The notes beneath the pieces were generated by a model that did no database searches, was not told the DNA's origin, and worked only from the letters and a program-made list of their open reading frames with translations. This document shows positions 1-56,122 of a stretch of 56,122 nucleotides of DNA, piece after piece. The DNA comes from an uncultured Eubacteriales bacterium. GTDB taxonomy: Bacteria > Bacillota > Clostridia > Lachnospirales > Lachnospiraceae. The stretch spans positions 1 through 56,122 of the forward strand of contig CASFAQ010000002.1 in assembly GCA_949292725.1 (NCBI GenBank), given 5' to 3'. The first letter of the stretch is position 1, and every line of letters starts with the position of its first letter. The position numbers and the translations under genes are program-made.

Positions 1-120
1 ACGGTCTTTATTTGCGAGATACTTATAGAAGCCTTGGCGGCTGACCCCAAGCATTCTGCAGTAAAACGAAATTTTCCCGGTAATCCTGCCGTCCTCTGTT
101 TTCAAAGCCAGAAAGATCAT
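1..120 (-). CDS. IS3-family transposase OrfB, N-terminal fragment at window edge
   Basis: The reverse strand from 120 reads MIFLALKTEDGRITGK, then a segment ending SRQGFYKYLANKDR, the usual opening of IS3-family OrfB proteins ahead of the DDE integrase core. The ATG at 120-118 overlaps the OrfA stop in an ATGA arrangement, so it could be translated by coupling. The catalytic DDE residues lie beyond the left edge, so activity cannot be judged. Confidence 0.7.
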   Translation of the reverse strand, partial: MIFLALKTEDGRITGKISFYCRMLGVSRQGFYKYLANKDR

Positions 121-501
121 TCTCTGGTTTTTACTGACTTCCGACGGCTGGCGGCGAAAAAAGCTCTGGCTTCCTCCAGAAATTCGTTTTCCTCCTTCAG
201 ACGACGGATTTCTTTATCCTGCTCCTTAACTCGCTTACGCAGCATGGTAATCTCTTCTGACAAGCTCATTGCGCTGGCAGGGGTATGGGAGCCTTCCCCG
301 ATATCTAACTTACCGGCTCTTACGGCTTTCAGCCAGGTATGGATGGTTCCTTCAGGGATTCCTAATTCTTTAGCAGCCTTAGCGCCGCCGATTTCCTTGG
401 CAAGTTTTACTGCCTGTACTTTGTATTCATGGTCATATTTACGTGCCACTTTGAAGTTTTACTGCCTGTACTTTGTATTCATGGTCATATTTACGTGCCA
501 C
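117..501 (-). pseudogene. IS3-family transposase OrfA, start region duplicated and out of frame
   Basis: The frame 449-117 encodes about 110 residues beginning ARKYDHEYKVQAVKLAKEIG, with an N-terminal helix-turn-helix (the segment around GTIHTWLKAV) and a C-terminal leucine-rich coiled coil (LSEEITMLRKRVKEQDKEI), the standard OrfA layout. The good ribosome-binding site (ggagg near 510-516) and GTG start sit in the second copy of a 52-bp tandem duplication. Because 52 is not a multiple of 3, translation from GTG 501-499 gives about 20 residues and then stops. The downstream GTG at 449 has no ribosome-binding site. I infer that this copy is impaired in OrfA synthesis. Confidence 0.7.
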
Positions 502-505
502 TTTG
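402..505. repeat. 52-bp perfect tandem duplication
   Basis: Positions 402-453 and 454-505 are identical base for base, beginning aagttttactgcctgtac and ending acgtgccactttg. The duplicated unit covers the start codon and first 15 or so codons of the transposase OrfA. Confidence 0.97.
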
Positions 506-530
506 AATGCCTCCTTATTCTCTTGGTTTT

Positions 531-560
531 ATTATGAAATCTTTGAGAATAAGCTGTCAA
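531..560 (-). promoter_or_regulatory. Likely transposase promoter
   Basis: Read on the minus strand there is a perfect TTGACA (560-555) and CATAAT (536-531) with an 18-bp spacer. It lies just upstream of the OrfA ribosome-binding site and points into the IS. Confidence 0.5.
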
Positions 561-572
561 CTTTTTTTATAC

Positions 573-1190
573 CACACCATTGAAAGAGCGGGATATACGC
601 CGGGAAAAGATTTTAAATTGGCCATGGACGCAGCTTCCAGTGAGTGGAAGGGAGAGAAAAAGGGAGAGTACATACTTCCGAAAGCGGGAACACATTTTAC
701 TTCGGAATCTCTGATTGCGCATTGGAAGGCATTGGTGGAGAAATATCCTATTATATCCATTGAAGACGCACTGGATGAGGAAGATTGGGAAGGCTGGCAG
801 TTACTAACTAAAGAACTGGGAGATAAAATCCAGCTTGTAGGAGATGATTTATTCGTTACAAATACGGAACGACTTGCAAAAGGAATAAAACTTGGTTGCG
901 GTAATTCTGTTTTGATAAAATTAAACCAAATCGGTTCTGTATCGGAAACACTGGAAGCGATTAAGATGGCACATAAAGCCGGTTATACTGCAATTGCGTC
1001 CCACAGATCCGGAGAGACAGAAGACACTACTATTGCAGATTTAGCGGTGGCACTCAACACCTGCCAGATAAAAACAGGCGCGCCCAATCGAAGTGAGAGA
1101 GTGGCAAAATATAATCAATTGCTTCGTATTGAGGAAGAACTTGGCGAAAATGCTGTTTATCCGGGTGATAGCGCATTCAATGTGGAATAA
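573..1190 (+). pseudogene. eno: Enolase, C-terminal half only
   Basis: Enolase converts 2-phosphoglycerate to phosphoenolpyruvate in glycolysis. From [14 protein letters not shown] onward the frame follows the C-terminal half of the family: the [14 protein letters not shown] metal-ligand segment, [10 protein letters not shown], the catalytic-lysine segment [19 protein letters not shown] and [19 protein letters not shown]. About 200 of the usual 430 or so residues remain, and the N-terminal domain with the general-acid glutamates is missing. The frame stays open leftward to 507 through IS sequence, so a hybrid peptide is possible but not a working enzyme. I infer IS insertion plus loss of the 5' half, with a complete copy elsewhere in the genome. 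Confidence 0.85.
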
Positions 1191-1229
1191 GACAATAACC
1201 TATTTTTGATATACCACATACAAAACATA

Positions 1230-1268
1230 CAAGCGGAGAGGAATCCAATTTGGGTTCCTTTTTGCTTG
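1230..1268 (+). terminator. Terminator after the enolase remnant
   Basis: Hairpin ggaatcc/gggttcc (1240-1246 with 1252-1258) inside outer caagc/gcttg arms, followed by TTTTT on the plus strand. It separates the enolase remnant from the convergent DtxR gene. Confidence 0.6.
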
Positions 1269-1271
1269 TTG

Positions 1272-1673
1272 TTAGCTCTTAATGGATGATAATTTTGAGG
1301 AACGGAGTGCTCGTTTAATTGCTTCAAAGCTTTCCTCACTTAAATCATGTTCGACCTTACAGGCATCAGCCAAAGCAGTTTCTTTACTCACACCGATACG
1401 TATTAGTAAATCAGCAAGTATAGTATGTCGTTCTAATACATCTTCGGCACGCCTCCTGCCGGCTTCGGTCAGTGTGATGTATCCGGTGCTGTCCATCGTT
1501 ATGTATCCTTTTTCTCGAAGGTTCTTCATGGCAACACTGACACTTGGTTTTGTGAAATTCATTTCATTTGCAATATCTATTGAACGAACCTGCCCTCTGC
1601 TTTTTTGCAGCATAAGAATTGTCTCTAAATAATCCTCCAACGACTCGTCTGCACGATGTTTAATATAACTCAT
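1272..1673 (-). CDS. DtxR/IdeR-family iron-dependent repressor
   Basis: Metal-activated transcriptional repressor of 133 residues. The winged helix-turn-helix occupies about residues 8-65 (DIANEMNFTKPSVSVAMKNL) and the metal-binding/dimerisation domain about 66-125. The segment DACKVEHDLSEE places Cys105, Glu108 and His109 like the Cys-x-x-Glu-His ligands of iron-responsive DtxR/IdeR, where Mn-responsive MntR has Glu at the first position. There is no SH3 domain, so it is the short form. It is divergent from the flavodoxin gene and sits at the head of the Feo cluster. I infer that it represses flavodoxin and feo through the GTTAG-N6-CTAAC sites. Iron rather than manganese as effector is suggested, not proven. 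Confidence 0.85.
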   Translation of the reverse strand: MSYIKHRADESLEDYLETILMLQKSRGQVRSIDIANEMNFTKPSVSVAMKNLREKGYITMDSTGYITLTEAGRRRAEDVLERHTILADLLIRIGVSKETALADACKVEHDLSEESFEAIKRALRSSKLSSIKS

Positions 1674-1774
1674 TATGGCATCTCCAATCTTTTTTCACAT
1701 CATATCATTTTTGAATGAAAAAGACAAATAGAAAAAACACAGAGCTTATTGAGAAACTCTCTCTTTTTGAATGC

Positions 1775-1827
1775 TTGAATATAAAAAGCAGATATGATAT
1801 TATTTGTTATAGTTAGACATAACTAAC
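1775..1827 (+). promoter_or_regulatory. Flavodoxin promoter with palindromic operator
   Basis: TTGAAT (1775-1780), a 17-bp spacer and TATTAT (1798-1803) make a good sigma-A-type promoter. The palindrome GTTAG-ACATAA-CTAAC lies at 1812-1827, at the expected transcription start, where a bound repressor would block initiation. The same half-sites recur in front of feoA and feoB. Confidence 0.65.
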
Positions 1828-1848
1828 TGATAATAAAGGAGGTTTATC

Positions 1849-2280
1849 ATGGATAAAATTTATGTTGTTTATTGGTCTCAGTCTGGAAATACACAGGCAA
1901 TGGCGGAAGCTGTCGGAAAAGGAATTACTGATGCAGGTAAAGAGGCAGCAGTAGTTTATGTAGGTGATGCTTCTATTGAAGACTTAAAGAATGGAAAGTG
2001 CTTTGCACTCGGATGCCCGGCTATGGGTGCCGAGGTTCTGGAAGAATCAGAAATGGAGCCTTTTGTAAGTGAAGTGGAAGGATTTGCATCTGGAAAGACA
2101 ATCGCCCTATTTGGCTCTTATGGTTGGGGCGATGGCCAGTGGATGCGTGACTGGGAAGAGAGAATGATGGGCAGTGGTGCAACAGTATTGAATGGCGAGG
2201 GTCTGATTTGTCACGAAACACCTGATGAGGGAATTATTTCAGAATGTGAATCGCTTGGAAAAAAGCTCGCATCAGTATAA
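1849..2280 (+). CDS. Flavodoxin
   Basis: Small FMN electron carrier, 143 residues, the short-chain flavodoxin length. The phosphate-binding loop WSQSGNTQAMAEAV is at residues 9-22, and the flavin-stacking segment GSYGWGDGQWM follows later. Start ATG 1849 has a strong aaaggagg site. Flavodoxin replaces ferredoxin when iron is short, which fits the operator in its promoter and its place beside the DtxR and Feo genes. A terminator follows directly, so it is probably monocistronic. Confidence 0.92.
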   Translation: MDKIYVVYWSQSGNTQAMAEAVGKGITDAGKEAAVVYVGDASIEDLKNGKCFALGCPAMGAEVLEESEMEPFVSEVEGFASGKTIALFGSYGWGDGQWMRDWEERMMGSGATVLNGEGLICHETPDEGIISECESLGKKLASV

Positions 2281-2297
2281 GATTCAATGAAAAAGGG

Positions 2298-2341
2298 AAG
2301 AAGCCTTTCTTACTCTGAAAAAGTATAAGAGGCTTCTTTTT
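2298..2341 (+). terminator. Terminator after flavodoxin
   Basis: Long hairpin with outer stem gaagcct/aggcttc (2300-2306 with 2330-2336), extended inward by cttact/agtataag pairing, followed by TTTT. Confidence 0.75.
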
Positions 2342-2379
2342 CGTCTTTATTGAAATGATGAATGGCAGGAGGTGACTGA

Positions 2380-2655
2380 ATGAGTGTGGTGATTATAGGT
2401 GGAAATGAATGTATGGTTCGAAAGTATAAGGTGTTATGCGAGGAGTATCAATGTAAAGCTAAAGTATATCCTAAATTCACTGGAGCTTTGAAAGGGCTTG
2501 GCAATCCAGATTTACTTGTACTTTTTACAGGAACAGTATCACATAAAATGGTGCGAAATGCACTTAAGGAAATTAGAGGGCAGAACACTAAGATTGTTCG
2601 TTCGCATACAAGTTCAATGGCTGCTCTAAAGAATATTCTTGAAAAGAATATATGA
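2380..2655 (+). CDS. DUF2325-domain protein
   Basis: A 91-residue protein with the DUF2325 pattern: N-terminal strand and glycine turn SVVIIGGNE, central DLLVLFTGTVSHKMV and C-terminal HTSSMAALKNIL. The fold is thought to be Rossmann-like and the biochemical role is unknown. The gene has its own ribosome-binding site (aggaggtga) and is followed by the DUF3793 gene. Its setting between flavodoxin and Feo suggests a part in iron or redox physiology, which is inference from neighbours only. Confidence 0.75.
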   Translation: MSVVIIGGNECMVRKYKVLCEEYQCKAKVYPKFTGALKGLGNPDLLVLFTGTVSHKMVRNALKEIRGQNTKIVRSHTSSMAALKNILEKNI

Positions 2656-2720
2656 ATATAAAATATTGAAGTGAGCAGATAGCTATATTTATTAAATAAA
2701 AATAGAAGTAGAGGTTTACA

Positions 2721-3284
2721 ATGACTGAAAAATGTATGGAAAAAAGACTTATTGAGCATTGTGCTCCGACTTTGGCCGGCATGAAATCTGCAAGCCTCTT
2801 TAACTATTTTCATAAAGGAGAACAGATTGTCCGGGAAGAGCTTCGGGAAATCAATGACTTACTGAATGATAAAGGGGTTTACGCAGATGTTCTGATTTGG
2901 CGGGAAAAATCAGCTTTAATATATGTATATCGGGTAAAAATGTTGGAAAAGGAATTAAAACAGCCAGGGGTTTTAGAGTTGCTTGAAAGATATGGCTATG
3001 AAAATTCCGATATTGATTCCTGCATGAAACATTTGAAATATCGACTTTTGAAATGTACTTGTTTCCCACATGAAATAGGGGTTTTTCTTGGCTATCCGAT
3101 GGAAGACGTGAAAGGATTTATTGATAACAAAGGAAAGAATTGCGAGAGTTGTGGAGTGTGGAAAGTGTATTGCGATAGGGAGGAAAAAGACAAGCTGTTT
3201 CAGAAATTTAAAAAATGCAAGGATGTATATCTGCAAGTCTTTTGCGAAGGCAGAGAACTCTCGAAAATGACTGTATGCACATAA
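2721..3284 (+). CDS. DUF3793-family protein
   Basis: A 187-residue protein that opens LIEHCAPTLAGMKSASLF, typical of the Clostridia family DUF3793. It is later rich in cysteines (CTCFPHEIGVFLGYPMEDV and CESCGVWKVYC), which could bind a metal. The segment HEIGVFLGYP is the most conserved part as I recall the family. Members often sit beside feoA/feoB and flavodoxin genes as here, so a link to iron handling is likely, but no activity is established. There is no signal peptide or membrane segment, so it should be cytoplasmic. Confidence 0.75.
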   Translation: MTEKCMEKRLIEHCAPTLAGMKSASLFNYFHKGEQIVREELREINDLLNDKGVYADVLIWREKSALIYVYRVKMLEKELKQPGVLELLERYGYENSDIDSCMKHLKYRLLKCTCFPHEIGVFLGYPMEDVKGFIDNKGKNCESCGVWKVYCDREEKDKLFQKFKKCKDVYLQVFCEGRELSKMTVCT

Positions 3285-3358
3285 AATAGTGAGAGATGTT
3301 TATAAAACCATTCTCTTTTTATTTATGCTAGTAAGTATTTCCAGAACCTGCTAATGAG

Positions 3359-3381
3359 AAAATATATCAATAATGAAATTT
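3359..3381. promoter_or_regulatory. Shared 23-bp imperfect palindrome, copy 1 (upstream of feoA)
   Basis: The sequence aaaatatatcaataatga followed by aattt matches the element at 6629-6651 in 20 of 23 bases. It lies 15 bp before the TTGACA of the feoA promoter. A Fur-family or DtxR-family operator is possible. The protein that binds it is not known. Confidence 0.45.
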
Positions 3382-3395
3382 AATGAGAAAATATG

Positions 3396-3447
3396 TTGAC
3401 AAGAACAGTTAGTCATATTAAACTCAACATGATTAGAAAACGCTAAC
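3396..3447 (+). promoter_or_regulatory. feoA promoter region with two operator palindromes
   Basis: TTGACA (3396-3401), a 17-bp spacer and TAAACT (3419-3424). A half-degenerate GTTAG-TCATAT-TAAAC overlaps the -10 (3408-3423), and a good ATTAG-AAAACG-CTAAC follows at 3432-3447. An alternative promoter, TTGATA (3452-3457) with ATACTA after 17 bp, lies just downstream. Both palindromes share spacing and half-sites with the flavodoxin operator. Confidence 0.6.
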
Positions 3448-3494
3448 CTATTTGATATTGTATTGATAACCAGCATACTACGGAGTGGAAAGGT

Positions 3495-3719
3495 ATGGAA
3501 GAAGATATGAATTTAGCTGATGCAATGATTGGAGAAGAATATATTGTGAAAGAAATTCAAACGGAAGATGAAGAATTAATATCATTTTTGTTTTCGCTTG
3601 GATGTTATAGCGGAGAACCTATCACTGTAATTTCCCACATGAAAGGCGGATGTGTTGTTTCTATCAAGGACGCCAGATACAACATTGATACTGATTTAGC
3701 GAAAGCTATTTCAATATAA
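3495..3719 (+). CDS. feoA: Ferrous iron transport protein A
   Basis: Small cytoplasmic SH3-like partner of the FeoB iron(II) transporter, 74 residues, the usual FeoA length. The middle segment LGCYSGEPITVISHMKGGCVV matches the core beta-barrel, and the C-terminal DARYNIDTDLAKAI matches the family's closing strand and helix. The start at 3495 follows ggagtggaaagg; the internal ATG at 3507 is an alternative. A hairpin terminator and a separate operator lie between it and feoB, so the two may be partly uncoupled. Confidence 0.9.
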   Translation: MEEDMNLADAMIGEEYIVKEIQTEDEELISFLFSLGCYSGEPITVISHMKGGCVVSIKDARYNIDTDLAKAISI

Positions 3720-3757
3720 GATAGAGAAATTGCAAACGCAATTACCTATCAGATAGA

Positions 3758-3780
3758 AATGGTGAGTATCTCACTATTTT
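3758..3780 (+). terminator. Terminator or attenuator between feoA and feoB
   Basis: Hairpin aatggtgag/ctcactatt (3758-3766 with 3770-3778, one G-T pair) followed by a T-run. It would end or weaken the feoA transcript before feoB. Confidence 0.6.
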
Positions 3781-3792
3781 TTATGTCCGATG

Positions 3793-3808
3793 GTTAGAAA
3801 AAACTAAC
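3793..3808 (+). promoter_or_regulatory. Operator palindrome upstream of feoB
   Basis: GTTAG-AAAAAA-CTAAC has the same half-sites and the same 6-bp spacer as the flavodoxin operator. It sits 43 bp before the feoB start. Confidence 0.6.
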
Positions 3809-3850
3809 ATTGGTAAATTGAAACTAAAATATATCAAAGGAGGGTTCATC

Positions 3851-5857
3851 ATGAGAATCGCATTAGCGGGTAATCCCAATAGCGGAAAGACTACGATGTA
3901 TAATGCCCTGACCGGAAGAAATGAAAAGGTCGGAAACTGGGCTGGTGTTACCGTAGAGAAGAAGGAAAGCCCAATCAAAAGGTCTTATTATGACGGAAAG
4001 GAAGAACTTATTGCTGTAGACTTACCGGGAGCTTATTCCATGTCTCCATTTACATCGGAGGAAAGTATTACCAGTGCCTATGTAAAGAATGAGAATCCTG
4101 ATGCAATTATTAATATTGTAGATGCTACGAATTTAAGTAGAAGTCTTTTCTTTACCACACAGCTTTTGGAACTTGGCATTCCTGTGGTGGTCGCACTGAA
4201 CAAGAGTGATATTAATGAAAAGAAGGACACCCAGATTGATGAGAAGGCTTTATCGGATAAGCTTGGCTGTCCTGTGATTAAGACGGTTTCCACGTCTTCC
4301 GGTCATACCGGTTTAAAAGAGGTAGTGACAAAAGCAGCTTCTCTAAAGGGGTGTGAGCAAAAGGCTCCTTATGTGCAGGATAATATTGACCTGCATAATA
4401 AAAATGAAGTAGAGGCGGCGGACAGAAAGCGTTTTGATTTTGTGAACTCCATCGTTTCTGCTGTTGAAAAGCGTAAAGTCTTAACAAAAGAGAAAAACGG
4501 TCAGGACAAAATAGATTCCGTTCTTACAAATCCATGGCTTGGCATCCCGATTTTTGCACTGGTTATGTTTGGTGTATTTTACATTTCACAGTCTACTGTT
4601 GGAACTTGGATTGCAGACTGGCTGGTGGGTTGGATTGAGACCTTCCAGGAATGGGTTGCAGGTCTTGTGGAAAATGCAAATCCGTTCTTACAGTCACTTC
4701 TTGTTGACGGAATCATTGGTGGTGTAGGTGCTGTTGTAGGTTTCTTACCACTAGTTATGGTAATGTACTTCCTGATTGCTCTTTTGGAAGACTGTGGATA
4801 CATGGCAAGAGCAACGGTAGTTTTGGATCCTATTTTTAAGAGAGTGGGACTTTCCGGAAAATCTGTCATTCCTATGGTAATCGGTACCGGATGTGCCATC
4901 CCTGGTATTATGGCATGCCGAACCATCCGCAATGAGAGAGAAAGAAGAACAACAGCAATGCTGACACCGTTTATGCCTTGTGGCGCGAAGCTTCCTGTTA
5001 TTGCATTGTTTGTGGGTGCATTTTTCCCGGATACATCTTGGGTAGGACCGCTTATGTACTTTGTTGGTATTGTTTTAATTCTCCTTGGAGCATTATTGAT
5101 AAAAGCAATTACAGGATTTAAATACAGGAAATCTTTCTTCATTATCGAATTACCGGAGTATAAAATTCCAAGTTTGAAAAGAGCGACATTGTCTATGCTT
5201 AGCCGAGGCAAGGCATACATTATAAAGGCGGGAACCATTATTCTTGTATGTAATACGATTGTGCAGATTATGCAGTCCTTTGACTGGCATCTGCAGGTGG
5301 TTGAGGAAGGGATGGAAAATACCTCCATTCTTGCATCAATCGCTTCTCCGATTGCAGTCATCTTAGTTCCGGTCGTTGGTATAGCAGCATGGCAGCTGGC
5401 GGCGGCAGCGGTAACCGGTTTTATTGCAAAAGAAAATGTAGTAGGTACACTTGCGGTTTGCTATGGCTTAAGTGCTTTTATTGATACGGAAAAGCTTGCA
5501 CTTGTTGGTGATGGTAATGTGGTTGCATCCGCAATGGCAATTACAAAAGTGGCGGCTCTTGCTTACCTGATGTTTAACTTATATACACCACCTTGTTTTG
5601 CAGCGCTTGGCGCAATGAACTCAGAAATGCAGAGCAAAAAGTGGTTATGGGGAGGCATTGCCCTTCAGCTGTCAGTAGGTTACACAGTTGCTTTTCTTGT
5701 ATATCAGATAGGCACACTGATTACGACAGGTAAGCTTGGAAATGGATTTGTTCCCGGACTTATTGCTGTGCTTGTTATGGTTGCCGTTGTGGTTGGACTT
5801 ATTCATAAAACCAACAAGCAGTTTGCATCCGAGTATGAATTAAAAAAGGAAGTATGA
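3851..5857 (+). CDS. feoB: Ferrous iron transport protein B (iron(II) permease with GTPase domain)
   Basis: Imports Fe(II) across the cytoplasmic membrane. I chose ATG 3851 because a strong aaaggaggg precedes it; the frame is open further upstream without such a site. The 668-residue protein begins with the G domain: G1 GNPNSGKT at 7-14, G3 DLPG at 57-60, G4 NKSD at 117-120. The Gate motifs follow, for example IPMVIGTGCAIPGIMA and MTPFMPCGAKLPV, with their conserved cysteines, among many membrane helices. All key residues I can check are present, so it should be functional. It is probably iron-repressed through the operator at 3793. Confidence 0.96.
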   Translation: MRIALAGNPNSGKTTMYNALTGRNEKVGNWAGVTVEKKESPIKRSYYDGKEELIAVDLPGAYSMSPFTSEESITSAYVKNENPDAIINIVDATNLSRSLFFTTQLLELGIPVVVALNKSDINEKKDTQIDEKALSDKLGCPVIKTVSTSSGHTGLKEVVTKAASLKGCEQKAPYVQDNIDLHNKNEVEAADRKRFDFVNSIVSAVEKRKVLTKEKNGQDKIDSVLTNPWLGIPIFALVMFGVFYISQSTVGTWIADWLVGWIETFQEWVAGLVENANPFLQSLLVDGIIGGVGAVVGFLPLVMVMYFLIALLEDCGYMARATVVLDPIFKRVGLSGKSVIPMVIGTGCAIPGIMACRTIRNERERRTTAMLTPFMPCGAKLPVIALFVGAFFPDTSWVGPLMYFVGIVLILLGALLIKAITGFKYRKSFFIIELPEYKIPSLKRATLSMLSRGKAYIIKAGTIILVCNTIVQIMQSFDWHLQVVEEGMENTSILASIASPIAVILVPVVGIAAWQLAAAAVTGFIAKENVVGTLAVCYGLSAFIDTEKLALVGDGNVVASAMAITKVAALAYLMFNLYTPPCFAALGAMNSEMQSKKWLWGGIALQLSVGYTVAFLVYQIGTLITTGKLGNGFVPGLIAVLVMVAVVVGLIHKTNKQFASEYELKKEV

Positions 5858-5897
5858 GTTTGACTGACATATAGATTTAAGTCAGAAAGGAGCTGCA

Positions 5898-6077
5898 ATG
5901 GAGAATTTGATTGTCATTGGAATTCTGCTGGTTTTAGTAGGTGCAGCGGTTCTTTACATATGGAAGGAAAAGAAGAAAGGTACAAGATGTATCGGATGTC
6001 CGGCTGCCGGGTGCTGCCAGGCAAATGGATGCAAAAAGGCAAAGGAAAACTGTAATTGCCATACTGATAGCAATTAA
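5898..6077 (+). CDS. FeoB-associated Cys-rich membrane protein
   Basis: A 59-residue protein translated from 5898 after an aaggagctg site. One N-terminal membrane helix (about residues 4-21, LIVIGILLVLVGAAVLYIW) is followed by a basic stretch (KEKKKG) and a cysteine-rich tail (C-x-x-C, C-C, then C and C-x-C) of seven cysteines. This is the typical plan of the small protein encoded after feoB in Firmicutes. It may help hand over iron at the transporter, but its role is not established. It lies 40 bp after feoB in the same transcript and is followed by a terminator. Confidence 0.85.
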   Translation: MENLIVIGILLVLVGAAVLYIWKEKKKGTRCIGCPAAGCCQANGCKKAKENCNCHTDSN

Positions 6078-6082
6078 GACTA

Positions 6083-6112
6083 TGCCTGCACTTCTTTTGT
6101 GCAGGCATTATT
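6083..6112 (+). terminator. Terminator of the feoB operon
   Basis: Perfect 9-bp stem tgcctgcac/gtgcaggca (6083-6091 with 6099-6107), followed by ttattta. Confidence 0.85.
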
Positions 6113-6153
6113 TATAGAAATATTCTTATTGAAAATGTGAAAGGAGCTGAAAT

Positions 6154-6627
6154 ATGGAAAAGGACTTGATAAAATCGGAAAACAAATTAGCAGCGAACTA
6201 TCACAGGACAAGAATGCAGAAAGAAATGGTGTTACAGAGCCTAAAAGAAAACGGATGCAGAATAACGAAACAGAGAAAGATTTTGTTAGACATTATATTG
6301 CAGGAGGAATGTGCGTGCTGTAAGGAAATATATTATAAAGCGGTTGCAGTAGACCCTTCCATTGGTGCTGCTACAGTATATCGAATGGTTAATCTGTTAG
6401 AAGAAATCGGAGCCATCAGTCGAAAGAATATATATCGTATTTCCTGTGGCATGAATTGTGACAGAGAAGGTACCTGCATCATTGAGTTAGATGACCAGAC
6501 CATTTTCAGATTGTCCTCCGGAGAGTGGTATAAAGTTATATCAGAAGGACTTCGGTGCATGGGATATGTGGATTCGCAGAAGGTTGCAAGTGTTGTTGTA
6601 GAACCATGTGATATGGAGTGTAAATGA
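6154..6627 (+). CDS. Fur-family regulator with atypical metal site
   Basis: A 157-residue protein with a Fur-type winged helix: RITKQRKILLDIIL and AATVYRMVNLLEEIGAI match the DNA-binding domain, at about residues 36-95. The second domain is unusual. Where Fur, Zur and PerR carry a His-rich metal site (HHDH) it reads SCGMNCDREGTCIIELDD, and it ends DMECK. It therefore has cysteines instead of the histidines. It might sense metal differently or act without it. Location between the Feo and DUF6110 genes points to iron control. The palindrome starting 2 bp after its stop is a candidate site for it. Confidence 0.8.
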   Translation: MEKDLIKSENKLAANYHRTRMQKEMVLQSLKENGCRITKQRKILLDIILQEECACCKEIYYKAVAVDPSIGAATVYRMVNLLEEIGAISRKNIYRISCGMNCDREGTCIIELDDQTIFRLSSGEWYKVISEGLRCMGYVDSQKVASVVVEPCDMECK

Positions 6628-6628
6628 T

Positions 6629-6651
6629 AAAATATCTCAACAATGAGATTT
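6629..6651. promoter_or_regulatory. Shared 23-bp palindrome, copy 2 (upstream of the DUF6110 locus)
   Basis: The core is atctca-acaa-tgagat, set in aaaat and ttt flanks. It matches the element upstream of feoA (3359-3381) in 20 of 23 bases and precedes a TATAAT at 6678-6683. Likely operator for the small-peptide/DUF6110/ATPase transcript. Confidence 0.5.
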
Positions 6652-6707
6652 GCATAGAAGTACATTCTTTAGAGAGGTATAATATATTTTCAAAGGAGGG
6701 TTGTCAT

Positions 6708-6788
6708 ATGAAGAAACATAAATTCTGGGCATGGGCGGCTGTGATTTGTATGCTCATGGCAATCTTAACCGGGTACAGACATGAATAG
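6708..6788 (+). CDS. 26-residue small membrane peptide
   Basis: An ATG at 6708 with a strong caaaggaggg site opens a 26-codon frame ending TAG at 6786. The peptide starts MKKHKFWAWAAVICMLM and ends GYRHE: a basic start, one short hydrophobic helix and a charged tail. Its stop is 16 bp before the DUF6110 start, so the two are probably co-translated. A good ribosome-binding site, the membrane character and the fixed place before DUF6110 make it a plausible real gene. Ferrosome operons of other Clostridia also carry tiny genes in this position, but homology has not been checked. Confidence 0.6.
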   Translation: MKKHKFWAWAAVICMLMAILTGYRHE

Positions 6789-6804
6789 TATTGGAGGTAC
6801 AAAC

Positions 6805-7110
6805 ATGAATATTTTGAAGAGAATTGATGCAAAAAAGACAGGTATCTTCGCTGCCGGGGTTTTATTTGGAACAGCAGGTATCAAAATTTTATCCGGCAAG
6901 GATGCAAAAAAAATATATACACAGTGCACAGCTGCTGCGCTTCGTGCTAAGGACTGCGTAATGAAGATCGTTACGAATATACAGGAAAATGCGGAAGATA
7001 TTTATTCTGAAGCAATGCAAATTAATGAAGAACGGGCTTCAGAAAATAGTGAATTTGACGATGAAAGCGAAACAGAAGTCGAAAATGATACTATGAAAAC
7101 AGAAGAGTAA
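6805..7110 (+). CDS. DUF6110-family protein, FezA-like candidate
   Basis: I chose ATG 6805 because tggaggt lies about 9 bp upstream; the frame is open from 6781. The 101-residue protein has a glycine-rich hydrophobic N-terminus (about residues 11-29, GIFAAGVLFGTAGIKIL), an amphipathic middle with NIQENAEDIYSEAMQINEER and a very acidic tail. This matches DUF6110, whose genes commonly stand directly before a P1B-type ATPase. That pairing resembles FezA/FezB of the Clostridioides difficile ferrosome system, in which a small membrane protein and a P1B6-ATPase build iron-phosphate granules. Assignment to ferrosomes is inference. Confidence 0.65.
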   Translation: MNILKRIDAKKTGIFAAGVLFGTAGIKILSGKDAKKIYTQCTAAALRAKDCVMKIVTNIQENAEDIYSEAMQINEERASENSEFDDESETEVENDTMKTEE

Positions 7111-7117
7111 TCAGTGA

Positions 7118-8785
7118 AAACGGACACAGGATGTAGTCATTTGCTATGCGGGAGACAGAAGGGGACCTATTTCAATTTTACAGAAGGCTAATTACGATAG
7201 TATTGAAGTGCCTCAATCGGCCTTGGAACTTTCCGGAAGAAGTATGAATAGAGAATATCAGGATAAAATAGTTGGAAAAGTACTTTTACGTTTTGCAAAC
7301 AAAATGTTTCTTCCCTACCCAATCAGAATTGCAGTTACAACTGTAAAGTCTGCAAAATATATCTGGAAAGGACTTGGTTCCGTTTTAAAGGGTAAGATAG
7401 AGGTTGCACTTTTAGATGGAGTAGCAATCGGAGTATCTGTACTTCGCGGCGATATGGAAACGGCAGCTTCTGTGATGTTTTTACTGGATATCGGAGAGAC
7501 ATTAGAAGAATGGACTCATAAGAAATCAGTTGATGATCTGACAAGAAGTATGTCACTAAATATTAGCAAAGTGTGGATGCTGACTGATGGAAAGGAAATT
7601 TTGACAGATACCAGTCAGGTCAGGGCGGGGGATATGGTTGTTACACATATGGGAAATCTGATTCCTTTTGATGGTATCGTTGTAAAAGGTCAGGGAATGG
7701 TCAATCAGTCATCATTGACCGGAGAGTCTTTACCGGTCGAGAAAAAGGAAGGCGGATATGTATATGCCGGGACTGTATTAGAGGAAGGAGAGCTGACCAT
7801 ACAGGTTAAGGTTACATCCGGTGCAACCCGATATGAAAAAATTGTAACAATGATAGAAGAAACAGAGAAACTGAAATCCGGGATGGAAAGCAGGGCAGAA
7901 CATTTGGCTGACAGACTTGTACCATACACACTGCTTGGAACAGGACTGGTTTATCTTCTTACCAGAAATGTAACAAAGGCTTTGGCAGTTTTGATGGTAG
8001 ATTATTCCTGCGCACTAAAACTTGCAATGCCGATCACTGTTCTTGCCGCAATAAAAGAAGCAAACCGGCATCAAATAACTGTAAAAGGCGGTAAATTCTT
8101 AGAACAGATAGCAGAAGCGGATACCATCATATTTGATAAAACCGGGACATTGACGAAAGCGCAGCCAATTGTAGAAAGGGTCATATCTTTTAATGGAGAA
8201 AATCCGGATGAACTGCTTCGTATAGCAGCTTGTCTGGAAGAGCATTTTCCGCACTCTATCGCAAAAGCAGTTGTTAATGCGGCAAAAGAAAAAGGGCTCG
8301 TACATGAGGAAAATCATTCTAAAGTGGAATACATTGTTGCTCATGGTATTTCATCAAGGATAGAAGGTAAGAGAGTGGTAATTGGCAGTTATCATTTTGT
8401 GTTTGAAGATGAAAAATGCACTGTACCTGTTGAAATGGAAGAAACATTCGAAAACCTGCCGGAAGAATGCTCACTACTCTATCTTGCCATGGAAGGGAGA
8501 TTGGCTGCCGTTATCTGTGTTTCTGATCCGGTCAGAGAAGAGGCTTCTGATGTGATTTCGTTACTACATGACCAAGGTTTTACGAAAATTGTTATGATGA
8601 CCGGAGACAGTGAGCGTACAGCGTCTGCTGTTGCGAATAAAATTGGTGTAGATGAATACTATTCTGAGGTTCTCCCAGAGGATAAGGCAGCATTTGTAGA
8701 AAAAGAGCATGGCAAAGGCAGAAAGGTCATTATGATTGGTGACGGAGTAAATGATTCGCCTGCATTGTCAGCTGATAGGACTTAA
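7118..8785 (+). pseudogene. P1B-type heavy-metal ATPase (P1B6/FezB-like), truncated at both ends
   Basis: Metal-pumping ATPase body with TGES (in SSLTGESLPVEKK), the phosphorylation motif DKTGTLTK, HP in EEHFPHSIAKAV, MTGDSERTA and MIGDGVNDSPALS. The transmembrane metal site reads DYSCALKLAMP, the SCA type of the P1B6 group rather than CPC. Homology begins abruptly at about 7121 (in-frame TGA at 7115), so the N-terminal region of roughly 50 residues is missing. It ends right after GVNDSPALSAD, losing the last transmembrane helices where an HD-GYP fragment is joined on. The nearest usable start is GTG 7208. The protein cannot transport in this form. Confidence 0.8.
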
Positions 8786-9239
8786 GAATGAGGATACATT
8801 AAAAATACATATTGCGGCACATTTACATGATATTGGAAAGATAGGTGTGCCGGATGCTGTGCTTAACAAAGAAGGAAAACTAACAGATGAGGGATTTGCA
8901 TATATAAAAAAACATCCCATAATAGGAGCTGAGATACTTGGAAAATCCCACAAATTAAGTGAGCTGTCAGACATTGTTTTGATGCATCATGAGCGTTTTG
9001 ATGGGAAGGGTTACCCGATTGGCAAATCGGGAGTGGATATACCAATTGGAGCAAGAATTATTGCAATATGTGATTCTATTGATGCCATTACATCTAACCG
9101 CTGTTATCGTAAAGCACATGATTTTGATTACTGTTATGAGGAAATTGAGAAGAATCTGGGAAAGATGTATGACCCGATTGTGGGTAGATATGTGCTTGAT
9201 AACTGGGATGAGATAACGAGTGTGGTGAATACGGAATAA
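8772..9239 (+). pseudogene. HD-GYP-domain phosphodiesterase, N-terminally truncated
   Basis: From LIGLKNEDTLKIHIAAHLHD onward the frame follows an HD-GYP domain: HDIGKIGVPD with the metal-binding HD and GKIGVP, HHERFDGKGYP with the HH and GYP signature, then ICDSIDAITSNRCYR. HD-GYP proteins hydrolyse cyclic di-GMP. The usual sensor domain and the first part of the HD domain are absent because the sequence begins at the join with the ATPase gene (about 8770-8785). No start codon with a ribosome-binding site precedes the domain in frame, so I call it a fragment although the catalytic core is nearly whole. Confidence 0.75.
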
Positions 9240-9368
9240 TAAAGTGTTTTATAACTATTTTTGGCGTTGAATAAAGGTGATGATGGTTTTGATAGTGGGT
9301 ATTAAAAATCCATGTTTGGATATATATTAATCTGCAAAATAAGAAAACCAATAGCTTTGTATGAGATA

Positions 9369-9719
9369 CTATTGGTTATTCTTATTGTTTTGTTTTCGCA
9401 TCAAATTAAGTATATATTGAATAATTGGTAATAAATCATGAGATTCCTGTTCCGTGCAATCATTTAATAAGGTAAGGAGCTTCTGAAGATTTGGTTTCTG
9501 GTCGTTGCTATATGGGTAGAAAATCTTATCTGCTGGTATCTTAAGATATGTAATTAATGGATACAGCTTCTCAAATTTCGGATTACCACGTCCAGCTTCG
9601 ATGTTCAATATGGTGCGTTGATCTAGATTAAGAATTTCTGCCAGCTTTTCCTGTGAGAGACCGAGTTCTGTACGGGCTTCAAGTACTGCGTTGGCAAGAT
9701 TTTGTTTTATATCCTGCAT
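9369..9719 (-). CDS. XRE-family helix-turn-helix regulator
   Basis: A 116-residue DNA-binding protein. The N-terminal Cro/CI-type helix-turn-helix covers about residues 10-65 (TELGLSQEKLAEILNLDQRT then ILNIEAGRGNPKFEKLYPL). The C-terminal half (residues 70-116) is a helical tail without a known domain. The gene faces away from the relaxase, and its promoter region holds a 10-bp inverted repeat that could be its own operator. Proteins of this type often regulate conjugative or mobilisable elements, which fits the neighbours. Confidence 0.85.
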   Translation of the reverse strand: MQDIKQNLANAVLEARTELGLSQEKLAEILNLDQRTILNIEAGRGNPKFEKLYPLITYLKIPADKIFYPYSNDQKPNLQKLLTLLNDCTEQESHDLLPIIQYILNLMRKQNNKNNQ

Positions 9720-9772
9720 TGTAATTCACCTCGATAGTAGTTTACATTACACATCGACAAGAGTGAATTACA
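9720..9772 (-). promoter_or_regulatory. Inverted repeat upstream of the XRE gene
   Basis: tgtaattcac (9720-9729) and gtgaattaca (9763-9772) are perfect 10-bp inverted repeats, with the first arm at the XRE start codon. This is a likely autoregulatory operator. Confidence 0.5.
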
Positions 9773-9807
9773 TTAGAATACACTATAGATATGGAGTGCA
9801 GTACATA

Positions 9808-9894
9808 GTGAAACAAAAGTGGAAAATACGAGAAAAAAGAATATTAGTAGAAAAAGCAAAAATAGCCTACTACACACATCAAGGTGTATCGTGA
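9808..9894 (+). CDS. Possible 28-residue leader peptide
   Basis: A GTG at 9808 opens 28 codons rich in Lys and Arg (KQKWKIREKRILVEKAKIAY then YTHQGVS) and ends at TGA 9892-9894, inside the ascending arm of a strong hairpin followed by six T. The layout of short basic frame plus intrinsic terminator resembles a leader with attenuator. I see no good ribosome-binding site, so translation is uncertain. It could instead be the tail of a lost gene. Confidence 0.3.
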   Translation: MKQKWKIREKRILVEKAKIAYYTHQGVS

Positions 9895-9929
9895 TGAGGT
9901 ATAAAACCTCAATGCGATACATCTTTTTT
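9885..9929 (+). terminator. Strong plus-strand terminator
   Basis: Stem tgtatcg/cgataca (9885-9891 with 9915-9921), a small internal loop, then tgaggt/acctca (9895-9900 with 9906-9911), followed by TTTTTT at 9924-9929. It reads rightward toward the 3' end of the convergent relaxase gene. Confidence 0.75.
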
Positions 9930-9940
9930 AGTGGGTAAAA

Positions 9941-11204
9941 TCACAGAGCAGTTTCGTCCTTTTCTGATTTTCTGTCATTAGTCTGCTGAACTGACGAACT
10001 ACGATTAAGATATTGATTCAGATTATCTAATTTTCTGTTGAGAGCATTGATTTCTTTCTCCGCAGATTTATAGGTTTTCTGTAAGGTTTCTTTCTTGGAA
10101 TACAAAAAATTGTATTCGTTACGGAGCCTTTCAATATCAAGAGTTTTAGGGTTCACTCCAAGCCGTTTTAACATATTTTCTGCACCGTCATGGAGTAGAA
10201 GTTCTGTTTCGTGCAGTTTTGGTAAGAACCGACTTAGCTGCAAGCTGTTTTTCCAGCTCGGCAATGGAGCTTGTTTCACTGTAACTGCTGGCAGCAATCT
10301 TTAGGTTTTGGATGTCTGCCCAATGCTTTAGACCGGGACTATGTTCAAACTTTTCTTCCGAGGTGTCAATGAGTTTTTTGGAAGAATAATCTTTGACAAG
10401 CTGCTTCTTTCTTGTAGGAAATGGAATACGCTTTTTAGGCTGTATCAATGCCTTTGCTTCAATCCGTTCCTTAATCCGCTCATTGGTGTATTCCGCACCT
10501 AAAGAGTTGGCTCTGCCACGGATAAAATGCTCACGGTCAAGTGGTCGGAAAGATATATATTTTAAAGATTTTTCATCAAAGGTTTCGCCTTTTATCTCAT
10601 ATCCTTTGGCACGGATAAGGTCAAGAAAGCCCTCATAAGTATCAGCAGTTTGGATAGCTTCGTCAATGTCTTTTTTCAGCCTGGTTTTCCATGAGGAATT
10701 GTTTTTATTGGAGAGCCATTCCTTGTATGGTTTTCCACGCTGGTCAGTTGGTGGCAGGACGGATAACTGATGCTCAGAACACAGCTCATCATTTAGATGT
10801 CGTATGTGATAGTAGGTCTTTTTACAGTCATGGTATTTCTCATGATTGATGTTATCTGCAGCACAGAAAATGATGTGGTTATGAACGTGTCCTTTGTCAA
10901 TGTGGGTAGCCACAATGTAAGAGTATTTTCCTTCCAGTAGTTTGTCGGCAAGCTCTATACCGATTTGATGAGCTTCCTTATAAGATACTTCTCCGGGCAT
11001 GAATGCCTGTATTAGATGAAAGGCTTTGTTTGGGTCTGCCTGATTGGTTTTTGACAGGGCAAACTTGAAATCAAAAGCAGCAGTTTCCGGACTGCATCCA
11101 AAGGAAGAAATGAGGATACTTTCATCTGTCTTTGTAGGGGTGCAGATGTAATCTACTGCTTTATTGACGGTTGCTTGGATAGCATGGATTTTTGTGATTG
11201 CCAT
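9941..11204 (-). pseudogene. Relaxase/mobilisation nuclease with internal deletion and frameshift
   Basis: The first 338 codons (11204 leftward) encode the N-terminal relaxase domain of the Tn1549-type mobilisation proteins, including the histidine triad segment HIDKGHVHNHIIFCA and the start MAITKIHAIQATVNKAVDYI. At about 10220 the frame changes: LAAKSVLTK is followed in another frame by LHETELLLHDGAENMLKRLG, the normal C-terminal coiled coil. The linker that usually lies between is missing, so a deletion created the frameshift. The nicking domain may still be made as a truncated protein. It overlaps mobC by 52 bp, so they were one operon. Confidence 0.8.
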
Positions 11205-11494
11205 ACCTGTTTCATCAGCTCCTTTACTTCTTTTACATCGGCTTCATAGACGTTGCCCGTGGCGTTCATACGCTTGGCAATCTGGTTTAAATTGTTCCCG
11301 ATGCGAGAGAGGATTGTGTTGTATTCCCGTAGGTGTTCATAGTTTACATCATAGACATATCCGTACAAAATCAGATGCCGGATAAAGGCGGATTTGCTTT
11401 TCATATTGGAGGCTTTCCATTTCTGTTCTAGGATGTACTGTTCATCATCGCTCAGATATATTTTCAATTCATTTTGTCTTTCTCTTTTTGCCAT
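11153..11494 (-). CDS. MobC-like relaxosome protein
   Basis: A 113-residue protein with a ribbon-helix-helix-like N-terminus (LKIYLSDDEQYILEQKWKAS, then MKSKSAFIRHLIL) and the MobC segment ILSRIGNNLNQIAKRMNATG followed by VKELMKQVW. MobC proteins help the relaxase open oriT. The gene starts at 11494 and precedes the relaxase in the same direction with overlapping ends. It looks intact, although the relaxase is damaged. Confidence 0.82.
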   Translation of the reverse strand: MAKRERQNELKIYLSDDEQYILEQKWKASNMKSKSAFIRHLILYGYVYDVNYEHLREYNTILSRIGNNLNQIAKRMNATGNVYEADVKEVKELMKQVWQSQKSMLSKQPSIKQ

Positions 11495-11539
11495 TGCTTT
11501 GTCCTTTCCCTTCCTTATTTATGAAGAAGATTTTGTAAT

Positions 11540-11576
11540 ATGCCGTATCCGGCTGTCCGGCTTCGGAGAACGGCAT
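11540..11576. other. Candidate origin of transfer (hairpin upstream of mobC)
   Basis: The 7-bp arms atgccgt (11540-11546) and acggcat (11570-11576) enclose a G+C-rich loop that itself contains direct ccgg repeats (atccggctgtccggct). It lies 46 bp upstream of mobC, the usual place for oriT in mobilisable elements. The rest of 11577-11866 shows no gene: only A+T-rich sequence and a weak hairpin. Confidence 0.35.
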
Positions 11577-11866
11577 AGGTAATAAAAAAACTGCACTGTT
11601 CACAGCAGGCATCAGATGCCCGTGAAGCTCCATAGCAGTTTGTGTGTCTTTTTATGAATTTGTGATTTTATCCATAAAAGATTTTAGCAACCAGAAGCTG
11701 CAAAGTCAATAAGAGAAAGCAGGAGAGAAAAGAGTATTTATTTTGGGATAAGTTGAGTTGATTGTATCAAAAGCGGTTGCGGAAAAAAGCCTATTTTAAT
11801 ATGAAAGGTTTTTTTCGGTTCGTTTTTTACAATGAGATTGGAGAATTTACAGAAAGGAGGTAAAGC

Positions 11867-12118
11867 ATGAATACGGCAGTTCGAAGAGCTGAAATAATAA
11901 ATATTCTGCTTGTCAGACGTCGCATTACGGCGAAAGAACTGGCAGACGAATTTAATGTTACGGTTCGCACAATACAAAATGATATTCAGGCTTTATCTCT
12001 TGGTTTTCCAATCTATACGAAACAGGGAGGCGATGGTGGAATATGTGGAGCCACTATGCGGGCACGCCAAGAGATACCTGCTTTCTTTATAGAGAAGGTT
12101 CATATGAAGGAATACTGA
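11867..12118 (+). pseudogene. HTH-type (DeoR-like) regulator, truncated
   Basis: The frame begins with a good gaaaggaggt site and encodes the N-terminal winged helix of an HTH_11/DeoR-type regulator: RRAEIINILLVRRRITAKEL then FNVTVRTIQNDIQAL. After GFPIYTKQGGDGGI the normal continuation is lost and a foreign tail of about 25 residues follows to the stop. About 58 residues of regulator remain, lacking any effector domain. I infer a deletion joint at about 12043. Confidence 0.65.
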
Positions 12119-12204
12119 AATCTGGTATTGAAGTTAAGGTAAGTAGCGAGGGATGGCTGGCAAAATGTGCAGCAGTTGCACGGGGCAAAGATACATATTT
12201 TTGA
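12085..12204 (+). pseudogene. Unrecognised coding fragment
   Basis: In one frame the sequence reads LYREGSYEGILKSGIEVKV, then SSEGWLAKCAAVARGKDTYF and a stop at 12204. The composition is that of a real protein end, but there is no start and I do not recognise the family. The following stretch to 12376 contains a small hairpin (ccgga-gaaa-tccgg) and no gene I can support. Confidence 0.3.
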
Positions 12205-12376
12205 TAATGATACTTCCGGAGAAATCCGGTCAATTTGGATGACGGTGCAAGACCGATGTGGGCAGAGTAATGACCTGTCACCTGTATGGATTTTTTTGTT
12301 ATCTGCTGATGAGAGATAGGAGCATGGGTTCCTGTTTGTCATGGGCAGATAAATTTACGTGAAGAAAGGAGAAAAC

Positions 12377-12607
12377 ATGGGCAATGAAATAACAAAGGAA
12401 CAAATCAATATGATGATGGCATTGGCTTTAATGAAATATTTATATAGGGAAGGAAAAATATCTGCTTTAGGTAATCAGGTTCAGTATTATGATAATTTGT
12501 TAGCCCAACATCCTGATTGGGAACTTTATGACAGATATATTGATGAAGTCGCTACGATGATGCGCAGCGCAATCAAGGTGGCGACAGGTCATGGAACATC
12601 AGAATGA
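12377..12607 (+). CDS. Small hypothetical protein, possible antitoxin partner
   Basis: ATG 12377 has a clear gaaaggag site; 76 residues. The N-terminus EITKEQINMMMALALMKYLY resembles the opening of small proteins common on clostridial mobile elements (SHOCT-like, ITKEQIN...L...GKI). The rest, HPDWELYDRYIDEVATMMRS, is not recognised. Its last 17 bp overlap the start of a RelE/ParE-like fragment in another frame, an arrangement seen in toxin-antitoxin pairs. The antitoxin idea rests only on this overlap. Confidence 0.45.
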   Translation: MGNEITKEQINMMMALALMKYLYREGKISALGNQVQYYDNLLAQHPDWELYDRYIDEVATMMRSAIKVATGHGTSE

Positions 12608-12945
12608 ATACCGAGTGATTGTATCGGAACGGGCAACGCAGATGTTTGTTTCCCATGCCGCATTTCTGGCACAGGTCAGTACAGAAGCAGCAGAACGGCT
12701 GACAGCAGAGTTTGAGAAAATCCGTAACTATACGGAAAGTATGTTTTTTGGAGTGTCGCTCAGGCAGTTCACTTTTCTGTCCTTGCCTGCGGCGTGGCGG
12801 TTGCCCTGTATTTTGTTATCCGTCCCTACTTCGGCACGGAAACCCTGAACTGGATGTGTATTTTAGGAGCTTCTCCTTTTGCAGCGTTGGAATTTATCAA
12901 GTACAACGGAATGATCCGTCTCAGAGGGCGAACAACCTTCTGACC
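12591..12945 (+). pseudogene. Chimera of a RelE/ParE-like toxin start and a PrgI-type conjugation protein
   Basis: The first 43 or so residues (EYRVIVSERATQMFVSHAAF and on to LTAEFEK) look like the beginning of a RelE/ParE toxin. They run in frame into IRNYTESMFFGVSLRQF, the beginning of a PrgI-family membrane protein of conjugation systems. A one-base slip after that shifts the frame; the other frame continues VLACGVAVALYFVIRPYFG, FIKYNGM. The rest to 13025 (RANNLLTLAGGIITTFAVER in a third frame) is unrecognised debris. At least one deletion and one frameshift are needed to explain it. Confidence 0.6.
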
Positions 12946-13020
12946 CTTGCGGGCGGTATCATCACCACCTTTGCCGTAGAGCGACCGTATTATCCGAGAA
13001 ATGATGGGGCTTTAGTGAGA

Positions 13021-13126
13021 ACTTAGGTGTAAATACACCCAAGTTTCAAGTGAGCGCTTGATATTTTACAAAAACGGTGGCATACTATACTTGAAAGTTG
13101 AGGTAAAATACCCGTAAGTTTTAAGT
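13021..13126. repeat. Two related palindromes upstream of the AAA ATPase
   Basis: acttaggtgt/acacccaagt (13021-13030 with 13035-13044, one mismatch) is followed by a longer imperfect palindrome at 13089-13126 built from acttgaaagttgaggta and its approximate complement. They share the words actt, aggt and aagtt. They may be operators for the gene that follows. Confidence 0.5.
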
Positions 13127-13141
13127 AAATGGAGGACTACA

Positions 13142-14431
13142 ATGCAGAATATTATTAAGCGTGACGAATATCTTAGCAGAATTATTGACAGAAAGGAAAA
13201 CGGACTGATTAAGGTTATTACCGGTATCAGAAGATGCGGAAAGAGCTTTCTCCTGTTCAATCTGTTTTATGATTATCTAATCGAAAGCGGAGTAAAAGAA
13301 GAACAGATTATTACGATGGCTCTGGATGATGACACCTTTGTTAAATACCGTGATCCTGATGAATTGTCAAAATATATTCGCGGGAAAATCACGGGCTCGG
13401 ATATGTACTATATTCTCATTGACGAGGTGCAGTATGCAATCACAAAGGATGAACTTAAAAATCCTGAGAACATCAGGCTTTACAATGTACTCAACGGTCT
13501 TATGCGGCTTCGCAATGTTGATATCTATGTAACCGGAAGCAACTCAAAAATGCTTACGAAGGATGTATTGACCGCCTTTCGTGGCAGAGGTGACGAGGTA
13601 AAGATTTACCCAATCTCTTTCAAGGAGTATTATTCCTTTGTGGGCGGAGATAAATCCGATGCCTATGAAGAATACGCTCTGTACGGCGGTATGCCCCTTG
13701 TTTTAACAAAAAAGAGCGACGCAGACAAGATGAACTATCTGCAAACCCTTTTCACCGAAGTATATTTCAAAGACATTGTGGAGCGTTACGATATAGAGCT
13801 GCCGAATGTACTCAGCGAATTAACGGATGACCTGTGCTCTTCCGTTGGTTCACTTACTAATGCAAGTAAAATTTCAAACACCTTGCAGACAGTAAAAAAC
13901 ATTAAGGTTTCAGGTACAACCGTTTCAAACTATCTGAATTATATGATTGAATCGTTCCTGTTTTGCAATGCGAAACGATACGATGTAAAAGGAAAGAAGT
14001 ATTTTGAGTATCCGTCAAAGTATTACTGTACCGACATCGGACTTCGCAACGCAAGACTGAATTTCAGGCAGCAGGAAGAGACGCACATAATGGAGAACAT
14101 CATTTATAATGAGCTTCTGTGCCGTGAATATTCCGTTGATGTCGGTGTTGTAGAGATTGTAGAAACCAATGCGGGCAAGAGATCTAAAAAGCAGTGTGAG
14201 ATAGATTTTGTAGTAAACAAAGGTTCTAAAAAATACTATATCCAATCTGCACTGAATGTTTCGGAACCGTCAAAACTTGAAACCGAACTCAGACCTTTGA
14301 AGAATACCAAAGATTTCTTCAAAAAGATTATAATCAGTAAAACCTCAATGAAGCCTTGGACAGATGAGGACGGAATTCTGCATCTCGGACTTTATGAGTT
14401 CTTGCTGAATGAAAATTCCCTTGAGCTATAA
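13142..14431 (+). CDS. AAA ATPase of the AAA_14/DUF4143 family
   Basis: A 429-residue ATPase. The Walker A segment GIRRCGKSFLLFNL is at about residues 28-41, Walker B YILIDEVQYA at about 91-100, and VTGSNSKML and FRGRGDEVKIYPISFKEYY follow as is typical. The DUF4143 half ends in a nuclease-like domain (KQCEIDFVVNKGSKKYYIQ with D, E and K positions). Members are frequent in mobile islands and have been proposed to act in toxin-antitoxin-like or defence roles, but the function is not settled. ATG 13142 follows ggagg. The gene looks intact, unlike its neighbours, and its 3' end overlaps the convergent AraC gene by 40 bp. Confidence 0.85.
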   Translation: MQNIIKRDEYLSRIIDRKENGLIKVITGIRRCGKSFLLFNLFYDYLIESGVKEEQIITMALDDDTFVKYRDPDELSKYIRGKITGSDMYYILIDEVQYAITKDELKNPENIRLYNVLNGLMRLRNVDIYVTGSNSKMLTKDVLTAFRGRGDEVKIYPISFKEYYSFVGGDKSDAYEEYALYGGMPLVLTKKSDADKMNYLQTLFTEVYFKDIVERYDIELPNVLSELTDDLCSSVGSLTNASKISNTLQTVKNIKVSGTTVSNYLNYMIESFLFCNAKRYDVKGKKYFEYPSKYYCTDIGLRNARLNFRQQEETHIMENIIYNELLCREYSVDVGVVEIVETNAGKRSKKQCEIDFVVNKGSKKYYIQSALNVSEPSKLETELRPLKNTKDFFKKIIISKTSMKPWTDEDGILHLGLYEFLLNENSLEL

Positions 14432-15327
14432 ACTGAATAAAATCCTGAATTTTGACGTCTATATTCGTTTGCACTCATATGATATCGCTGTTTGAATTTT
14501 TTGCAGAAATATCCAGCATCAGAAAAGCCGGTATCGGCTGCAACAAAAGAAACCGATTTTTGTGTGGTTTTAAGCTGTGCTGCCGCTTGTGTCAGCCGAT
14601 ATTGAATCAGATAGGATACCGGAGAAGTTTGAATGCAGGAACGGAAGATATGCAGCGCCCCGCTTTTGCTTATCGGAACAGAGTTTGCTATCATATCAAG
14701 AGTAATTGCATCCTTGTAATGATTGTGAATATACTGCATCATGGTTTGTAATTTTGCCTGTCTGTGATTTAAATGGCGCACAGCTGGTGAAATGCTATCC
14801 ATATTCATATTTTGATACAATACGTCCCAACATTGAAGCAGCAGTTGCATGGTACGCAGTTCATTTCCGCCATCTATTTCCTGAACAGAAAAAATCCGAT
14901 TCAAAGTTTCTAAGATGTGATATTGCCACGCTACATCCGGCTGCAAAACCTGAAAAGCTACAGATGAATGGAGGATAGGATTTACATATTTTTCGTAAAT
15001 CAAAGTATCTTCCGGTGCAAGCAGCGTTGCGTCAAAAACAATATTGGGACAAAAAACGCTGCTTTTCGCCTCATACTGATGAAGCGTTCCGCTATTGATG
15101 AAAATGCCGCTTCCTTCAGACAGTTCTATCCTGTTGTCTCCGGCAAAACATATTGCCGTACCTTTGTCGACAAACAGGAATTCCAATTCATGGTGCCAAT
15201 GCCAGTCAATCCGATGAAAATCAAATTCCCAAATATTTTCAGGATAAAAGGCGAAAGGGTATGCTTGGCTCCCGTGGACAACAGTCTCCCTCAGAGTATC
15301 ATCCGTATAAATTTTATGTGTATCCAT
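14392..15327 (-). CDS. AraC-family transcriptional regulator
   Basis: A 311-residue regulator. The N-terminal cupin domain (about residues 20-150) includes the HWHHELEFLFVDKG segment typical of sugar-sensing AraC proteins. The C-terminal double helix-turn-helix (about 205-300) contains SKSGALHIFRSCIQTSPVSY and AADTGFSDAGYFCKKFKQRY. It has a good aaggag before ATG 15327 and is divergent from the MFS transporter gene. It likely controls that transporter and the DUF1349 genes in response to a carbohydrate. The substrate is unknown. Confidence 0.9.
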   Translation of the reverse strand: MDTHKIYTDDTLRETVVHGSQAYPFAFYPENIWEFDFHRIDWHWHHELEFLFVDKGTAICFAGDNRIELSEGSGIFINSGTLHQYEAKSSVFCPNIVFDATLLAPEDTLIYEKYVNPILHSSVAFQVLQPDVAWQYHILETLNRIFSVQEIDGGNELRTMQLLLQCWDVLYQNMNMDSISPAVRHLNHRQAKLQTMMQYIHNHYKDAITLDMIANSVPISKSGALHIFRSCIQTSPVSYLIQYRLTQAAAQLKTTQKSVSFVAADTGFSDAGYFCKKFKQRYHMSANEYRRQNSGFYSVYSSREFSFSKNS

Positions 15328-15453
15328 AAGTCTCCTTATTGTGCACAGATAGTTTTTGCGATATTATACCATAAACAGATGATAAAATCCACTGTATAAA
15401 GCGATTATCTGTGATATAATCCATGTGATTTTGCGGAATACAGGAGAGAACCA

Positions 15454-16668
15454 ATGAGAAACCAATATAATAAAACAATTACCGCCTGCTTTGTCGGATA
15501 TGTTGTACAGGCGGTCGTTAACAATTTTGTACCTTTGCTATTTTTACATTTTCAAACCACTTATGAGATCCCTCTTTCTCAGATTACTCTTTTGGTGACC
15601 TTTAATTTTGGAATCCAGCTTTTGATGGATCTCGTGTCCGTTGTATTCGTGGATAAAATCGGCTACCGGGCATCTATGATCCTCGCTCACGCATTAACAG
15701 CTTCAGGGCTTCTTTCTCTCACAATACTTTCGGAGGTTCTTCCGGTTCCGTTCTCAGGTATTTTAATTTCCGTGATGATCTATGCTGTCGGTGGCGGATT
15801 ATTGGAAGTTCTCGTCAGCCCGGTTGTAGAAGCGTGCCCTTCCGATAATAAAGAAAAAGCAATGAGTATGCTGCACTCATTTTACTGCTGGGGACAGGCG
15901 GGGGTTGTGCTTATTTCAACTCTGTTTTTCTTCGTGGCAGGTATCGATAACTGGAAAATTCTCGCAATTGTCTGGGCGCTTCTTCCAGTTTGCAATGCCA
16001 TAGTTTTTGCGAAAGTCCCCATAGCGCCCTTGATTAAAGAAGGGGATTCCGGATTGAAAATCAAGGAATTGTTCCGACTGAAAGTTTTTTGGATTTTATG
16101 TATCATGATGCTTTGCGCCGGCGACAGCGAACAGGCGGTGAGCCAGTGGGCTTCCACCTTTGCCGAAACAGGCCTTGGTATTTCCAAAACACTAGGAGAT
16201 TTAGCGGGTCCAATGGCGTTTGCGGTTTTGATGGGGCTTTCCAGATTATTTTACGGCAAATTAGGGCATCGCATCAATTTAGATCGCTTTATGATTGCCA
16301 GCAGCATCCTGTGTATTTTTTCTTATCTTGGCATTTCTCTTTTGAGACTTCCCTAGCTGAGTTTGATTGCTTGCGCACTTTGCGGCTTGTCTGTAGGCAT
16401 TATGTGGCCGGGGACTTTCAGCAAAGCATCGTCCGCATTGCCAAAGGGCGGGACGGCTATGTTCGCACTGCTTGCCCTTGCGGGTGATCTGGGTTGTTCG
16501 GGAGGCCCAACGCTGGTTGGGATGGTCTCTGATCAAATGGGAAACAGTTTAAAGCTTGGTATTTTGGCCGGCGTAATTTTCCCAATTATACCTTTGGTTG
16601 GGGTCTTCCTCTGCCGAAAGGCAGTAAAGCAAGAACATGATTTTGAAAACAAGAGAGTGAGGTATTGA
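15454..16668 (+). pseudogene. MFS transporter interrupted by one in-frame TAG
   Basis: The frame from 15454 runs through hydrophobic segments of a major facilitator protein, is stopped by TAG at 16354-16356, and continues in the same frame to 16668, giving 404 sense codons in all. The join reads LLRLP-stop-LSLIACALCGLSVG, inside a transmembrane helix; a Trp codon (TGG to TAG) would restore a normal sequence. The first part alone has about 9 of 12 helices. It resembles FucP/sugar-type MFS proteins only loosely. The divergent AraC gene and downstream DUF1349 gene suggest a carbohydrate-uptake operon. Confidence 0.8.
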
Positions 16669-16671
16669 ACG

Positions 16672-17271
16672 ATGGAATTTTTAAAAAGCAGCCCAAAATG
16701 GATAAGGCAACCGAAAGAGGTAAAAATCGACGGCCAGAAGGTAATCGTGACCACAGAAAAGGGCACTGATTTATGGGCACGCACTTATTATGGCTTTCAA
16801 AATGACAATGCCCCGGTATTCCAAATCGAAACAAGCGAAAAGTATTTTTCGTTTATTGTGAAAACAGAATTCGAGAGTTCCTGTCGGTTTGATCAGTGCG
16901 GCGTTGTTATGTATTTGAACAGTGATAACTGGTTTAAGGCTTCTATTGAATATGAAGATGACAAAATTCAAAGGCTCGGAAGCGTCGTAACGAATCACGG
17001 ATATTCTGATTGGGCCACAACAGATATATCCTCAGACATAAAGCATATGTGGTATCGTTTTTCGCGCAGAGAAAGCGATTATTGTATCGAAAACAGTGAA
17101 GACGGAATCCACTACAAGCAAATGCGGATTTTTCATATGTGGGAAGGTTCTGGTAAAATCACTTACGGGATCTACGCTTGCAGTCCGACGGAGGGATCTT
17201 ACCAAGCAACTTTCTCCTCTATGCAGATTACGGATTGTCAATGGAAAAGTGATTCAGATTGGAAAATTTAA
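16672..17271 (+). CDS. DUF1349 concanavalin-like protein
   Basis: A 199-residue protein of the DUF1349 family with a lectin-like jelly-roll fold. It contains the pattern FSFIVKTEFESSCRFDQCGV, then MYLNSDNWFKASIEYEDD and MWYRFSRRESDYCIENSEDG. There is no signal peptide, so it is cytoplasmic. It starts 4 bp after the MFS stop, so it is in that operon. It may act on intracellular sugars; no activity is established. A second DUF1349 gene follows but is cut short. Confidence 0.82.
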   Translation: MEFLKSSPKWIRQPKEVKIDGQKVIVTTEKGTDLWARTYYGFQNDNAPVFQIETSEKYFSFIVKTEFESSCRFDQCGVVMYLNSDNWFKASIEYEDDKIQRLGSVVTNHGYSDWATTDISSDIKHMWYRFSRRESDYCIENSEDGIHYKQMRIFHMWEGSGKITYGIYACSPTEGSYQATFSSMQITDCQWKSDSDWKI

Positions 17272-17292
17272 AGGGAATTTCGGAGATACCAA

Positions 17293-17514
17293 ATGCTGCA
17301 ATTTAAATGGATGAACGAGAGTTCTATAGAAAAAACAGGAGACTGTTGGAAAATAGCCGCGCTCCCTAAAAGTGATTTTTTCTGCAACAATGAAACAGTA
17401 GGCAAAGAAGGAATTACTCCCGCATCGTTAAGCAACGCGCCGTTTTATTACACGGAAGTTTCCGGGGACTTTGTTATGAGAGTAAAAGTTTCGCTCGATT
17501 TTAAGTCCGCCTGC
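17293..17514 (+). pseudogene. Second DUF1349 gene, truncated
   Basis: ATG 17293 with ggag upstream starts a protein resembling DUF1349: FKWMNESSIEKTGDCWKIAA and APFYYTEVSGDFVMRVKVSL. After DFKSACSC the family sequence ends and the frame runs into antisense serine-recombinase sequence, stopping at 17586. About 74 residues of the usual 180-200 remain. The break is at about 17514. Confidence 0.75.
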
Positions 17515-17606
17515 TCCTGCTGGTATTTCCCAAGCATACGGGTAAAGTTGGCTTCGCTGATCTTGCCCGAAATGCTGTCCTCATAGAGCTTGTAAATACC
17601 GATGAA
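17513..17606 (-). pseudogene. Serine recombinase fragment
   Basis: The reverse strand reads FIGIYKLYEDSISGKISEA, then NFTRMLGKYQQEQ. This segment is typical of the middle of large serine recombinases of the Tn4451/TnpX type. Only about 31 codons remain, fused to the broken DUF1349 gene on one side and the IS21 end on the other. It marks a past excision or deletion by a mobile element. Confidence 0.65.
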
Positions 17607-18089
17607 TTAGTGCATACTGCACGGTCATAGAGTGCACGCTTTCCGGTGTTTCAGTGCACGCTTTCCGCTGCATAGTGCATGGATATGGATTAGTCCTATA
17701 ATGAAGATGGCACACATACGTGTGACTATCATTTATAGGAGGTTCAAAAACTATGGTTGATTATCGAGAGATTCTGAGGCTTGATAACCTCGGATATACC
17801 AAGAAAGACATTGCATCCAGTGTACACAGTTCCAGAAACACCGTTTCTGAAGTTCTAACACTAGCCGGAAATCTTCATGTTTGCTGGCCACTAGATGACG
17901 ATGTCACCAATCAGTCTCTGGAAAAACAGAGTACTGCCTGGAAGCCGGTTCAGCCGGTAAAAAACCTTACATGAGCACACAGTTCAATGATAACTATCGT
18001 AAGTGGGCTCGTATTACCAAAGCAACAAACTATCAAAGTATCTATGAGGAAACGCTGCTTTTACGCACTCCACCCCGTGTGTACTTATT
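17607..18089 (+). pseudogene. IS21-family element remnant with truncated IstA
   Basis: The left end carries repeated terminal words: gtgcacgctttccg occurs at 17632-17645 and 17654-17667 (22-bp period), as in IS21 multiple terminal repeats. ATG 17753 has aggagg and starts an IstA-like frame: VDYREILRLDNLGYTKKDIA, then SSRNTVSEVL and WPLDDDVTNQSLE. A deletion then shifts the frame; the IstA sequence resumes as EYCLEAGSAGKKPYMSTQFN and NYRKWARITKAT before breaking off. The DDE core and IstB are absent. The remnant is dead. Confidence 0.75.
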
Positions 18090-18265
18090 TTAATTCTCTG
18101 TTTCAGGCAGCCAATCTATTAAATTTCTGACCTGTATTCCGTTGTAATTGCCTACTGTCAGCACATCTGCTGTGAGTACGACTTTCTCGTAATTGTCCCT
18201 GATATTTTCAAGAGGCCGCATTTCCTGTTCGAAGGTTTCTTTTGCAGCCATATCTTCCGGTTAGT
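18090..18265 (-). pseudogene. C-terminal fragment of an AAA_14/DUF4143 ATPase
   Basis: The minus strand from about 18265 reads MAAKETFEQEMRPLENIRDN, then YEKVVLTADVLTVGNYNGIQ and NLIDWLPE before a stop at 18090. This matches the C-terminal end of AAA_14/DUF4143 proteins, where ET/F-E-RE-PL, DNY-K and a final I-DWL are recurrent. An in-frame stop precedes it at about 18265. It does not derive from the intact gene at 13142. Confidence 0.6.
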
Positions 18266-18515
18266 AAGGTCGCCAAATATCCTGACAGCATATATTATTC
18301 AAAAAAATAATGAATTGCTCCGATTTCGGAACATCATCAACAGTAGTAGAAAAATTCTTTGACAATTAAGGATAATAGGACATAATAAAAAAAGCATATG
18401 TGATTTGCCTCGTGCCAAACTATGAGTTATTCGCCACGTTGGAGAAGAGCTTTTTGAAAATTTCATTGAAATAAATATGCTTGAGGATTCGCTCGGTTCT
18501 CGCCTGTTTGCAAAC

Positions 18516-18640
18516 ACAAAATCTATCGAGGACTTCCTGATGTGGTGAATTCCTATCTTGAAAAAAAGAACATTCAGTCGGTCCGTGAGATACAAAGAGA
18601 AATTCACGACTATTACACCGCAGATGCTTCCGAGTTTATT
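18516..18640 (+). pseudogene. Internal fragment of another AAA_14/DUF4143 ATPase
   Basis: One frame reads KIYRGLPDVVNSYLEKKNIQ, then SVREIQREIHDYYTADASEF. This is the GGLP-x-VV...REIQ...I...Y...DxS signature near the middle of DUF4143 ATPases. There is no start, and the sequence runs into the 3' end of the convergent XRE gene. The stretch 18266-18515 between the two fragments holds no gene I can identify. Confidence 0.55.
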
Positions 18641-18977
18641 ATAGCATCTTATACCTGTCTATCTCCAGCAGAATACCGTAAAGCTTTACCTGTTCATCCT
18701 TCGTTTTGGTGGATAAGAACTCGTAACATTCCAAAGGAATGTTCTCGGAGCCTGCCTGTCCGTCGCTAATCTTTTCAAACAGTTTGGAAAGAGATATATC
18801 AAGAGCGTTTGCTATCTTCTGAGTGCTTTCAAGAGTTGCGTTCTTCTCACCTCGTTCAAGCTGTCCTATGTAAGCCGGGTGACAGCCCGAGAGTTCTGCA
18901 AGTTTTTCCTGACTTAATCCAAGATTAACTCTGTAGTTTCGTATTCTTTGTCCCACGAATTTGGCAATTTCACTCAT
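18639..18977 (-). CDS. XRE-family helix-turn-helix regulator
   Basis: A 112-residue regulator with a Cro/CI helix-turn-helix at about residues 8-63 (RIRNYRVNLGLSQEKLAELS, then GCHPAYIGQLERGEKNATLE). The short C-terminal part has helices with TKTKDEQVKLYGILLEIDRY. Start ATG 18977 follows ggaaggt. It sits at the border between the mobile-DNA graveyard and the stable chromosome, facing away from the sortase gene. The tandem promoters on the other side are candidate targets. Confidence 0.85.
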   Translation of the reverse strand: MSEIAKFVGQRIRNYRVNLGLSQEKLAELSGCHPAYIGQLERGEKNATLESTQKIANALDISLSKLFEKISDGQAGSENIPLECYEFLSTKTKDEQVKLYGILLEIDRYKML

Positions 18978-19046
18978 GATCAGAACCTTCCTTTTGCATA
19001 ATATCTGTAAATATTAATCTATAAATAATGGCATTAATATTCTATA

Positions 19047-19210
19047 AACTATTGATATTAATTAAGGTATATGATATACTACAAATATTATAAATAAATG
19101 AATGGTGACTGATAGAGCATTCAGGGTGGGAGAGAAAGTAATATTGAGAAATATATATTTAACTTATTTAACTATTGATATTATTCCAAACATATGATAT
19201 ACTACAAGTA
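19047..19210 (+). promoter_or_regulatory. Duplicated extended -10 promoters upstream of sortase B
   Basis: Two nearly identical elements 123 bp apart. P1 has TTGATA (19052-19057), 17 bp, TATACT (19075-19080). P2 has TTGATA (19175-19180), 17 bp, TATACT (19198-19203). Both carry atga before the -10 (extended -10) and identical flanks: aactattgatatta before and atatgatatactacaa after. The interval 18978-19286 holds no gene. P1 would give a longer leader than P2. Confidence 0.7.
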
Positions 19211-19286
19211 TCGCGATACATATTTTTGTTGCTGTGCGCCGATATACATGCTATTATGTTCATAATATATCTGGGAGAGGATCTGT

Positions 19287-20048
19287 ATGAAAAAAAGCAT
19301 ATATACCGTCATCCTTATAATCTTACTCTTTGTGATGGTCTTTAGCGGAGCAAAGATTGTGGGTTATTATGGTGAAGCGTACACACAGAAGAAGATGTAT
19401 GACGAGGTAGCCAAAATGGTTGAATGGAACAATAAGGGTAACACGGGGGCATTGGAGCGGGAAACGGCTTCAATGCTTTCTGCTTATGTAGAGCTTTTTA
19501 ACAGAAATAGTGATGTAGTAGGCTGGATAAAGATTGAGGATACTCCGATAGACTACCCGGTCATGCAGTCGCCTGATGAGCCGGACTTCTATCTGAATCA
19601 CGGATTTGACAGGGAGTATACGGTCTATGGCTGCCCTTATGCGAGTGAAAGCTGTGACGTCCTGAAACCCTCGGACAATATTATCATCTACGGACACCAT
19701 ATGAAGAACGGTTCGATGTTTGCGGGTCTTGATAAGTTTATGGACAAGGAGTTCTGGGAGAAGCATGGAACCTTTCGGTTCGATACATTATATGAAAAAC
19801 AGTCATATGAGATAGTTGCCGTTTTTAAAACGGCGGTGGATACGGGCGAGGAAGATGAATTTGAATATTACCGGTTCGTGGACGCCGGGGATGAGGAAGA
19901 GTTTGATGATTATATAAGGCGGGCGAAGGAACTTGCGCTGTACGATACAGGCATTTCGGCAGTATACGGCGATAAGCTTGTTACTCTTTCGACCTGTGAG
20001 TATTCCGAAAAGAACGGAAGGCTCGTAGTGGTTGCGAAGAAAATATGA
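19287..20048 (+). CDS. srtB: Class B sortase
   Basis: Membrane-anchored cysteine transpeptidase that attaches surface proteins to the cell wall or builds polymers. It has 253 residues. An N-terminal signal-anchor (about residues 5-24) is followed by the class B catalytic domain: W80 in DVVGWIKIEDTPIDYPV, His in IIIYGHHMKNGSMFAGL (137/138), Cys237 in LVTLSTCEYS and Arg245 in NGRLVVV. All three catalytic residues are present. No sortase substrate with a clear C-terminal sorting signal is seen nearby; the broken surface gene at 24821 is the only large cell-surface candidate. Confidence 0.93.
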   Translation: MKKSIYTVILIILLFVMVFSGAKIVGYYGEAYTQKKMYDEVAKMVEWNNKGNTGALERETASMLSAYVELFNRNSDVVGWIKIEDTPIDYPVMQSPDEPDFYLNHGFDREYTVYGCPYASESCDVLKPSDNIIIYGHHMKNGSMFAGLDKFMDKEFWEKHGTFRFDTLYEKQSYEIVAVFKTAVDTGEEDEFEYYRFVDAGDEEEFDDYIRRAKELALYDTGISAVYGDKLVTLSTCEYSEKNGRLVVVAKKI

Positions 20049-20072
20049 ATCGAATAGAAAAAAATGCTTGAC

Positions 20073-20094
20073 GTAGCATATTGTGGTATGCTAC
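20073..20094 (+). terminator. Hairpin after srtB
   Basis: Perfect 8-bp stem gtagcata/tatgctac with loop ttgtgg, 24 bp after the srtB stop. The T-tract is weak (attctattt), so it may be a weak terminator or an mRNA-stabilising hairpin. Confidence 0.45.
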
Positions 20095-20202
20095 ATTCTA
20101 TTTGGATATCAGGGAGTAGTTTGCATCCGAACGCCCGGATGTTGTACTGTTCGTCATCACGCTGTATACATATTACAGCCGGGCTGTACACTGCGAAGAA
20201 AC

Positions 20203-20248
20203 AAGACTTATATTGCATTTATTTTTGTGCAATAAAAGTCTTTTTTTT
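20203..20248 (+). terminator. Strong terminator before the P-type ATPase
   Basis: Stem aagactta-tattgca with tgcaata-aaagtctt (20203-20217 with 20228-20242), followed by a run of T. It ends about 32 bp before the ATPase start. The sequence 20095-20202 holds no gene I can support. Confidence 0.75.
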
Positions 20249-20279
20249 GTTCATACTAAGACAAGAATAGGAGAGAAAG

Positions 20280-22940
20280 ATGAAAGAATACTGGAAGTAC
20301 GGCGCCAAACAGCTGGAAGAAGAATTTGGAACGCCTAAGGAGGGTCTTAGCGACGCTCAGGTTGAGAAAATTCGCAGTATAAAGGGAGAGAATCTGCTGG
20401 CAGAGGAAAAACGCCCCGGAATCCTCAAGGTGTTTATCAGTCAGTTTGCGGACCTTCTGATAATCATTCTTATCGTGGCTGCGATTATTTCGATGTTCTC
20501 GGGCAATGTAGAGAGTACGATAGTTATCGTCATGGTGCTGATAATGAACGCGGCGCTTGGAACCGCGCAGCATCAGAAGGCGCAGAAGTCGTTAGACAGC
20601 CTTAAGCAGTTGTCGTCGCCTAATGCCAAGGTTATAAGAAATGGCAGGAAGATGGAGGTGCCGTCAAGGGAAATCGTTCCCGGCGACCTGCTCATCTTAG
20701 AGGCGGGCGATCTGATAGTTGCTGACGGAAGAATCATTAAGAACTATTCGCTTCAGGTCAATGAAAGTGCGCTGACCGGTGAGTCTGCTAATGTAGACAA
20801 AAGCGATGAGACTTTAGAGGGTAACGTGGCTTTGGCAGACCGTGTGAATATGGTGCATTCGGGAAGTCTCGTCACTTATGGAAGGGCAGAGGTCATTATA
20901 ACCTCCACCGGCATGGAGACGGAGATTGGAAAAATCGCAGGAATGATGAATGCCATAAAGGACAGGAAGACGCCGTTACAGGTCAGTCTGGACCAGTTCT
21001 CGGGAAGACTTGCGGCAATGATTATGATCATAAGCCTGTTCGTATTTCTGTTGTGCGCATTTTATAGGAAGGATCCTATTCTCGATTCCATGATGTTTGC
21101 CGTTGCGCTTGCGGTTGCAGCGATTCCTGAGGCGTTAAGCTCCATAGTGACGATCGTTCAGGCGATGGGAACGCAGAAGATGGCAAGGGAAAATGCGATA
21201 ATCAAGGATCTTAAAGCTGTAGAAAGCCTTGGCTGCGTATCGGTTATATGTTCCGATAAGACTGGAACCCTTACGCAGAATAAGATGACGGTGCAGAAGA
21301 TATATATTGACGGTGCAGAGATTATGCCTTCGCAGATAGATCTTCGCAATCAGCTGCACAGATATCTTCTATATAACGCGGTACTTACCAATGATTCAAG
21401 CATCGACAACGGAAAAGGAATCGGCGACCCTACAGAATACGCGCTCCTTGAGATGCTTAAAGATATACCGGCGCCGGATGACGGACTGCGCGGCGATAAG
21501 GGCATCGACGAGAATCTGATAAGGCAGCTTATGGACCGTATCGAGGAAATACCGTTTGACTCATCCCGTAAGCTTATGAGTACCAAATATGCGCTGCATG
21601 GAAAGAATACGGTTCTTACAAAGGGCGCTGTGGATGTGCTCCTTGACAGATGCGATTATATCCGTACGGGCGAAGGAGTCCGCCCTATGATGGAGGAGGA
21701 CAAAGATGTTATACGCAGGCAGAATGAGAAATTCTCAGAACAGGGATTAAGAGTGCTTGCATTTGCATATAAAGAGACGGACGAGGCTCTGACACTGGAA
21801 AATGAAGACCATTTCATATTCAAGGGTCTTATCGCAATGATGGACCCGCCGAGACCTGAGGCTGTAAAGGCAGTTTCGGACGCTTCGCGCGCAGGCATCA
21901 TGACCGTGATGATCACGGGAGACCATAAGGTAACGGCAACGGCCATCGCCCGATCGATAGGCATATTCAGGGATGGGGACATGGCGGTTACGGGACTTGA
22001 GCTTGACGCCATGAGCGATGATGAGCTCGATGAGAAGCTTGCGAGGATATCGGTGTATGCCAGGGTTTCGCCGGAGAATAAGATACGTATCGTAGAGGCA
22101 TGGCAGAGGAAGGGCAAGATCGTATCCATGACCGGAGACGGCGTCAATGACGCACCGGCGCTTAAGCGTGCGGACATAGGAGTTGCAATGGGTATAACCG
22201 GAACTGAGGTGTCCAAGGATGCGGCGGCAATGATACTTTCAGATGATAACTTTGCAACCATCATAAAGGCAGTTATCAACGGAAGAAATGTATACCGTAA
22301 TATCCAGAATGCGATACTGTTCCTGCTCTCGGGTAATATGGCCGGAATCCTTTCGGTACTGTATGCTTCGATTGCCGGACTTCCGATGCCATTTGAACCG
22401 GTACACCTATTGTTTATCAATCTGCTTACGGATTCGCTTCCGGCCATTGCAATCGGAATGGAATCCACGGATGATACGCTTCTTGATGATAAACCGAGGG
22501 ACCCTGCAAAGGGAATCCTTACAAAGAGCTTTATAGCGAAGATATTCGGACAGGGACTTCTTATCGCTATCGCGGTTATGACGGCGTATTATGTCGGACT
22601 TGGGGATGATAATAATGCAGGACTGGCTGCTACGATGGCATTTGCGGTACTGACATTTGCAAGACTCTTCCACGGATTTAACTGCAGAAGCAAGCTGTCC
22701 ATGTATAGAGCGGGACTTTTGTCGAACCGTTACAGCATAGGAGCATTCTTAGTGGGCGTGTGTCTGCTTGCCATCGTTTTATTTGTTCCGTTCTTTGAGA
22801 GACTCTTTAGCGTTGCGGCAACTACGTCAGTCCAGATTGTTGTCATTGTAGGACTTTCATTTGCACCTACGCTTATTATTCAGATAGTTAAGATGTGCGC
22901 CGAGAGCATAACGCGCAGAAAGAAGAAGGAGGATAAGTAG
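20280..22940 (+). CDS. Cation-transporting P-type ATPase, calcium type
   Basis: An 886-residue type II P-ATPase. The N-terminal cation-ATPase segment (residues 1-60) is followed by TGES (166-169), the ion-site helix VAAIPEALSSIV (279-290), the phosphorylation site DKTGTLTQNKM with Asp326, MITGDHKVTA, GDGVNDAPALKRADIG (about 620-636) and NLLTDSLPAIAIGM (about 714). The PE-A-L ion site and overall length fit SERCA/PMR1-type calcium pumps, though manganese or other cations are possible. It is followed by pit at 1 bp distance, so calcium export may be tied to phosphate import. Confidence 0.92.
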   Translation: MKEYWKYGAKQLEEEFGTPKEGLSDAQVEKIRSIKGENLLAEEKRPGILKVFISQFADLLIIILIVAAIISMFSGNVESTIVIVMVLIMNAALGTAQHQKAQKSLDSLKQLSSPNAKVIRNGRKMEVPSREIVPGDLLILEAGDLIVADGRIIKNYSLQVNESALTGESANVDKSDETLEGNVALADRVNMVHSGSLVTYGRAEVIITSTGMETEIGKIAGMMNAIKDRKTPLQVSLDQFSGRLAAMIMIISLFVFLLCAFYRKDPILDSMMFAVALAVAAIPEALSSIVTIVQAMGTQKMARENAIIKDLKAVESLGCVSVICSDKTGTLTQNKMTVQKIYIDGAEIMPSQIDLRNQLHRYLLYNAVLTNDSSIDNGKGIGDPTEYALLEMLKDIPAPDDGLRGDKGIDENLIRQLMDRIEEIPFDSSRKLMSTKYALHGKNTVLTKGAVDVLLDRCDYIRTGEGVRPMMEEDKDVIRRQNEKFSEQGLRVLAFAYKETDEALTLENEDHFIFKGLIAMMDPPRPEAVKAVSDASRAGIMTVMITGDHKVTATAIARSIGIFRDGDMAVTGLELDAMSDDELDEKLARISVYARVSPENKIRIVEAWQRKGKIVSMTGDGVNDAPALKRADIGVAMGITGTEVSKDAAAMILSDDNFATIIKAVINGRNVYRNIQNAILFLLSGNMAGILSVLYASIAGLPMPFEPVHLLFINLLTDSLPAIAIGMESTDDTLLDDKPRDPAKGILTKSFIAKIFGQGLLIAIAVMTAYYVGLGDDNNAGLAATMAFAVLTFARLFHGFNCRSKLSMYRAGLLSNRYSIGAFLVGVCLLAIVLFVPFFERLFSVAATTSVQIVVIVGLSFAPTLIIQIVKMCAESITRRKKKEDK

Positions 22941-22941
22941 A

Positions 22942-24000
22942 ATGGGATACGATATCTCGTTTGCATTTTTTCTGGAACAGTTAGGAAACCATCCGGAGTT
23001 ACTTGTATCAGTTCTTCTGACGCTTGGAGTAATATTTGTCAACGGATGGACGGATGCGCCTAACGCCATAGCAACCTGCGTGTCTACGCGCTGTATCAAT
23101 GTAAATAAAGCGATAGTAATGGCTGCGGTATGTAATTTTCTTGGAGTTATAGTGATGACCATGGTCAATGCCAAGGTTGCGATGACCATTAAGAATATGG
23201 TGAATTTTGGTGGTGACAACCACGACGCCCTTATCGCATTGTGCGCCGCGATGGCGGCTATCGTGCTATGGGCCGTGGGAGCGTGGTACTTTGGGATACC
23301 TACGAGCGAAAGCCACGCGCTTATAGCAGGACTTACCGGAGCGGCGATTGCACTTCAGGGCAATATATCCGGAGTAAACGGCTCCGAGTGGCTAAAGGTC
23401 GTATACGGACTTGTTATATCAACCGTTATAGGATTTGCGATGGGATATGTGGTGTGTAAGATTATATCCGTCGCCTGCGCCGGCGCCGACAGGGATAAGG
23501 CAAATACATTCTTTACCGGCGGACAGGTTGCGGGAGGCGCTGCCATGGCGTTTGTACACGGAGCGCAGGACGGACAGAAATTCCTTGGCGTCCTTCTGCT
23601 TGGATTTTTCCTCGTAAATGGAATCGACGATACTAGCGGTGCGGTCATTCCGATATGGATGATGATATTGTGCTCGGTTATAATGGGCGTCGGAACTTCA
23701 ATAGGCGGCAAAAAGATTATCAAATCCGTAGGAATGGACATGGTAAAGCTTGAAAAATATCAGGGCTTTTCCGCAGATATAGCGGCGTCCATATGCATAT
23801 TTGTATCCACTATATCGGGTATACCGGTAAGTACCACTCATGTAAAGACGACCTCGATAATGGGAGTTGGAGCGGTAAAGAGAATGTCTGCCATCAATTA
23901 TAAGGTGGTTAAGGAAATGGTGCTTGCATGGGCGCTCACATTCCCGGGCTGCGGTCTCATAGGATTCATTATGGCCAAATTGTTTCTTATTATATTCTAA
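22942..24000 (+). CDS. pit: Low-affinity inorganic phosphate transporter, Pit family
   Basis: A 352-residue multi-span permease for metal-phosphate. The signature NGWTDAPNAIATCVSTR near residues 34-50 and GIPVSTTHVKTTSIMGVGA near the C-terminus are the two inverted Pit repeats. FVHGAQDGQKFLG is also characteristic. The start ATG 22942 lies directly after the ATPase stop with aggagg in the overlap. The gene is co-transcribed with the ATPase upstream and the DUF47 gene downstream, the usual partner of Pit. Confidence 0.93.
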   Translation: MGYDISFAFFLEQLGNHPELLVSVLLTLGVIFVNGWTDAPNAIATCVSTRCINVNKAIVMAAVCNFLGVIVMTMVNAKVAMTIKNMVNFGGDNHDALIALCAAMAAIVLWAVGAWYFGIPTSESHALIAGLTGAAIALQGNISGVNGSEWLKVVYGLVISTVIGFAMGYVVCKIISVACAGADRDKANTFFTGGQVAGGAAMAFVHGAQDGQKFLGVLLLGFFLVNGIDDTSGAVIPIWMMILCSVIMGVGTSIGGKKIIKSVGMDMVKLEKYQGFSADIAASICIFVSTISGIPVSTTHVKTTSIMGVGAVKRMSAINYKVVKEMVLAWALTFPGCGLIGFIMAKLFLIIF

Positions 24001-24034
24001 ATGTATACATATAATCTGATAGGAGAGATGAAAA

Positions 24035-24658
24035 ATGAAGAAGAAAAAAAAGGATGATTTTTACTATAAGAACCTCAATTCATGCGTGGAGTATTCCAAG
24101 AAGGCGGCAGAGTTTCTAAAAGAAATCGTAACGGATTATGAGCTGGATACGATACAGGAGAAACTTGATGTTATGCATGAGCTTGAGCATCAGGCGGATG
24201 TAAAGAAGCATAAGATGACGAGCGCGTTAAGCCAGGCGTTCATCACCCCGATAGAGAGGGAGGACCTTATAGCTTTAAGCAATTATCTTGACGATATCAC
24301 TGACGCAGTGGAAGAAGCGCTGATGCAGATATATATGTACGGCATCACGCAGATAAGGCAGGATGTGATACCGATGGTGGAGCTTCTGTCATCATGCATA
24401 AGCGCGCTTAAGGATGTGCTTGGAGAACTGAAACGCTTCAAACATTCCAAGGATATCAAGAAGTACATTATAAAGGTAAACGATCTTGAAGAAAGCGGCG
24501 ATAAGCTCTACGTTGAGAATATGTACAGACTTCATCAGGAGCAGGATGTAAAGACCATTCTTGTGTGGAGCAATATATACGAGAGCATAGAAAAATGTAT
24601 GGATACATGTGAGCATGCAGCCGATATCGTTGCCACGGTAATAATCAAGAATTCCTAA
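24035..24658 (+). CDS. DUF47/PhoU-like Pit accessory protein
   Basis: A 207-residue all-helical protein of the DUF47 family (TIGR00153), distant to PhoU. It has paired acidic helix motifs: LEHQADVKKHKMTSALSQAF, ITPIEREDLIALSNYLDDIT, DLEESGDKLY and YESIEKCMDTCEHAADIVAT. E and D residues in E-x-x-x-D positions bind metal in this fold. It probably regulates the Pit transporter encoded 34 bp upstream. Confidence 0.9.
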   Translation: MKKKKKDDFYYKNLNSCVEYSKKAAEFLKEIVTDYELDTIQEKLDVMHELEHQADVKKHKMTSALSQAFITPIEREDLIALSNYLDDITDAVEEALMQIYMYGITQIRQDVIPMVELLSSCISALKDVLGELKRFKHSKDIKKYIIKVNDLEESGDKLYVENMYRLHQEQDVKTILVWSNIYESIEKCMDTCEHAADIVATVIIKNS

Positions 24659-24794
24659 TAGAATTTGTAATGCTGGGAAATGAATACAAAATACAAATAG
24701 ATGATGCAAAACGCAATGTTGTTTGATAAAATTATTATATAATTGCAAATATATGCAAATGCATAGATCAGGGCATCCCTGAGCCATTCAGATA

Positions 24795-24816
24795 CCACCG
24801 AATCGGGTGGGGATTT
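24795..24816 (+). terminator. Possible terminator after the pit operon
   Basis: ccacc/ggtgg hairpin (24795-24809) followed by ggggatttcttt. It overlaps the leader of the surface-protein gene and is weak. The interval 24659-24820 also holds A+T-rich sequence with TATAAT-like words but no convincing -35. Confidence 0.35.
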
Positions 24817-24820
24817 CTTT

Positions 24821-27448
24821 ATGTATAAAAGGTATATAAGAAAGATAATTATATCATTTATATTGCTATTTGCGATGCTGATCAACAGTATATATCCTCT
24901 GTATAATGATGGCAATGCCATAAAATGGAAAGCGAGTGGCACTACTAAGCAAATAGACATCAAGTACGACATCAGTCTGGCGAAGGACTATGATGCTATA
25001 GAAGAAGACACTCCTTTGTACTACAGTATAGAATATGATGAAGTCCTGGATGGATATTATCGCAGGTATTATGTAAGCACGGCTGACCAGCTTGCCGCTC
25101 GAAATCGTAACGTAACTCTTGAGATAGATGGCAACGGACACAGGCTGTATAGCGGTTATTATGGTGCACCAAAGGTTACCGGGGTAAAGTATAATACAGG
25201 CGCAGCTGCTAATCAAGGAGCAAGCGTTGAGAATACATATTATGAAAACTTCTTGAATCAAGACTATATGTTTTATATTCATGACCTTGTATTCTCCAAA
25301 CAGTATATCGGGCACGAGCAGGGAATGTTCGCTTCCGGTGTACGGTATGCTTATTTTAATAATGTAAACTGGAAGAGTTGTATGGCAGTCGGTGGTTCAT
25401 CGACTGTAATTGTGCTGGGTCATAGTTATGGAAGGTGCTACTTTAAGGATTGCACCATAGATAACAGCTATATCTATGGAAATGCGCACTGTGGACTATT
25501 TGCATCATATAACGAGGGCGCCACTACCTATGATAATGCTTCATATATTGGTGATACAGCTGGTACATATAACGCATATTATTATACAGATATTCCGAAT
25601 GACGTCTCGGAGGTCTACAGGGCATGGAATGGCTATAAAAGCGAACTACATAAAGACGTCAATTTGTACATAATATTTCCTTCCATATATGAGGACTGTG
25701 CAACTGTTAATTCTGAGGTATATGATTATGGAGCCAATCATTCAGGAACCTTTGTGTCCTGTCTGCAGGCCATGATAATATTCAAGAACTGTTTTTCAAA
25801 TTGTAATATCTATGCGAGGACACAGCTGTGAGTATTCATAGGCGCCGTTATCGGAAGCGGTAATGGATTCTATTATCCGCATAACGGAGTGAAAACTTTT
25901 GTTAATTCTTATTTTGAAAACTGCTACACCTCCGGTTCGATAGAAGGAAATTCTAAGCTTGGGGGATTCATAGACATAGTCTTTGACGATACACGTGCAT
26001 ATAATAGTGGCAACTCGAATCGCGGCAAGGCGGTGTTCCGGAACTGCTACTCCACATCCTCGGTTGGAATGCAGTATTCGGGTAGTAATGTGGGCGGATT
26101 TGCAGGTCTTATCGTGGGCAATATACAGGCGGCTGAAGCAACTTCGCATTCACGTCAGCATGTGTTTGAGAACTGCTATGCAGCAGGAGAGGTCGGCGGA
26201 ATCACCACGGACACCTCTACCGGAGATGACAATACTAATTCTATAGGTGGATTTATGGGCTCGTATGTTAATTACAAAAGTGAAGCTGCGGGCAATAATC
26301 CCTCCGTATCTGAAATAATTTCCATAAAAGAACAGAATAATTCCTTAAGTATCGTAAACTGCTATTATGATAAGCAGACTACTGCGATGCGTGAGAGGGA
26401 TGTGTACTATACCAAGACGCTTAGAATGACTACGGCGAGTGCCAAGTCCGCCGTGGGCTGGTATCGAGGCAATGAGTACAGGCTTACCACGCTGATCATA
26501 GAGGCCATAGATGAGGCTAATGTTGCACATGAGATGACTCGTATTGATGTAGAAAATGCCAATAGTGAGTTTGGTTTTTCAGAAGCGGAGTATCAGTATG
26601 ACTTTAAGGGGTACTCTGTCACACAGAATCCGGAGACCAAGGTGTTCTCCGTGGTGGAGAACTAAACATCGACAAAGACATTTAAGATCGAGTCGGCAAC
26701 GGATTATATCGATAATAGCGTTACCAAGTACATACTCTTTAATCTGGAGGCGTCCGATCAGGCTGAATCGTATACTACCATTAATGACAGCCTGCGTGTT
26801 ACCGCCCTGTTCAGGAAGAATACATCCGACGTACAGGCGGAGAAGACGGTATTGCTTAACGAGGCGGACAAGAATTATGAAGTTAACAATGGGGAAGAGT
26901 CGGATGACGCCAATCGTAAAGCGGTGCTTAGCGGTGATGAGCTCACCTACAGGGTCAGGCTGCATAATACCGGTTATATGGATTCGGATACAGTAAATGT
27001 GTATGATGAGGTTCCTGAAAACTGTACTTATATAGAGAATTCCATGAAGATATACAGGCAGAAGATAGCGAATCTTTCGGGCGGTACGATAAGTTATGGA
27101 AAGCCTGAGGAGATGGATCCGACTTCTGATACTACAGTCAGTATGGAGTATAATGATGGTCATCTGTCCTGGAGTATAGCCGGTATACCGCTCAATCATA
27201 TATATTATGTGGAGTATAGGGTTAAAGTAGATACACTGTCGGCGTTCGACCTTAAGAGAACGCTTACCAATGAGGCATACTTGGATTTTGTATCGATTAA
27301 CGGCGATATAGCCGTGGGTGATGATATAAGTAACGAGTTTACCCCGACAGACCTTGATTATCTAAAGGAGCATCTTGTATTCGATATGAAGGTTGATGTC
27401 GACGAAGGAAGTATCGTGCAGGAAACTCACACCCATACGAGAAGGTGA
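24821..27448 (+). pseudogene. Large GLUG-type surface protein broken by two in-frame stops
   Basis: One reading frame extends 876 codons from ATG 24821 to TGA 27446-27448, interrupted by TGA at 25829-25831 and TAA at 26663-26665. It begins with a signal-peptide-like segment (IIISFILLFAMLINSIYPLY). Repeats resembling the GLUG motif follow, with FENCYTSGSIEG, FRNCYSTSSVG...NVGGFAGLI and FENCYAAGEVGG...SIGGFMG. A C-terminal repeat-type domain (DUF11-like) contains GDELTYRVRLHNTGYMDSDT. No sortase signal or membrane anchor is visible at the end (ETHTHTRR). The protein should be exported and adhesin-like; at present only the first 336 codons can be translated normally. Confidence 0.75.
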
Positions 27449-27452
27449 TGTA

Positions 27453-28169
27453 ATGTTTATACATAGAAAATTACGTATGGCATGCGTTCTTTTGCTGACT
27501 GTCGGTATGCTTGTCTGCGGATTTACCATCGCTTATTTTTCAAGCCGTGACGAGGTTACGAATAAGACACGGGCTCATGACGTAAGAATCATTCTTACAG
27601 AACCTGAGTGGCTTGATGTGGGAATCAGCGATGCTGCCGCCATGCAGCCGGGCATGGTTATCGCAAAAGATCCGATGGTATATAATGATGGTGAGGCGGG
27701 CGTCTACGTTCGCATGAAGATTATCATCATATGTAAGGATTCTGAGGGAAATTATACTGAGATAGACAGTAGTGATAAAAGGTATAAGCCTCTTATGGAA
27801 GCGATATGTGTGGATGATGCGGGAGGGAAGCCGTTATTTGATGAGGGCTTAGTATCGTCTATATCCAATGCATCATTTGAATATGACAGTAGTAGCGGAT
27901 GGTTCTACTATAAGTCGGATGGCAATTATACCTCGCTTGCGCCGGGTGCATATACAGCGCCGCTCTTTAGCTCGTTTAGGGTGCCGGTTCTTAAGACGGA
28001 GTATAATAATATATTTGATATGGATTTTCGCATTCAGATAGTGGCACAGGCGGTCTGTCTGCGCCTGTTTTCAGCTGAGGAATTAAAGGATGAGCGGCTG
28101 GTGAGTCTGTCTACCTGTTCGTATCAGTTTGAGGATGCAAGGACTGTTCTTGTGGGATATCTAAGATGA
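27453..28169 (+). CDS. TasA/CalY-like matrix protein with a sortase B C-terminal tail
   Basis: ATG 27453, 4 bp after the surface frame, starts a 238-residue protein. Residues 1-200 follow the TasA/CalY (SipW-dependent) plan: signal segment MACVLLLTVGMLVCGFTIAY, the motif YFSSRDEVTNKT, VRIILTEPEWL, MQPGMVIAKDPMVYNDGEAG. The last 38 residues instead read EERLVSLSTC-like sequence (KDERLVSLSTCSYQFEDART), the active-site end of a class B sortase with Cys222 and Arg230. The sortase histidine and beta-barrel are absent, so it is not a sortase. I infer an in-frame deletion joining a calY-like gene to a former downstream srtB. An expressed fusion cannot be excluded. Confidence 0.75.
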   Translation: MFIHRKLRMACVLLLTVGMLVCGFTIAYFSSRDEVTNKTRAHDVRIILTEPEWLDVGISDAAAMQPGMVIAKDPMVYNDGEAGVYVRMKIIIICKDSEGNYTEIDSSDKRYKPLMEAICVDDAGGKPLFDEGLVSSISNASFEYDSSSGWFYYKSDGNYTSLAPGAYTAPLFSSFRVPVLKTEYNNIFDMDFRIQIVAQAVCLRLFSAEELKDERLVSLSTCSYQFEDARTVLVGYLR

Positions 28170-28241
28170 TTCGCGATAAGACTTATTTTGTTCACATTTA
28201 TGTTGTATGATATAGCCAATAACATTTTGGAGGATGTACCT

Positions 28242-29360
28242 ATGGCGAAGAAGAAGACGAATAGTAAGAAAAACGGCATCATAATTGCGATTGTGATTGG
28301 CGCTCTTGTGGTCATAGCCGCAGTTATTGCGCTTTTTATCATTATTAATAGGAATATCGAGAAGAATCAGTATGTTGAATACGGCGTGCCGCATGATTAT
28401 GAGGAGGACGGATTCATAAAGCTTGGCGAATATAAGGGCATTAGCATGTCGGTTGCGGTCTCTGACGAGGATGTCGAGGAGGAGATAGAGTATGCCCTTG
28501 AGGATGCGGAGAACTATGAGAGACTTACGGGTACGGCTAAGACGGGAGATTATGTGAATATCAATATGGCATGTTTCTATGAGGACGGAACTGCCATTGA
28601 TGATTATACTTATGACAATGAATTCATAACGCTTGGCGACGAGGATTATTTTGCTGAATTTGACACGGAGATAAGCGGTATGAATACCGGTGAGACCAAG
28701 GAGATTACGGTGGCGGTGCCGGCTGATTATGGTGATGAGGTTATAGACGGTATGACGATTAAGTTTAATATCACGCTCAATTATATATGCGGCGATGCGA
28801 TAGAGCAGGAGCTTACGGATGAGTTCGTAACGGAGTATACTGAGGGCGAATGTACGAATGTGGACGGATTTGGCGAGTATATAAGAACGCAGCTCTATAA
28901 TGATAACGTGGATAATCTTACCTACGATCTTCTGACTGAGATAACGGAGAATACTAATGTTAAGAAATATCACCGCGGCGAGCTTAAGAATGCCGAGGAT
29001 GAGACCATTCAGAGTTATCAGAGTTTCGCTGAGATGTCGGGTTATACGGTGGACGAGCTTTTGGAGGCGTTCGGAATGACTGAGGATGATGTGGACGATA
29101 TTGCAAAAGAGGCCGCAGTGGAAAAGATGGTTGTAAAGACTATTGCCGCTAAGGAGAATCTTACTCTTGATGATGAGACTTATAAGCAGATGCTTATGGA
29201 GTCGCTTGAGTATAAGAGTGACGAGGTACAGAATATGACCATAGAGGATATGGAGGAGGAGTACCTGTCCATGAATGAGGTCAATCCGAAGGACGGTATG
29301 CTCTCGGAGTATGTTATGCAGTACGTGCTTAGCTTGTCTAACATAGAAGGCTTGCAGTAA
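28242..29360 (+). CDS. Membrane-anchored trigger-factor-like FKBP prolyl isomerase
   Basis: I chose ATG 28242 because tggagga lies upstream; the frame is open from 28188 without a site. A 372-residue protein: Lys-rich start, one membrane helix (about residues 12-34, IIIAIVIGALVVIAAVIALF), an FKBP-like domain (about 70-190, with GDYVNINMACFYEDGTAIDD and PADYGDEVIDGMTIKFNITL), then a trigger-factor-C-like helical part (about 195-372). It should face outside the membrane as a folding helper for exported proteins. It is strongly acidic. It is followed 19 bp later by a two-component system, suggesting one operon that watches envelope folding. Confidence 0.8.
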   Translation: MAKKKTNSKKNGIIIAIVIGALVVIAAVIALFIIINRNIEKNQYVEYGVPHDYEEDGFIKLGEYKGISMSVAVSDEDVEEEIEYALEDAENYERLTGTAKTGDYVNINMACFYEDGTAIDDYTYDNEFITLGDEDYFAEFDTEISGMNTGETKEITVAVPADYGDEVIDGMTIKFNITLNYICGDAIEQELTDEFVTEYTEGECTNVDGFGEYIRTQLYNDNVDNLTYDLLTEITENTNVKKYHRGELKNAEDETIQSYQSFAEMSGYTVDELLEAFGMTEDDVDDIAKEAAVEKMVVKTIAAKENLTLDDETYKQMLMESLEYKSDEVQNMTIEDMEEEYLSMNEVNPKDGMLSEYVMQYVLSLSNIEGLQ

Positions 29361-29379
29361 TACAGAAGGTGGTATCATT

Positions 29380-30060
29380 ATGGAAGATATTAAGATTCTT
29401 GTGGTTGATGATGAGCAGAGGATGAGAAAGCTTGTAAGGGACTTTCTTGTAAGAAAAGGATATCAGGTGCTTGAGGCTTCTGACGGCGAGGAGGCCATAG
29501 ATGTATTTTTTTCGGAAAAGAATATTGAGCTTGTTATACTTGACGTAATGATGCCGAGGATGGACGGCTGGGCGGTGTGCAGGGAGATACGCCAGTATTC
29601 GCAGGTGCCGATAGTGATGCTTACCGCCAAGTCGGGAGAAAAGGATGAACTGCTTGGATTTGAGCTGGGCGTGGACGAATATATATCCAAGCCGTTCTCG
29701 CCAAAGGTGCTTGTCGCAAGGGTCGAGGCGATATTGAGGCGCGCCGGCGCATCGTACGAGGATGTGCTTGAGATAGGCGGCATCACGCTCGATAAGAGCG
29801 CGCATGAAGTGACCATAGACGGGCAGAAGCTTGAACTGAGTTTTAAGGAATTCGAACTTCTGACTTATTTTATCGACAATAAGGGCATTGCATTATCACG
29901 CGAGAAGATACTCAATAATGTATGGAATTATGATTATTACGGCGACGCAAGAACCATAGATACCCATGTCAAGAAGCTGCGCAATAAGATGGGGGATAAG
30001 GGCAGTTATATTAAGACGATATGGGGCATGGGTTATAAGTTTGAAGTGGAGCAGGGGTGA
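29380..30060 (+). CDS. OmpR/PhoB-family response regulator
   Basis: A 226-residue regulator. The receiver domain has the acidic pair DD at 10-11, phospho-acceptor Asp55 in LVILDVMMPRMDGW, Thr82 in MLTAKSG and Lys104 in YISKPFSPK. The winged-helix output domain (about 130-225) includes LSFKEFELLTYFIDNKG, ISREK-like LSREKILNNVWNYDYYGDA and RTIDTHVKKLRNKMG. Its stop overlaps the histidine kinase start. Confidence 0.94.
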   Translation: MEDIKILVVDDEQRMRKLVRDFLVRKGYQVLEASDGEEAIDVFFSEKNIELVILDVMMPRMDGWAVCREIRQYSQVPIVMLTAKSGEKDELLGFELGVDEYISKPFSPKVLVARVEAILRRAGASYEDVLEIGGITLDKSAHEVTIDGQKLELSFKEFELLTYFIDNKGIALSREKILNNVWNYDYYGDARTIDTHVKKLRNKMGDKGSYIKTIWGMGYKFEVEQG

Positions 30061-31595
30061 TGGGCTTGAGACATTCAATCCGCGCAAGGCTTATACTTAT
30101 ACTGACAGGGTTTATAGTAGTATTTGTCTCTGTCAATATGTTTATGAACATTTTCTTCCTTGAGAGGTATTACACATACCAGAAGAAGGAAGTGCTCAAG
30201 GATATATATAACGAAATATACAGGGTCAACAGCGAGGCAAATTTTATCGATGCGGCCTCGGTCCTTGACAATTATTATTTTCTGGACAGATTGTCTGCCA
30301 ATAACGGCGTCACTTTGTATGTTTTTTCCATTACAAGCGACGGGTTATTTAATTATTATAATTTTCAGTTTCCGGAGGTCGATACCGGAAGCGTTTCATT
30401 TAATATAGTCAAAAACAGACTGGATAATTATGTGAATGACTATTACGGTCTTCATACGCTCGATAATAATTATCAGATTGTCTATCAGACGGATAATTAT
30501 GATATGTATAAAATCTATGATGAGAAAATCGGCTCCAATTACCTTGAGTTATTTGGAAAGATTGACAATTCCAGCTTTATTTTCCTGCGCGCCAATTATC
30601 AGAATATGAAGGAGAGCGCGGCTATATCCAACCAGTGCATGAGTTATATAGGTGCAATCATAGTCGTACTCGGGGCTGTTGCGATGTTCTTCATAGGCAG
30701 GAGCTTTACCAAACCCATACTTGAGCTTAGTGAGATTGCGGACAGGATGGCAAAGCTTGATTTTGACGCCAAATATGATGTGACGAGCGACGATGAGATA
30801 GGACGGCTTGGCAACAGCATGAATATGCTCTCGTCCCAGCTTGAGAATACGATATCGGAGCTCAAAAGCGCCAATAATGAGCTTCAGTCAGACATAGAAA
30901 GAAAGATGCAGATAGATGAGATGCGCCAGGAGTTTCTGTCGAATGTATCCCACGAGCTTAAGACGCCTATCGCCCTGATACAGGGTTATGCTGAGGGATT
31001 GTCCGATGACGTCATGGACAATGCAGAGGATAGGAAATTCTACTGTGACGTTATCATGGACGAGGCGCAGAAGATGAACCGTATGGTAAGGAGACTTCTT
31101 AATCTCAACCAGCTTGAGTTCGGCAATGATAAGCCTAAGATGGACCGATTCGATATAGTTGAGGTGATCAAATCCGTAGTGTCATCCCAGAATATACTGT
31201 TTAAGCAGAAGAATGTGAGCCTTACGATGTATGAGCCTGCACCCGTGTATGTGTGGGCGGACGGGTATCTGGTTGAGGAGGTGCTCACCAATTATATCAG
31301 CAATGCGCTTAACCATGTTAAAGAACCGAATATAATACGCATATATACTAAGAAATATGGGGATGTGGTAAGAATCGGGGTGTCCAACACCGGAGAGCGG
31401 ATTCCGGACGAGGAGCTTGAGAAGATATGGATTAAATTCTATAAGGTTGATAAGGCGAGGACAAGGGAGTACGGCGGAAACGGCATAGGTCTGTCGATAG
31501 TCAGAGCCATAATGCGCTCGCATAATCATGAGTGCGGCGTCGTTAATCTTGATGACGGTGTTGAATTCTGGTTTGAGCTTGATTCGGCCGGGTGA
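30060..31595 (+). CDS. Sensor histidine kinase
   Basis: The partner kinase of the preceding regulator, overlapping it by TGATG. I use ATG 30060; GTG 30057 directly before it is an alternative. Of 511 residues, TM1 is about 8-31, an extracellular sensor about 32-192, TM2 about 193-214, HAMP about 215-268, HisKA with the phospho-His in FLSNVSHELKTPIALIQGY (about His298), and HATPase with NYISNALNH, GVSNTGERIPDEE and GGNGIGLSIVRAIM. The ligand is unknown. The FKBP neighbour suggests cell-envelope stress. Confidence 0.93.
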   Translation: MGLRHSIRARLILILTGFIVVFVSVNMFMNIFFLERYYTYQKKEVLKDIYNEIYRVNSEANFIDAASVLDNYYFLDRLSANNGVTLYVFSITSDGLFNYYNFQFPEVDTGSVSFNIVKNRLDNYVNDYYGLHTLDNNYQIVYQTDNYDMYKIYDEKIGSNYLELFGKIDNSSFIFLRANYQNMKESAAISNQCMSYIGAIIVVLGAVAMFFIGRSFTKPILELSEIADRMAKLDFDAKYDVTSDDEIGRLGNSMNMLSSQLENTISELKSANNELQSDIERKMQIDEMRQEFLSNVSHELKTPIALIQGYAEGLSDDVMDNAEDRKFYCDVIMDEAQKMNRMVRRLLNLNQLEFGNDKPKMDRFDIVEVIKSVVSSQNILFKQKNVSLTMYEPAPVYVWADGYLVEEVLTNYISNALNHVKEPNIIRIYTKKYGDVVRIGVSNTGERIPDEELEKIWIKFYKVDKARTREYGGNGIGLSIVRAIMRSHNHECGVVNLDDGVEFWFELDSAG

Positions 31596-31754
31596 GGGAA
31601 TGTTTATTTGCCAGTGAATATTAAGTGTATGGATGAAAAAGAAAATATTCCGGGGCCTTCTAATATTGGAGATTTTATGATGATAGGTATACAGTGCTTT
31701 TTTATTACAAAAATTAGAGTATAGCATTTTTTATAACGTAAAATAACGTGAGAT

Positions 31755-31812
31755 AGTAAAAGCATTAAAGTAAAAGCATTAAAAAAGATGGCTTTTGTAT
31801 GCCGTCTTTTTC
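31755..31812 (+). terminator. 14-bp tandem repeat and terminator
   Basis: agtaaaagcattaa is repeated head to tail at 31755-31768 and 31769-31782. It is followed by the hairpin aaaaagatggc/gccgtcttttt (31782-31812), a likely terminator of the kinase operon. The whole stretch 31596-31985 otherwise shows no gene I can support. Confidence 0.7.
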
Positions 31813-31985
31813 TTTCTGATACTTATTAACAGAAGCGAGAAGTTAAGATTTACAATACAGAGCCGGTATGTTATGATGAATTGGGTAATTCGCATAAATG
31901 TTTTGTTTTCCGTTGTAAGAAGGCGTGTAATATTGCGTACTAATTATTTACTGATCATTTTGCATAAAAGAGGTAATTTTTGAAT

Positions 31986-32591
31986 ATGATAGCGATAATC
32001 GACTACGACGCCGGTAACCTTATGAGTGTTAAAAAGGCTCTTGAGTATATCGGCAGTAATCCCATAGTAACAAGGGACGCAAATACGATATTTAAGGCGG
32101 ATAAGATTATTCTTCCGGGAGTGGGAGCCTTTGGCGACTGTATGGACAAGCTTGACGCATGTGGGCTTTCCGGCGCTATAAGGAAAGCGGTGGATGAAAA
32201 GATTCCTCTTCTGGGAATATGTCTCGGACTTCAACTGTTGTTCGACAGGAGTGATGAGTCCGTCGGGGTCGGCGGTTTATCTGTGTTGAAAGGTGATATA
32301 TGCGCGATTCCGAACGACGGTGTACATAAGATTCCACATATGGGCTGGAATTCTCTGCATTTTCCTAAGGAATCCAAACTTTTTAAAGGCATAGATGAGG
32401 GTGCGTATGTATATTTTGTACATTCGTACTATCTAAAGGCGGCCGATGAGCAAATCGTTTCGGCAACGACGGACTATGTTGTGAATATACATGCGGCGGT
32501 TGAGTGTGATAATGTGTATGCCTGTCAGTTCCACCCTGAGAAGAGCGGGGATGTCGGACTTGAAATTCTAAAGAATTTTGTGTCAATATAA
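31986..32591 (+). CDS. hisH: Imidazole glycerol phosphate synthase glutaminase subunit
   Basis: Class I glutamine amidotransferase that feeds ammonia to HisF in histidine synthesis (PRFAR to IGP plus AICAR). I chose ATG 31986 (gaggt upstream); a TTG 6 bp earlier also opens the frame. It has 201 residues. Nucleophile Cys79 lies in [10 protein letters not shown] and the His183/Glu185 pair in [16 protein letters not shown] is also conserved. It overlaps the hisF leader. No other histidine genes are nearby. Confidence 0.94.
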
Positions 32592-32601
32592 GGAGAAAAT
32601 G

Positions 32602-33363
32602 ATGTTTACTAAAAGAATTATTCCGTGCCTTGACGTCAATAAGGGACGAGTTGTTAAAGGAATCAATTTCGTTGATCTAAGGGATGCGGGCGACCCGGTT
32701 ATGGTTGGAGCCGCATATGGAAAATGCGGAGCTGATGAGCTTGTTTTCCTTGATATAACTGCATCAAGTGATGCAAGAGACATAAGGCTTGATATGGTGC
32801 GAAAGGTTGCGGAGACTGTATTTATCCCGTTTACTGTGGGCGGAGGCATAAGGAGTATCGATGATTTCAAGATGATATTGCGTGAGGGCGCCGATAAGAT
32901 TGCAGTAAATACGGCTGCCATAATGAATCCGGAGCTGATATCGGAGGCGGCATTAAAGTTTGGAAGCCAGTGTGTCGTGGTTGCCATTGACGCTAAAAGG
33001 CGGGATGATAACAGCGGCTGGAATATATATAAGAACGGCGGACGTGTTGATATGGGTATAGACGCCGTGGAGTGGGCGATAAAGGCATGCGAGCTTGGCG
33101 CAGGTGAGATACTTCTTACGAGCATGGACTGTGACGGCACTAAGGACGGTTACGATATTGAGCTTACGCGCATGGTGTCGGATAATGTCTCTGTTCCGGT
33201 CATTGCTTCGGGAGGAGCCGGGAAATGCGAGCATTTTCTTGAGGCGATAAATGATGGAAGGGCGGATGCGGTTCTTGCTGCTTCGTTATTTCATTATAAG
33301 GAGCTTGAGATTATGGAGCTTAAAAAATATCTGCGGGATAATGGAATAAGCGTAAGAATGTAG
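32602..33363 (+). CDS. hisF: Imidazole glycerol phosphate synthase cyclase subunit
   Basis: TIM-barrel cyclase partner of HisH. Start ATG 32602 gives [12 protein letters not shown] and 253 residues, the family length, with aggaga 6 bp upstream; ATG 32599 is too close to the site. Catalytic Asp11 (in CLDV) and Asp130 (in VVAIDAKR) are present, as are [12 protein letters not shown] and [13 protein letters not shown]. It follows hisH by 10 bp and precedes ung by 12 bp. Confidence 0.95.
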
Positions 33364-33375
33364 GAGAATACAATT

Positions 33376-34050
33376 ATGGGAGCTATTGCGAACGACTGGC
33401 TTTCGGCGCTTAATGCCGAATTTGCAAAACCATATTATGCGTCGCTTTACAGTTATGTAAAAGAGGAATATGGCAGGTATGTGATATATCCGCCGGCTGA
33501 CGAGATATTCAATGCATTTCATTTTACACCGCTTAGCAGGGTGAAGGTGGTCATACTTGGACAGGACCCTTACCACGGACCCGGTCAGGCACACGGCCTG
33601 TGTTTTTCCGTAAAAAGGAATGTTAAGACGCCGCCGTCGCTTATCAACATATACAAGGAGATTAAGGATGATCTGGGATGCTATATTCCGAATAACGGAT
33701 TTCTGAAAAAATGGGCTGACCAGGGTGTTTTACTGTTAAATACGGTGCTCACGGTGCGAAGCGGCGTAGCCAATTCTCATAAGGGGATAGGCTGGGAACG
33801 ATTTACGGACGCAGCCATACAGGCTGTTAATAATAAAGAAGAACCGGTTGTGTACATGCTCTGGGGAAGATATGCAAGGGAAAAGAAGGGCATGCTTACC
33901 AATCCGCGACACCTGATACTTGAGGCGCCGCATCCGAGTCCGCTTTCTGCATATAATGGCTTCTTCGGATGCAGGCATTTTAGCAAGGCTAATGAATATC
34001 TTGAATCAGTCGGACTTACGCCTATTGACTGGCAGATAGAAAATATATAA
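33376..34050 (+). CDS. ung: Uracil-DNA glycosylase
   Basis: Family 1 uracil-DNA glycosylase that removes uracil from DNA for base excision repair; 224 residues. The water-activating motif GQDPYHG is at 62-68 (Asp64), LLNTVLTVRSGVANSHKGIG follows, and the HPSPLSAYNGFFG DNA-binding loop is near residue 186. All catalytic motifs are intact. It appears to be translated with hisHF and the isocitrate dehydrogenase downstream. Confidence 0.96.
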   Translation: MGAIANDWLSALNAEFAKPYYASLYSYVKEEYGRYVIYPPADEIFNAFHFTPLSRVKVVILGQDPYHGPGQAHGLCFSVKRNVKTPPSLINIYKEIKDDLGCYIPNNGFLKKWADQGVLLLNTVLTVRSGVANSHKGIGWERFTDAAIQAVNNKEEPVVYMLWGRYAREKKGMLTNPRHLILEAPHPSPLSAYNGFFGCRHFSKANEYLESVGLTPIDWQIENI

Positions 34051-34082
34051 GTAAATTATTGTTTATAAGGAGGAATACAGCA

Positions 34083-35252
34083 ATGTATGAGAATGAAATC
34101 AAAGAAGCATGGGAGAAGTTTGAAGAGCTTCTTGGTAAGCAGCTCGCAAGAGTTGAGGAGATGAAATCACAGGGGGATTTTGTGGATTATCAGTCGCTTG
34201 ACAAGATTGTTATCGGAGTCTGCGGCGGTGATGGAATAGGACCTGCGATTACGGCGCAGGCGCAGAGAGTCCTTGAGTATCTTCTCTCCGGAGAAATAGA
34301 GAAAGGTAAGGTTGAGTTTAAGGTCATAGACGGTCTTACGATTGAAAGAAGAGCTGCAGAGATGGCTGCTATTCCTGCTGATGTACTTACTGAGCTTAAG
34401 TCATGTAACGTCATACTTAAGGGACCTACAACGACTCCTAGAAAGGGAGATGAATGGCCAAATGTGGAATCTGCCAATGTTGCCATGAGAAAGGCGCTTG
34501 ATCTGTTCGCTAATGTGCGTCCTGTAAGGATACCTGAGCTTGGAATCGACTGGACTTTCTATCGTGAGAATACGGAGGGCGGATACGCTGCAGGTAAGGA
34601 GGGCATCAATGTAACCGATGACCTTGGAATAGATTTTACTATTGCAACAACCCAGGGATGCGAGCGTATCATAAGGGCGGCATTTGAGTATGCCAAAGCC
34701 AATGGTAAAAAGAGAGTTACGGCTGTTACGAAGGCCAATATTATCAAAACAACTGACGGTAAATTCCTTGATGTCTTCTATAAGATAGCTGAGGAATATC
34801 CTGATATTACGGCAGACGACTGGTACATAGACATCATGACGGCTAAGCTTCTTGACGAGATGAGAAGAAGGGATTTTGAGGTCGTTGTACTTCCTAATCT
34901 GTACGGAGATATCATTACGGATGAAGCGGCAGAGCTTCAGGGTGGCGTAGGAACTGCCGGAAGCGCCAACATCGGTAAGAAATATGCCATGTTTGAAGCT
35001 ATTCACGGTTCGGCGCCGCGTATGGTTAAGGAGGGACGCGCACAGTATGCAGACCCTTGCAGTGTTATAAGAGCGGGCGCAATGCTTCTTAATCACATAG
35101 GATATGTAAAAGAATCCGATAAGCTTTACAAGGCACTTGACATATGTACAATAACTGAGAAAAAGCTCGTTATGACCGGAAGAGATACTGGGGCGACCGG
35201 CGAGCAGTTTGCTGATTATATTATGGAAACCATTGCGGGACTTGGCCGATGA
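34083..35252 (+). CDS. icd: Isocitrate dehydrogenase (isocitrate/isopropylmalate family)
   Basis: Oxidises isocitrate to 2-oxoglutarate. Start ATG 34083 follows aaggagg; 389 residues. Features are GDGIGPAITAQAQ (cofactor loop), GPTTTPRKGDEWPNVESANV, VRPVRIPELGIDWTFYREN-TEGGYAAG, KANIIKTTDGKF and LPNLYGDIITDEAAELQGGV, then FEAIHGSAPRM. The substrate-loop pattern separates it from isopropylmalate dehydrogenase, where the leu operon would be expected as neighbours. Cofactor use is not certain. Its stop overlaps the helicase start in ATGA. Confidence 0.88.
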   Translation: MYENEIKEAWEKFEELLGKQLARVEEMKSQGDFVDYQSLDKIVIGVCGGDGIGPAITAQAQRVLEYLLSGEIEKGKVEFKVIDGLTIERRAAEMAAIPADVLTELKSCNVILKGPTTTPRKGDEWPNVESANVAMRKALDLFANVRPVRIPELGIDWTFYRENTEGGYAAGKEGINVTDDLGIDFTIATTQGCERIIRAAFEYAKANGKKRVTAVTKANIIKTTDGKFLDVFYKIAEEYPDITADDWYIDIMTAKLLDEMRRRDFEVVVLPNLYGDIITDEAAELQGGVGTAGSANIGKKYAMFEAIHGSAPRMVKEGRAQYADPCSVIRAGAMLLNHIGYVKESDKLYKALDICTITEKKLVMTGRDTGATGEQFADYIMETIAGLGR

Positions 35253-36733
35253 GCAAGGATGTAAGCTATGAGGAGTCCGGACTTGATGAATGTATAATCC
35301 GTGCCGTAAAGGAGATGGGGTTTGAGAATATGACGCCTATCCAGGCGCAGGCTATACCCGTGCTGCTTAGAGGTATGGATATTATCGGACAGGCAAGGAC
35401 CGGAACCGGTAAGACCGCAGCATTTGGCATCCCTATATTACAGATGACAGAGCCTGAAGATAAAAGTCTGCAGGCTCTGGTTTTGTGCCCCACCAGGGAG
35501 CTTGCCATACAGGCGGCGGAAGAGATAAGAAAATTCGGTAAATATTATGAAGGCATAAAGGTTCTTCCCATATATGGGGGACAGGATATAACAAAGCAGA
35601 TAAGGTCTCTTAAGGCGGGAGTGCAGATTGCCATAGGAACCCCGGGAAGAGTAATGGACCATATGAGAAGGCATACTCTTAAGCTTGATAATATAAGGAC
35701 GGTCATTCTCGATGAGGCGGATGAGATGCTTAATATGGGATTTCGTGAAGATATTGAGACCATTCTTTCAGATATTCCAAAGGAACACCAGACGGGTCTG
35801 TTCTCTGCAACCATGCCAAAGGCGATACTGAATATTACAAAGAAGTATCAGAAGAAGGATGCGGTGCGTATAACCGTATCGGTCGGAGACCTTACCGTAC
35901 CGCTCGTAAGACAGTATTATTATGAAGTTAAGCAGAAGAATAAGGAAGAGGTGACGGCGAGGCTTCTGGATTATTATAATCCCAAAAGATCTCTCATATT
36001 CTGCAATACCAAGAAAAAGGTTGACGAGCTTGCTGAGGCTCTAAAAGGAAGAGGATATTTTGCCGAGGGATTTCACGGTGATATGACCCAGGCTGAACGT
36101 GACAGGATAATGAATGCGTTCAGAAAGGGGTTTGTGGATATACTTATAGCCACTGACGTTGCGGCGAGGGGAATTGACGTAACGGATGTAGAGGCGGTGT
36201 TTAATTATGATATTCCGCAGGATATAGAATACTATGTGCACAGGATAGGAAGAACGGGACGCGCCGGCAAGAAAGGGCGTAGCTTTACTCTTGTGGCAGG
36301 AAAAGAGATATATAAGATACGTGATATAGAGCATGTATGCAAAACCCGCATTAAGCCGAGACATGTGCCTTCAGCCGTGGACATTAATCATGCCAAGGCT
36401 GATAATGTAATGAATAAGGCAAGGAACCTTATAGAGAATGAGAATCTCTATAATATGATTAGGACTGTGGAAAGACAGCTGGATGATGAGGATTATACTG
36501 CGATTGAACTTGCGGCTGCTCTTCTTAAGATGCAGCTGGGCGAGGAAGTAAGCGAGATGAAGCTTGACTACAGCTGGTTTGACAGTGACGAATACAAACG
36601 CCGTAAGTATGAGCGTAAAAAACATACCGGCAGACGTCCTGTAAGTGGAAGAGGAAGGACGCCTGATAAATGGATAAATAAAAGGGGAAGAAGAAACGGC
36701 GCAAGAGACGCCTATGGCAACAGACTACGCTGA
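35249..36733 (+). CDS. DEAD-box RNA helicase
   Basis: ATP-dependent RNA helicase of the CshA/DeaD group; 494 residues. Q-motif and GFENMTPIQAQAIPVLL near residues 20-36, Walker A ARTGTGKT (about 49-56), PTRELAIQ, GTPGR, DEAD in VILDEADEMLN (about 155), SAT, then RGIDVTDVEAV and HRIGRTGRAGKKG in the second domain. The C-terminus is a basic tail (residues 448-494) with R/K-rich repeats, typical for RNA tethering. It overlaps the isocitrate dehydrogenase gene by 4 bp and converges on the next gene with a 2-bp gap. Confidence 0.95.
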   Translation: MSKDVSYEESGLDECIIRAVKEMGFENMTPIQAQAIPVLLRGMDIIGQARTGTGKTAAFGIPILQMTEPEDKSLQALVLCPTRELAIQAAEEIRKFGKYYEGIKVLPIYGGQDITKQIRSLKAGVQIAIGTPGRVMDHMRRHTLKLDNIRTVILDEADEMLNMGFREDIETILSDIPKEHQTGLFSATMPKAILNITKKYQKKDAVRITVSVGDLTVPLVRQYYYEVKQKNKEEVTARLLDYYNPKRSLIFCNTKKKVDELAEALKGRGYFAEGFHGDMTQAERDRIMNAFRKGFVDILIATDVAARGIDVTDVEAVFNYDIPQDIEYYVHRIGRTGRAGKKGRSFTLVAGKEIYKIRDIEHVCKTRIKPRHVPSAVDINHAKADNVMNKARNLIENENLYNMIRTVERQLDDEDYTAIELAAALLKMQLGEEVSEMKLDYSWFDSDEYKRRKYERKKHTGRRPVSGRGRTPDKWINKRGRRNGARDAYGNRLR

Positions 36734-36735
36734 AA

Positions 36736-38046
36736 TTAAGTCACCATATTGTATCCGCTTAAGTGGCAGCACATGAATACCATCTGCAGAAGAAGGCCGC
36801 TAAGAATAAGCCATCTGTACAGACATGGCCGTTTATCGGATAATTCGGCAGGGAATATAAACAGTGGCAGCGCTATACTAAGATATCTTCCTCCGCTCAC
36901 GAGAAAATCCGTCGAGTAGCTTAGAAGTGTATATACAAAGAGAAATGCGGTAAGACTGCTCCTGTGGCGTCTAAAGCATATGAACAGTATATATATGACA
37001 GCAAAGAATAGAATGAACTGTGGGATCCATACTGATAATACAAGGTTATGCTCCGTCTCGGGAGCTATAAGGGTATTAAATATATTCTGGATTCCCACAC
37101 CGGCATTCTTGAACTGATGACCCCATACATTATTCTGAAGCTTCATAAAATACATAAAATCCCCTGTATTTACATAATTTATGATAAGGTAGACGACTGA
37201 TCCGAGGACGGTGAATAATATCGGTATCATATCAAAGAGCTTTGCAAAGAAATTTTTCCATTCTTTTTTTCTTATGAGAAGAAATATCTGATTGCTCTCC
37301 ATCCATTCAATACCCAGAAATACCACAAGAAGTATGCCCTGCATACGCGAAAGTGCGCCAAACATACCCGCAACTCCGGCAAGCCACCATTTTTTTCTGA
37401 ATGCAAAATACATGCATGCGGAACCGGTAAGAAAGAAGGTGCTTTCAGGCATCATGGCTCCGAAGAAGAAGCCGAACGGAAATACTGATATGAGGATAAC
37501 GGCTTTTTCTGCTATTTTTTTGTTATATATAAGAGCTACCGCCATGTACAGGAATATACACCCTGCCACGTAACACAGGCTTGATGTTGCAAGGGCTGCG
37601 ATATAGATATTATGTATCAGCAGGCTGGCAAGCCATACAAGGGTAGGGTAAAGTGGGAAGAATACAAGAGTCTGGTACACGTTATCACCCATGACCGCAA
37701 CATTATCTATTACGATATTCTTATATCCGCCCTCTGCAATACCTATATAATTGGTTGCATCCCATTTGAGCCACCATTCAAGGAATGTCTGGCTGTCACG
37801 GTATATAAGTATAAGCGCCAGATATGATATCAGGTATATAAAAAGCCTGAAGGCTAAGGATTCGAAAGCAACCCTTAATATATCGCGCAGACTGCAGGAC
37901 TCGCCATGGTATGAAGAGGAAGTATCCTCTGATATGAAAGTAAGGCGTTTTGACAAAACAGGAATGGATGCTCCCGACACAATGCATATGCGGTATATCA
38001 TAATGACTGAAAATACCGCGATAATTATCAACGTGATGATGCTCAT
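36736..38046 (-). CDS. GPI-mannosyltransferase-like (PIG-V type) membrane glycosyltransferase
   Basis: A 436-residue membrane protein with about 10 helices. It resembles the PIG-V/COG5542 GT-C mannosyltransferase-like family: the first loop contains WWLKWDATNYIGIAEGGYKN, with the acidic D preceding a helix, and FFPLYPTLVWLAS follows. GT-C enzymes use lipid-phosphate sugars and act on the outer face of the membrane. The N-terminal 60 residues add one extra helix. It stands alone on the minus strand, so its partner is not evident; a role in cell-surface glycan is inferred. Confidence 0.75.
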   Translation of the reverse strand: MSIITLIIIAVFSVIMIYRICIVSGASIPVLSKRLTFISEDTSSSYHGESCSLRDILRVAFESLAFRLFIYLISYLALILIYRDSQTFLEWWLKWDATNYIGIAEGGYKNIVIDNVAVMGDNVYQTLVFFPLYPTLVWLASLLIHNIYIAALATSSLCYVAGCIFLYMAVALIYNKKIAEKAVILISVFPFGFFFGAMMPESTFFLTGSACMYFAFRKKWWLAGVAGMFGALSRMQGILLVVFLGIEWMESNQIFLLIRKKEWKNFFAKLFDMIPILFTVLGSVVYLIINYVNTGDFMYFMKLQNNVWGHQFKNAGVGIQNIFNTLIAPETEHNLVLSVWIPQFILFFAVIYILFICFRRHRSSLTAFLFVYTLLSYSTDFLVSGGRYLSIALPLFIFPAELSDKRPCLYRWLILSGLLLQMVFMCCHLSGYNMVT

Positions 38047-38143
38047 ATTATAAGCTCCTCTTACTAAAAATAATACAGACAGTATAACACATTTTCACGA
38101 AATATAACATAGAATGTATTAAAAAAAGAGGTTTATACCAAAC

Positions 38144-38581
38144 ATGCATAATTATTGTAACGGAATTGTTCATACTATAAGAAAAGGGGATACGTTATAT
38201 TCTCTAAGCAGGCAGTATAACGTACCGTTAGTTATGATACTTAGGGCTAATCCGTATGTGGATGTCTATAATCTTGAGATAGGGATGAAGATCTGTATAC
38301 CGTCGCATCATATGGGTGACATGGATGTGATGCCGGATATGAGACCTGACATGCGCCCGGATATGAGACCTGACATGAGGCCTGACATGCGCCCGGAGAC
38401 CGGCCCGAATGATGATAATGATGATGACGACGGGGTCTATGCGTATGTGGTGAAGGAAGGGGAATCCATGCAGGATATAGTGGATATGTCAGGTATGGAC
38501 GTCTGCGATATCATTGAACTTAATAATCTTAAGGATATCCTTCTAAAGGCAGGCACAACCATCATGCTTTCTGAGAAGTAA
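38144..38581 (+). CDS. LysM-domain protein with DMRP repeats
   Basis: A 145-residue protein. The N-terminal LysM (residues 9-53: IRKGDTLYSLSRQYNVPLVM, then LEIGMKICIPS) is followed by a DMRP repeat tract (about residues 66-85, six or so copies), a short acidic linker and a second, weaker LysM-like segment (VKEGESMQDIVDMSGMDVCD). No signal peptide is seen. LysM domains bind GlcNAc polymers in wall or spore coat. Start ATG 38144 follows aagagg. A strong terminator comes after. Confidence 0.8.
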   Translation: MHNYCNGIVHTIRKGDTLYSLSRQYNVPLVMILRANPYVDVYNLEIGMKICIPSHHMGDMDVMPDMRPDMRPDMRPDMRPDMRPETGPNDDNDDDDGVYAYVVKEGESMQDIVDMSGMDVCDIIELNNLKDILLKAGTTIMLSEK

Positions 38582-38609
38582 TGGCATAAAATGCGGGCTG
38601 TGCTCTAAG

Positions 38610-38651
38610 GAAGCTTACGTATTTAAGTTGACAATGCGTAAGCTTCTTTTT
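38610..38651 (+). terminator. Terminator after the LysM gene
   Basis: Perfect 10-bp stem gaagcttacg/cgtaagcttc (38610-38619 with 38637-38646) followed by ttttta. Confidence 0.88.
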
Positions 38652-38699
38652 ATAATGTAACGAGATGAGTAACACTTCCTGCAAAGGGGGAACAGTATC

Positions 38700-39638
38700 G
38701 TGATTCAGATATTTAAGACCTTAGAAGATGGAATACTTAATATAGAAAATGATATAACGGACGGATGCTGGATAGCGCTTACAAGACCTGACGCTACGGA
38801 GCTTGAGTATGTGGCGCAGACCTGCAATGTGGATATAGATGATCTGAGAGCGCCTCTTGATGAGGAGGAGCGTTCGCGACTTGTGACGGAGGATTTTTAT
38901 ACATTGATCCTCGTAGATATTCCGATGATTGAGGATAAGGATGAGAAGGACAGGTATATTACCATCCCTCTCGGAATCATTCTTACGGATTCGGTCATAA
39001 TCACTGTATGCCTTGAAGAGACCGGTGTTCTGACCCCGTTCATGCAGGGGCGTATAAGATCGTTCTATACATTTAAGAAGACGAGGCTGATACTTCAGAT
39101 ATTGTACAGGAATGCAACATTGTTTCTACAGTATCTTCGTAACATTGACCGTAAGAGTGATGAGATTGAAGAGAAGCTTCACATATCGCAGAAGAATCAG
39201 GAGCTTATAGAGCTTCTTGAGCTTGAGAAGAGTCTTGTGTATTTTACAACCTCATTAAGGTCCAATGAAGTCGTGCTTGAGAAAATGGTAAGGGCGGAGC
39301 GCATTAAGAAGTATCCGGATGACGAGGAGCTTTTGGAAGATGTCATCATAGAGAATAAACAGGCCATAGAGATGGCCAATATATATAGTGGTATACTCAG
39401 CGGAACGATGGATGCATTTGCATCGGTCATATCGAATAATCTGAACATAGTGATGAAGTTTCTGGCAACCATCACTATCGTGCTTTCGATACCGACTATG
39501 ATAGCAAGTTTTTTTGGAATGAATTTCGTGGATATTCCGTTAGGTAATTACAGACACGGTTTTTTGGTGGTCTTTATGGCAACCTGGGTGATTACGGGTC
39601 TGGTTGCGCTTATATTTGCCAAGAAAAAGATGTTTTAG
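38700..39638 (+). CDS. CorA-family magnesium/cation transporter
   Basis: A 312-residue protein starting at GTG 38700 after aaaggggga. A large cytoplasmic domain with long helices (about residues 150-250) is followed by two membrane helices (about 255-278 and 285-307). The GMN selectivity motif is in FFGMNFVDIP (about 274-276). It fits the CorA/MIT plan for Mg(2+) or other divalent uptake. Transport direction and ion are not proven. Confidence 0.9.
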   Translation: MIQIFKTLEDGILNIENDITDGCWIALTRPDATELEYVAQTCNVDIDDLRAPLDEEERSRLVTEDFYTLILVDIPMIEDKDEKDRYITIPLGIILTDSVIITVCLEETGVLTPFMQGRIRSFYTFKKTRLILQILYRNATLFLQYLRNIDRKSDEIEEKLHISQKNQELIELLELEKSLVYFTTSLRSNEVVLEKMVRAERIKKYPDDEELLEDVIIENKQAIEMANIYSGILSGTMDAFASVISNNLNIVMKFLATITIVLSIPTMIASFFGMNFVDIPLGNYRHGFLVVFMATWVITGLVALIFAKKKMF

Positions 39639-39660
39639 TTCATAAGAACAGGAGAGTAAT

Positions 39661-40518
39661 ATGGGAAATCTTATAAATAAGGCAGAAAGACGATTTGGGA
39701 AATACTGTATTCGGGGATTGATGAAGTATATTGTCGCGATAGAGATTGCGGGAGCTGTTATCGGTATGATTAACCCGATAATATACTATGCCTATCTTTC
39801 GCTTGATTTTGTTGCCATTGCGCATGGACAGATATGGAGACTGTTTACATTTCTTCTATATCCGGGGCTTACCGGTTTTAATGTCTTTGATATACTGATA
39901 TTCGGTATTATGACGTGGGTCTATTATTCGATAGGCACATCGCTTGAATATTCCTGGGGGACGTTCAGATTCAATCTGTATTATCTGTCGGGCATAGTGT
40001 TGTCGATTATAGCGGGCCTTGTAATCAGCCTGTTGCCGGGATACAATATATGGCCGGTGGGATTTACGTATATCAATCAGGCGCTGTTCCTTGCATTTGC
40101 GGTTATGTTTCCGGATGTACAGTTCCTTTTATTCTATATCGTACCGGTTAAGGCCAAATGGCTTGGAATATTCTACGTGCTGGTCATGGCGCTTGACGTG
40201 TTCAGCCTTATTTTCTCGGGCAATATGAATGGTATAATAAATGCCGTTGCGATTATTATATCCATGCTTAATTTCATTATATTCTTTCTTTCGTCAAGGA
40301 GCGGAGGAAAAACTTCTTTTAAGACGCATAAGAGAAGGGCTGAATTCCGAAGTAAGGCGGCGCCGAAGGTTCAGCCGATATACAGGCACAGATGCGCCAT
40401 ATGCGGACGCACTGAAAGGGACGGGGCGGATCTGGAGTTCAGGTACTGCTCCAAATGCGAGGGTAATTACGAGTATTGCAGCGATCATATATTTACACAT
40501 GAACATGTGCGCAGATAA
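39661..40518 (+). CDS. Rhomboid-like membrane protein lacking the catalytic serine, with Zn-ribbon tail
   Basis: A 285-residue protein with about 6 helices in a rhomboid/derlin arrangement: WRLFTFLLYPGL, LEYSWGTFRFNLYYLSGIV. The catalytic GxSG of rhomboid proteases is replaced by YINQALF near the expected helix, so it is probably not a protease. Residues 243-285 form a Cys/His-rich tail (HRCAICGRTERDGADLEFRY, CSKCEGNYEYCSDH) that may bind zinc. It lies between corA and the large glycosyltransferase; its role is unknown. Confidence 0.7.
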   Translation: MGNLINKAERRFGKYCIRGLMKYIVAIEIAGAVIGMINPIIYYAYLSLDFVAIAHGQIWRLFTFLLYPGLTGFNVFDILIFGIMTWVYYSIGTSLEYSWGTFRFNLYYLSGIVLSIIAGLVISLLPGYNIWPVGFTYINQALFLAFAVMFPDVQFLLFYIVPVKAKWLGIFYVLVMALDVFSLIFSGNMNGIINAVAIIISMLNFIIFFLSSRSGGKTSFKTHKRRAEFRSKAAPKVQPIYRHRCAICGRTERDGADLEFRYCSKCEGNYEYCSDHIFTHEHVRR

Positions 40519-40535
40519 GGGAGGAGAATTATCTT

Positions 40536-43500
40536 ATGAGTAATGCAAATAAAAATGTAACCGAGGACAGGGACAGGCTGCTGTCGCTCATCCTGCTGTT
40601 TGGAGTGGCATTTATTGTGCATATCATATGCGCTGTCAGCTATACCGGATACGGAACGGATATGAACTGCTTCTACTGGTGGGCCAAATCAGTGTTTGAA
40701 GAGGGAATCTCAAGGTTCTATTATCTTGACATGTTTACCGACTATCCGCCGGGATACATGTATGTGCTCTGGTTCATAGGCGGCATTATAAGCTTCTGTG
40801 GGATAGGAAGCTATGCTGACACATCCGCAGTCATACTTCTTAAGATGCCTGCCATGATATGTGACCTTTTGATTGGATATCTTATATATAAGATTGCATC
40901 GAAGTATACGAAGCACAATTATGCGCTTCTATTTTCGGCGATATTTATGTTCAATCCTGCGGTCATCGTCGATTCTGCGACATGGGGACAGGTTGATTCC
41001 ATATACACGTTACTGGTTGTACTTATGTGCTATTTCGTTACTGAGAAGAAGCTTTATGCTGCATACTATGTATTTGCGGCAGGCATTCTTGTCAAACCGC
41101 AGACGCTTATTTTTACGCCTGTGCTTATATACGGAATAATAGATCAGGTATTTCTGAGTGATTTTTCATGGAAGAGGATGTTTAAGCATCTTGCTATAGG
41201 GCTTGGCGCCATTGCAGCGCTTGTGCTTGCGGCGGTGCCTTTCAGTCTCAGGGAGGTTATCCCGCAGTATGTGGATACGCTGGGGCAATACGAGTATGCT
41301 TCGGTTAACGCATATAATGTCTGGGCTCTTCTTGGTAAGAACTGGAGCTCACAGGATGAGATATTCATATTTATGTCATATAAAAACTGGGGGACGCTGT
41401 TTATATTTGCTACAGTTGTAGTATCGGCAATTTTCTGCCTTAAGAATAAGGAAAAGGAGAGCAGGTACTATCTTGCCGGAGGATTTATCGTAGTAAGTGT
41501 GTTCATGCTTTCCGCAAGGATGCATGAGAGATACATGTATCCTGCAATGGCGCTTTTACTTATCGTGGCTGCGATAAAACGTAAGCGCGCATATTATATA
41601 GCATATGGATGTCTGTCAATTGTACTGTTTCTCAATGAATGCCATGTGTTATTTACCTATGATCCGCAAAATTACGATTATGGCAATCCGGTAATATATC
41701 TTATATCTGCTATGGCAGTTGCTTCATTTGCATATTTCTGTTATGTGTACTTTAATCAGCTTAAATGTACACGCGCCTATACTTATCTTGAAATAGAGCA
41801 GATGAATGCTAAGAAATCATCTGCCGGAAGGAATGCCGGAAAGAATAATAAAAAAGTAAATGCACCAAGGACTCCGCAGAATAAGTCGGACAATACGGAG
41901 AAGAAGGAAGGTTTCTTTACCATACGGGCTTCCGAAAAGCCTGTCAAATGGAACAAATGGGACTGGATTATCGTATCTGCCATAACTTTGGTGTTTACAT
42001 GCATTACATTCTATAATCTTGGTAATTTCAGTGCGCCGGAGACCACAACCGAGATTAAGGCGACTGATGAGGGAATTGTGCTTGATCTGGGCGAAAGCCG
42101 ACAGGTCGATCACATATATGCTTTCCTTGGATGCTATGAGAACAGGAAATTCCTTGTCGAGTCATCTGAGGACGGAATCAATTATACAACGCTCAATTAT
42201 CAGTCGGAGGAAGATGAGCAGGGCGTATTTAATATCGGCAGTGTATTCTGCTGGAACAAACTTGATACATCATTTAGCGGAAGATACCTCAGGATGACGC
42301 CTAGATTTAACAATCAGGCCGATACATCCTTTGTGAATGAGCTTATGATATACGATAAGGACGGCAACGTCATTGTGCCTGCAAACGCTTCGGACTATCC
42401 TAATCTTTTTGACGAACAGGATATATTTGACGGTACGTCTACATACATGAACGGAACTTATTTTGACGAAATATATCATGCAAGGACTGCATATGAGATG
42501 ATACACAATATGTATTGTTATGAGATGACGCATCCGCCTCTTGGAAAGGCTATCATGGCGATAGGTATCCTTGTATTCGGAATGTGTCCGTTCGGCTGGA
42601 GATTCATGGGAACATTATTTGGTGTGCTTATGGTTCCGGTTATGTACATGCTTGGAAAGAAGCTTACGAGACAGACATGGCTTTCAACGGTCATAACGCT
42701 TTTATTTACATTTGATTTTATGCATTTTGCACAGACGAGAATCGCAACCATTGACGTATACGTGACCATGTTCATTATGCTGATGTATTTCTTTATGCTG
42801 TGCTATTACAAGATGAGTTTTTATGATACGCCGATTAAAAAGACCTTTATCCCGCTTGCATTGTCCGGAATATGTATGGGACTTGGATGTGCGAGCAAAT
42901 GGACCGGAGTATATGCGGGTCTTGGTCTGGCCGTTATATTTGCGGTGGTTATGATAAGAAGATATGGAGAATACAGAACGGCGCTTAAGAATCCCAAGGG
43001 CAAAACTGAGGGTATCGAACATGAATATGTTGTCAATTATTACAGTATTCTGACCATTAAGACACTTGCTTTCTGTGTGGCTGCGTTTGTCATTGTCCCT
43101 GTGATTATCTATGTGCTTTCGTATATACCGTTCTCGGACGGAAGCGACAGGAATCTTATCGGTCAGGTTATTGAGAACCAGAGGCAGATGTATTCGTATC
43201 ATTCGACGCTTGATTCGGATCATCCGTATTCGTCTTCGTGGTATCAGTGGCCGGTTATACAGAGACCTATGCTTTATTATCTTGAGGATGCGGGCGAAGG
43301 GTTTAAGGCGGGCATAAGCGCCATGGGTAATCCGCTTGTATGGTGGGTTGGCATACCGGCATTTCTGTATATGCTGTATCTTGCGATAGCTAAGAGAAAT
43401 CGCATTTCGCTGTTTTTGTTGATTGGCTATCTTGCGCAGTACATGCCTTGGATGGGAGTAAGCAGATGTACCTTTATATATCATTATTTCCCAAGCGTGC

Positions 43501-43700
43501 CTTTCGTTGTACTGATGATAGGATACAGTATATATAGAATGACTGCGGACAGGCCTAGGCTTAAGATAGCGGCGTATGTGTATGCGGCGGCGGTTATCGG
43601 ATTGTTCATAATGTTCTATCCTGTTATTTCAGGATATCCTACAACGGTAGAATACGTTAATTACCTGAAGTGGATGGACAGCTGGGTGCTTCTTTTCTAG
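40536..43700 (+). CDS. Double GT-C glycosyltransferase: mannosyltransferase-like + discoidin-like + PMT domains
   Basis: A 1054-residue membrane protein with three parts. Residues 1-430 form a GT-C module (WWAKSVFEEGISRFYYLDMF and TDYPPGYMYV, followed by VDSATWGQVDSIYTLLVVLM). Residues about 430-490 are a Lys/Asn-rich linker and one membrane helix. Residues about 500-600 resemble an F5/8-type C (discoidin) carbohydrate-binding domain (GIVLDLGESRQVDHIYAFLG, then SSEDGINYTTLNYQ). Residues 610-1054 are a PMT/GT39 O-mannosyltransferase (YFDEIYHARTAYEM with the catalytic-type DE, then MTHPPLGKAIMAIGILVFGM). It may glycosylate exported proteins. The domain combination is unusual. Confidence 0.8.
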   Translation: MSNANKNVTEDRDRLLSLILLFGVAFIVHIICAVSYTGYGTDMNCFYWWAKSVFEEGISRFYYLDMFTDYPPGYMYVLWFIGGIISFCGIGSYADTSAVILLKMPAMICDLLIGYLIYKIASKYTKHNYALLFSAIFMFNPAVIVDSATWGQVDSIYTLLVVLMCYFVTEKKLYAAYYVFAAGILVKPQTLIFTPVLIYGIIDQVFLSDFSWKRMFKHLAIGLGAIAALVLAAVPFSLREVIPQYVDTLGQYEYASVNAYNVWALLGKNWSSQDEIFIFMSYKNWGTLFIFATVVVSAIFCLKNKEKESRYYLAGGFIVVSVFMLSARMHERYMYPAMALLLIVAAIKRKRAYYIAYGCLSIVLFLNECHVLFTYDPQNYDYGNPVIYLISAMAVASFAYFCYVYFNQLKCTRAYTYLEIEQMNAKKSSAGRNAGKNNKKVNAPRTPQNKSDNTEKKEGFFTIRASEKPVKWNKWDWIIVSAITLVFTCITFYNLGNFSAPETTTEIKATDEGIVLDLGESRQVDHIYAFLGCYENRKFLVESSEDGINYTTLNYQSEEDEQGVFNIGSVFCWNKLDTSFSGRYLRMTPRFNNQADTSFVNELMIYDKDGNVIVPANASDYPNLFDEQDIFDGTSTYMNGTYFDEIYHARTAYEMIHNMYCYEMTHPPLGKAIMAIGILVFGMCPFGWRFMGTLFGVLMVPVMYMLGKKLTRQTWLSTVITLLFTFDFMHFAQTRIATIDVYVTMFIMLMYFFMLCYYKMSFYDTPIKKTFIPLALSGICMGLGCASKWTGVYAGLGLAVIFAVVMIRRYGEYRTALKNPKGKTEGIEHEYVVNYYSILTIKTLAFCVAAFVIVPVIIYVLSYIPFSDGSDRNLIGQVIENQRQMYSYHSTLDSDHPYSSSWYQWPVIQRPMLYYLEDAGEGFKAGISAMGNPLVWWVGIPAFLYMLYLAIAKRNRISLFLLIGYLAQYMPWMGVSRCTFIYHYFPSVPFVVLMIGYSIYRMTADRPRLKIAAYVYAAAVIGLFIMFYPVISGYPTTVEYVNYLKWMDSWVLLF

Positions 43701-43741
43701 AGCGCTTTACATGAGGATGTTACAGGCTGAGGTGATAGGTT

Positions 43742-45076
43742 ATGAAATATGATATTGCTGAATATGAGAGAAAGATGACGGATACCTACGGGATGCTGTC
43801 GCTAACGGAGCTTGCGCTTGAGTACTACCTTCTCTATGAGATATGGGAAGGAGGAACCAACAGATATATGGATAATGATTCGGCTGAGTGCGATTTTATC
43901 CATGCCATGATCAAAAAGATTATAAGAAATGAAGAGCTTTCTTCTGATAATACCGTATTTGAAGATATGCGGGCCCTCATTACTGAAAAAATGCAGGTGG
44001 TTACTGCCTATGTTGACAGACTAATCGTATATGAGCATGTGCTTAACAGGATGGAGCCGGGGTACACAATGGATGCGGATGAGCGCCGTAAGTCCGCATC
44101 AGAGATAGGAAAGGAAGCGCTTGTAAGGGATATTATTAATTTTATCTTTGAAGATAAGGACAGTGTTTCCATAAATGACAGGCTTCATATGATACTCGGA
44201 CAGCTCCCGGTGAGGATGGCAAGATCAAAGTATCTGCAGCTTATAAGGAACAGTATCAACCTGTATGGTGACTCCGATATGGATGCGCTTGACGGATACG
44301 TATATATGTTAAGGACAACGGCGATGATATATGAGCCGCCGGGGATGGATAGGCATTTTACGGAATTCGCAGATATACTTAAGGAGTTTGGCGAGGCTGA
44401 TTACAGTGATATGGATGGCAGATATTATACTATACTCAGGGAGAAGCTTGATGCCGCCGCAGCGGACCTTAGAAATATATCCGACATGTATATGGTCTAT
44501 CAGAAGATAGTGAATATGTTTTATGTATATAATCTTAATAAGATAAATGACGATGTGAAAAAGGATGGACTATACGATTCCTGTATCAGGATACTTTCGG
44601 GTCTTGAGGGCGCATTCTGTGGCGAGGCTGATAATGCGGATGATGTGGAACAGTATCTTTCGGGTCTTGAGGGCGCGCCTGAGACCATGTATGAGAAAAG
44701 ACTCAGTCTTGAATCGCTATATGATACAATGCTTAATGAAGCCTGTGGTTCTGAGGTGATGAGAGTGCTTGGAATCTCAAAACTTCTGTTTTCTGACAGT
44801 ATATTTGCAAAGACGGATATGCAGGAACCCGCAGGGGTTACGAGGGAGTATCTTGACGAGGTTGCGGATAAGCTGACAGAGGATTTAAGCGACATGTTTG
44901 CACGGTCGGGAAGATATGTTACGCGCTCTGTTATGGCGCTGACATTTGAAAGACTGCCGGTGTTCTTTAAGACTGCGGATGAGATTATTGATTACATAAA
45001 GGATTCTCTGGACAGATGCAGTGACGATGCGGAACTGATAGCGGTATCGGGGCTTATTCGGGAGCTGATCTTATAA
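43742..45076 (+). CDS. Conserved hypothetical helical protein
   Basis: A 444-residue cytoplasmic protein without a family I recognise. It is rich in acidic helices (LSLTELALEYYLLYEIWEGG; LVRDIINFIFEDKD) with no signal or membrane segment. The middle has a 21-codon spaced repeat: ctttcgggtcttgagggcgc at 44594-44613 and 44657-44676 gives LSGLEGA twice, the only obvious internal duplication. It starts with a weak gaggtg site. It is followed 13 bp later by another hypothetical gene and then by DUF2953/gerW, so it is in a sporulation-linked group. Confidence 0.6.
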   Translation: MKYDIAEYERKMTDTYGMLSLTELALEYYLLYEIWEGGTNRYMDNDSAECDFIHAMIKKIIRNEELSSDNTVFEDMRALITEKMQVVTAYVDRLIVYEHVLNRMEPGYTMDADERRKSASEIGKEALVRDIINFIFEDKDSVSINDRLHMILGQLPVRMARSKYLQLIRNSINLYGDSDMDALDGYVYMLRTTAMIYEPPGMDRHFTEFADILKEFGEADYSDMDGRYYTILREKLDAAAADLRNISDMYMVYQKIVNMFYVYNLNKINDDVKKDGLYDSCIRILSGLEGAFCGEADNADDVEQYLSGLEGAPETMYEKRLSLESLYDTMLNEACGSEVMRVLGISKLLFSDSIFAKTDMQEPAGVTREYLDEVADKLTEDLSDMFARSGRYVTRSVMALTFERLPVFFKTADEIIDYIKDSLDRCSDDAELIAVSGLIRELIL

Positions 45077-45089
45077 TAAAGGAGCTTAT

Positions 45090-45425
45090 ATGATAGAATG
45101 GTATCGCAATCTATACATGGATGACGAGGTCAGAAAGTCGCCGGATGCATGCAGGCGCAGGGTTGAATCAGAAAAGATCAGTATCACGCCGCTGTATCTG
45201 ATAGCATTTGCGGCCAATGAGCATAACCTGCTTGATATCATTTCATGTAATGAGTTGCATTTCAGATATTACAAAACGCGTAAGCTCTACATAATCGGGC
45301 TTGCTGCGTCATACAGGTCGGCGCTTGGGCTTACGACGGATATACTTATGGAAACATATAAGAATACAGGGGCTTTTGACGTGAGGACTTATTATGGCAA
45401 TCAGGCTTTGGGATGTGATATTTAA
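45090..45425 (+). CDS. Conserved hypothetical protein
   Basis: A 111-residue protein with ATG 45090 and aaggag upstream. It contains RVESEKISITPLYLIAFAAN and LIAFAANEHNLLDIISCNEL, then LYIIGLAASYRSALGLTTDI. No domain is recognised and there is no membrane helix. It is next to the 444-residue gene and directly abuts the DUF2953 gene. Its order beside gerW suggests a role in the same regulon. Confidence 0.6.
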   Translation: MIEWYRNLYMDDEVRKSPDACRRRVESEKISITPLYLIAFAANEHNLLDIISCNELHFRYYKTRKLYIIGLAASYRSALGLTTDILMETYKNTGAFDVRTYYGNQALGCDI

Positions 45426-46217
45426 TTGCTGAAAATAATTGGTATAATAATTTTAGCGCTTATAGCTTTAATATTATTTGTAGTGTGCCTGATCCTTTTT
45501 CCTGCAGTCAGATATAAAATAAATTTAAGAGCTGATGGGGATATTAAGAGTATAAAAGGAATCATAAAGGTACGATATCTTTTAGGCATCATCTCTTTTG
45601 TGGCCGAATACCCCGACGGGTTGAAGATGGGGTTAAGACTCTTTGGGATTCCGGTATCGAAAAGGAAGAAGAAAAAGAAGAAGCGGGATGTACATGATGC
45701 GAAGGAGGAGAAAGAAGAGCAGGATGCGCAGACTACGCAGGATACACAGACTGCGCAGGTCACGCAGGATGCGCAGGGTGAGCAGGCTACACAGGATGAG
45801 CAGACAGGGCGATATGCGAAGGAAGACCGGCGTACTTCCTCTAGGAGGAAGGTAAGGATAAAGCCTTACATTGACGTGATACGCGATACGCAGAATAAGG
45901 TAGCGCGCGATACGATAAAGAAGACGTTCTTTCGCCTCATAAGGCATTGCGGACCGAGAAAGCTTAAGGCGGATATGGTAATCGGAACCGGAGACCCGTG
46001 TAACACAGGGCTTCTCTTTGGCGGTCTCGGATTGGTTACGACACGGATAAAAGGAGAGTATCATCTGTCGCCTGATTTTTATAACAAAAGGCTGGACGGA
46101 TATATATATATTAAGGGCAGAATCAGGTCAGTTGTTATATTGTATCATTTTTTGAAAATATATGCTGACAGGGATATCAAAAGAATGGCAGCCCAAATAA
46201 GAAAAGTCCGCAGATAA
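45426..46217 (+). CDS. DUF2953-domain membrane protein
   Basis: A 263-residue protein with start TTG 45426, directly after the preceding stop. One N-terminal membrane helix (about 3-27) precedes a DUF2953-like beta-rich domain in two parts (residues 30-75 and 150-260). They are separated by a low-complexity linker of DAQ/TQDAQ/EQ repeats (about 77-140) that is unusual. DUF2953 (YtfI-type) genes commonly stand next to gerW/ytfJ as here. Its biochemical role is unknown. Confidence 0.75.
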   Translation: MLKIIGIIILALIALILFVVCLILFPAVRYKINLRADGDIKSIKGIIKVRYLLGIISFVAEYPDGLKMGLRLFGIPVSKRKKKKKKRDVHDAKEEKEEQDAQTTQDTQTAQVTQDAQGEQATQDEQTGRYAKEDRRTSSRRKVRIKPYIDVIRDTQNKVARDTIKKTFFRLIRHCGPRKLKADMVIGTGDPCNTGLLFGGLGLVTTRIKGEYHLSPDFYNKRLDGYIYIKGRIRSVVILYHFLKIYADRDIKRMAAQIRKVRR

Positions 46218-46238
46218 TGTGGCAGAATGGAGGATAAT

Positions 46239-46604
46239 ATGGCAGATAATAATCAGTTTCAATCAACAGTAGAGTCATTATTTAAGGGAATGGAGAGCTT
46301 TATCACTACCAAAACGGTAGTTGGAGAGGCTATCACAATGGAGGATGGAACCATTATTCTCCCACTTGTGGATGTGTCGTTTGGTGTGGCGGCAGGAGCG
46401 TTTGCAAATGATGACAGCAAAAAGAATAATGGCGGCGGAGGAATGGGCGGCAAGCTTCAGCCAAGCTCTGTGCTCATCATAAAGGATGGAACGTCAAAGC
46501 TTGTCAATGTTAAGAATCAGGACGGAGTGACCAAAATCCTTGATATGGTTCCTGATGTTATCAACAAATTTTCCAAATCTTCCGACAAACACGGAGAGGA
46601 ATAA
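46239..46604 (+). CDS. gerW: GerW/YtfJ-family sporulation protein
   Basis: I chose ATG 46239 because ggagg lies 6 bp before it; the upstream ATG 46227 has no site and would put that ggagg inside the gene. A 121-residue protein of the YtfJ/GerW family: NQFQSTVESLFKGMESFITT, VVGEAITMEDGTIILPLVDV, SFGVAAGAFAND, and IIKDGTSKLVNVKNQDGVTK. A glycine-rich GGGGMGGKL loop is typical. GerW in Bacillus affects spore germination with lytic enzymes. Confidence 0.9.
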   Translation: MADNNQFQSTVESLFKGMESFITTKTVVGEAITMEDGTIILPLVDVSFGVAAGAFANDDSKKNNGGGGMGGKLQPSSVLIIKDGTSKLVNVKNQDGVTKILDMVPDVINKFSKSSDKHGEE

Positions 46605-46613
46605 AAAAAGTAC

Positions 46614-46642
46614 TTGCATTTAGCATAAGTGTTTGTTAAAAT
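46614..46642 (+). promoter_or_regulatory. Promoter of rpmB
   Basis: TTGCAT (46614-46619), a 17-bp spacer and TAAAAT (46637-46642). It lies 55 bp before the rpmB start and just after gerW. Confidence 0.6.
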
Positions 46643-46696
46643 GGTGACGTTGTGGCACAGGGAGTGTCAGATTGATATGTTAAGGAGGTGCTTTAG

Positions 46697-46882
46697 ATGG
46701 CAAAGTGTGAAATCTGTGATAAGGGAGCTCATTTTGGAATAAGGGTTAGCCATTCTCATAGAAGAAGTAACCATATGTGGAAGTCCAATATCAAATCAGT
46801 CAGAGTCAAGGTTAATGGCGCAACCAGAAAGATGAACGTGTGTACAGCATGTCTTCGTTCAGGTAAGGTTGAGAGAGCATAA
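46697..46882 (+). CDS. rpmB: 50S ribosomal protein L28, zinc-binding form
   Basis: A 61-residue ribosomal protein. C-x-x-C in AKCEICDKG and a second pair in VCTACLRSGKV bind zinc, marking the C+ form. FGIRVSHSHRRSNHMWKSNI matches the L28 core. ATG 46697 follows aaggagg. It has its own promoter and terminator. Confidence 0.97.
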   Translation: MAKCEICDKGAHFGIRVSHSHRRSNHMWKSNIKSVRVKVNGATRKMNVCTACLRSGKVERA

Positions 46883-46908
46883 GCTTATATGATCACATAA
46901 TGATTATG

Positions 46909-46936
46909 AGAGGTTATCGTGTATGCGATAGCCTCT
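46909..46936 (+). terminator. Terminator after rpmB
   Basis: 11-bp stem agaggttatcg/cgatagcctct (one G-T pair) followed by ttgtagttt. It stands 27 bp after the stop. Confidence 0.75.
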
Positions 46937-46944
46937 TTGTAGTT

Positions 46945-47085
46945 TCAGCATGATGTAAAAAGGTTGTATCCTATGATAAGAAGCAGTGCGATTATGCATA
47001 TTGCGAAGAAGCAGTTGTGTATGAACATCATGAGAACCATTCCCACGGCAATCATAAACAGTATAAGACCCAGCATACGTTTCAT
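46945..47085 (-). CDS. 46-residue small membrane protein
   Basis: A minus-strand frame from ATG 47085 to TGA 46947-46945. It encodes MKRMLGLILFMIAVGMVLMM, then FIHNCFFAICIIALLLIIGY and NLFTSC: two hydrophobic helices joined by a short loop. The ribosome-binding site is weak (ggtgat). Small proteins of this shape are common between rpmB and asp23 in Lachnospiraceae as far as I recall, but the function is unknown. It converges on the rpmB terminator. Confidence 0.5.
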   Translation of the reverse strand: MKRMLGLILFMIAVGMVLMMFIHNCFFAICIIALLLIIGYNLFTSC

Positions 47086-47154
47086 ACTATATATCACCAA
47101 CAAAAACTGTTCATAATATTATATTCGCTACATATGCGGTTAGTTATTAAATTA

Positions 47155-47183
47155 TTGCTTTTTATATGCTAATCGGGTATACT
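47155..47183 (+). promoter_or_regulatory. Promoter of the asp23-fakA-recG operon
   Basis: TTGCTT (47155-47160), a 17-bp spacer and TATACT (47178-47183), 32 bp before the Asp23 start. Confidence 0.65.
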
Positions 47184-47215
47184 AGTAAAGAGTATGTAGT
47201 TAAGGAGGTTTTTAC

Positions 47216-47572
47216 ATGAAAGGCCGAATGAATACCAATATGGGTAAGATAGTAGTAGATACTGATGTCATTGCCAAATATGCGGGTTCATCCGCAGTGG
47301 AGTGTTTCGGAATCGTAGGAATGGCATTGGTAGGTGTAAAAGATGGTTTTTCCAGACTCCTGAGAAAGGAAAATCTTGCACAGGGCGTTGGGGTTACGAT
47401 AGAGAATAATAAGCTTTTAATAGACATGCACATTATAGTGGCGTATGGTGTGAGCATCAGGGCTGTGTGTGAGAATCTGATAAGTAATGTCAAGTATAAG
47501 GTTGAAGAGTTTACGGGAATGGAAGTTCAGTGCATTACAGTCAAGGTTGAAGGAGTAAGGGTTAACGATTAA
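47216..47572 (+). CDS. Asp23/Gls24-family protein
   Basis: A 118-residue protein: GKIVVDTDVIAKYAGSSAVE, CFGIVGMALVGVKDGFSRLL, QGVGVTIENNKLLIDMHIIV, EEFTGMEVQCITVKVEGVRV. This is the Asp23/Gls24 plan (YqhY/YloU type). Start ATG 47216 follows aaggaggt. The role is thought to be in envelope or lipid homeostasis; its pairing with FakA and RecG downstream is widely conserved in Firmicutes. Confidence 0.93.
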   Translation: MKGRMNTNMGKIVVDTDVIAKYAGSSAVECFGIVGMALVGVKDGFSRLLRKENLAQGVGVTIENNKLLIDMHIIVAYGVSIRAVCENLISNVKYKVEEFTGMEVQCITVKVEGVRVND

Positions 47573-47599
47573 TAGGAACTAATTATGGAGGAACTTTTG

Positions 47600-49420
47600 A
47601 TGGACACTATAGATGCTAAACTGCTTAGGGATATGTTTATTGCCGGTGCGGATGCGTTGGAACAGAAGAAAGAGTATGTGAACGATCTGAACGTATTTCC
47701 GGTGCCGGATGGCGATACCGGAACTAATATGACGATGACGATCCAGTCGGCGGTAAAGGAGGTAAAAGACCTTAAAAGCATGTCGATGACTGATCTGTGT
47801 AAGGCAATATCAAGCGGTTCACTAAGAGGAGCAAGAGGTAATTCCGGTGTTATCCTTTCGCAGCTTCTGCGTGGATTTACCAGATGCGTAAGAGAATATG
47901 ACTATATAGATACCAATATATGCGCTGAAGCGTTTGAAAGAGCGGTGGAGACCGCATATAAGGCAGTTATGAAACCTAAGGAAGGTACTATACTGACTGT
48001 TGCGAAGGCAGGCTCAGACATGGCGACATATCTTGCTGACAGTGATATAGATCCGACCACGTATTTTGAAACTGTCATAAGTCATATGAGGGATGTGTTG
48101 TCTAAGACGCCTGATATGCTTGAGGTCCTTAAGGAAGCGGGAGTTGTGGATTCCGGCGGAGAGGGACTTTTGGTTATATTGGAGGGCGCAGCAGAGCTTC
48201 TGGCTGAGAGGATGCCAAAGCCTGAGGGCGCAAAGGCTCCGGATATCAGCGGCCTAAAGAAGAATACTGCACCTAAGAAGCGTGAACAGCCAAAGAAGTC
48301 AGTAGCCCCTAAGAAGCAGGAGAGAAGAGTGTATGCTCCGGCAAGATCAAAGGCTGATATCAGCACCGCAGATATCAGATTTGGTTATTGCACCGAATTT
48401 ATAATAGAGCTTGAAAGAGAATTTGACAGCAGAAATGAGGAGGAGCTTAAGATATTCCTTGAGGCCATTGGAGATTCGATAGTCGTGGTTGCAGATGACG
48501 AGATTATAAAGGTGCATGTTCATACCAATATGCCGGGTATTGCTCTTACTAAGGCGTTGACTTACGGCGCACTATCCAGGATAAAGATAGATAATATGAG
48601 GGAAGAGCATAACGAGATACTTGCAAATGAGGATACGGCATCTAAGACTTCCACGGAACCTTCGGACGAAGAGGAGCCACAGGATGAGGTGTCTGAGGAC
48701 AATAAGGACTCTGAGGATGATAATGATACCGGGGATAAGAAGGATGGCGTAAAAGCGAGAAAGCCTGCAGGATTCATAACCGTATCTGTAGGCAAGGGCC
48801 TTAGTGAGATATTTGCCGGACTTGGGGCAGATGTTATCATAGAGGGCGGTCAGACCATGAATCCCAGCACGGAAGATATGCTTAACGCCATCGACGGCAT
48901 CAATGCGGACGTCATATATATCATGCCTAATAATTCCAATATAATACTTGCGGCAGAACAGGCTGCGGCCCTTACGGAGGATAAGAGCATAGTGGTCATT
49001 CCGTCTAAGAGTATTCCGCAGGGAATTATGGCGCTCATTAATTATATGCCTAACAGGACGCCGGAAGAGAATCGCAATGTTATGACTGAGGAGATGGCAA
49101 ATGTCAAATCCGCGGCGGTCACATACTCCATAAGGGATACCGTTATCAAGGGTCGTAAGATCATGCAGGGAGATATAATGGGAATCTGTGATTCGGAGAT
49201 ACTGAATGTCGGAGCACAGGTGATGTCTACAACAGTAGAACTTATTGACAGAATGGTTGATAGGGATACGGAGCTTGTAACCTTATATTACGGAAGCGAT
49301 ACAACTGAGGATGAAGCCAATCTTATAGCCGATAAGGTTATGGAAGCCCATCCTGATATCGAGGTAGAGGTTCATTATGGCGGACAGCCTGTGTACTATT
49401 ATTATATATCGGTTGAATAG
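47600..49420 (+). CDS. fakA: FakA/YloV-type fatty acid kinase (DhaL-like)
   Basis: I chose ATG 47600 (ggagga 7 bp upstream); ATG 47585 is an alternative. A 606-residue protein. The DhaL-type ATP-binding domain (residues about 5-200) includes PVPDGDTGTNMTMTI with metal-binding Asp residues and GARGNSGVILSQLLRG, then VVDSGGEGLLVILEG. The middle and DAK1_2-like C-terminal domains (about 255-606) contain GYCTEFIIELE and VIPSKSIPQGIMALINYMPN. An acidic low-complexity insert lies at about 345-390 (EPSDEEEPQDEVSEDNKDSE). FakA phosphorylates FakB-bound fatty acids. Confidence 0.9.
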   Translation: MDTIDAKLLRDMFIAGADALEQKKEYVNDLNVFPVPDGDTGTNMTMTIQSAVKEVKDLKSMSMTDLCKAISSGSLRGARGNSGVILSQLLRGFTRCVREYDYIDTNICAEAFERAVETAYKAVMKPKEGTILTVAKAGSDMATYLADSDIDPTTYFETVISHMRDVLSKTPDMLEVLKEAGVVDSGGEGLLVILEGAAELLAERMPKPEGAKAPDISGLKKNTAPKKREQPKKSVAPKKQERRVYAPARSKADISTADIRFGYCTEFIIELEREFDSRNEEELKIFLEAIGDSIVVVADDEIIKVHVHTNMPGIALTKALTYGALSRIKIDNMREEHNEILANEDTASKTSTEPSDEEEPQDEVSEDNKDSEDDNDTGDKKDGVKARKPAGFITVSVGKGLSEIFAGLGADVIIEGGQTMNPSTEDMLNAIDGINADVIYIMPNNSNIILAAEQAAALTEDKSIVVIPSKSIPQGIMALINYMPNRTPEENRNVMTEEMANVKSAAVTYSIRDTVIKGRKIMQGDIMGICDSEILNVGAQVMSTTVELIDRMVDRDTELVTLYYGSDTTEDEANLIADKVMEAHPDIEVEVHYGGQPVYYYYISVE

Positions 49421-49444
49421 ATAAAAAAGGAATAGGTTTATCAT

Positions 49445-51484
49445 ATGAGATGGAATGATGATATACTTGTTATCAAAGGAATAGGAGAAAAAACAGCGAT
49501 AAATTACCGGCGGATTGGAATCAATACCGTCGGTAATCTGCTTATGCACATACCAAGGGGTTATGATGAATTTGGGGATATAGTACCCATAAGGGATGCA
49601 TCCCCGGGAAGCGTTGTAATCGTTACCGGAGTTATCGCGGCGCGCGCTTACACACGGAAGGTAAGGAACATGACCATAGTAAGCGCAAGACTTAGGGACG
49701 GAGCGGATTCCATAAGCCTTGTGTGGTTTAATATGCCTTTTATGGCAAGTAAGATAAGGGTTGGAACATATTATATCATACGTGGAAAAGTATCCGTAAA
49801 AAACGGAGTAAAGGAGATAGTTCAGCCTAAGCTTCTTACGAAGGAAGAATACTATAATAACAGATACAAGCTCATGCCCATATATCCGCTTACCGGAGGA
49901 TTGACCAATAACGCAGTGGCAAAAGCATGCATACATGCCATTTCGGAGATTACTGATATAACGGATTATCTTCCTGAACGTATAATAAGTAAATATAATA
50001 TAATGCCGTATCAAAAGGCAGTAAAGACAATACATCTTCCGGATAGCAGGGATGATGCGGGCAAAGCAAGAAAAAGATTTGTGTTCGACGAATTTTTTCT
50101 GTTCTTACTTATGTTAAAGCGGATGAAATCCGAAAATTCCCACATACTTACACAAAGAAATTATACTGAATGTAAAGAGTGCGACATGTTCATTAAGGAA
50201 CTCCCTTACAGGCTTACCGATGCCCAGGTAAAAGTATGGAATGAGGTGAGGTCTGATATGCTCTCCGGGCATGTCATGAACAGGCTTATACAGGGAGACG
50301 TAGGCTCAGGAAAGACGGTTATTGCAGCACTTTCCCTGTTGCTTAATGCGTTAAACGGTTATCAGGGTGTGCTTATGGTTCCTACGGAGGTTCTTGCCAG
50401 ACAGCATTACGAGAGCCTTTCTGCGATGTGCAGCGGATACGGAGTAGATATATCTTTGCTTACGGGTTCCATGAGCGCTGCGGAAAAGAAGACTGTATAT
50501 GAGCTTATCAGGGATAACAAAACAAATATAATCATAGGAACCCATGCACTCATTCAGGAGAAGGTAAAATACGCCGAGCTTGGACTCGTTATAACGGATG
50601 AGCAGCACAGGTTCGGGGTTAACCAGCGCAAATCCATCGTAGAGAAGGGTTCGGAATGCCATACGATAGTCATGAGCGCTACACCGATACCAAGAACGCT
50701 TTCCATGATTCTGTACGGGGATATGGATGTATCCGTTATAGATGAGGTTCCTAAAAAAAGGCTTCCGATTATGAACTGTGTGGTCGGACAGTCCTACAGG
50801 TCCGCTGCCTATGCATTTATTTTAAAAGAGATAAGAAATGGACATAAGGCATATATAGTCTGTCCGATGATAGATGATAATGAGGAGTCCGGACTTGAAA
50901 ATGTAACCGACTACTATCTGAGATTATCAGAGATTATGCCGCCGGATATACATATAGATATCCTTCACGGAAGGATGAAGCCCAAACAAAAGGATGAAAT
51001 CATGGACAGATTCCGTGCGGGGGATACGGACATTCTCATATCCACGACCGTTATAGAGGTAGGTATAGATGTGCCTTCCGCAACGGTAATGTTAATTGAG
51101 AATGCCGAAAGATTCGGGCTTGCACAGCTTCATCAGCTGCGCGGAAGAGTAGGACGCTCTGACATCCGCTCGTACTGCATATTCATGACGGCGGATGAAA
51201 GTCCGCAGATTATGCAGAGGCTTAATGTTCTTAATAAGTCAAATGACGGATTCTATATCGCATCTCAGGATTTAAAGCTTCGCGGACCGGGCGATATGTT
51301 CGGAGTCAGGCAGAGTGGAGAGGCGTATTTTGATATCGCGGATATCTATAATGACGCTGATGTACTTTTCAATGCGCACGAGGCAGCAGACCATCTTACT
51401 GATGCGGAAGCAGACGCCATTTATGATTATATAATTGAAGAAGGAGGCAGTAAGAATATTAATAATATCGTCGACATTATGTAA
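49445..51484 (+). CDS. recG: ATP-dependent DNA helicase RecG
   Basis: Branched-DNA helicase that remodels stalled forks and Holliday junctions; 679 residues. The N-terminal wedge/OB domain (about 1-170) includes GIGEKTAINYRRIGINTVGN. The helicase core has GDVGSGKTVIAA (about 285-296), PTEVLARQHYE, TGSMSAAEKK, DEQHRFG (about 385-391), SATPIPRTL, STTVIEVGIDVPSATVM, RFGLAQLHQLRGRVGRSD and the C-terminal DLKLRGPGDMFGVRQSG. All motifs are intact. Confidence 0.97.
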   Translation: MRWNDDILVIKGIGEKTAINYRRIGINTVGNLLMHIPRGYDEFGDIVPIRDASPGSVVIVTGVIAARAYTRKVRNMTIVSARLRDGADSISLVWFNMPFMASKIRVGTYYIIRGKVSVKNGVKEIVQPKLLTKEEYYNNRYKLMPIYPLTGGLTNNAVAKACIHAISEITDITDYLPERIISKYNIMPYQKAVKTIHLPDSRDDAGKARKRFVFDEFFLFLLMLKRMKSENSHILTQRNYTECKECDMFIKELPYRLTDAQVKVWNEVRSDMLSGHVMNRLIQGDVGSGKTVIAALSLLLNALNGYQGVLMVPTEVLARQHYESLSAMCSGYGVDISLLTGSMSAAEKKTVYELIRDNKTNIIIGTHALIQEKVKYAELGLVITDEQHRFGVNQRKSIVEKGSECHTIVMSATPIPRTLSMILYGDMDVSVIDEVPKKRLPIMNCVVGQSYRSAAYAFILKEIRNGHKAYIVCPMIDDNEESGLENVTDYYLRLSEIMPPDIHIDILHGRMKPKQKDEIMDRFRAGDTDILISTTVIEVGIDVPSATVMLIENAERFGLAQLHQLRGRVGRSDIRSYCIFMTADESPQIMQRLNVLNKSNDGFYIASQDLKLRGPGDMFGVRQSGEAYFDIADIYNDADVLFNAHEAADHLTDAEADAIYDYIIEEGGSKNINNIVDIM

Positions 51485-51498
51485 ATTTCACAGTAATT

Positions 51499-51526
51499 GG
51501 GGCGTATTCCGTACGGTTTACGCCCC
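51499..51526 (+). terminator. Terminator after recG
   Basis: ggggcgta/tacgcccc stem (51499-51506 with 51519-51526). There is no long T-tract, so the efficiency is uncertain. It sits between the convergent recG and SASP genes. Confidence 0.55.
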
Positions 51527-51543
51527 ATGTGCCATTTCACAGA

Positions 51544-51747
51544 TTATTTACCTGCCATATTCTGTTCCTGAGCTCTGATCATTTTTCTAACCATCTCTCC
51601 GCCTACTGAGCCATTCTGGTATGAAGTAAGGTCGCCATTGTAACCATTTTTCAAAGGTACTCCAAGTTCTGACGCAACTTCCATTTTAAAACGATCCATA
51701 GCATCCCTTGCTTCCGGAACTTCTACTCTGTTTCTTCCTCTTGCCAT
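51544..51747 (-). CDS. Small acid-soluble spore protein, alpha/beta type
   Basis: A 67-residue DNA-coating spore protein. It starts MARGRNRVEVPEARDAMDRF and includes the protease-cleavage-type segment FKMEVASELGVPLKNGYNGD and the conserved LTSYQNGSVGGEMVRKMI. This shows that the organism belongs to a spore-forming lineage. The gene has a strong aaggaggct site before ATG 51747. Confidence 0.95.
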   Translation of the reverse strand: MARGRNRVEVPEARDAMDRFKMEVASELGVPLKNGYNGDLTSYQNGSVGGEMVRKMIRAQEQNMAGK

Positions 51748-51879
51748 TATATTAGCCTCCTTAAAGCGAATTTCAGTCTGTCATCCGACTGTAGTTATAT
51801 TGTATGGAGATATATAAAAAATACACTGGAAAGTGTTTTAAGCAATGTGATATTATGTAAAATTTTTTTTCTAAATACT

Positions 51880-51934
51880 TTTACGTTATTTTTACAAGGA
51901 AATGATACTGCATTTGACATTAAGCAAATATAAT
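51880..51934 (+). promoter_or_regulatory. Possible Pho-type promoter region of pstS
   Basis: TTTACG (51880-51885) and TTTACA (51891-51896) form a direct repeat of 11-bp period, as in Pho boxes. A TATAAT follows at 51929-51934 without a good -35 at the right distance, as expected for an activated promoter. The alternative TTGACA (51914) is only 9 bp from the TATAAT. Phosphate control is inferred. Confidence 0.35.
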
Positions 51935-51984
51935 GAGCACGTAATCAGATAATATTATTAAATAACAGATAGGAGAATCAGATT

Positions 51985-52797
51985 ATGAGAATGAAAAAAA
52001 TAACAGCATGTGCAGTTGCGGCAATATGTGCCGTTACTATGTTGGCAGGATGTGGACAGTCTGAGAGTGGCACGGTATCAACGGACGGTTCAACCTCAAT
52101 GGAAAAGGTTATCGGGTCGCTTATGGAGACATTTCAGGCGGATAATGAGGGAATAACAGTTACATATAATCCGACGGGCTCAGGGTCGGGAATCACTGCG
52201 GTAGCGGAAGGCCGATGCGACATTGGACTTGCAAGCAGGAATCTGAAGGATGAGGAGAAGGAACAGGGACTTGTGGAGACGGTTCTTGCATATGACGGAA
52301 TTGCCATTATAGTAAATCCTCAGAACCCAGTATCTGGGCTCTCAATTGAACAGATAGCGCAGGTTTACACCGGACAGATTACCAACTGGCAGGATGTAGG
52401 AGGCAACAATGAGGAGATAGTTCTTATCGGACGTGAGGCAGGAAGTGGAACAAGGGACGGATTCGAGTCGATTACGGAAACCGAGGAGCAGTGTATGTAC
52501 CGGCAGGAGCTTACGTCCACAGGTGATGTGATAGCTACGGTGGGTCAGAATCCGGCAGCTATAGGATACGCGTCTCTTGCATCGATAAATGAAAGTGTAA
52601 AGACGCTTGATGTGGACGGAGTAAGTCCGTCTGAGGATACTATTAAGGATGGAAGCTATAAGGTGCAGCGTGATTTCGTACTTGTTACCATGGAGGATAC
52701 AGCGCTTTCGGATGAAGCACAGAAATTCTTCGATTATATAACCTCTGAGGATGCTAACGAAGTTATTCAGAGTGCGGGAGCAGTACCTGCAAATTAA
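51985..52797 (+). CDS. pstS: Phosphate-binding lipoprotein PstS
   Basis: A 270-residue substrate-binding lipoprotein of the high-affinity phosphate ABC importer. Signal segment with lipobox LAGC (Cys23). The phosphate-site motifs DGSTSMEKVIGSLMETF, NPTGSGSGITAV and IGLASRNLKDEE, then GREAGSGTRDGFE, fit PstS. It starts the pstSCAB operon. Confidence 0.95.
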   Translation: MRMKKITACAVAAICAVTMLAGCGQSESGTVSTDGSTSMEKVIGSLMETFQADNEGITVTYNPTGSGSGITAVAEGRCDIGLASRNLKDEEKEQGLVETVLAYDGIAIIVNPQNPVSGLSIEQIAQVYTGQITNWQDVGGNNEEIVLIGREAGSGTRDGFESITETEEQCMYRQELTSTGDVIATVGQNPAAIGYASLASINESVKTLDVDGVSPSEDTIKDGSYKVQRDFVLVTMEDTALSDEAQKFFDYITSEDANEVIQSAGAVPAN

Positions 52798-52815
52798 GTA
52801 TAAAGGAAAGTTGCT

Positions 52816-53685
52816 ATGAAATACAAAAAAAAGGTATTAGAAGATGTGATACAGGGAGTATTTCTCATATTGGGAATGATTACGGTTGGATTTGTTCTTT
52901 TGATTACTGTATATCTTATCCTGTCGGGCATCCCTGCAATCGGTGAAATCGGTATAGGTAATTTCATTTTAGGTGAAAAATGGGCGTCGACGGCGTCGGA
53001 GCCGTTCTATGGCATTCTGCCGTTCATGCTTACAAGTGTGTATGGTACGGCAGGGGCCATTATGCTCGGAGTGCCGATAGGGTTTCTGACGGCGCTATAT
53101 CTTGCCAAATTTGCGCCGGTGAAGGTAAAAACATCTGTTGAATTCGTCGTGGCGCTGCTTGCCGGTGTTCCTTCCGTAGTGTATGGTTTTGTGGGGATGA
53201 TGGTTTTGGTTCCTGCCATACGAAAATTATTTAATATTCCGGACGGCGCGGTTTTATTTACGGCGATAATTGTGCTGGCGGTAATGATTCTGCCAACCAT
53301 CATCAAGGTGTCCATAACCTCGCTTGAGGCCGTACCGAAGGAGTATGAAGATGCTTCGTTTGCACTGGGCGCGACGCCGGTTGAGACATATTGCAGGGTA
53401 TCTGTTCCGGCTGCAAGAAGCGGTATTGCGGCAGCAATCGTTCTGGGAGTCGGCCGCGCGATAGGAGAAGCCATGGCGGTTATGATGGTTGCCGGTAATG
53501 TGGCCAATATGCCGCATCTTTTTGGAAGCGTAAGATTTCTTACAACGGCCATTGCCTCTGAGATGTCTTATTCCAGCGGATTACAGCGTCAGGCGCTGTT
53601 CTCCATCGCGTTGGTGCTGTTTCTTTTTATAATGCTGATAAACGCTGCGCTCAATTTCTTTTTGAAGAGAAATAAGGAGGCCTGA
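52816..53685 (+). CDS. pstC: Phosphate ABC transporter permease PstC
   Basis: A 289-residue permease with about six helices. Typical segments: FILGEKWASTASEPFYGILP, LLAGVPSVVYGFVGMMVLVP and the EAA-type loop ALGATPVETYCRVSVPAARS that contacts PstB. It follows pstS by 18 bp. It is intact. Confidence 0.95.
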   Translation: MKYKKKVLEDVIQGVFLILGMITVGFVLLITVYLILSGIPAIGEIGIGNFILGEKWASTASEPFYGILPFMLTSVYGTAGAIMLGVPIGFLTALYLAKFAPVKVKTSVEFVVALLAGVPSVVYGFVGMMVLVPAIRKLFNIPDGAVLFTAIIVLAVMILPTIIKVSITSLEAVPKEYEDASFALGATPVETYCRVSVPAARSGIAAAIVLGVGRAIGEAMAVMMVAGNVANMPHLFGSVRFLTTAIASEMSYSSGLQRQALFSIALVLFLFIMLINAALNFFLKRNKEA

Positions 53686-53686
53686 C

Positions 53687-54535
53687 ATGATTAAGCAGAG
53701 AAAAATATACATTATAGCCGTAAAGGCGCTTATGGGAATATCAATATCCATAACGGTGGTCCTTGTATTTTTACTGGCGGGATATATTCTGTTTAAGGGA
53801 CTTCCGTATATTACATGGGAGCTTCTTTTTACAAGCCCGAGTTATCTTTCAGAAAAAATCGGCATTCTGCCCGATATATTAAATACGATATATATTATAC
53901 TGGCGACTCTGGCATGCGTACTGCCGATTGGAGTCGGTGCAGCGATTTATCTTAATGAGTATGCCAAAAATAAGAAGATAGTCGGTATGATCGAATATGC
54001 CGCAGAGACCCTTTCAGGTATTCCGTCCATTATATACGGACTTGTGGGCATGTTATTTTTCTGCCAGTTTCTGCAGATGAAGACTTCGCTCCTTGCGGGT
54101 GCGCTTACGCTTGTAATGATGAATCTGCCGACTATTATGCGAACCACACAGGAAAGTTTAAAGACCGTGCCACAAAGCTACAGAGAGGGTGCATTCGGAC
54201 TTGGAGCCGGCAAATGGAGGGTTATACGTACGGTGGTACTTCCGGGATGCGTGGATGGTATAATTACAGGCTGCATCCTTTCCATAGGAAGGATTGTGGG
54301 AGAATCGGCGGCGCTTTTATTTACCGCAGGATTTGCCCATGCCTTAAATGGACTGTTTGAGGGGCTTTCAAGTTCGGGATGCACACTTACGGTTGCGTTA
54401 TACGTGTATGCAAAGGAACAGGGCGAGTTCGAGGTTGCATTCGCAATAGCTGCGATACTTATGATACTTATGTTCATAATTAACTTTGTATCGGAGCTTG
54501 TAAGCCGTCATTTTATGAAGATCAGAAGAGTGTAA
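53687..54535 (+). CDS. pstA: Phosphate ABC transporter permease PstA
   Basis: A 282-residue permease partner of Pst[41 protein letters not shown] (the EAA loop) and [17 protein letters not shown]. Start ATG 53687 is 1 bp after the pstC stop with aggagg in pstC. It is intact. Confidence 0.95.
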
Positions 54536-54551
54536 AGGAGTGTATACTGTT

Positions 54552-55307
54552 ATGGATCCTATCATGACTGTAAGGAATCTTAATCTGTGGTATGGAAAGG
54601 TACAGGCGTTAAAAGATGTGAGTATGGATATTCAGGAAAGAAGTATTACCGCGCTTATCGGTCCTTCGGGTTGCGGTAAATCCACGTTTTTAAAAACACT
54701 TAATCGTATGAACGATCTGATACCTGATGTAAGGATTACCGGCGAGGTGCTGTATAATGGGAAAAATATATTCGACTCTTCCGTGGATGTAAATGAGCTT
54801 CGCAAGAATGTAGGTATGGTATTTCAGAAGCCCAATCCATTTCCAATGAGCATATATGATAATATTGCCTATGGTCCGAGGACGCATGGGATACGAAGTA
54901 AGGCTAAGCTTGACGATATAGTGGAACGCTCGCTGCGAGATGCAGCCATATGGGAAGAAGTAAAGAACAGACTTAAGAAGAACGCTCTCGGACTCTCGGG
55001 AGGCCAGCAGCAGCGTCTCTGTATCGCAAGAGCCCTTGCGGTAGAACCTCAGATAGTTCTGATGGATGAACCTACGTCGGCGCTTGATCCGATATCAACT
55101 GCCAATATAGAAAAACTTGCGGTAAAGCTTAAGGAAAAATACACTATCGTAATAGTAACGCATAATATGCAACAGGCATTCCGCATATCTGATAACACGG
55201 CGTTCTTCCTGCTTGGAGATCTGATAGAATATTCGGAAACTAAGAAAATGTTCACAAGCCCTACGGATAAACGTACGGACGATTACATAACCGGAATATA
55301 CGGATAA
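54552..55307 (+). CDS. pstB: Phosphate ABC transporter ATP-binding protein PstB
   Basis: I chose ATG 54552 (aaaggag about 12 bp upstream, end of pstA). A 251-residue ATPase: Walker A GPSGCGKS (about 38-45), [20 protein letters not shown], the ABC signature LSGGQQQRL, Walker [13 protein letters not shown] and the switch His in VTHNMQQA. There is no phoU behind it; an integrated element interrupts the region at the tRNA 3' end. Confidence 0.96.
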
Positions 55308-55331
55308 TGTGAGAAAAATACGATAAAAAAA

Positions 55332-55384
55332 TGCCGGTGGTGGGACTCGAACCCACACACCCTTGCGGATAACAGATTTTGAGT
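55332..55384 (-). tRNA. 3' part of tRNA-Leu, cut by an integrated element
   Basis: The minus strand reads actcaaaatctg (anticodon loop ctcaaaa, anticodon CAA), then a long variable arm with ttatccgcaagggtg, the T arm gtgggttcgagtcccac and the acceptor strand caccggca followed by a T-run. The 5' half that should pair with this acceptor and anticodon stem is absent: upstream sequence does not contain the expected 5' gccggtg. This is the remnant left when an element integrates into a tRNA gene. The whole gene is probably rebuilt at the other end of the element, outside the window. Confidence 0.75.
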
Positions 55385-55703
55385 TTTCGGGACAATCCTG
55401 AACCTGCTATCCTCTATTGGAACTAACTGAACTTTTCGGACACCTTCCGCGAAGCTAAAAACAGCTGAAACACTGATAAAATCGGCATTTCCTGAACAAA
55501 AGCCTTAAAAACCGGGCATTTCCCAGCCATCCAAATTCTAACCGCTTTGGGGCGGCTTTTGAGCCGTCTGCGGGATGTTGAAGGGATGTGCGCAGGATGC
55601 CCACGAACTTAATTATGATTCTTTTGTTACTACCGTTTCGATACAAAAGTCATTGTAGCAGTTTTACCCGTTGTTGACAATACGTTTTTTGGGAGCTGGT
55701 ACA

Positions 55704-55946
55704 ATGAAAAACCGAAAATATTACGAAAATCTTTTCGCAGACTATCCCAGCGTAGTGACACTCACACAGTTTCGAGGGATGTTAGGCGGGATAGGCGATA
55801 GCACTGCTCGGAAGCTGATGCGGGAAAATCGTGTGAAACATTATTACATCCGTCAGACCTACCTTATTCCTAAGGATTGGGTGATTGACTATGTACTCAG
55901 CGAACACTACGCTGAATACAGAGAACAACTGAAGGTCCAGGTTTAG
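55704..55946 (+). CDS. Excisionase-like small DNA-binding protein
   Basis: An 80-residue protein with ATG 55704 after gggagc. It starts MKNRKYYENLFADYPSVVTL and contains TLTQFRGMLGGIGDSTARKL, MRENRVKHYYIRQTYLIPKD and WVIDYVLSEHYAEYREQL. This pattern of a winged helix with LIPKDWVIDYVLS is seen in excisionase/DNA-binding proteins near ends of Tn1549-like elements. It would help direct recombination or regulation. It is followed by a strong terminator. Confidence 0.65.
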   Translation: MKNRKYYENLFADYPSVVTLTQFRGMLGGIGDSTARKLMRENRVKHYYIRQTYLIPKDWVIDYVLSEHYAEYREQLKVQV

Positions 55947-55974
55947 CCCTGCCCTTCTTCATATTGGCATGGAA

Positions 55975-56004
55975 AGGCACTCAGAAATGGGTGCCTATTT
56001 TTTA
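55975..56004 (+). terminator. Terminator after the excisionase-like gene
   Basis: aggcac/gtgcct stem (55975-55980 with 55991-55996) followed by attttttta. Confidence 0.7.
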
Positions 56005-56025
56005 TGCCTGTCAGGAGGTGACACA

Positions 56026-56122
56026 ATGAACACGCAAATCATCGCCGTCGCCAACCAGAAGGGCGGCGTCGGCAAAACGACCACCTGCGCGAACTTGGGC
56101 ATCGGGCTGGCCCAGGCCGGGA
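56026..56122 (+). CDS. ParA-family ATPase, N-terminal fragment at window edge
   Basis: The first 32 codons from ATG 56026, with aggaggtg upstream, read MNTQIIAVANQKGGVGKTTT, then CANLGIGLAQAG. This is the deviant Walker A of ParA/Soj partition ATPases. In integrative elements such genes often stand near one end and stabilise the element. The high G+C of third codon positions differs from the chromosome at the left. The rest is outside the window. Confidence 0.9.
   Translation, partial: MNTQIIAVANQKGGVGKTTTCANLGIGLAQAG

Follow-up and report, generated by a model that had tools for sequence, protein, structure and literature searches.

The window, a stretch of DNA of 56,122 nucleotides, contains a surface-protein locus in which a gene made of two parts lies between a broken adhesin-like gene and a block of genes conserved in the genus (Table 1). 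By frame translation, the protein encoded at 27453-28169 ends in ...AQAVCLRLFSAEELKDERLVSLSTCSYQFEDARTVLVGYLR. In a search of 5.8 billion proteins only two relatives were found at E values up to 0.01, the protein itself excluded: P0002, whose similarity covers the first 201 residues, and P0003, whose similarity covers the last 40. The preliminary description of this DNA had seen a matrix part and a sortase tail in a single open frame, and this was confirmed, with no stop codon within the 238 residues.

Table 1: Features of the fusion gene and of its neighbours in the window.
Feature	Residues	Coordinates	Strand	Remarks
Adhesin-like gene, probable pseudogene of the same surface-protein locus		24821-27448	+	One frame, stops TGA 25829 and TAA 26663
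Fusion ORF	1-238	27453-28169	+	238 aa, frame open throughout
TasA/BsaA-like part	1-201	27453-28055	+	P0002, 61% identity over residues 3-201; profile A5; below-cut-off TIGR04090
Predicted N-terminal helix, signal region	3-30		+	Structure model
Junction codons Gln-Ala-Val (CAG GCG GTC)	199-201	28047-28055	+	Common to both parent families
Class B sortase C-terminal end	202-238 and stop	28056-28169	+	A2 match; tail profile 76.5 bits
Cys222	222	codon 28116	+	Aligns with C218 of P0003
Arg230	230	codon 28140	+	Aligns with R226 of P0003
FKBP/trigger-factor-like gene, start of genus-conserved block, outside the fusion		28242-29360	+	PF00254, E 3.3e-10

The first part resembles the SipW-dependent matrix proteins of the TasA/BsaA type, as had been proposed, up to residue 201. 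The alignment with P0002 (61% identity) runs from residue 3 of the fusion protein to that point and then stops, and the profile A5, which represents 17 members of the family, matched 27462-28070 with an E value of 6.1e-78. The NCBIfam model TIGR04090 (BsaA family SipW-dependent matrix protein) aligned with residues 14-91 of the fusion (E 7.1e-4) at 19.4 bits, under its curated cut-off of 60, and P0002 was likewise under it with 35.2 bits (E 1e-8). With PF12389 the fusion protein obtained 15.6 bits and P0002 20.9 bits, both short of the cut-off of 22.5. The fusion protein as a whole reaches neither curated cut-off, and P0002, which has no sortase tail, fails too. The SipW-type signal peptide model TIGR04088 gave 12.6 bits against 19 at residues 17-38.

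In the structure model, the matrix core was predicted with block-mean pLDDT values above 90 for residues 51-180, except for 78 in residues 131-140. When the model was compared with solved structures by Foldseek, the TasA fibre 8aur_A ranked third (E 0.011, TM 0.31). VIA-align gave middling Z values, the best being 7.5, to chains other than TasA; TasA was not named there, which is no evidence against the fold. The sequence search of solved structures with the alignment A4 returned a single chance-level match. By comparison with the TasA, CalY and BsaA matrix proteins (TIGR04090, PF12389), the fusion protein appears to share the predicted N-terminal signal region with its AYF-type end and the core through the last strand, which ends in AQAV. 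Its relatives are mostly encoded near SipW-type signal peptidase genes. It differs in that those proteins keep their native end, where the fusion has a sortase end, and in that no SipW over the cut-off was found here.

Judging from its sequence, the tail is the end of a class B sortase of a subfamily other than that of the SrtB encoded at 19287. This assignment was made because the sortase profile A2 matched 28026-28166 at model positions 194-240 of 241 with an E value of 9.4e-16, and because a profile of sortase ends gave the last 42 residues of the fusion protein 76.5 bits (E 1.3e-23), a profile on which the SrtB at 19287 obtained only 14.8. A2 comprised 23 sequences and 241 model positions and was searched over the own genome at E values up to 10, while 46 of the 80 sortases found besides P0003 contributed their ends to the tail profile. 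The SrtB at 19287, chosen beforehand for comparison, is therefore not the nearest relative: P0003 reached 73.4 bits on the tail profile. From Gln199 on, 34 of 39 residues are identical to P0003 in the pairwise alignment, so that the sortase origin attributed to the last 38 residues stands; their extent had to be corrected to 37 residues, plus the three of the junction which are shared.

The class B sortase P0003 has 234 residues, the last 37 of which lie beyond the shared Val. It scored 150.9 bits with TIGR03064, just below the cut-off of 153.75, and 28.8 bits with the Pfam Sortase model, above the cut-off of 26.6. Its residues H123, C218 and R226 are invariant columns in A2, and the spacing between Cys222 and Arg230 of the tail is that of P0003. 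On the fusion protein, TIGR03064 aligned with its last 22 model positions only (E 0.16), and the tail was not recognised in the Pfam search, which may occur with a fragment of this length. In relation to the P0003 subfamily of class B sortases (TIGR03064), the tail preserves the last 37-40 residues, the LSTC motif and an Arg eight residues past the Cys, but it lacks the first ~195 residues and with them the catalytic His and the greater part of the domain; of the 241 model positions the fusion covers 194-240 alone. Transpeptidase activity would not be expected from the tail, since it is without the His half of the active site. A2 had three matches in the own genome, namely C2:19287 (model positions 1-236), C12:9069 (positions 51-236) and the fusion tail. 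The first two reach position 236 of 241 and look complete, and no N-terminal sortase fragment that could complement the tail was found by this profile search. The pLDDT of the model falls to 69-78 at residues 201-220 and to a mean under 50 at residues 221-238; the alignment A4 used for the model pairs the tail with unrelated ends of family members, and the strand predicted at residues 231-237 means little.

At the join, P0002 reads AAQAVSDYY and P0003 reads REQAVCLSD. In the pairwise alignments the similarity to P0002 stops at Val201 and that to P0003 starts at Gln199, with the consequence that both cover the three junction residues. P0002 continues past the join with its own end of 24 residues.

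The pairing of both parts appears in a single protein. When a profile of the matrix part was searched against the 5.8 billion proteins, 35 were found, the fusion and P0002 included, and the sortase motif STC occurs in one of them, the fusion itself. An alignment was made of 25 of these, and its 24 members besides the fusion have short variable ends beyond the switch point. No relative of P0002 at E values up to 0.001 was found in the other genomes of the 10 of the genus, and the family profile A5 had matches in 37 of 397 genomes of the family, the own genome counted. No second copy of either parent was found in the own draft genome; a second TasA-like match on contig C12 (E 3.3e-4) was rejected as spurious, being located inside an aminopeptidase-like gene (L038 15619-16683) that was identified by eye. 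Searches with P0003 in 299 genomes of the family and 391 of the class, and with P0005 in 395 relatives, gave distant sortases only, at most 43% identical among the matches listed. No relative was confirmed for P0002 and P0003 in genome contigs, nor for P0002, P0003, A5 and A2 in viral contigs. An origin of the sortase from a mobile element was also considered and rejected: the class B sortases of phages and plasmids were all less than 60% identical to P0003, and the DNA of the tail had no plasmid match. As far as the literature can be judged, mainly from the openings of abstracts together with passages of PMC7395162 and PMC13082335, no TasA-sortase fusion is named in it.

A further aspect is how the parent genes are arranged in relatives. 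We compared the size of the longest contig recorded for each of the 35 matrix-family proteins with those of 81 P0003-related sortases (43-55% identical to P0003). For 7 of the 35 this size was exactly that of one sortase; the contig counts agreed in six of these seven pairs and the sources in all seven. With jittered sizes the expectation was 0.19 matches on average and at most 3 in 5,000 trials, and three near misses (within 5 bases) were not counted among the seven. P0101 and P0026 agree at a longest contig of 2,792 bases and another matrix/sortase pair at 8,481. This evidence is indirect, and on contigs as long as 60,116 bases a match shows no more than a common contig; little would follow from one of 28 or 60 kb by itself, given how widespread class B sortases are among the genomes of the family (266 of 299). 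The longest contigs of P0002 and P0003 themselves differ (193,498 versus 285,891). The matches in contig size point to frequent co-encoding, as separate genes, of this TasA-like family with one group of class B sortases, which would be a testable link between two surface systems.

Apart from the own genome, 36 had matrix-family matches, and DNA stretches of 4.5-19.9 kb each were taken from 23 of them. A SipW/signal-peptidase match was present in 22 of the 23, three of which supplied the profile, and the match in L133 was ~15 kb off. A class B sortase was present in three stretches (L132, L138 and L143), each time downstream of the matrix genes and on the same strand. In L132, two TasA-like genes recognised by the profile, a third (TIGR04090, 42.2 bits against 60), a protein with an xPKTG motif and srtB follow one another on one strand, and this srtB shares 75 of 180 residues with P0003. 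Less similar to P0003 are the sortases of L138 (50 of 192 residues identical) and L143 (50 of 165), where other genes intervene. In G086 a sortase lies just past the fetched stretch, upstream and ~16 kb away. The remaining 20 of the 23 stretches have no sortase near the matrix genes, which counts against a fixed operon; the order of matrix gene and then srtB on the same strand is the one that a deletion would fuse. It was also observed that the xPKTG motif of L132 (3028-4691) stands ahead of a C-terminal hydrophobic segment, so that this protein of a TasA-type locus is a candidate substrate of a sortase.

A comparable neighbourhood has been described in C. perfringens, where, according to the passages seen of PMC7395162, srtB adjoins sipW-bsaA. 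The likeness, as given there, consists in srtB flanking an operon of sipW and a TasA-like gene, and in strain SM101 the sipW/TasA-like operon is naturally disrupted too, in that case by insertion sequences (PMC7395162). The same passages show the differences: the genes are separate and srtB is 5' of sipW. They also report that the BsaA profile and the pellicle were unchanged in a srtB mutant (PMC7395162).

Regarding the surroundings, the pieces of the adhesin-like gene carry a DUF11 domain in the last (E 6.7e-6), a weak Pectate_lyase_5 match in the first (E 0.011) and none in the middle. The middle piece had one relative among 396 other genomes of the family, with residues 19-144 matched; this relative is part of a 1578-aa open frame, which fits the adhesin-like gene having been a single long gene. 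Recoding of the stop codons is not favoured, given that both TGA and TAA occur in frame. Downstream, the FKBP/trigger-factor-like gene has relatives in all 10 genomes of the genus and is followed by a response regulator and a sensor kinase, directly or past one small gene, in 9/9 of the other genomes. Upstream of it, none of these nine has the genes seen here; several arrangements occur, some of them common to two genomes. In this comparison of gene order an overlapping reverse frame of the window stood in for the FKBP gene, whose place was set from the search for its relatives. Because the flanking arrangements differ within the genus while the FKBP block is kept, the surface-protein locus seems to occupy a variable spot.

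The own genome is a 92-contig draft of 1.75 Mb with 94% completeness, the smallest of the 10 in the genus. In this 94%-complete draft no SipW over the curated cut-off was found, the best match to TIGR02228 being 37.6 bits versus 51.85. As controls, five SipW genes of relatives scored 85.9-120.6 bits on the SipW model, and 13 of 14 control genomes gave TIGR02228 matches, with 4 above the cut-off. By eye, two of the three weak matches of the own genome to the SipW model are ordinary signal peptidases and the third is an S24/S26-like protein. A protein of 151 aa at L068 1372-1827 (G000:C24) is, also by eye, S24/S26 signal peptidase-like without the usual membrane segment. Taking into account the stops upstream, the lack of a SipW over the cut-off and the finding of no complementing sortase piece, the locus of the fusion gene looks decayed.

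Read together, the sequences make the two-part gene most likely an ordinary deletion fusion, which very probably arose between the short matching stretches at Gln-Ala-Val. The deletion joining a matrix gene to a lost sortase, one of the two origins proposed beforehand, is supported by these common codons, by the agreeing contig sizes for members of both families, by the separate genes in one relative and by the decayed surroundings. The ancestral locus would have held, in this order, the adhesin, the tasA-like gene, sipW and/or other genes, and srtB, at a variable spot beside the conserved block. Lost with the deletion would be the last part of the matrix gene (24 codons in P0002), whatever genes stood in between, and ~195 codons at the start of srtB, out of about 234; that the reading frame stayed intact would be a one-in-three coincidence. 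In the product the core of the matrix protein would be retained, with no recognisable SipW to process it; because of this absence the product is probably non-functional. Against such a deletion scar count the fused frame without a stop and the well-kept matrix part, which would fit retained function as well, the scarcity of class B sortases near matrix genes (the three stretches of 23, two of them with sortases distant from P0003), and the difference in longest contig between P0002 and P0003. If the deletion is accepted, the gene is a clean example of how a loss within a surface-protein locus can yield a convincing two-domain gene, which annotation could list as a new architecture.

A working protein of a new kind is improbable on the same sequences. 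It would be one in which the matrix subunit gains from the tail a reactive cysteine or an additional strand, whereby the fibre is cross-linked or the subunit pairs with a sortase, and the open frame, the conserved spacing of Cys222 and Arg230 and the complete core, to which aligned relatives add just a short variable end beyond the join, would suit it. We nevertheless consider it unlikely, and the reactive cysteine or complementing strand offered in the preliminary description is not upheld: the pairing occurs once in 35 family proteins, the genome yielded no N-terminal sortase piece, the His half is absent, the adjoining gene is broken, no SipW passes the cut-off, and the model's confidence is low in the last third of the tail and only 69-78 at residues 201-220. 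The circumstances that had been named as speaking against function, a fusion that is unique with separate genes in relatives, were largely encountered, in the one protein of 35 and in L132. Slightly less probable still is that the deletion gave rise to a functional matrix subunit in which the end taken from the sortase would supply a free Cys222 for cross-linking or anchoring of the fibre; if true, it would be a new protein architecture caught at birth.

We give an equally low weight to a misassembly of the draft, by which two genes separate in the organism would have been brought together. Only a single contig, from a 92-contig draft, is known to carry the fusion, but the parents share at the join three residues, about 9-10 bases, and assembler overlaps usually need far more than that. 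Neither parent was found in a second copy in the draft, the frame is kept across the join and the block downstream is typical of the genus, all of which speak for a real fusion. As to a chance resemblance between the tail and unrelated sortases, the short tail does stay under every Pfam and NCBIfam cut-off; this explanation is refuted, with practically no probability left to it, by the identity to P0003 (34 of 39 residues), by the shuffled tail residues, the best of 300 reaching 10.7 bits on the profile where the tail has 76.5, and by the match of E 9.4e-16 in the own genome. Profile comparison likewise contradicts a tail unrelated to sortases, which had been the other ground for abandoning the idea.

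Two other observations were made in the window. A major-facilitator transporter gene at 15454-16665 (MFS_1 in its first part, E 4.8e-20) is broken by an in-frame TAG at 16354. At 17293-17586 there is a second DUF1349 copy, which covers only positions 1-62 of the 179 of the model and adjoins a complete DUF1349 gene at 16672-17271.
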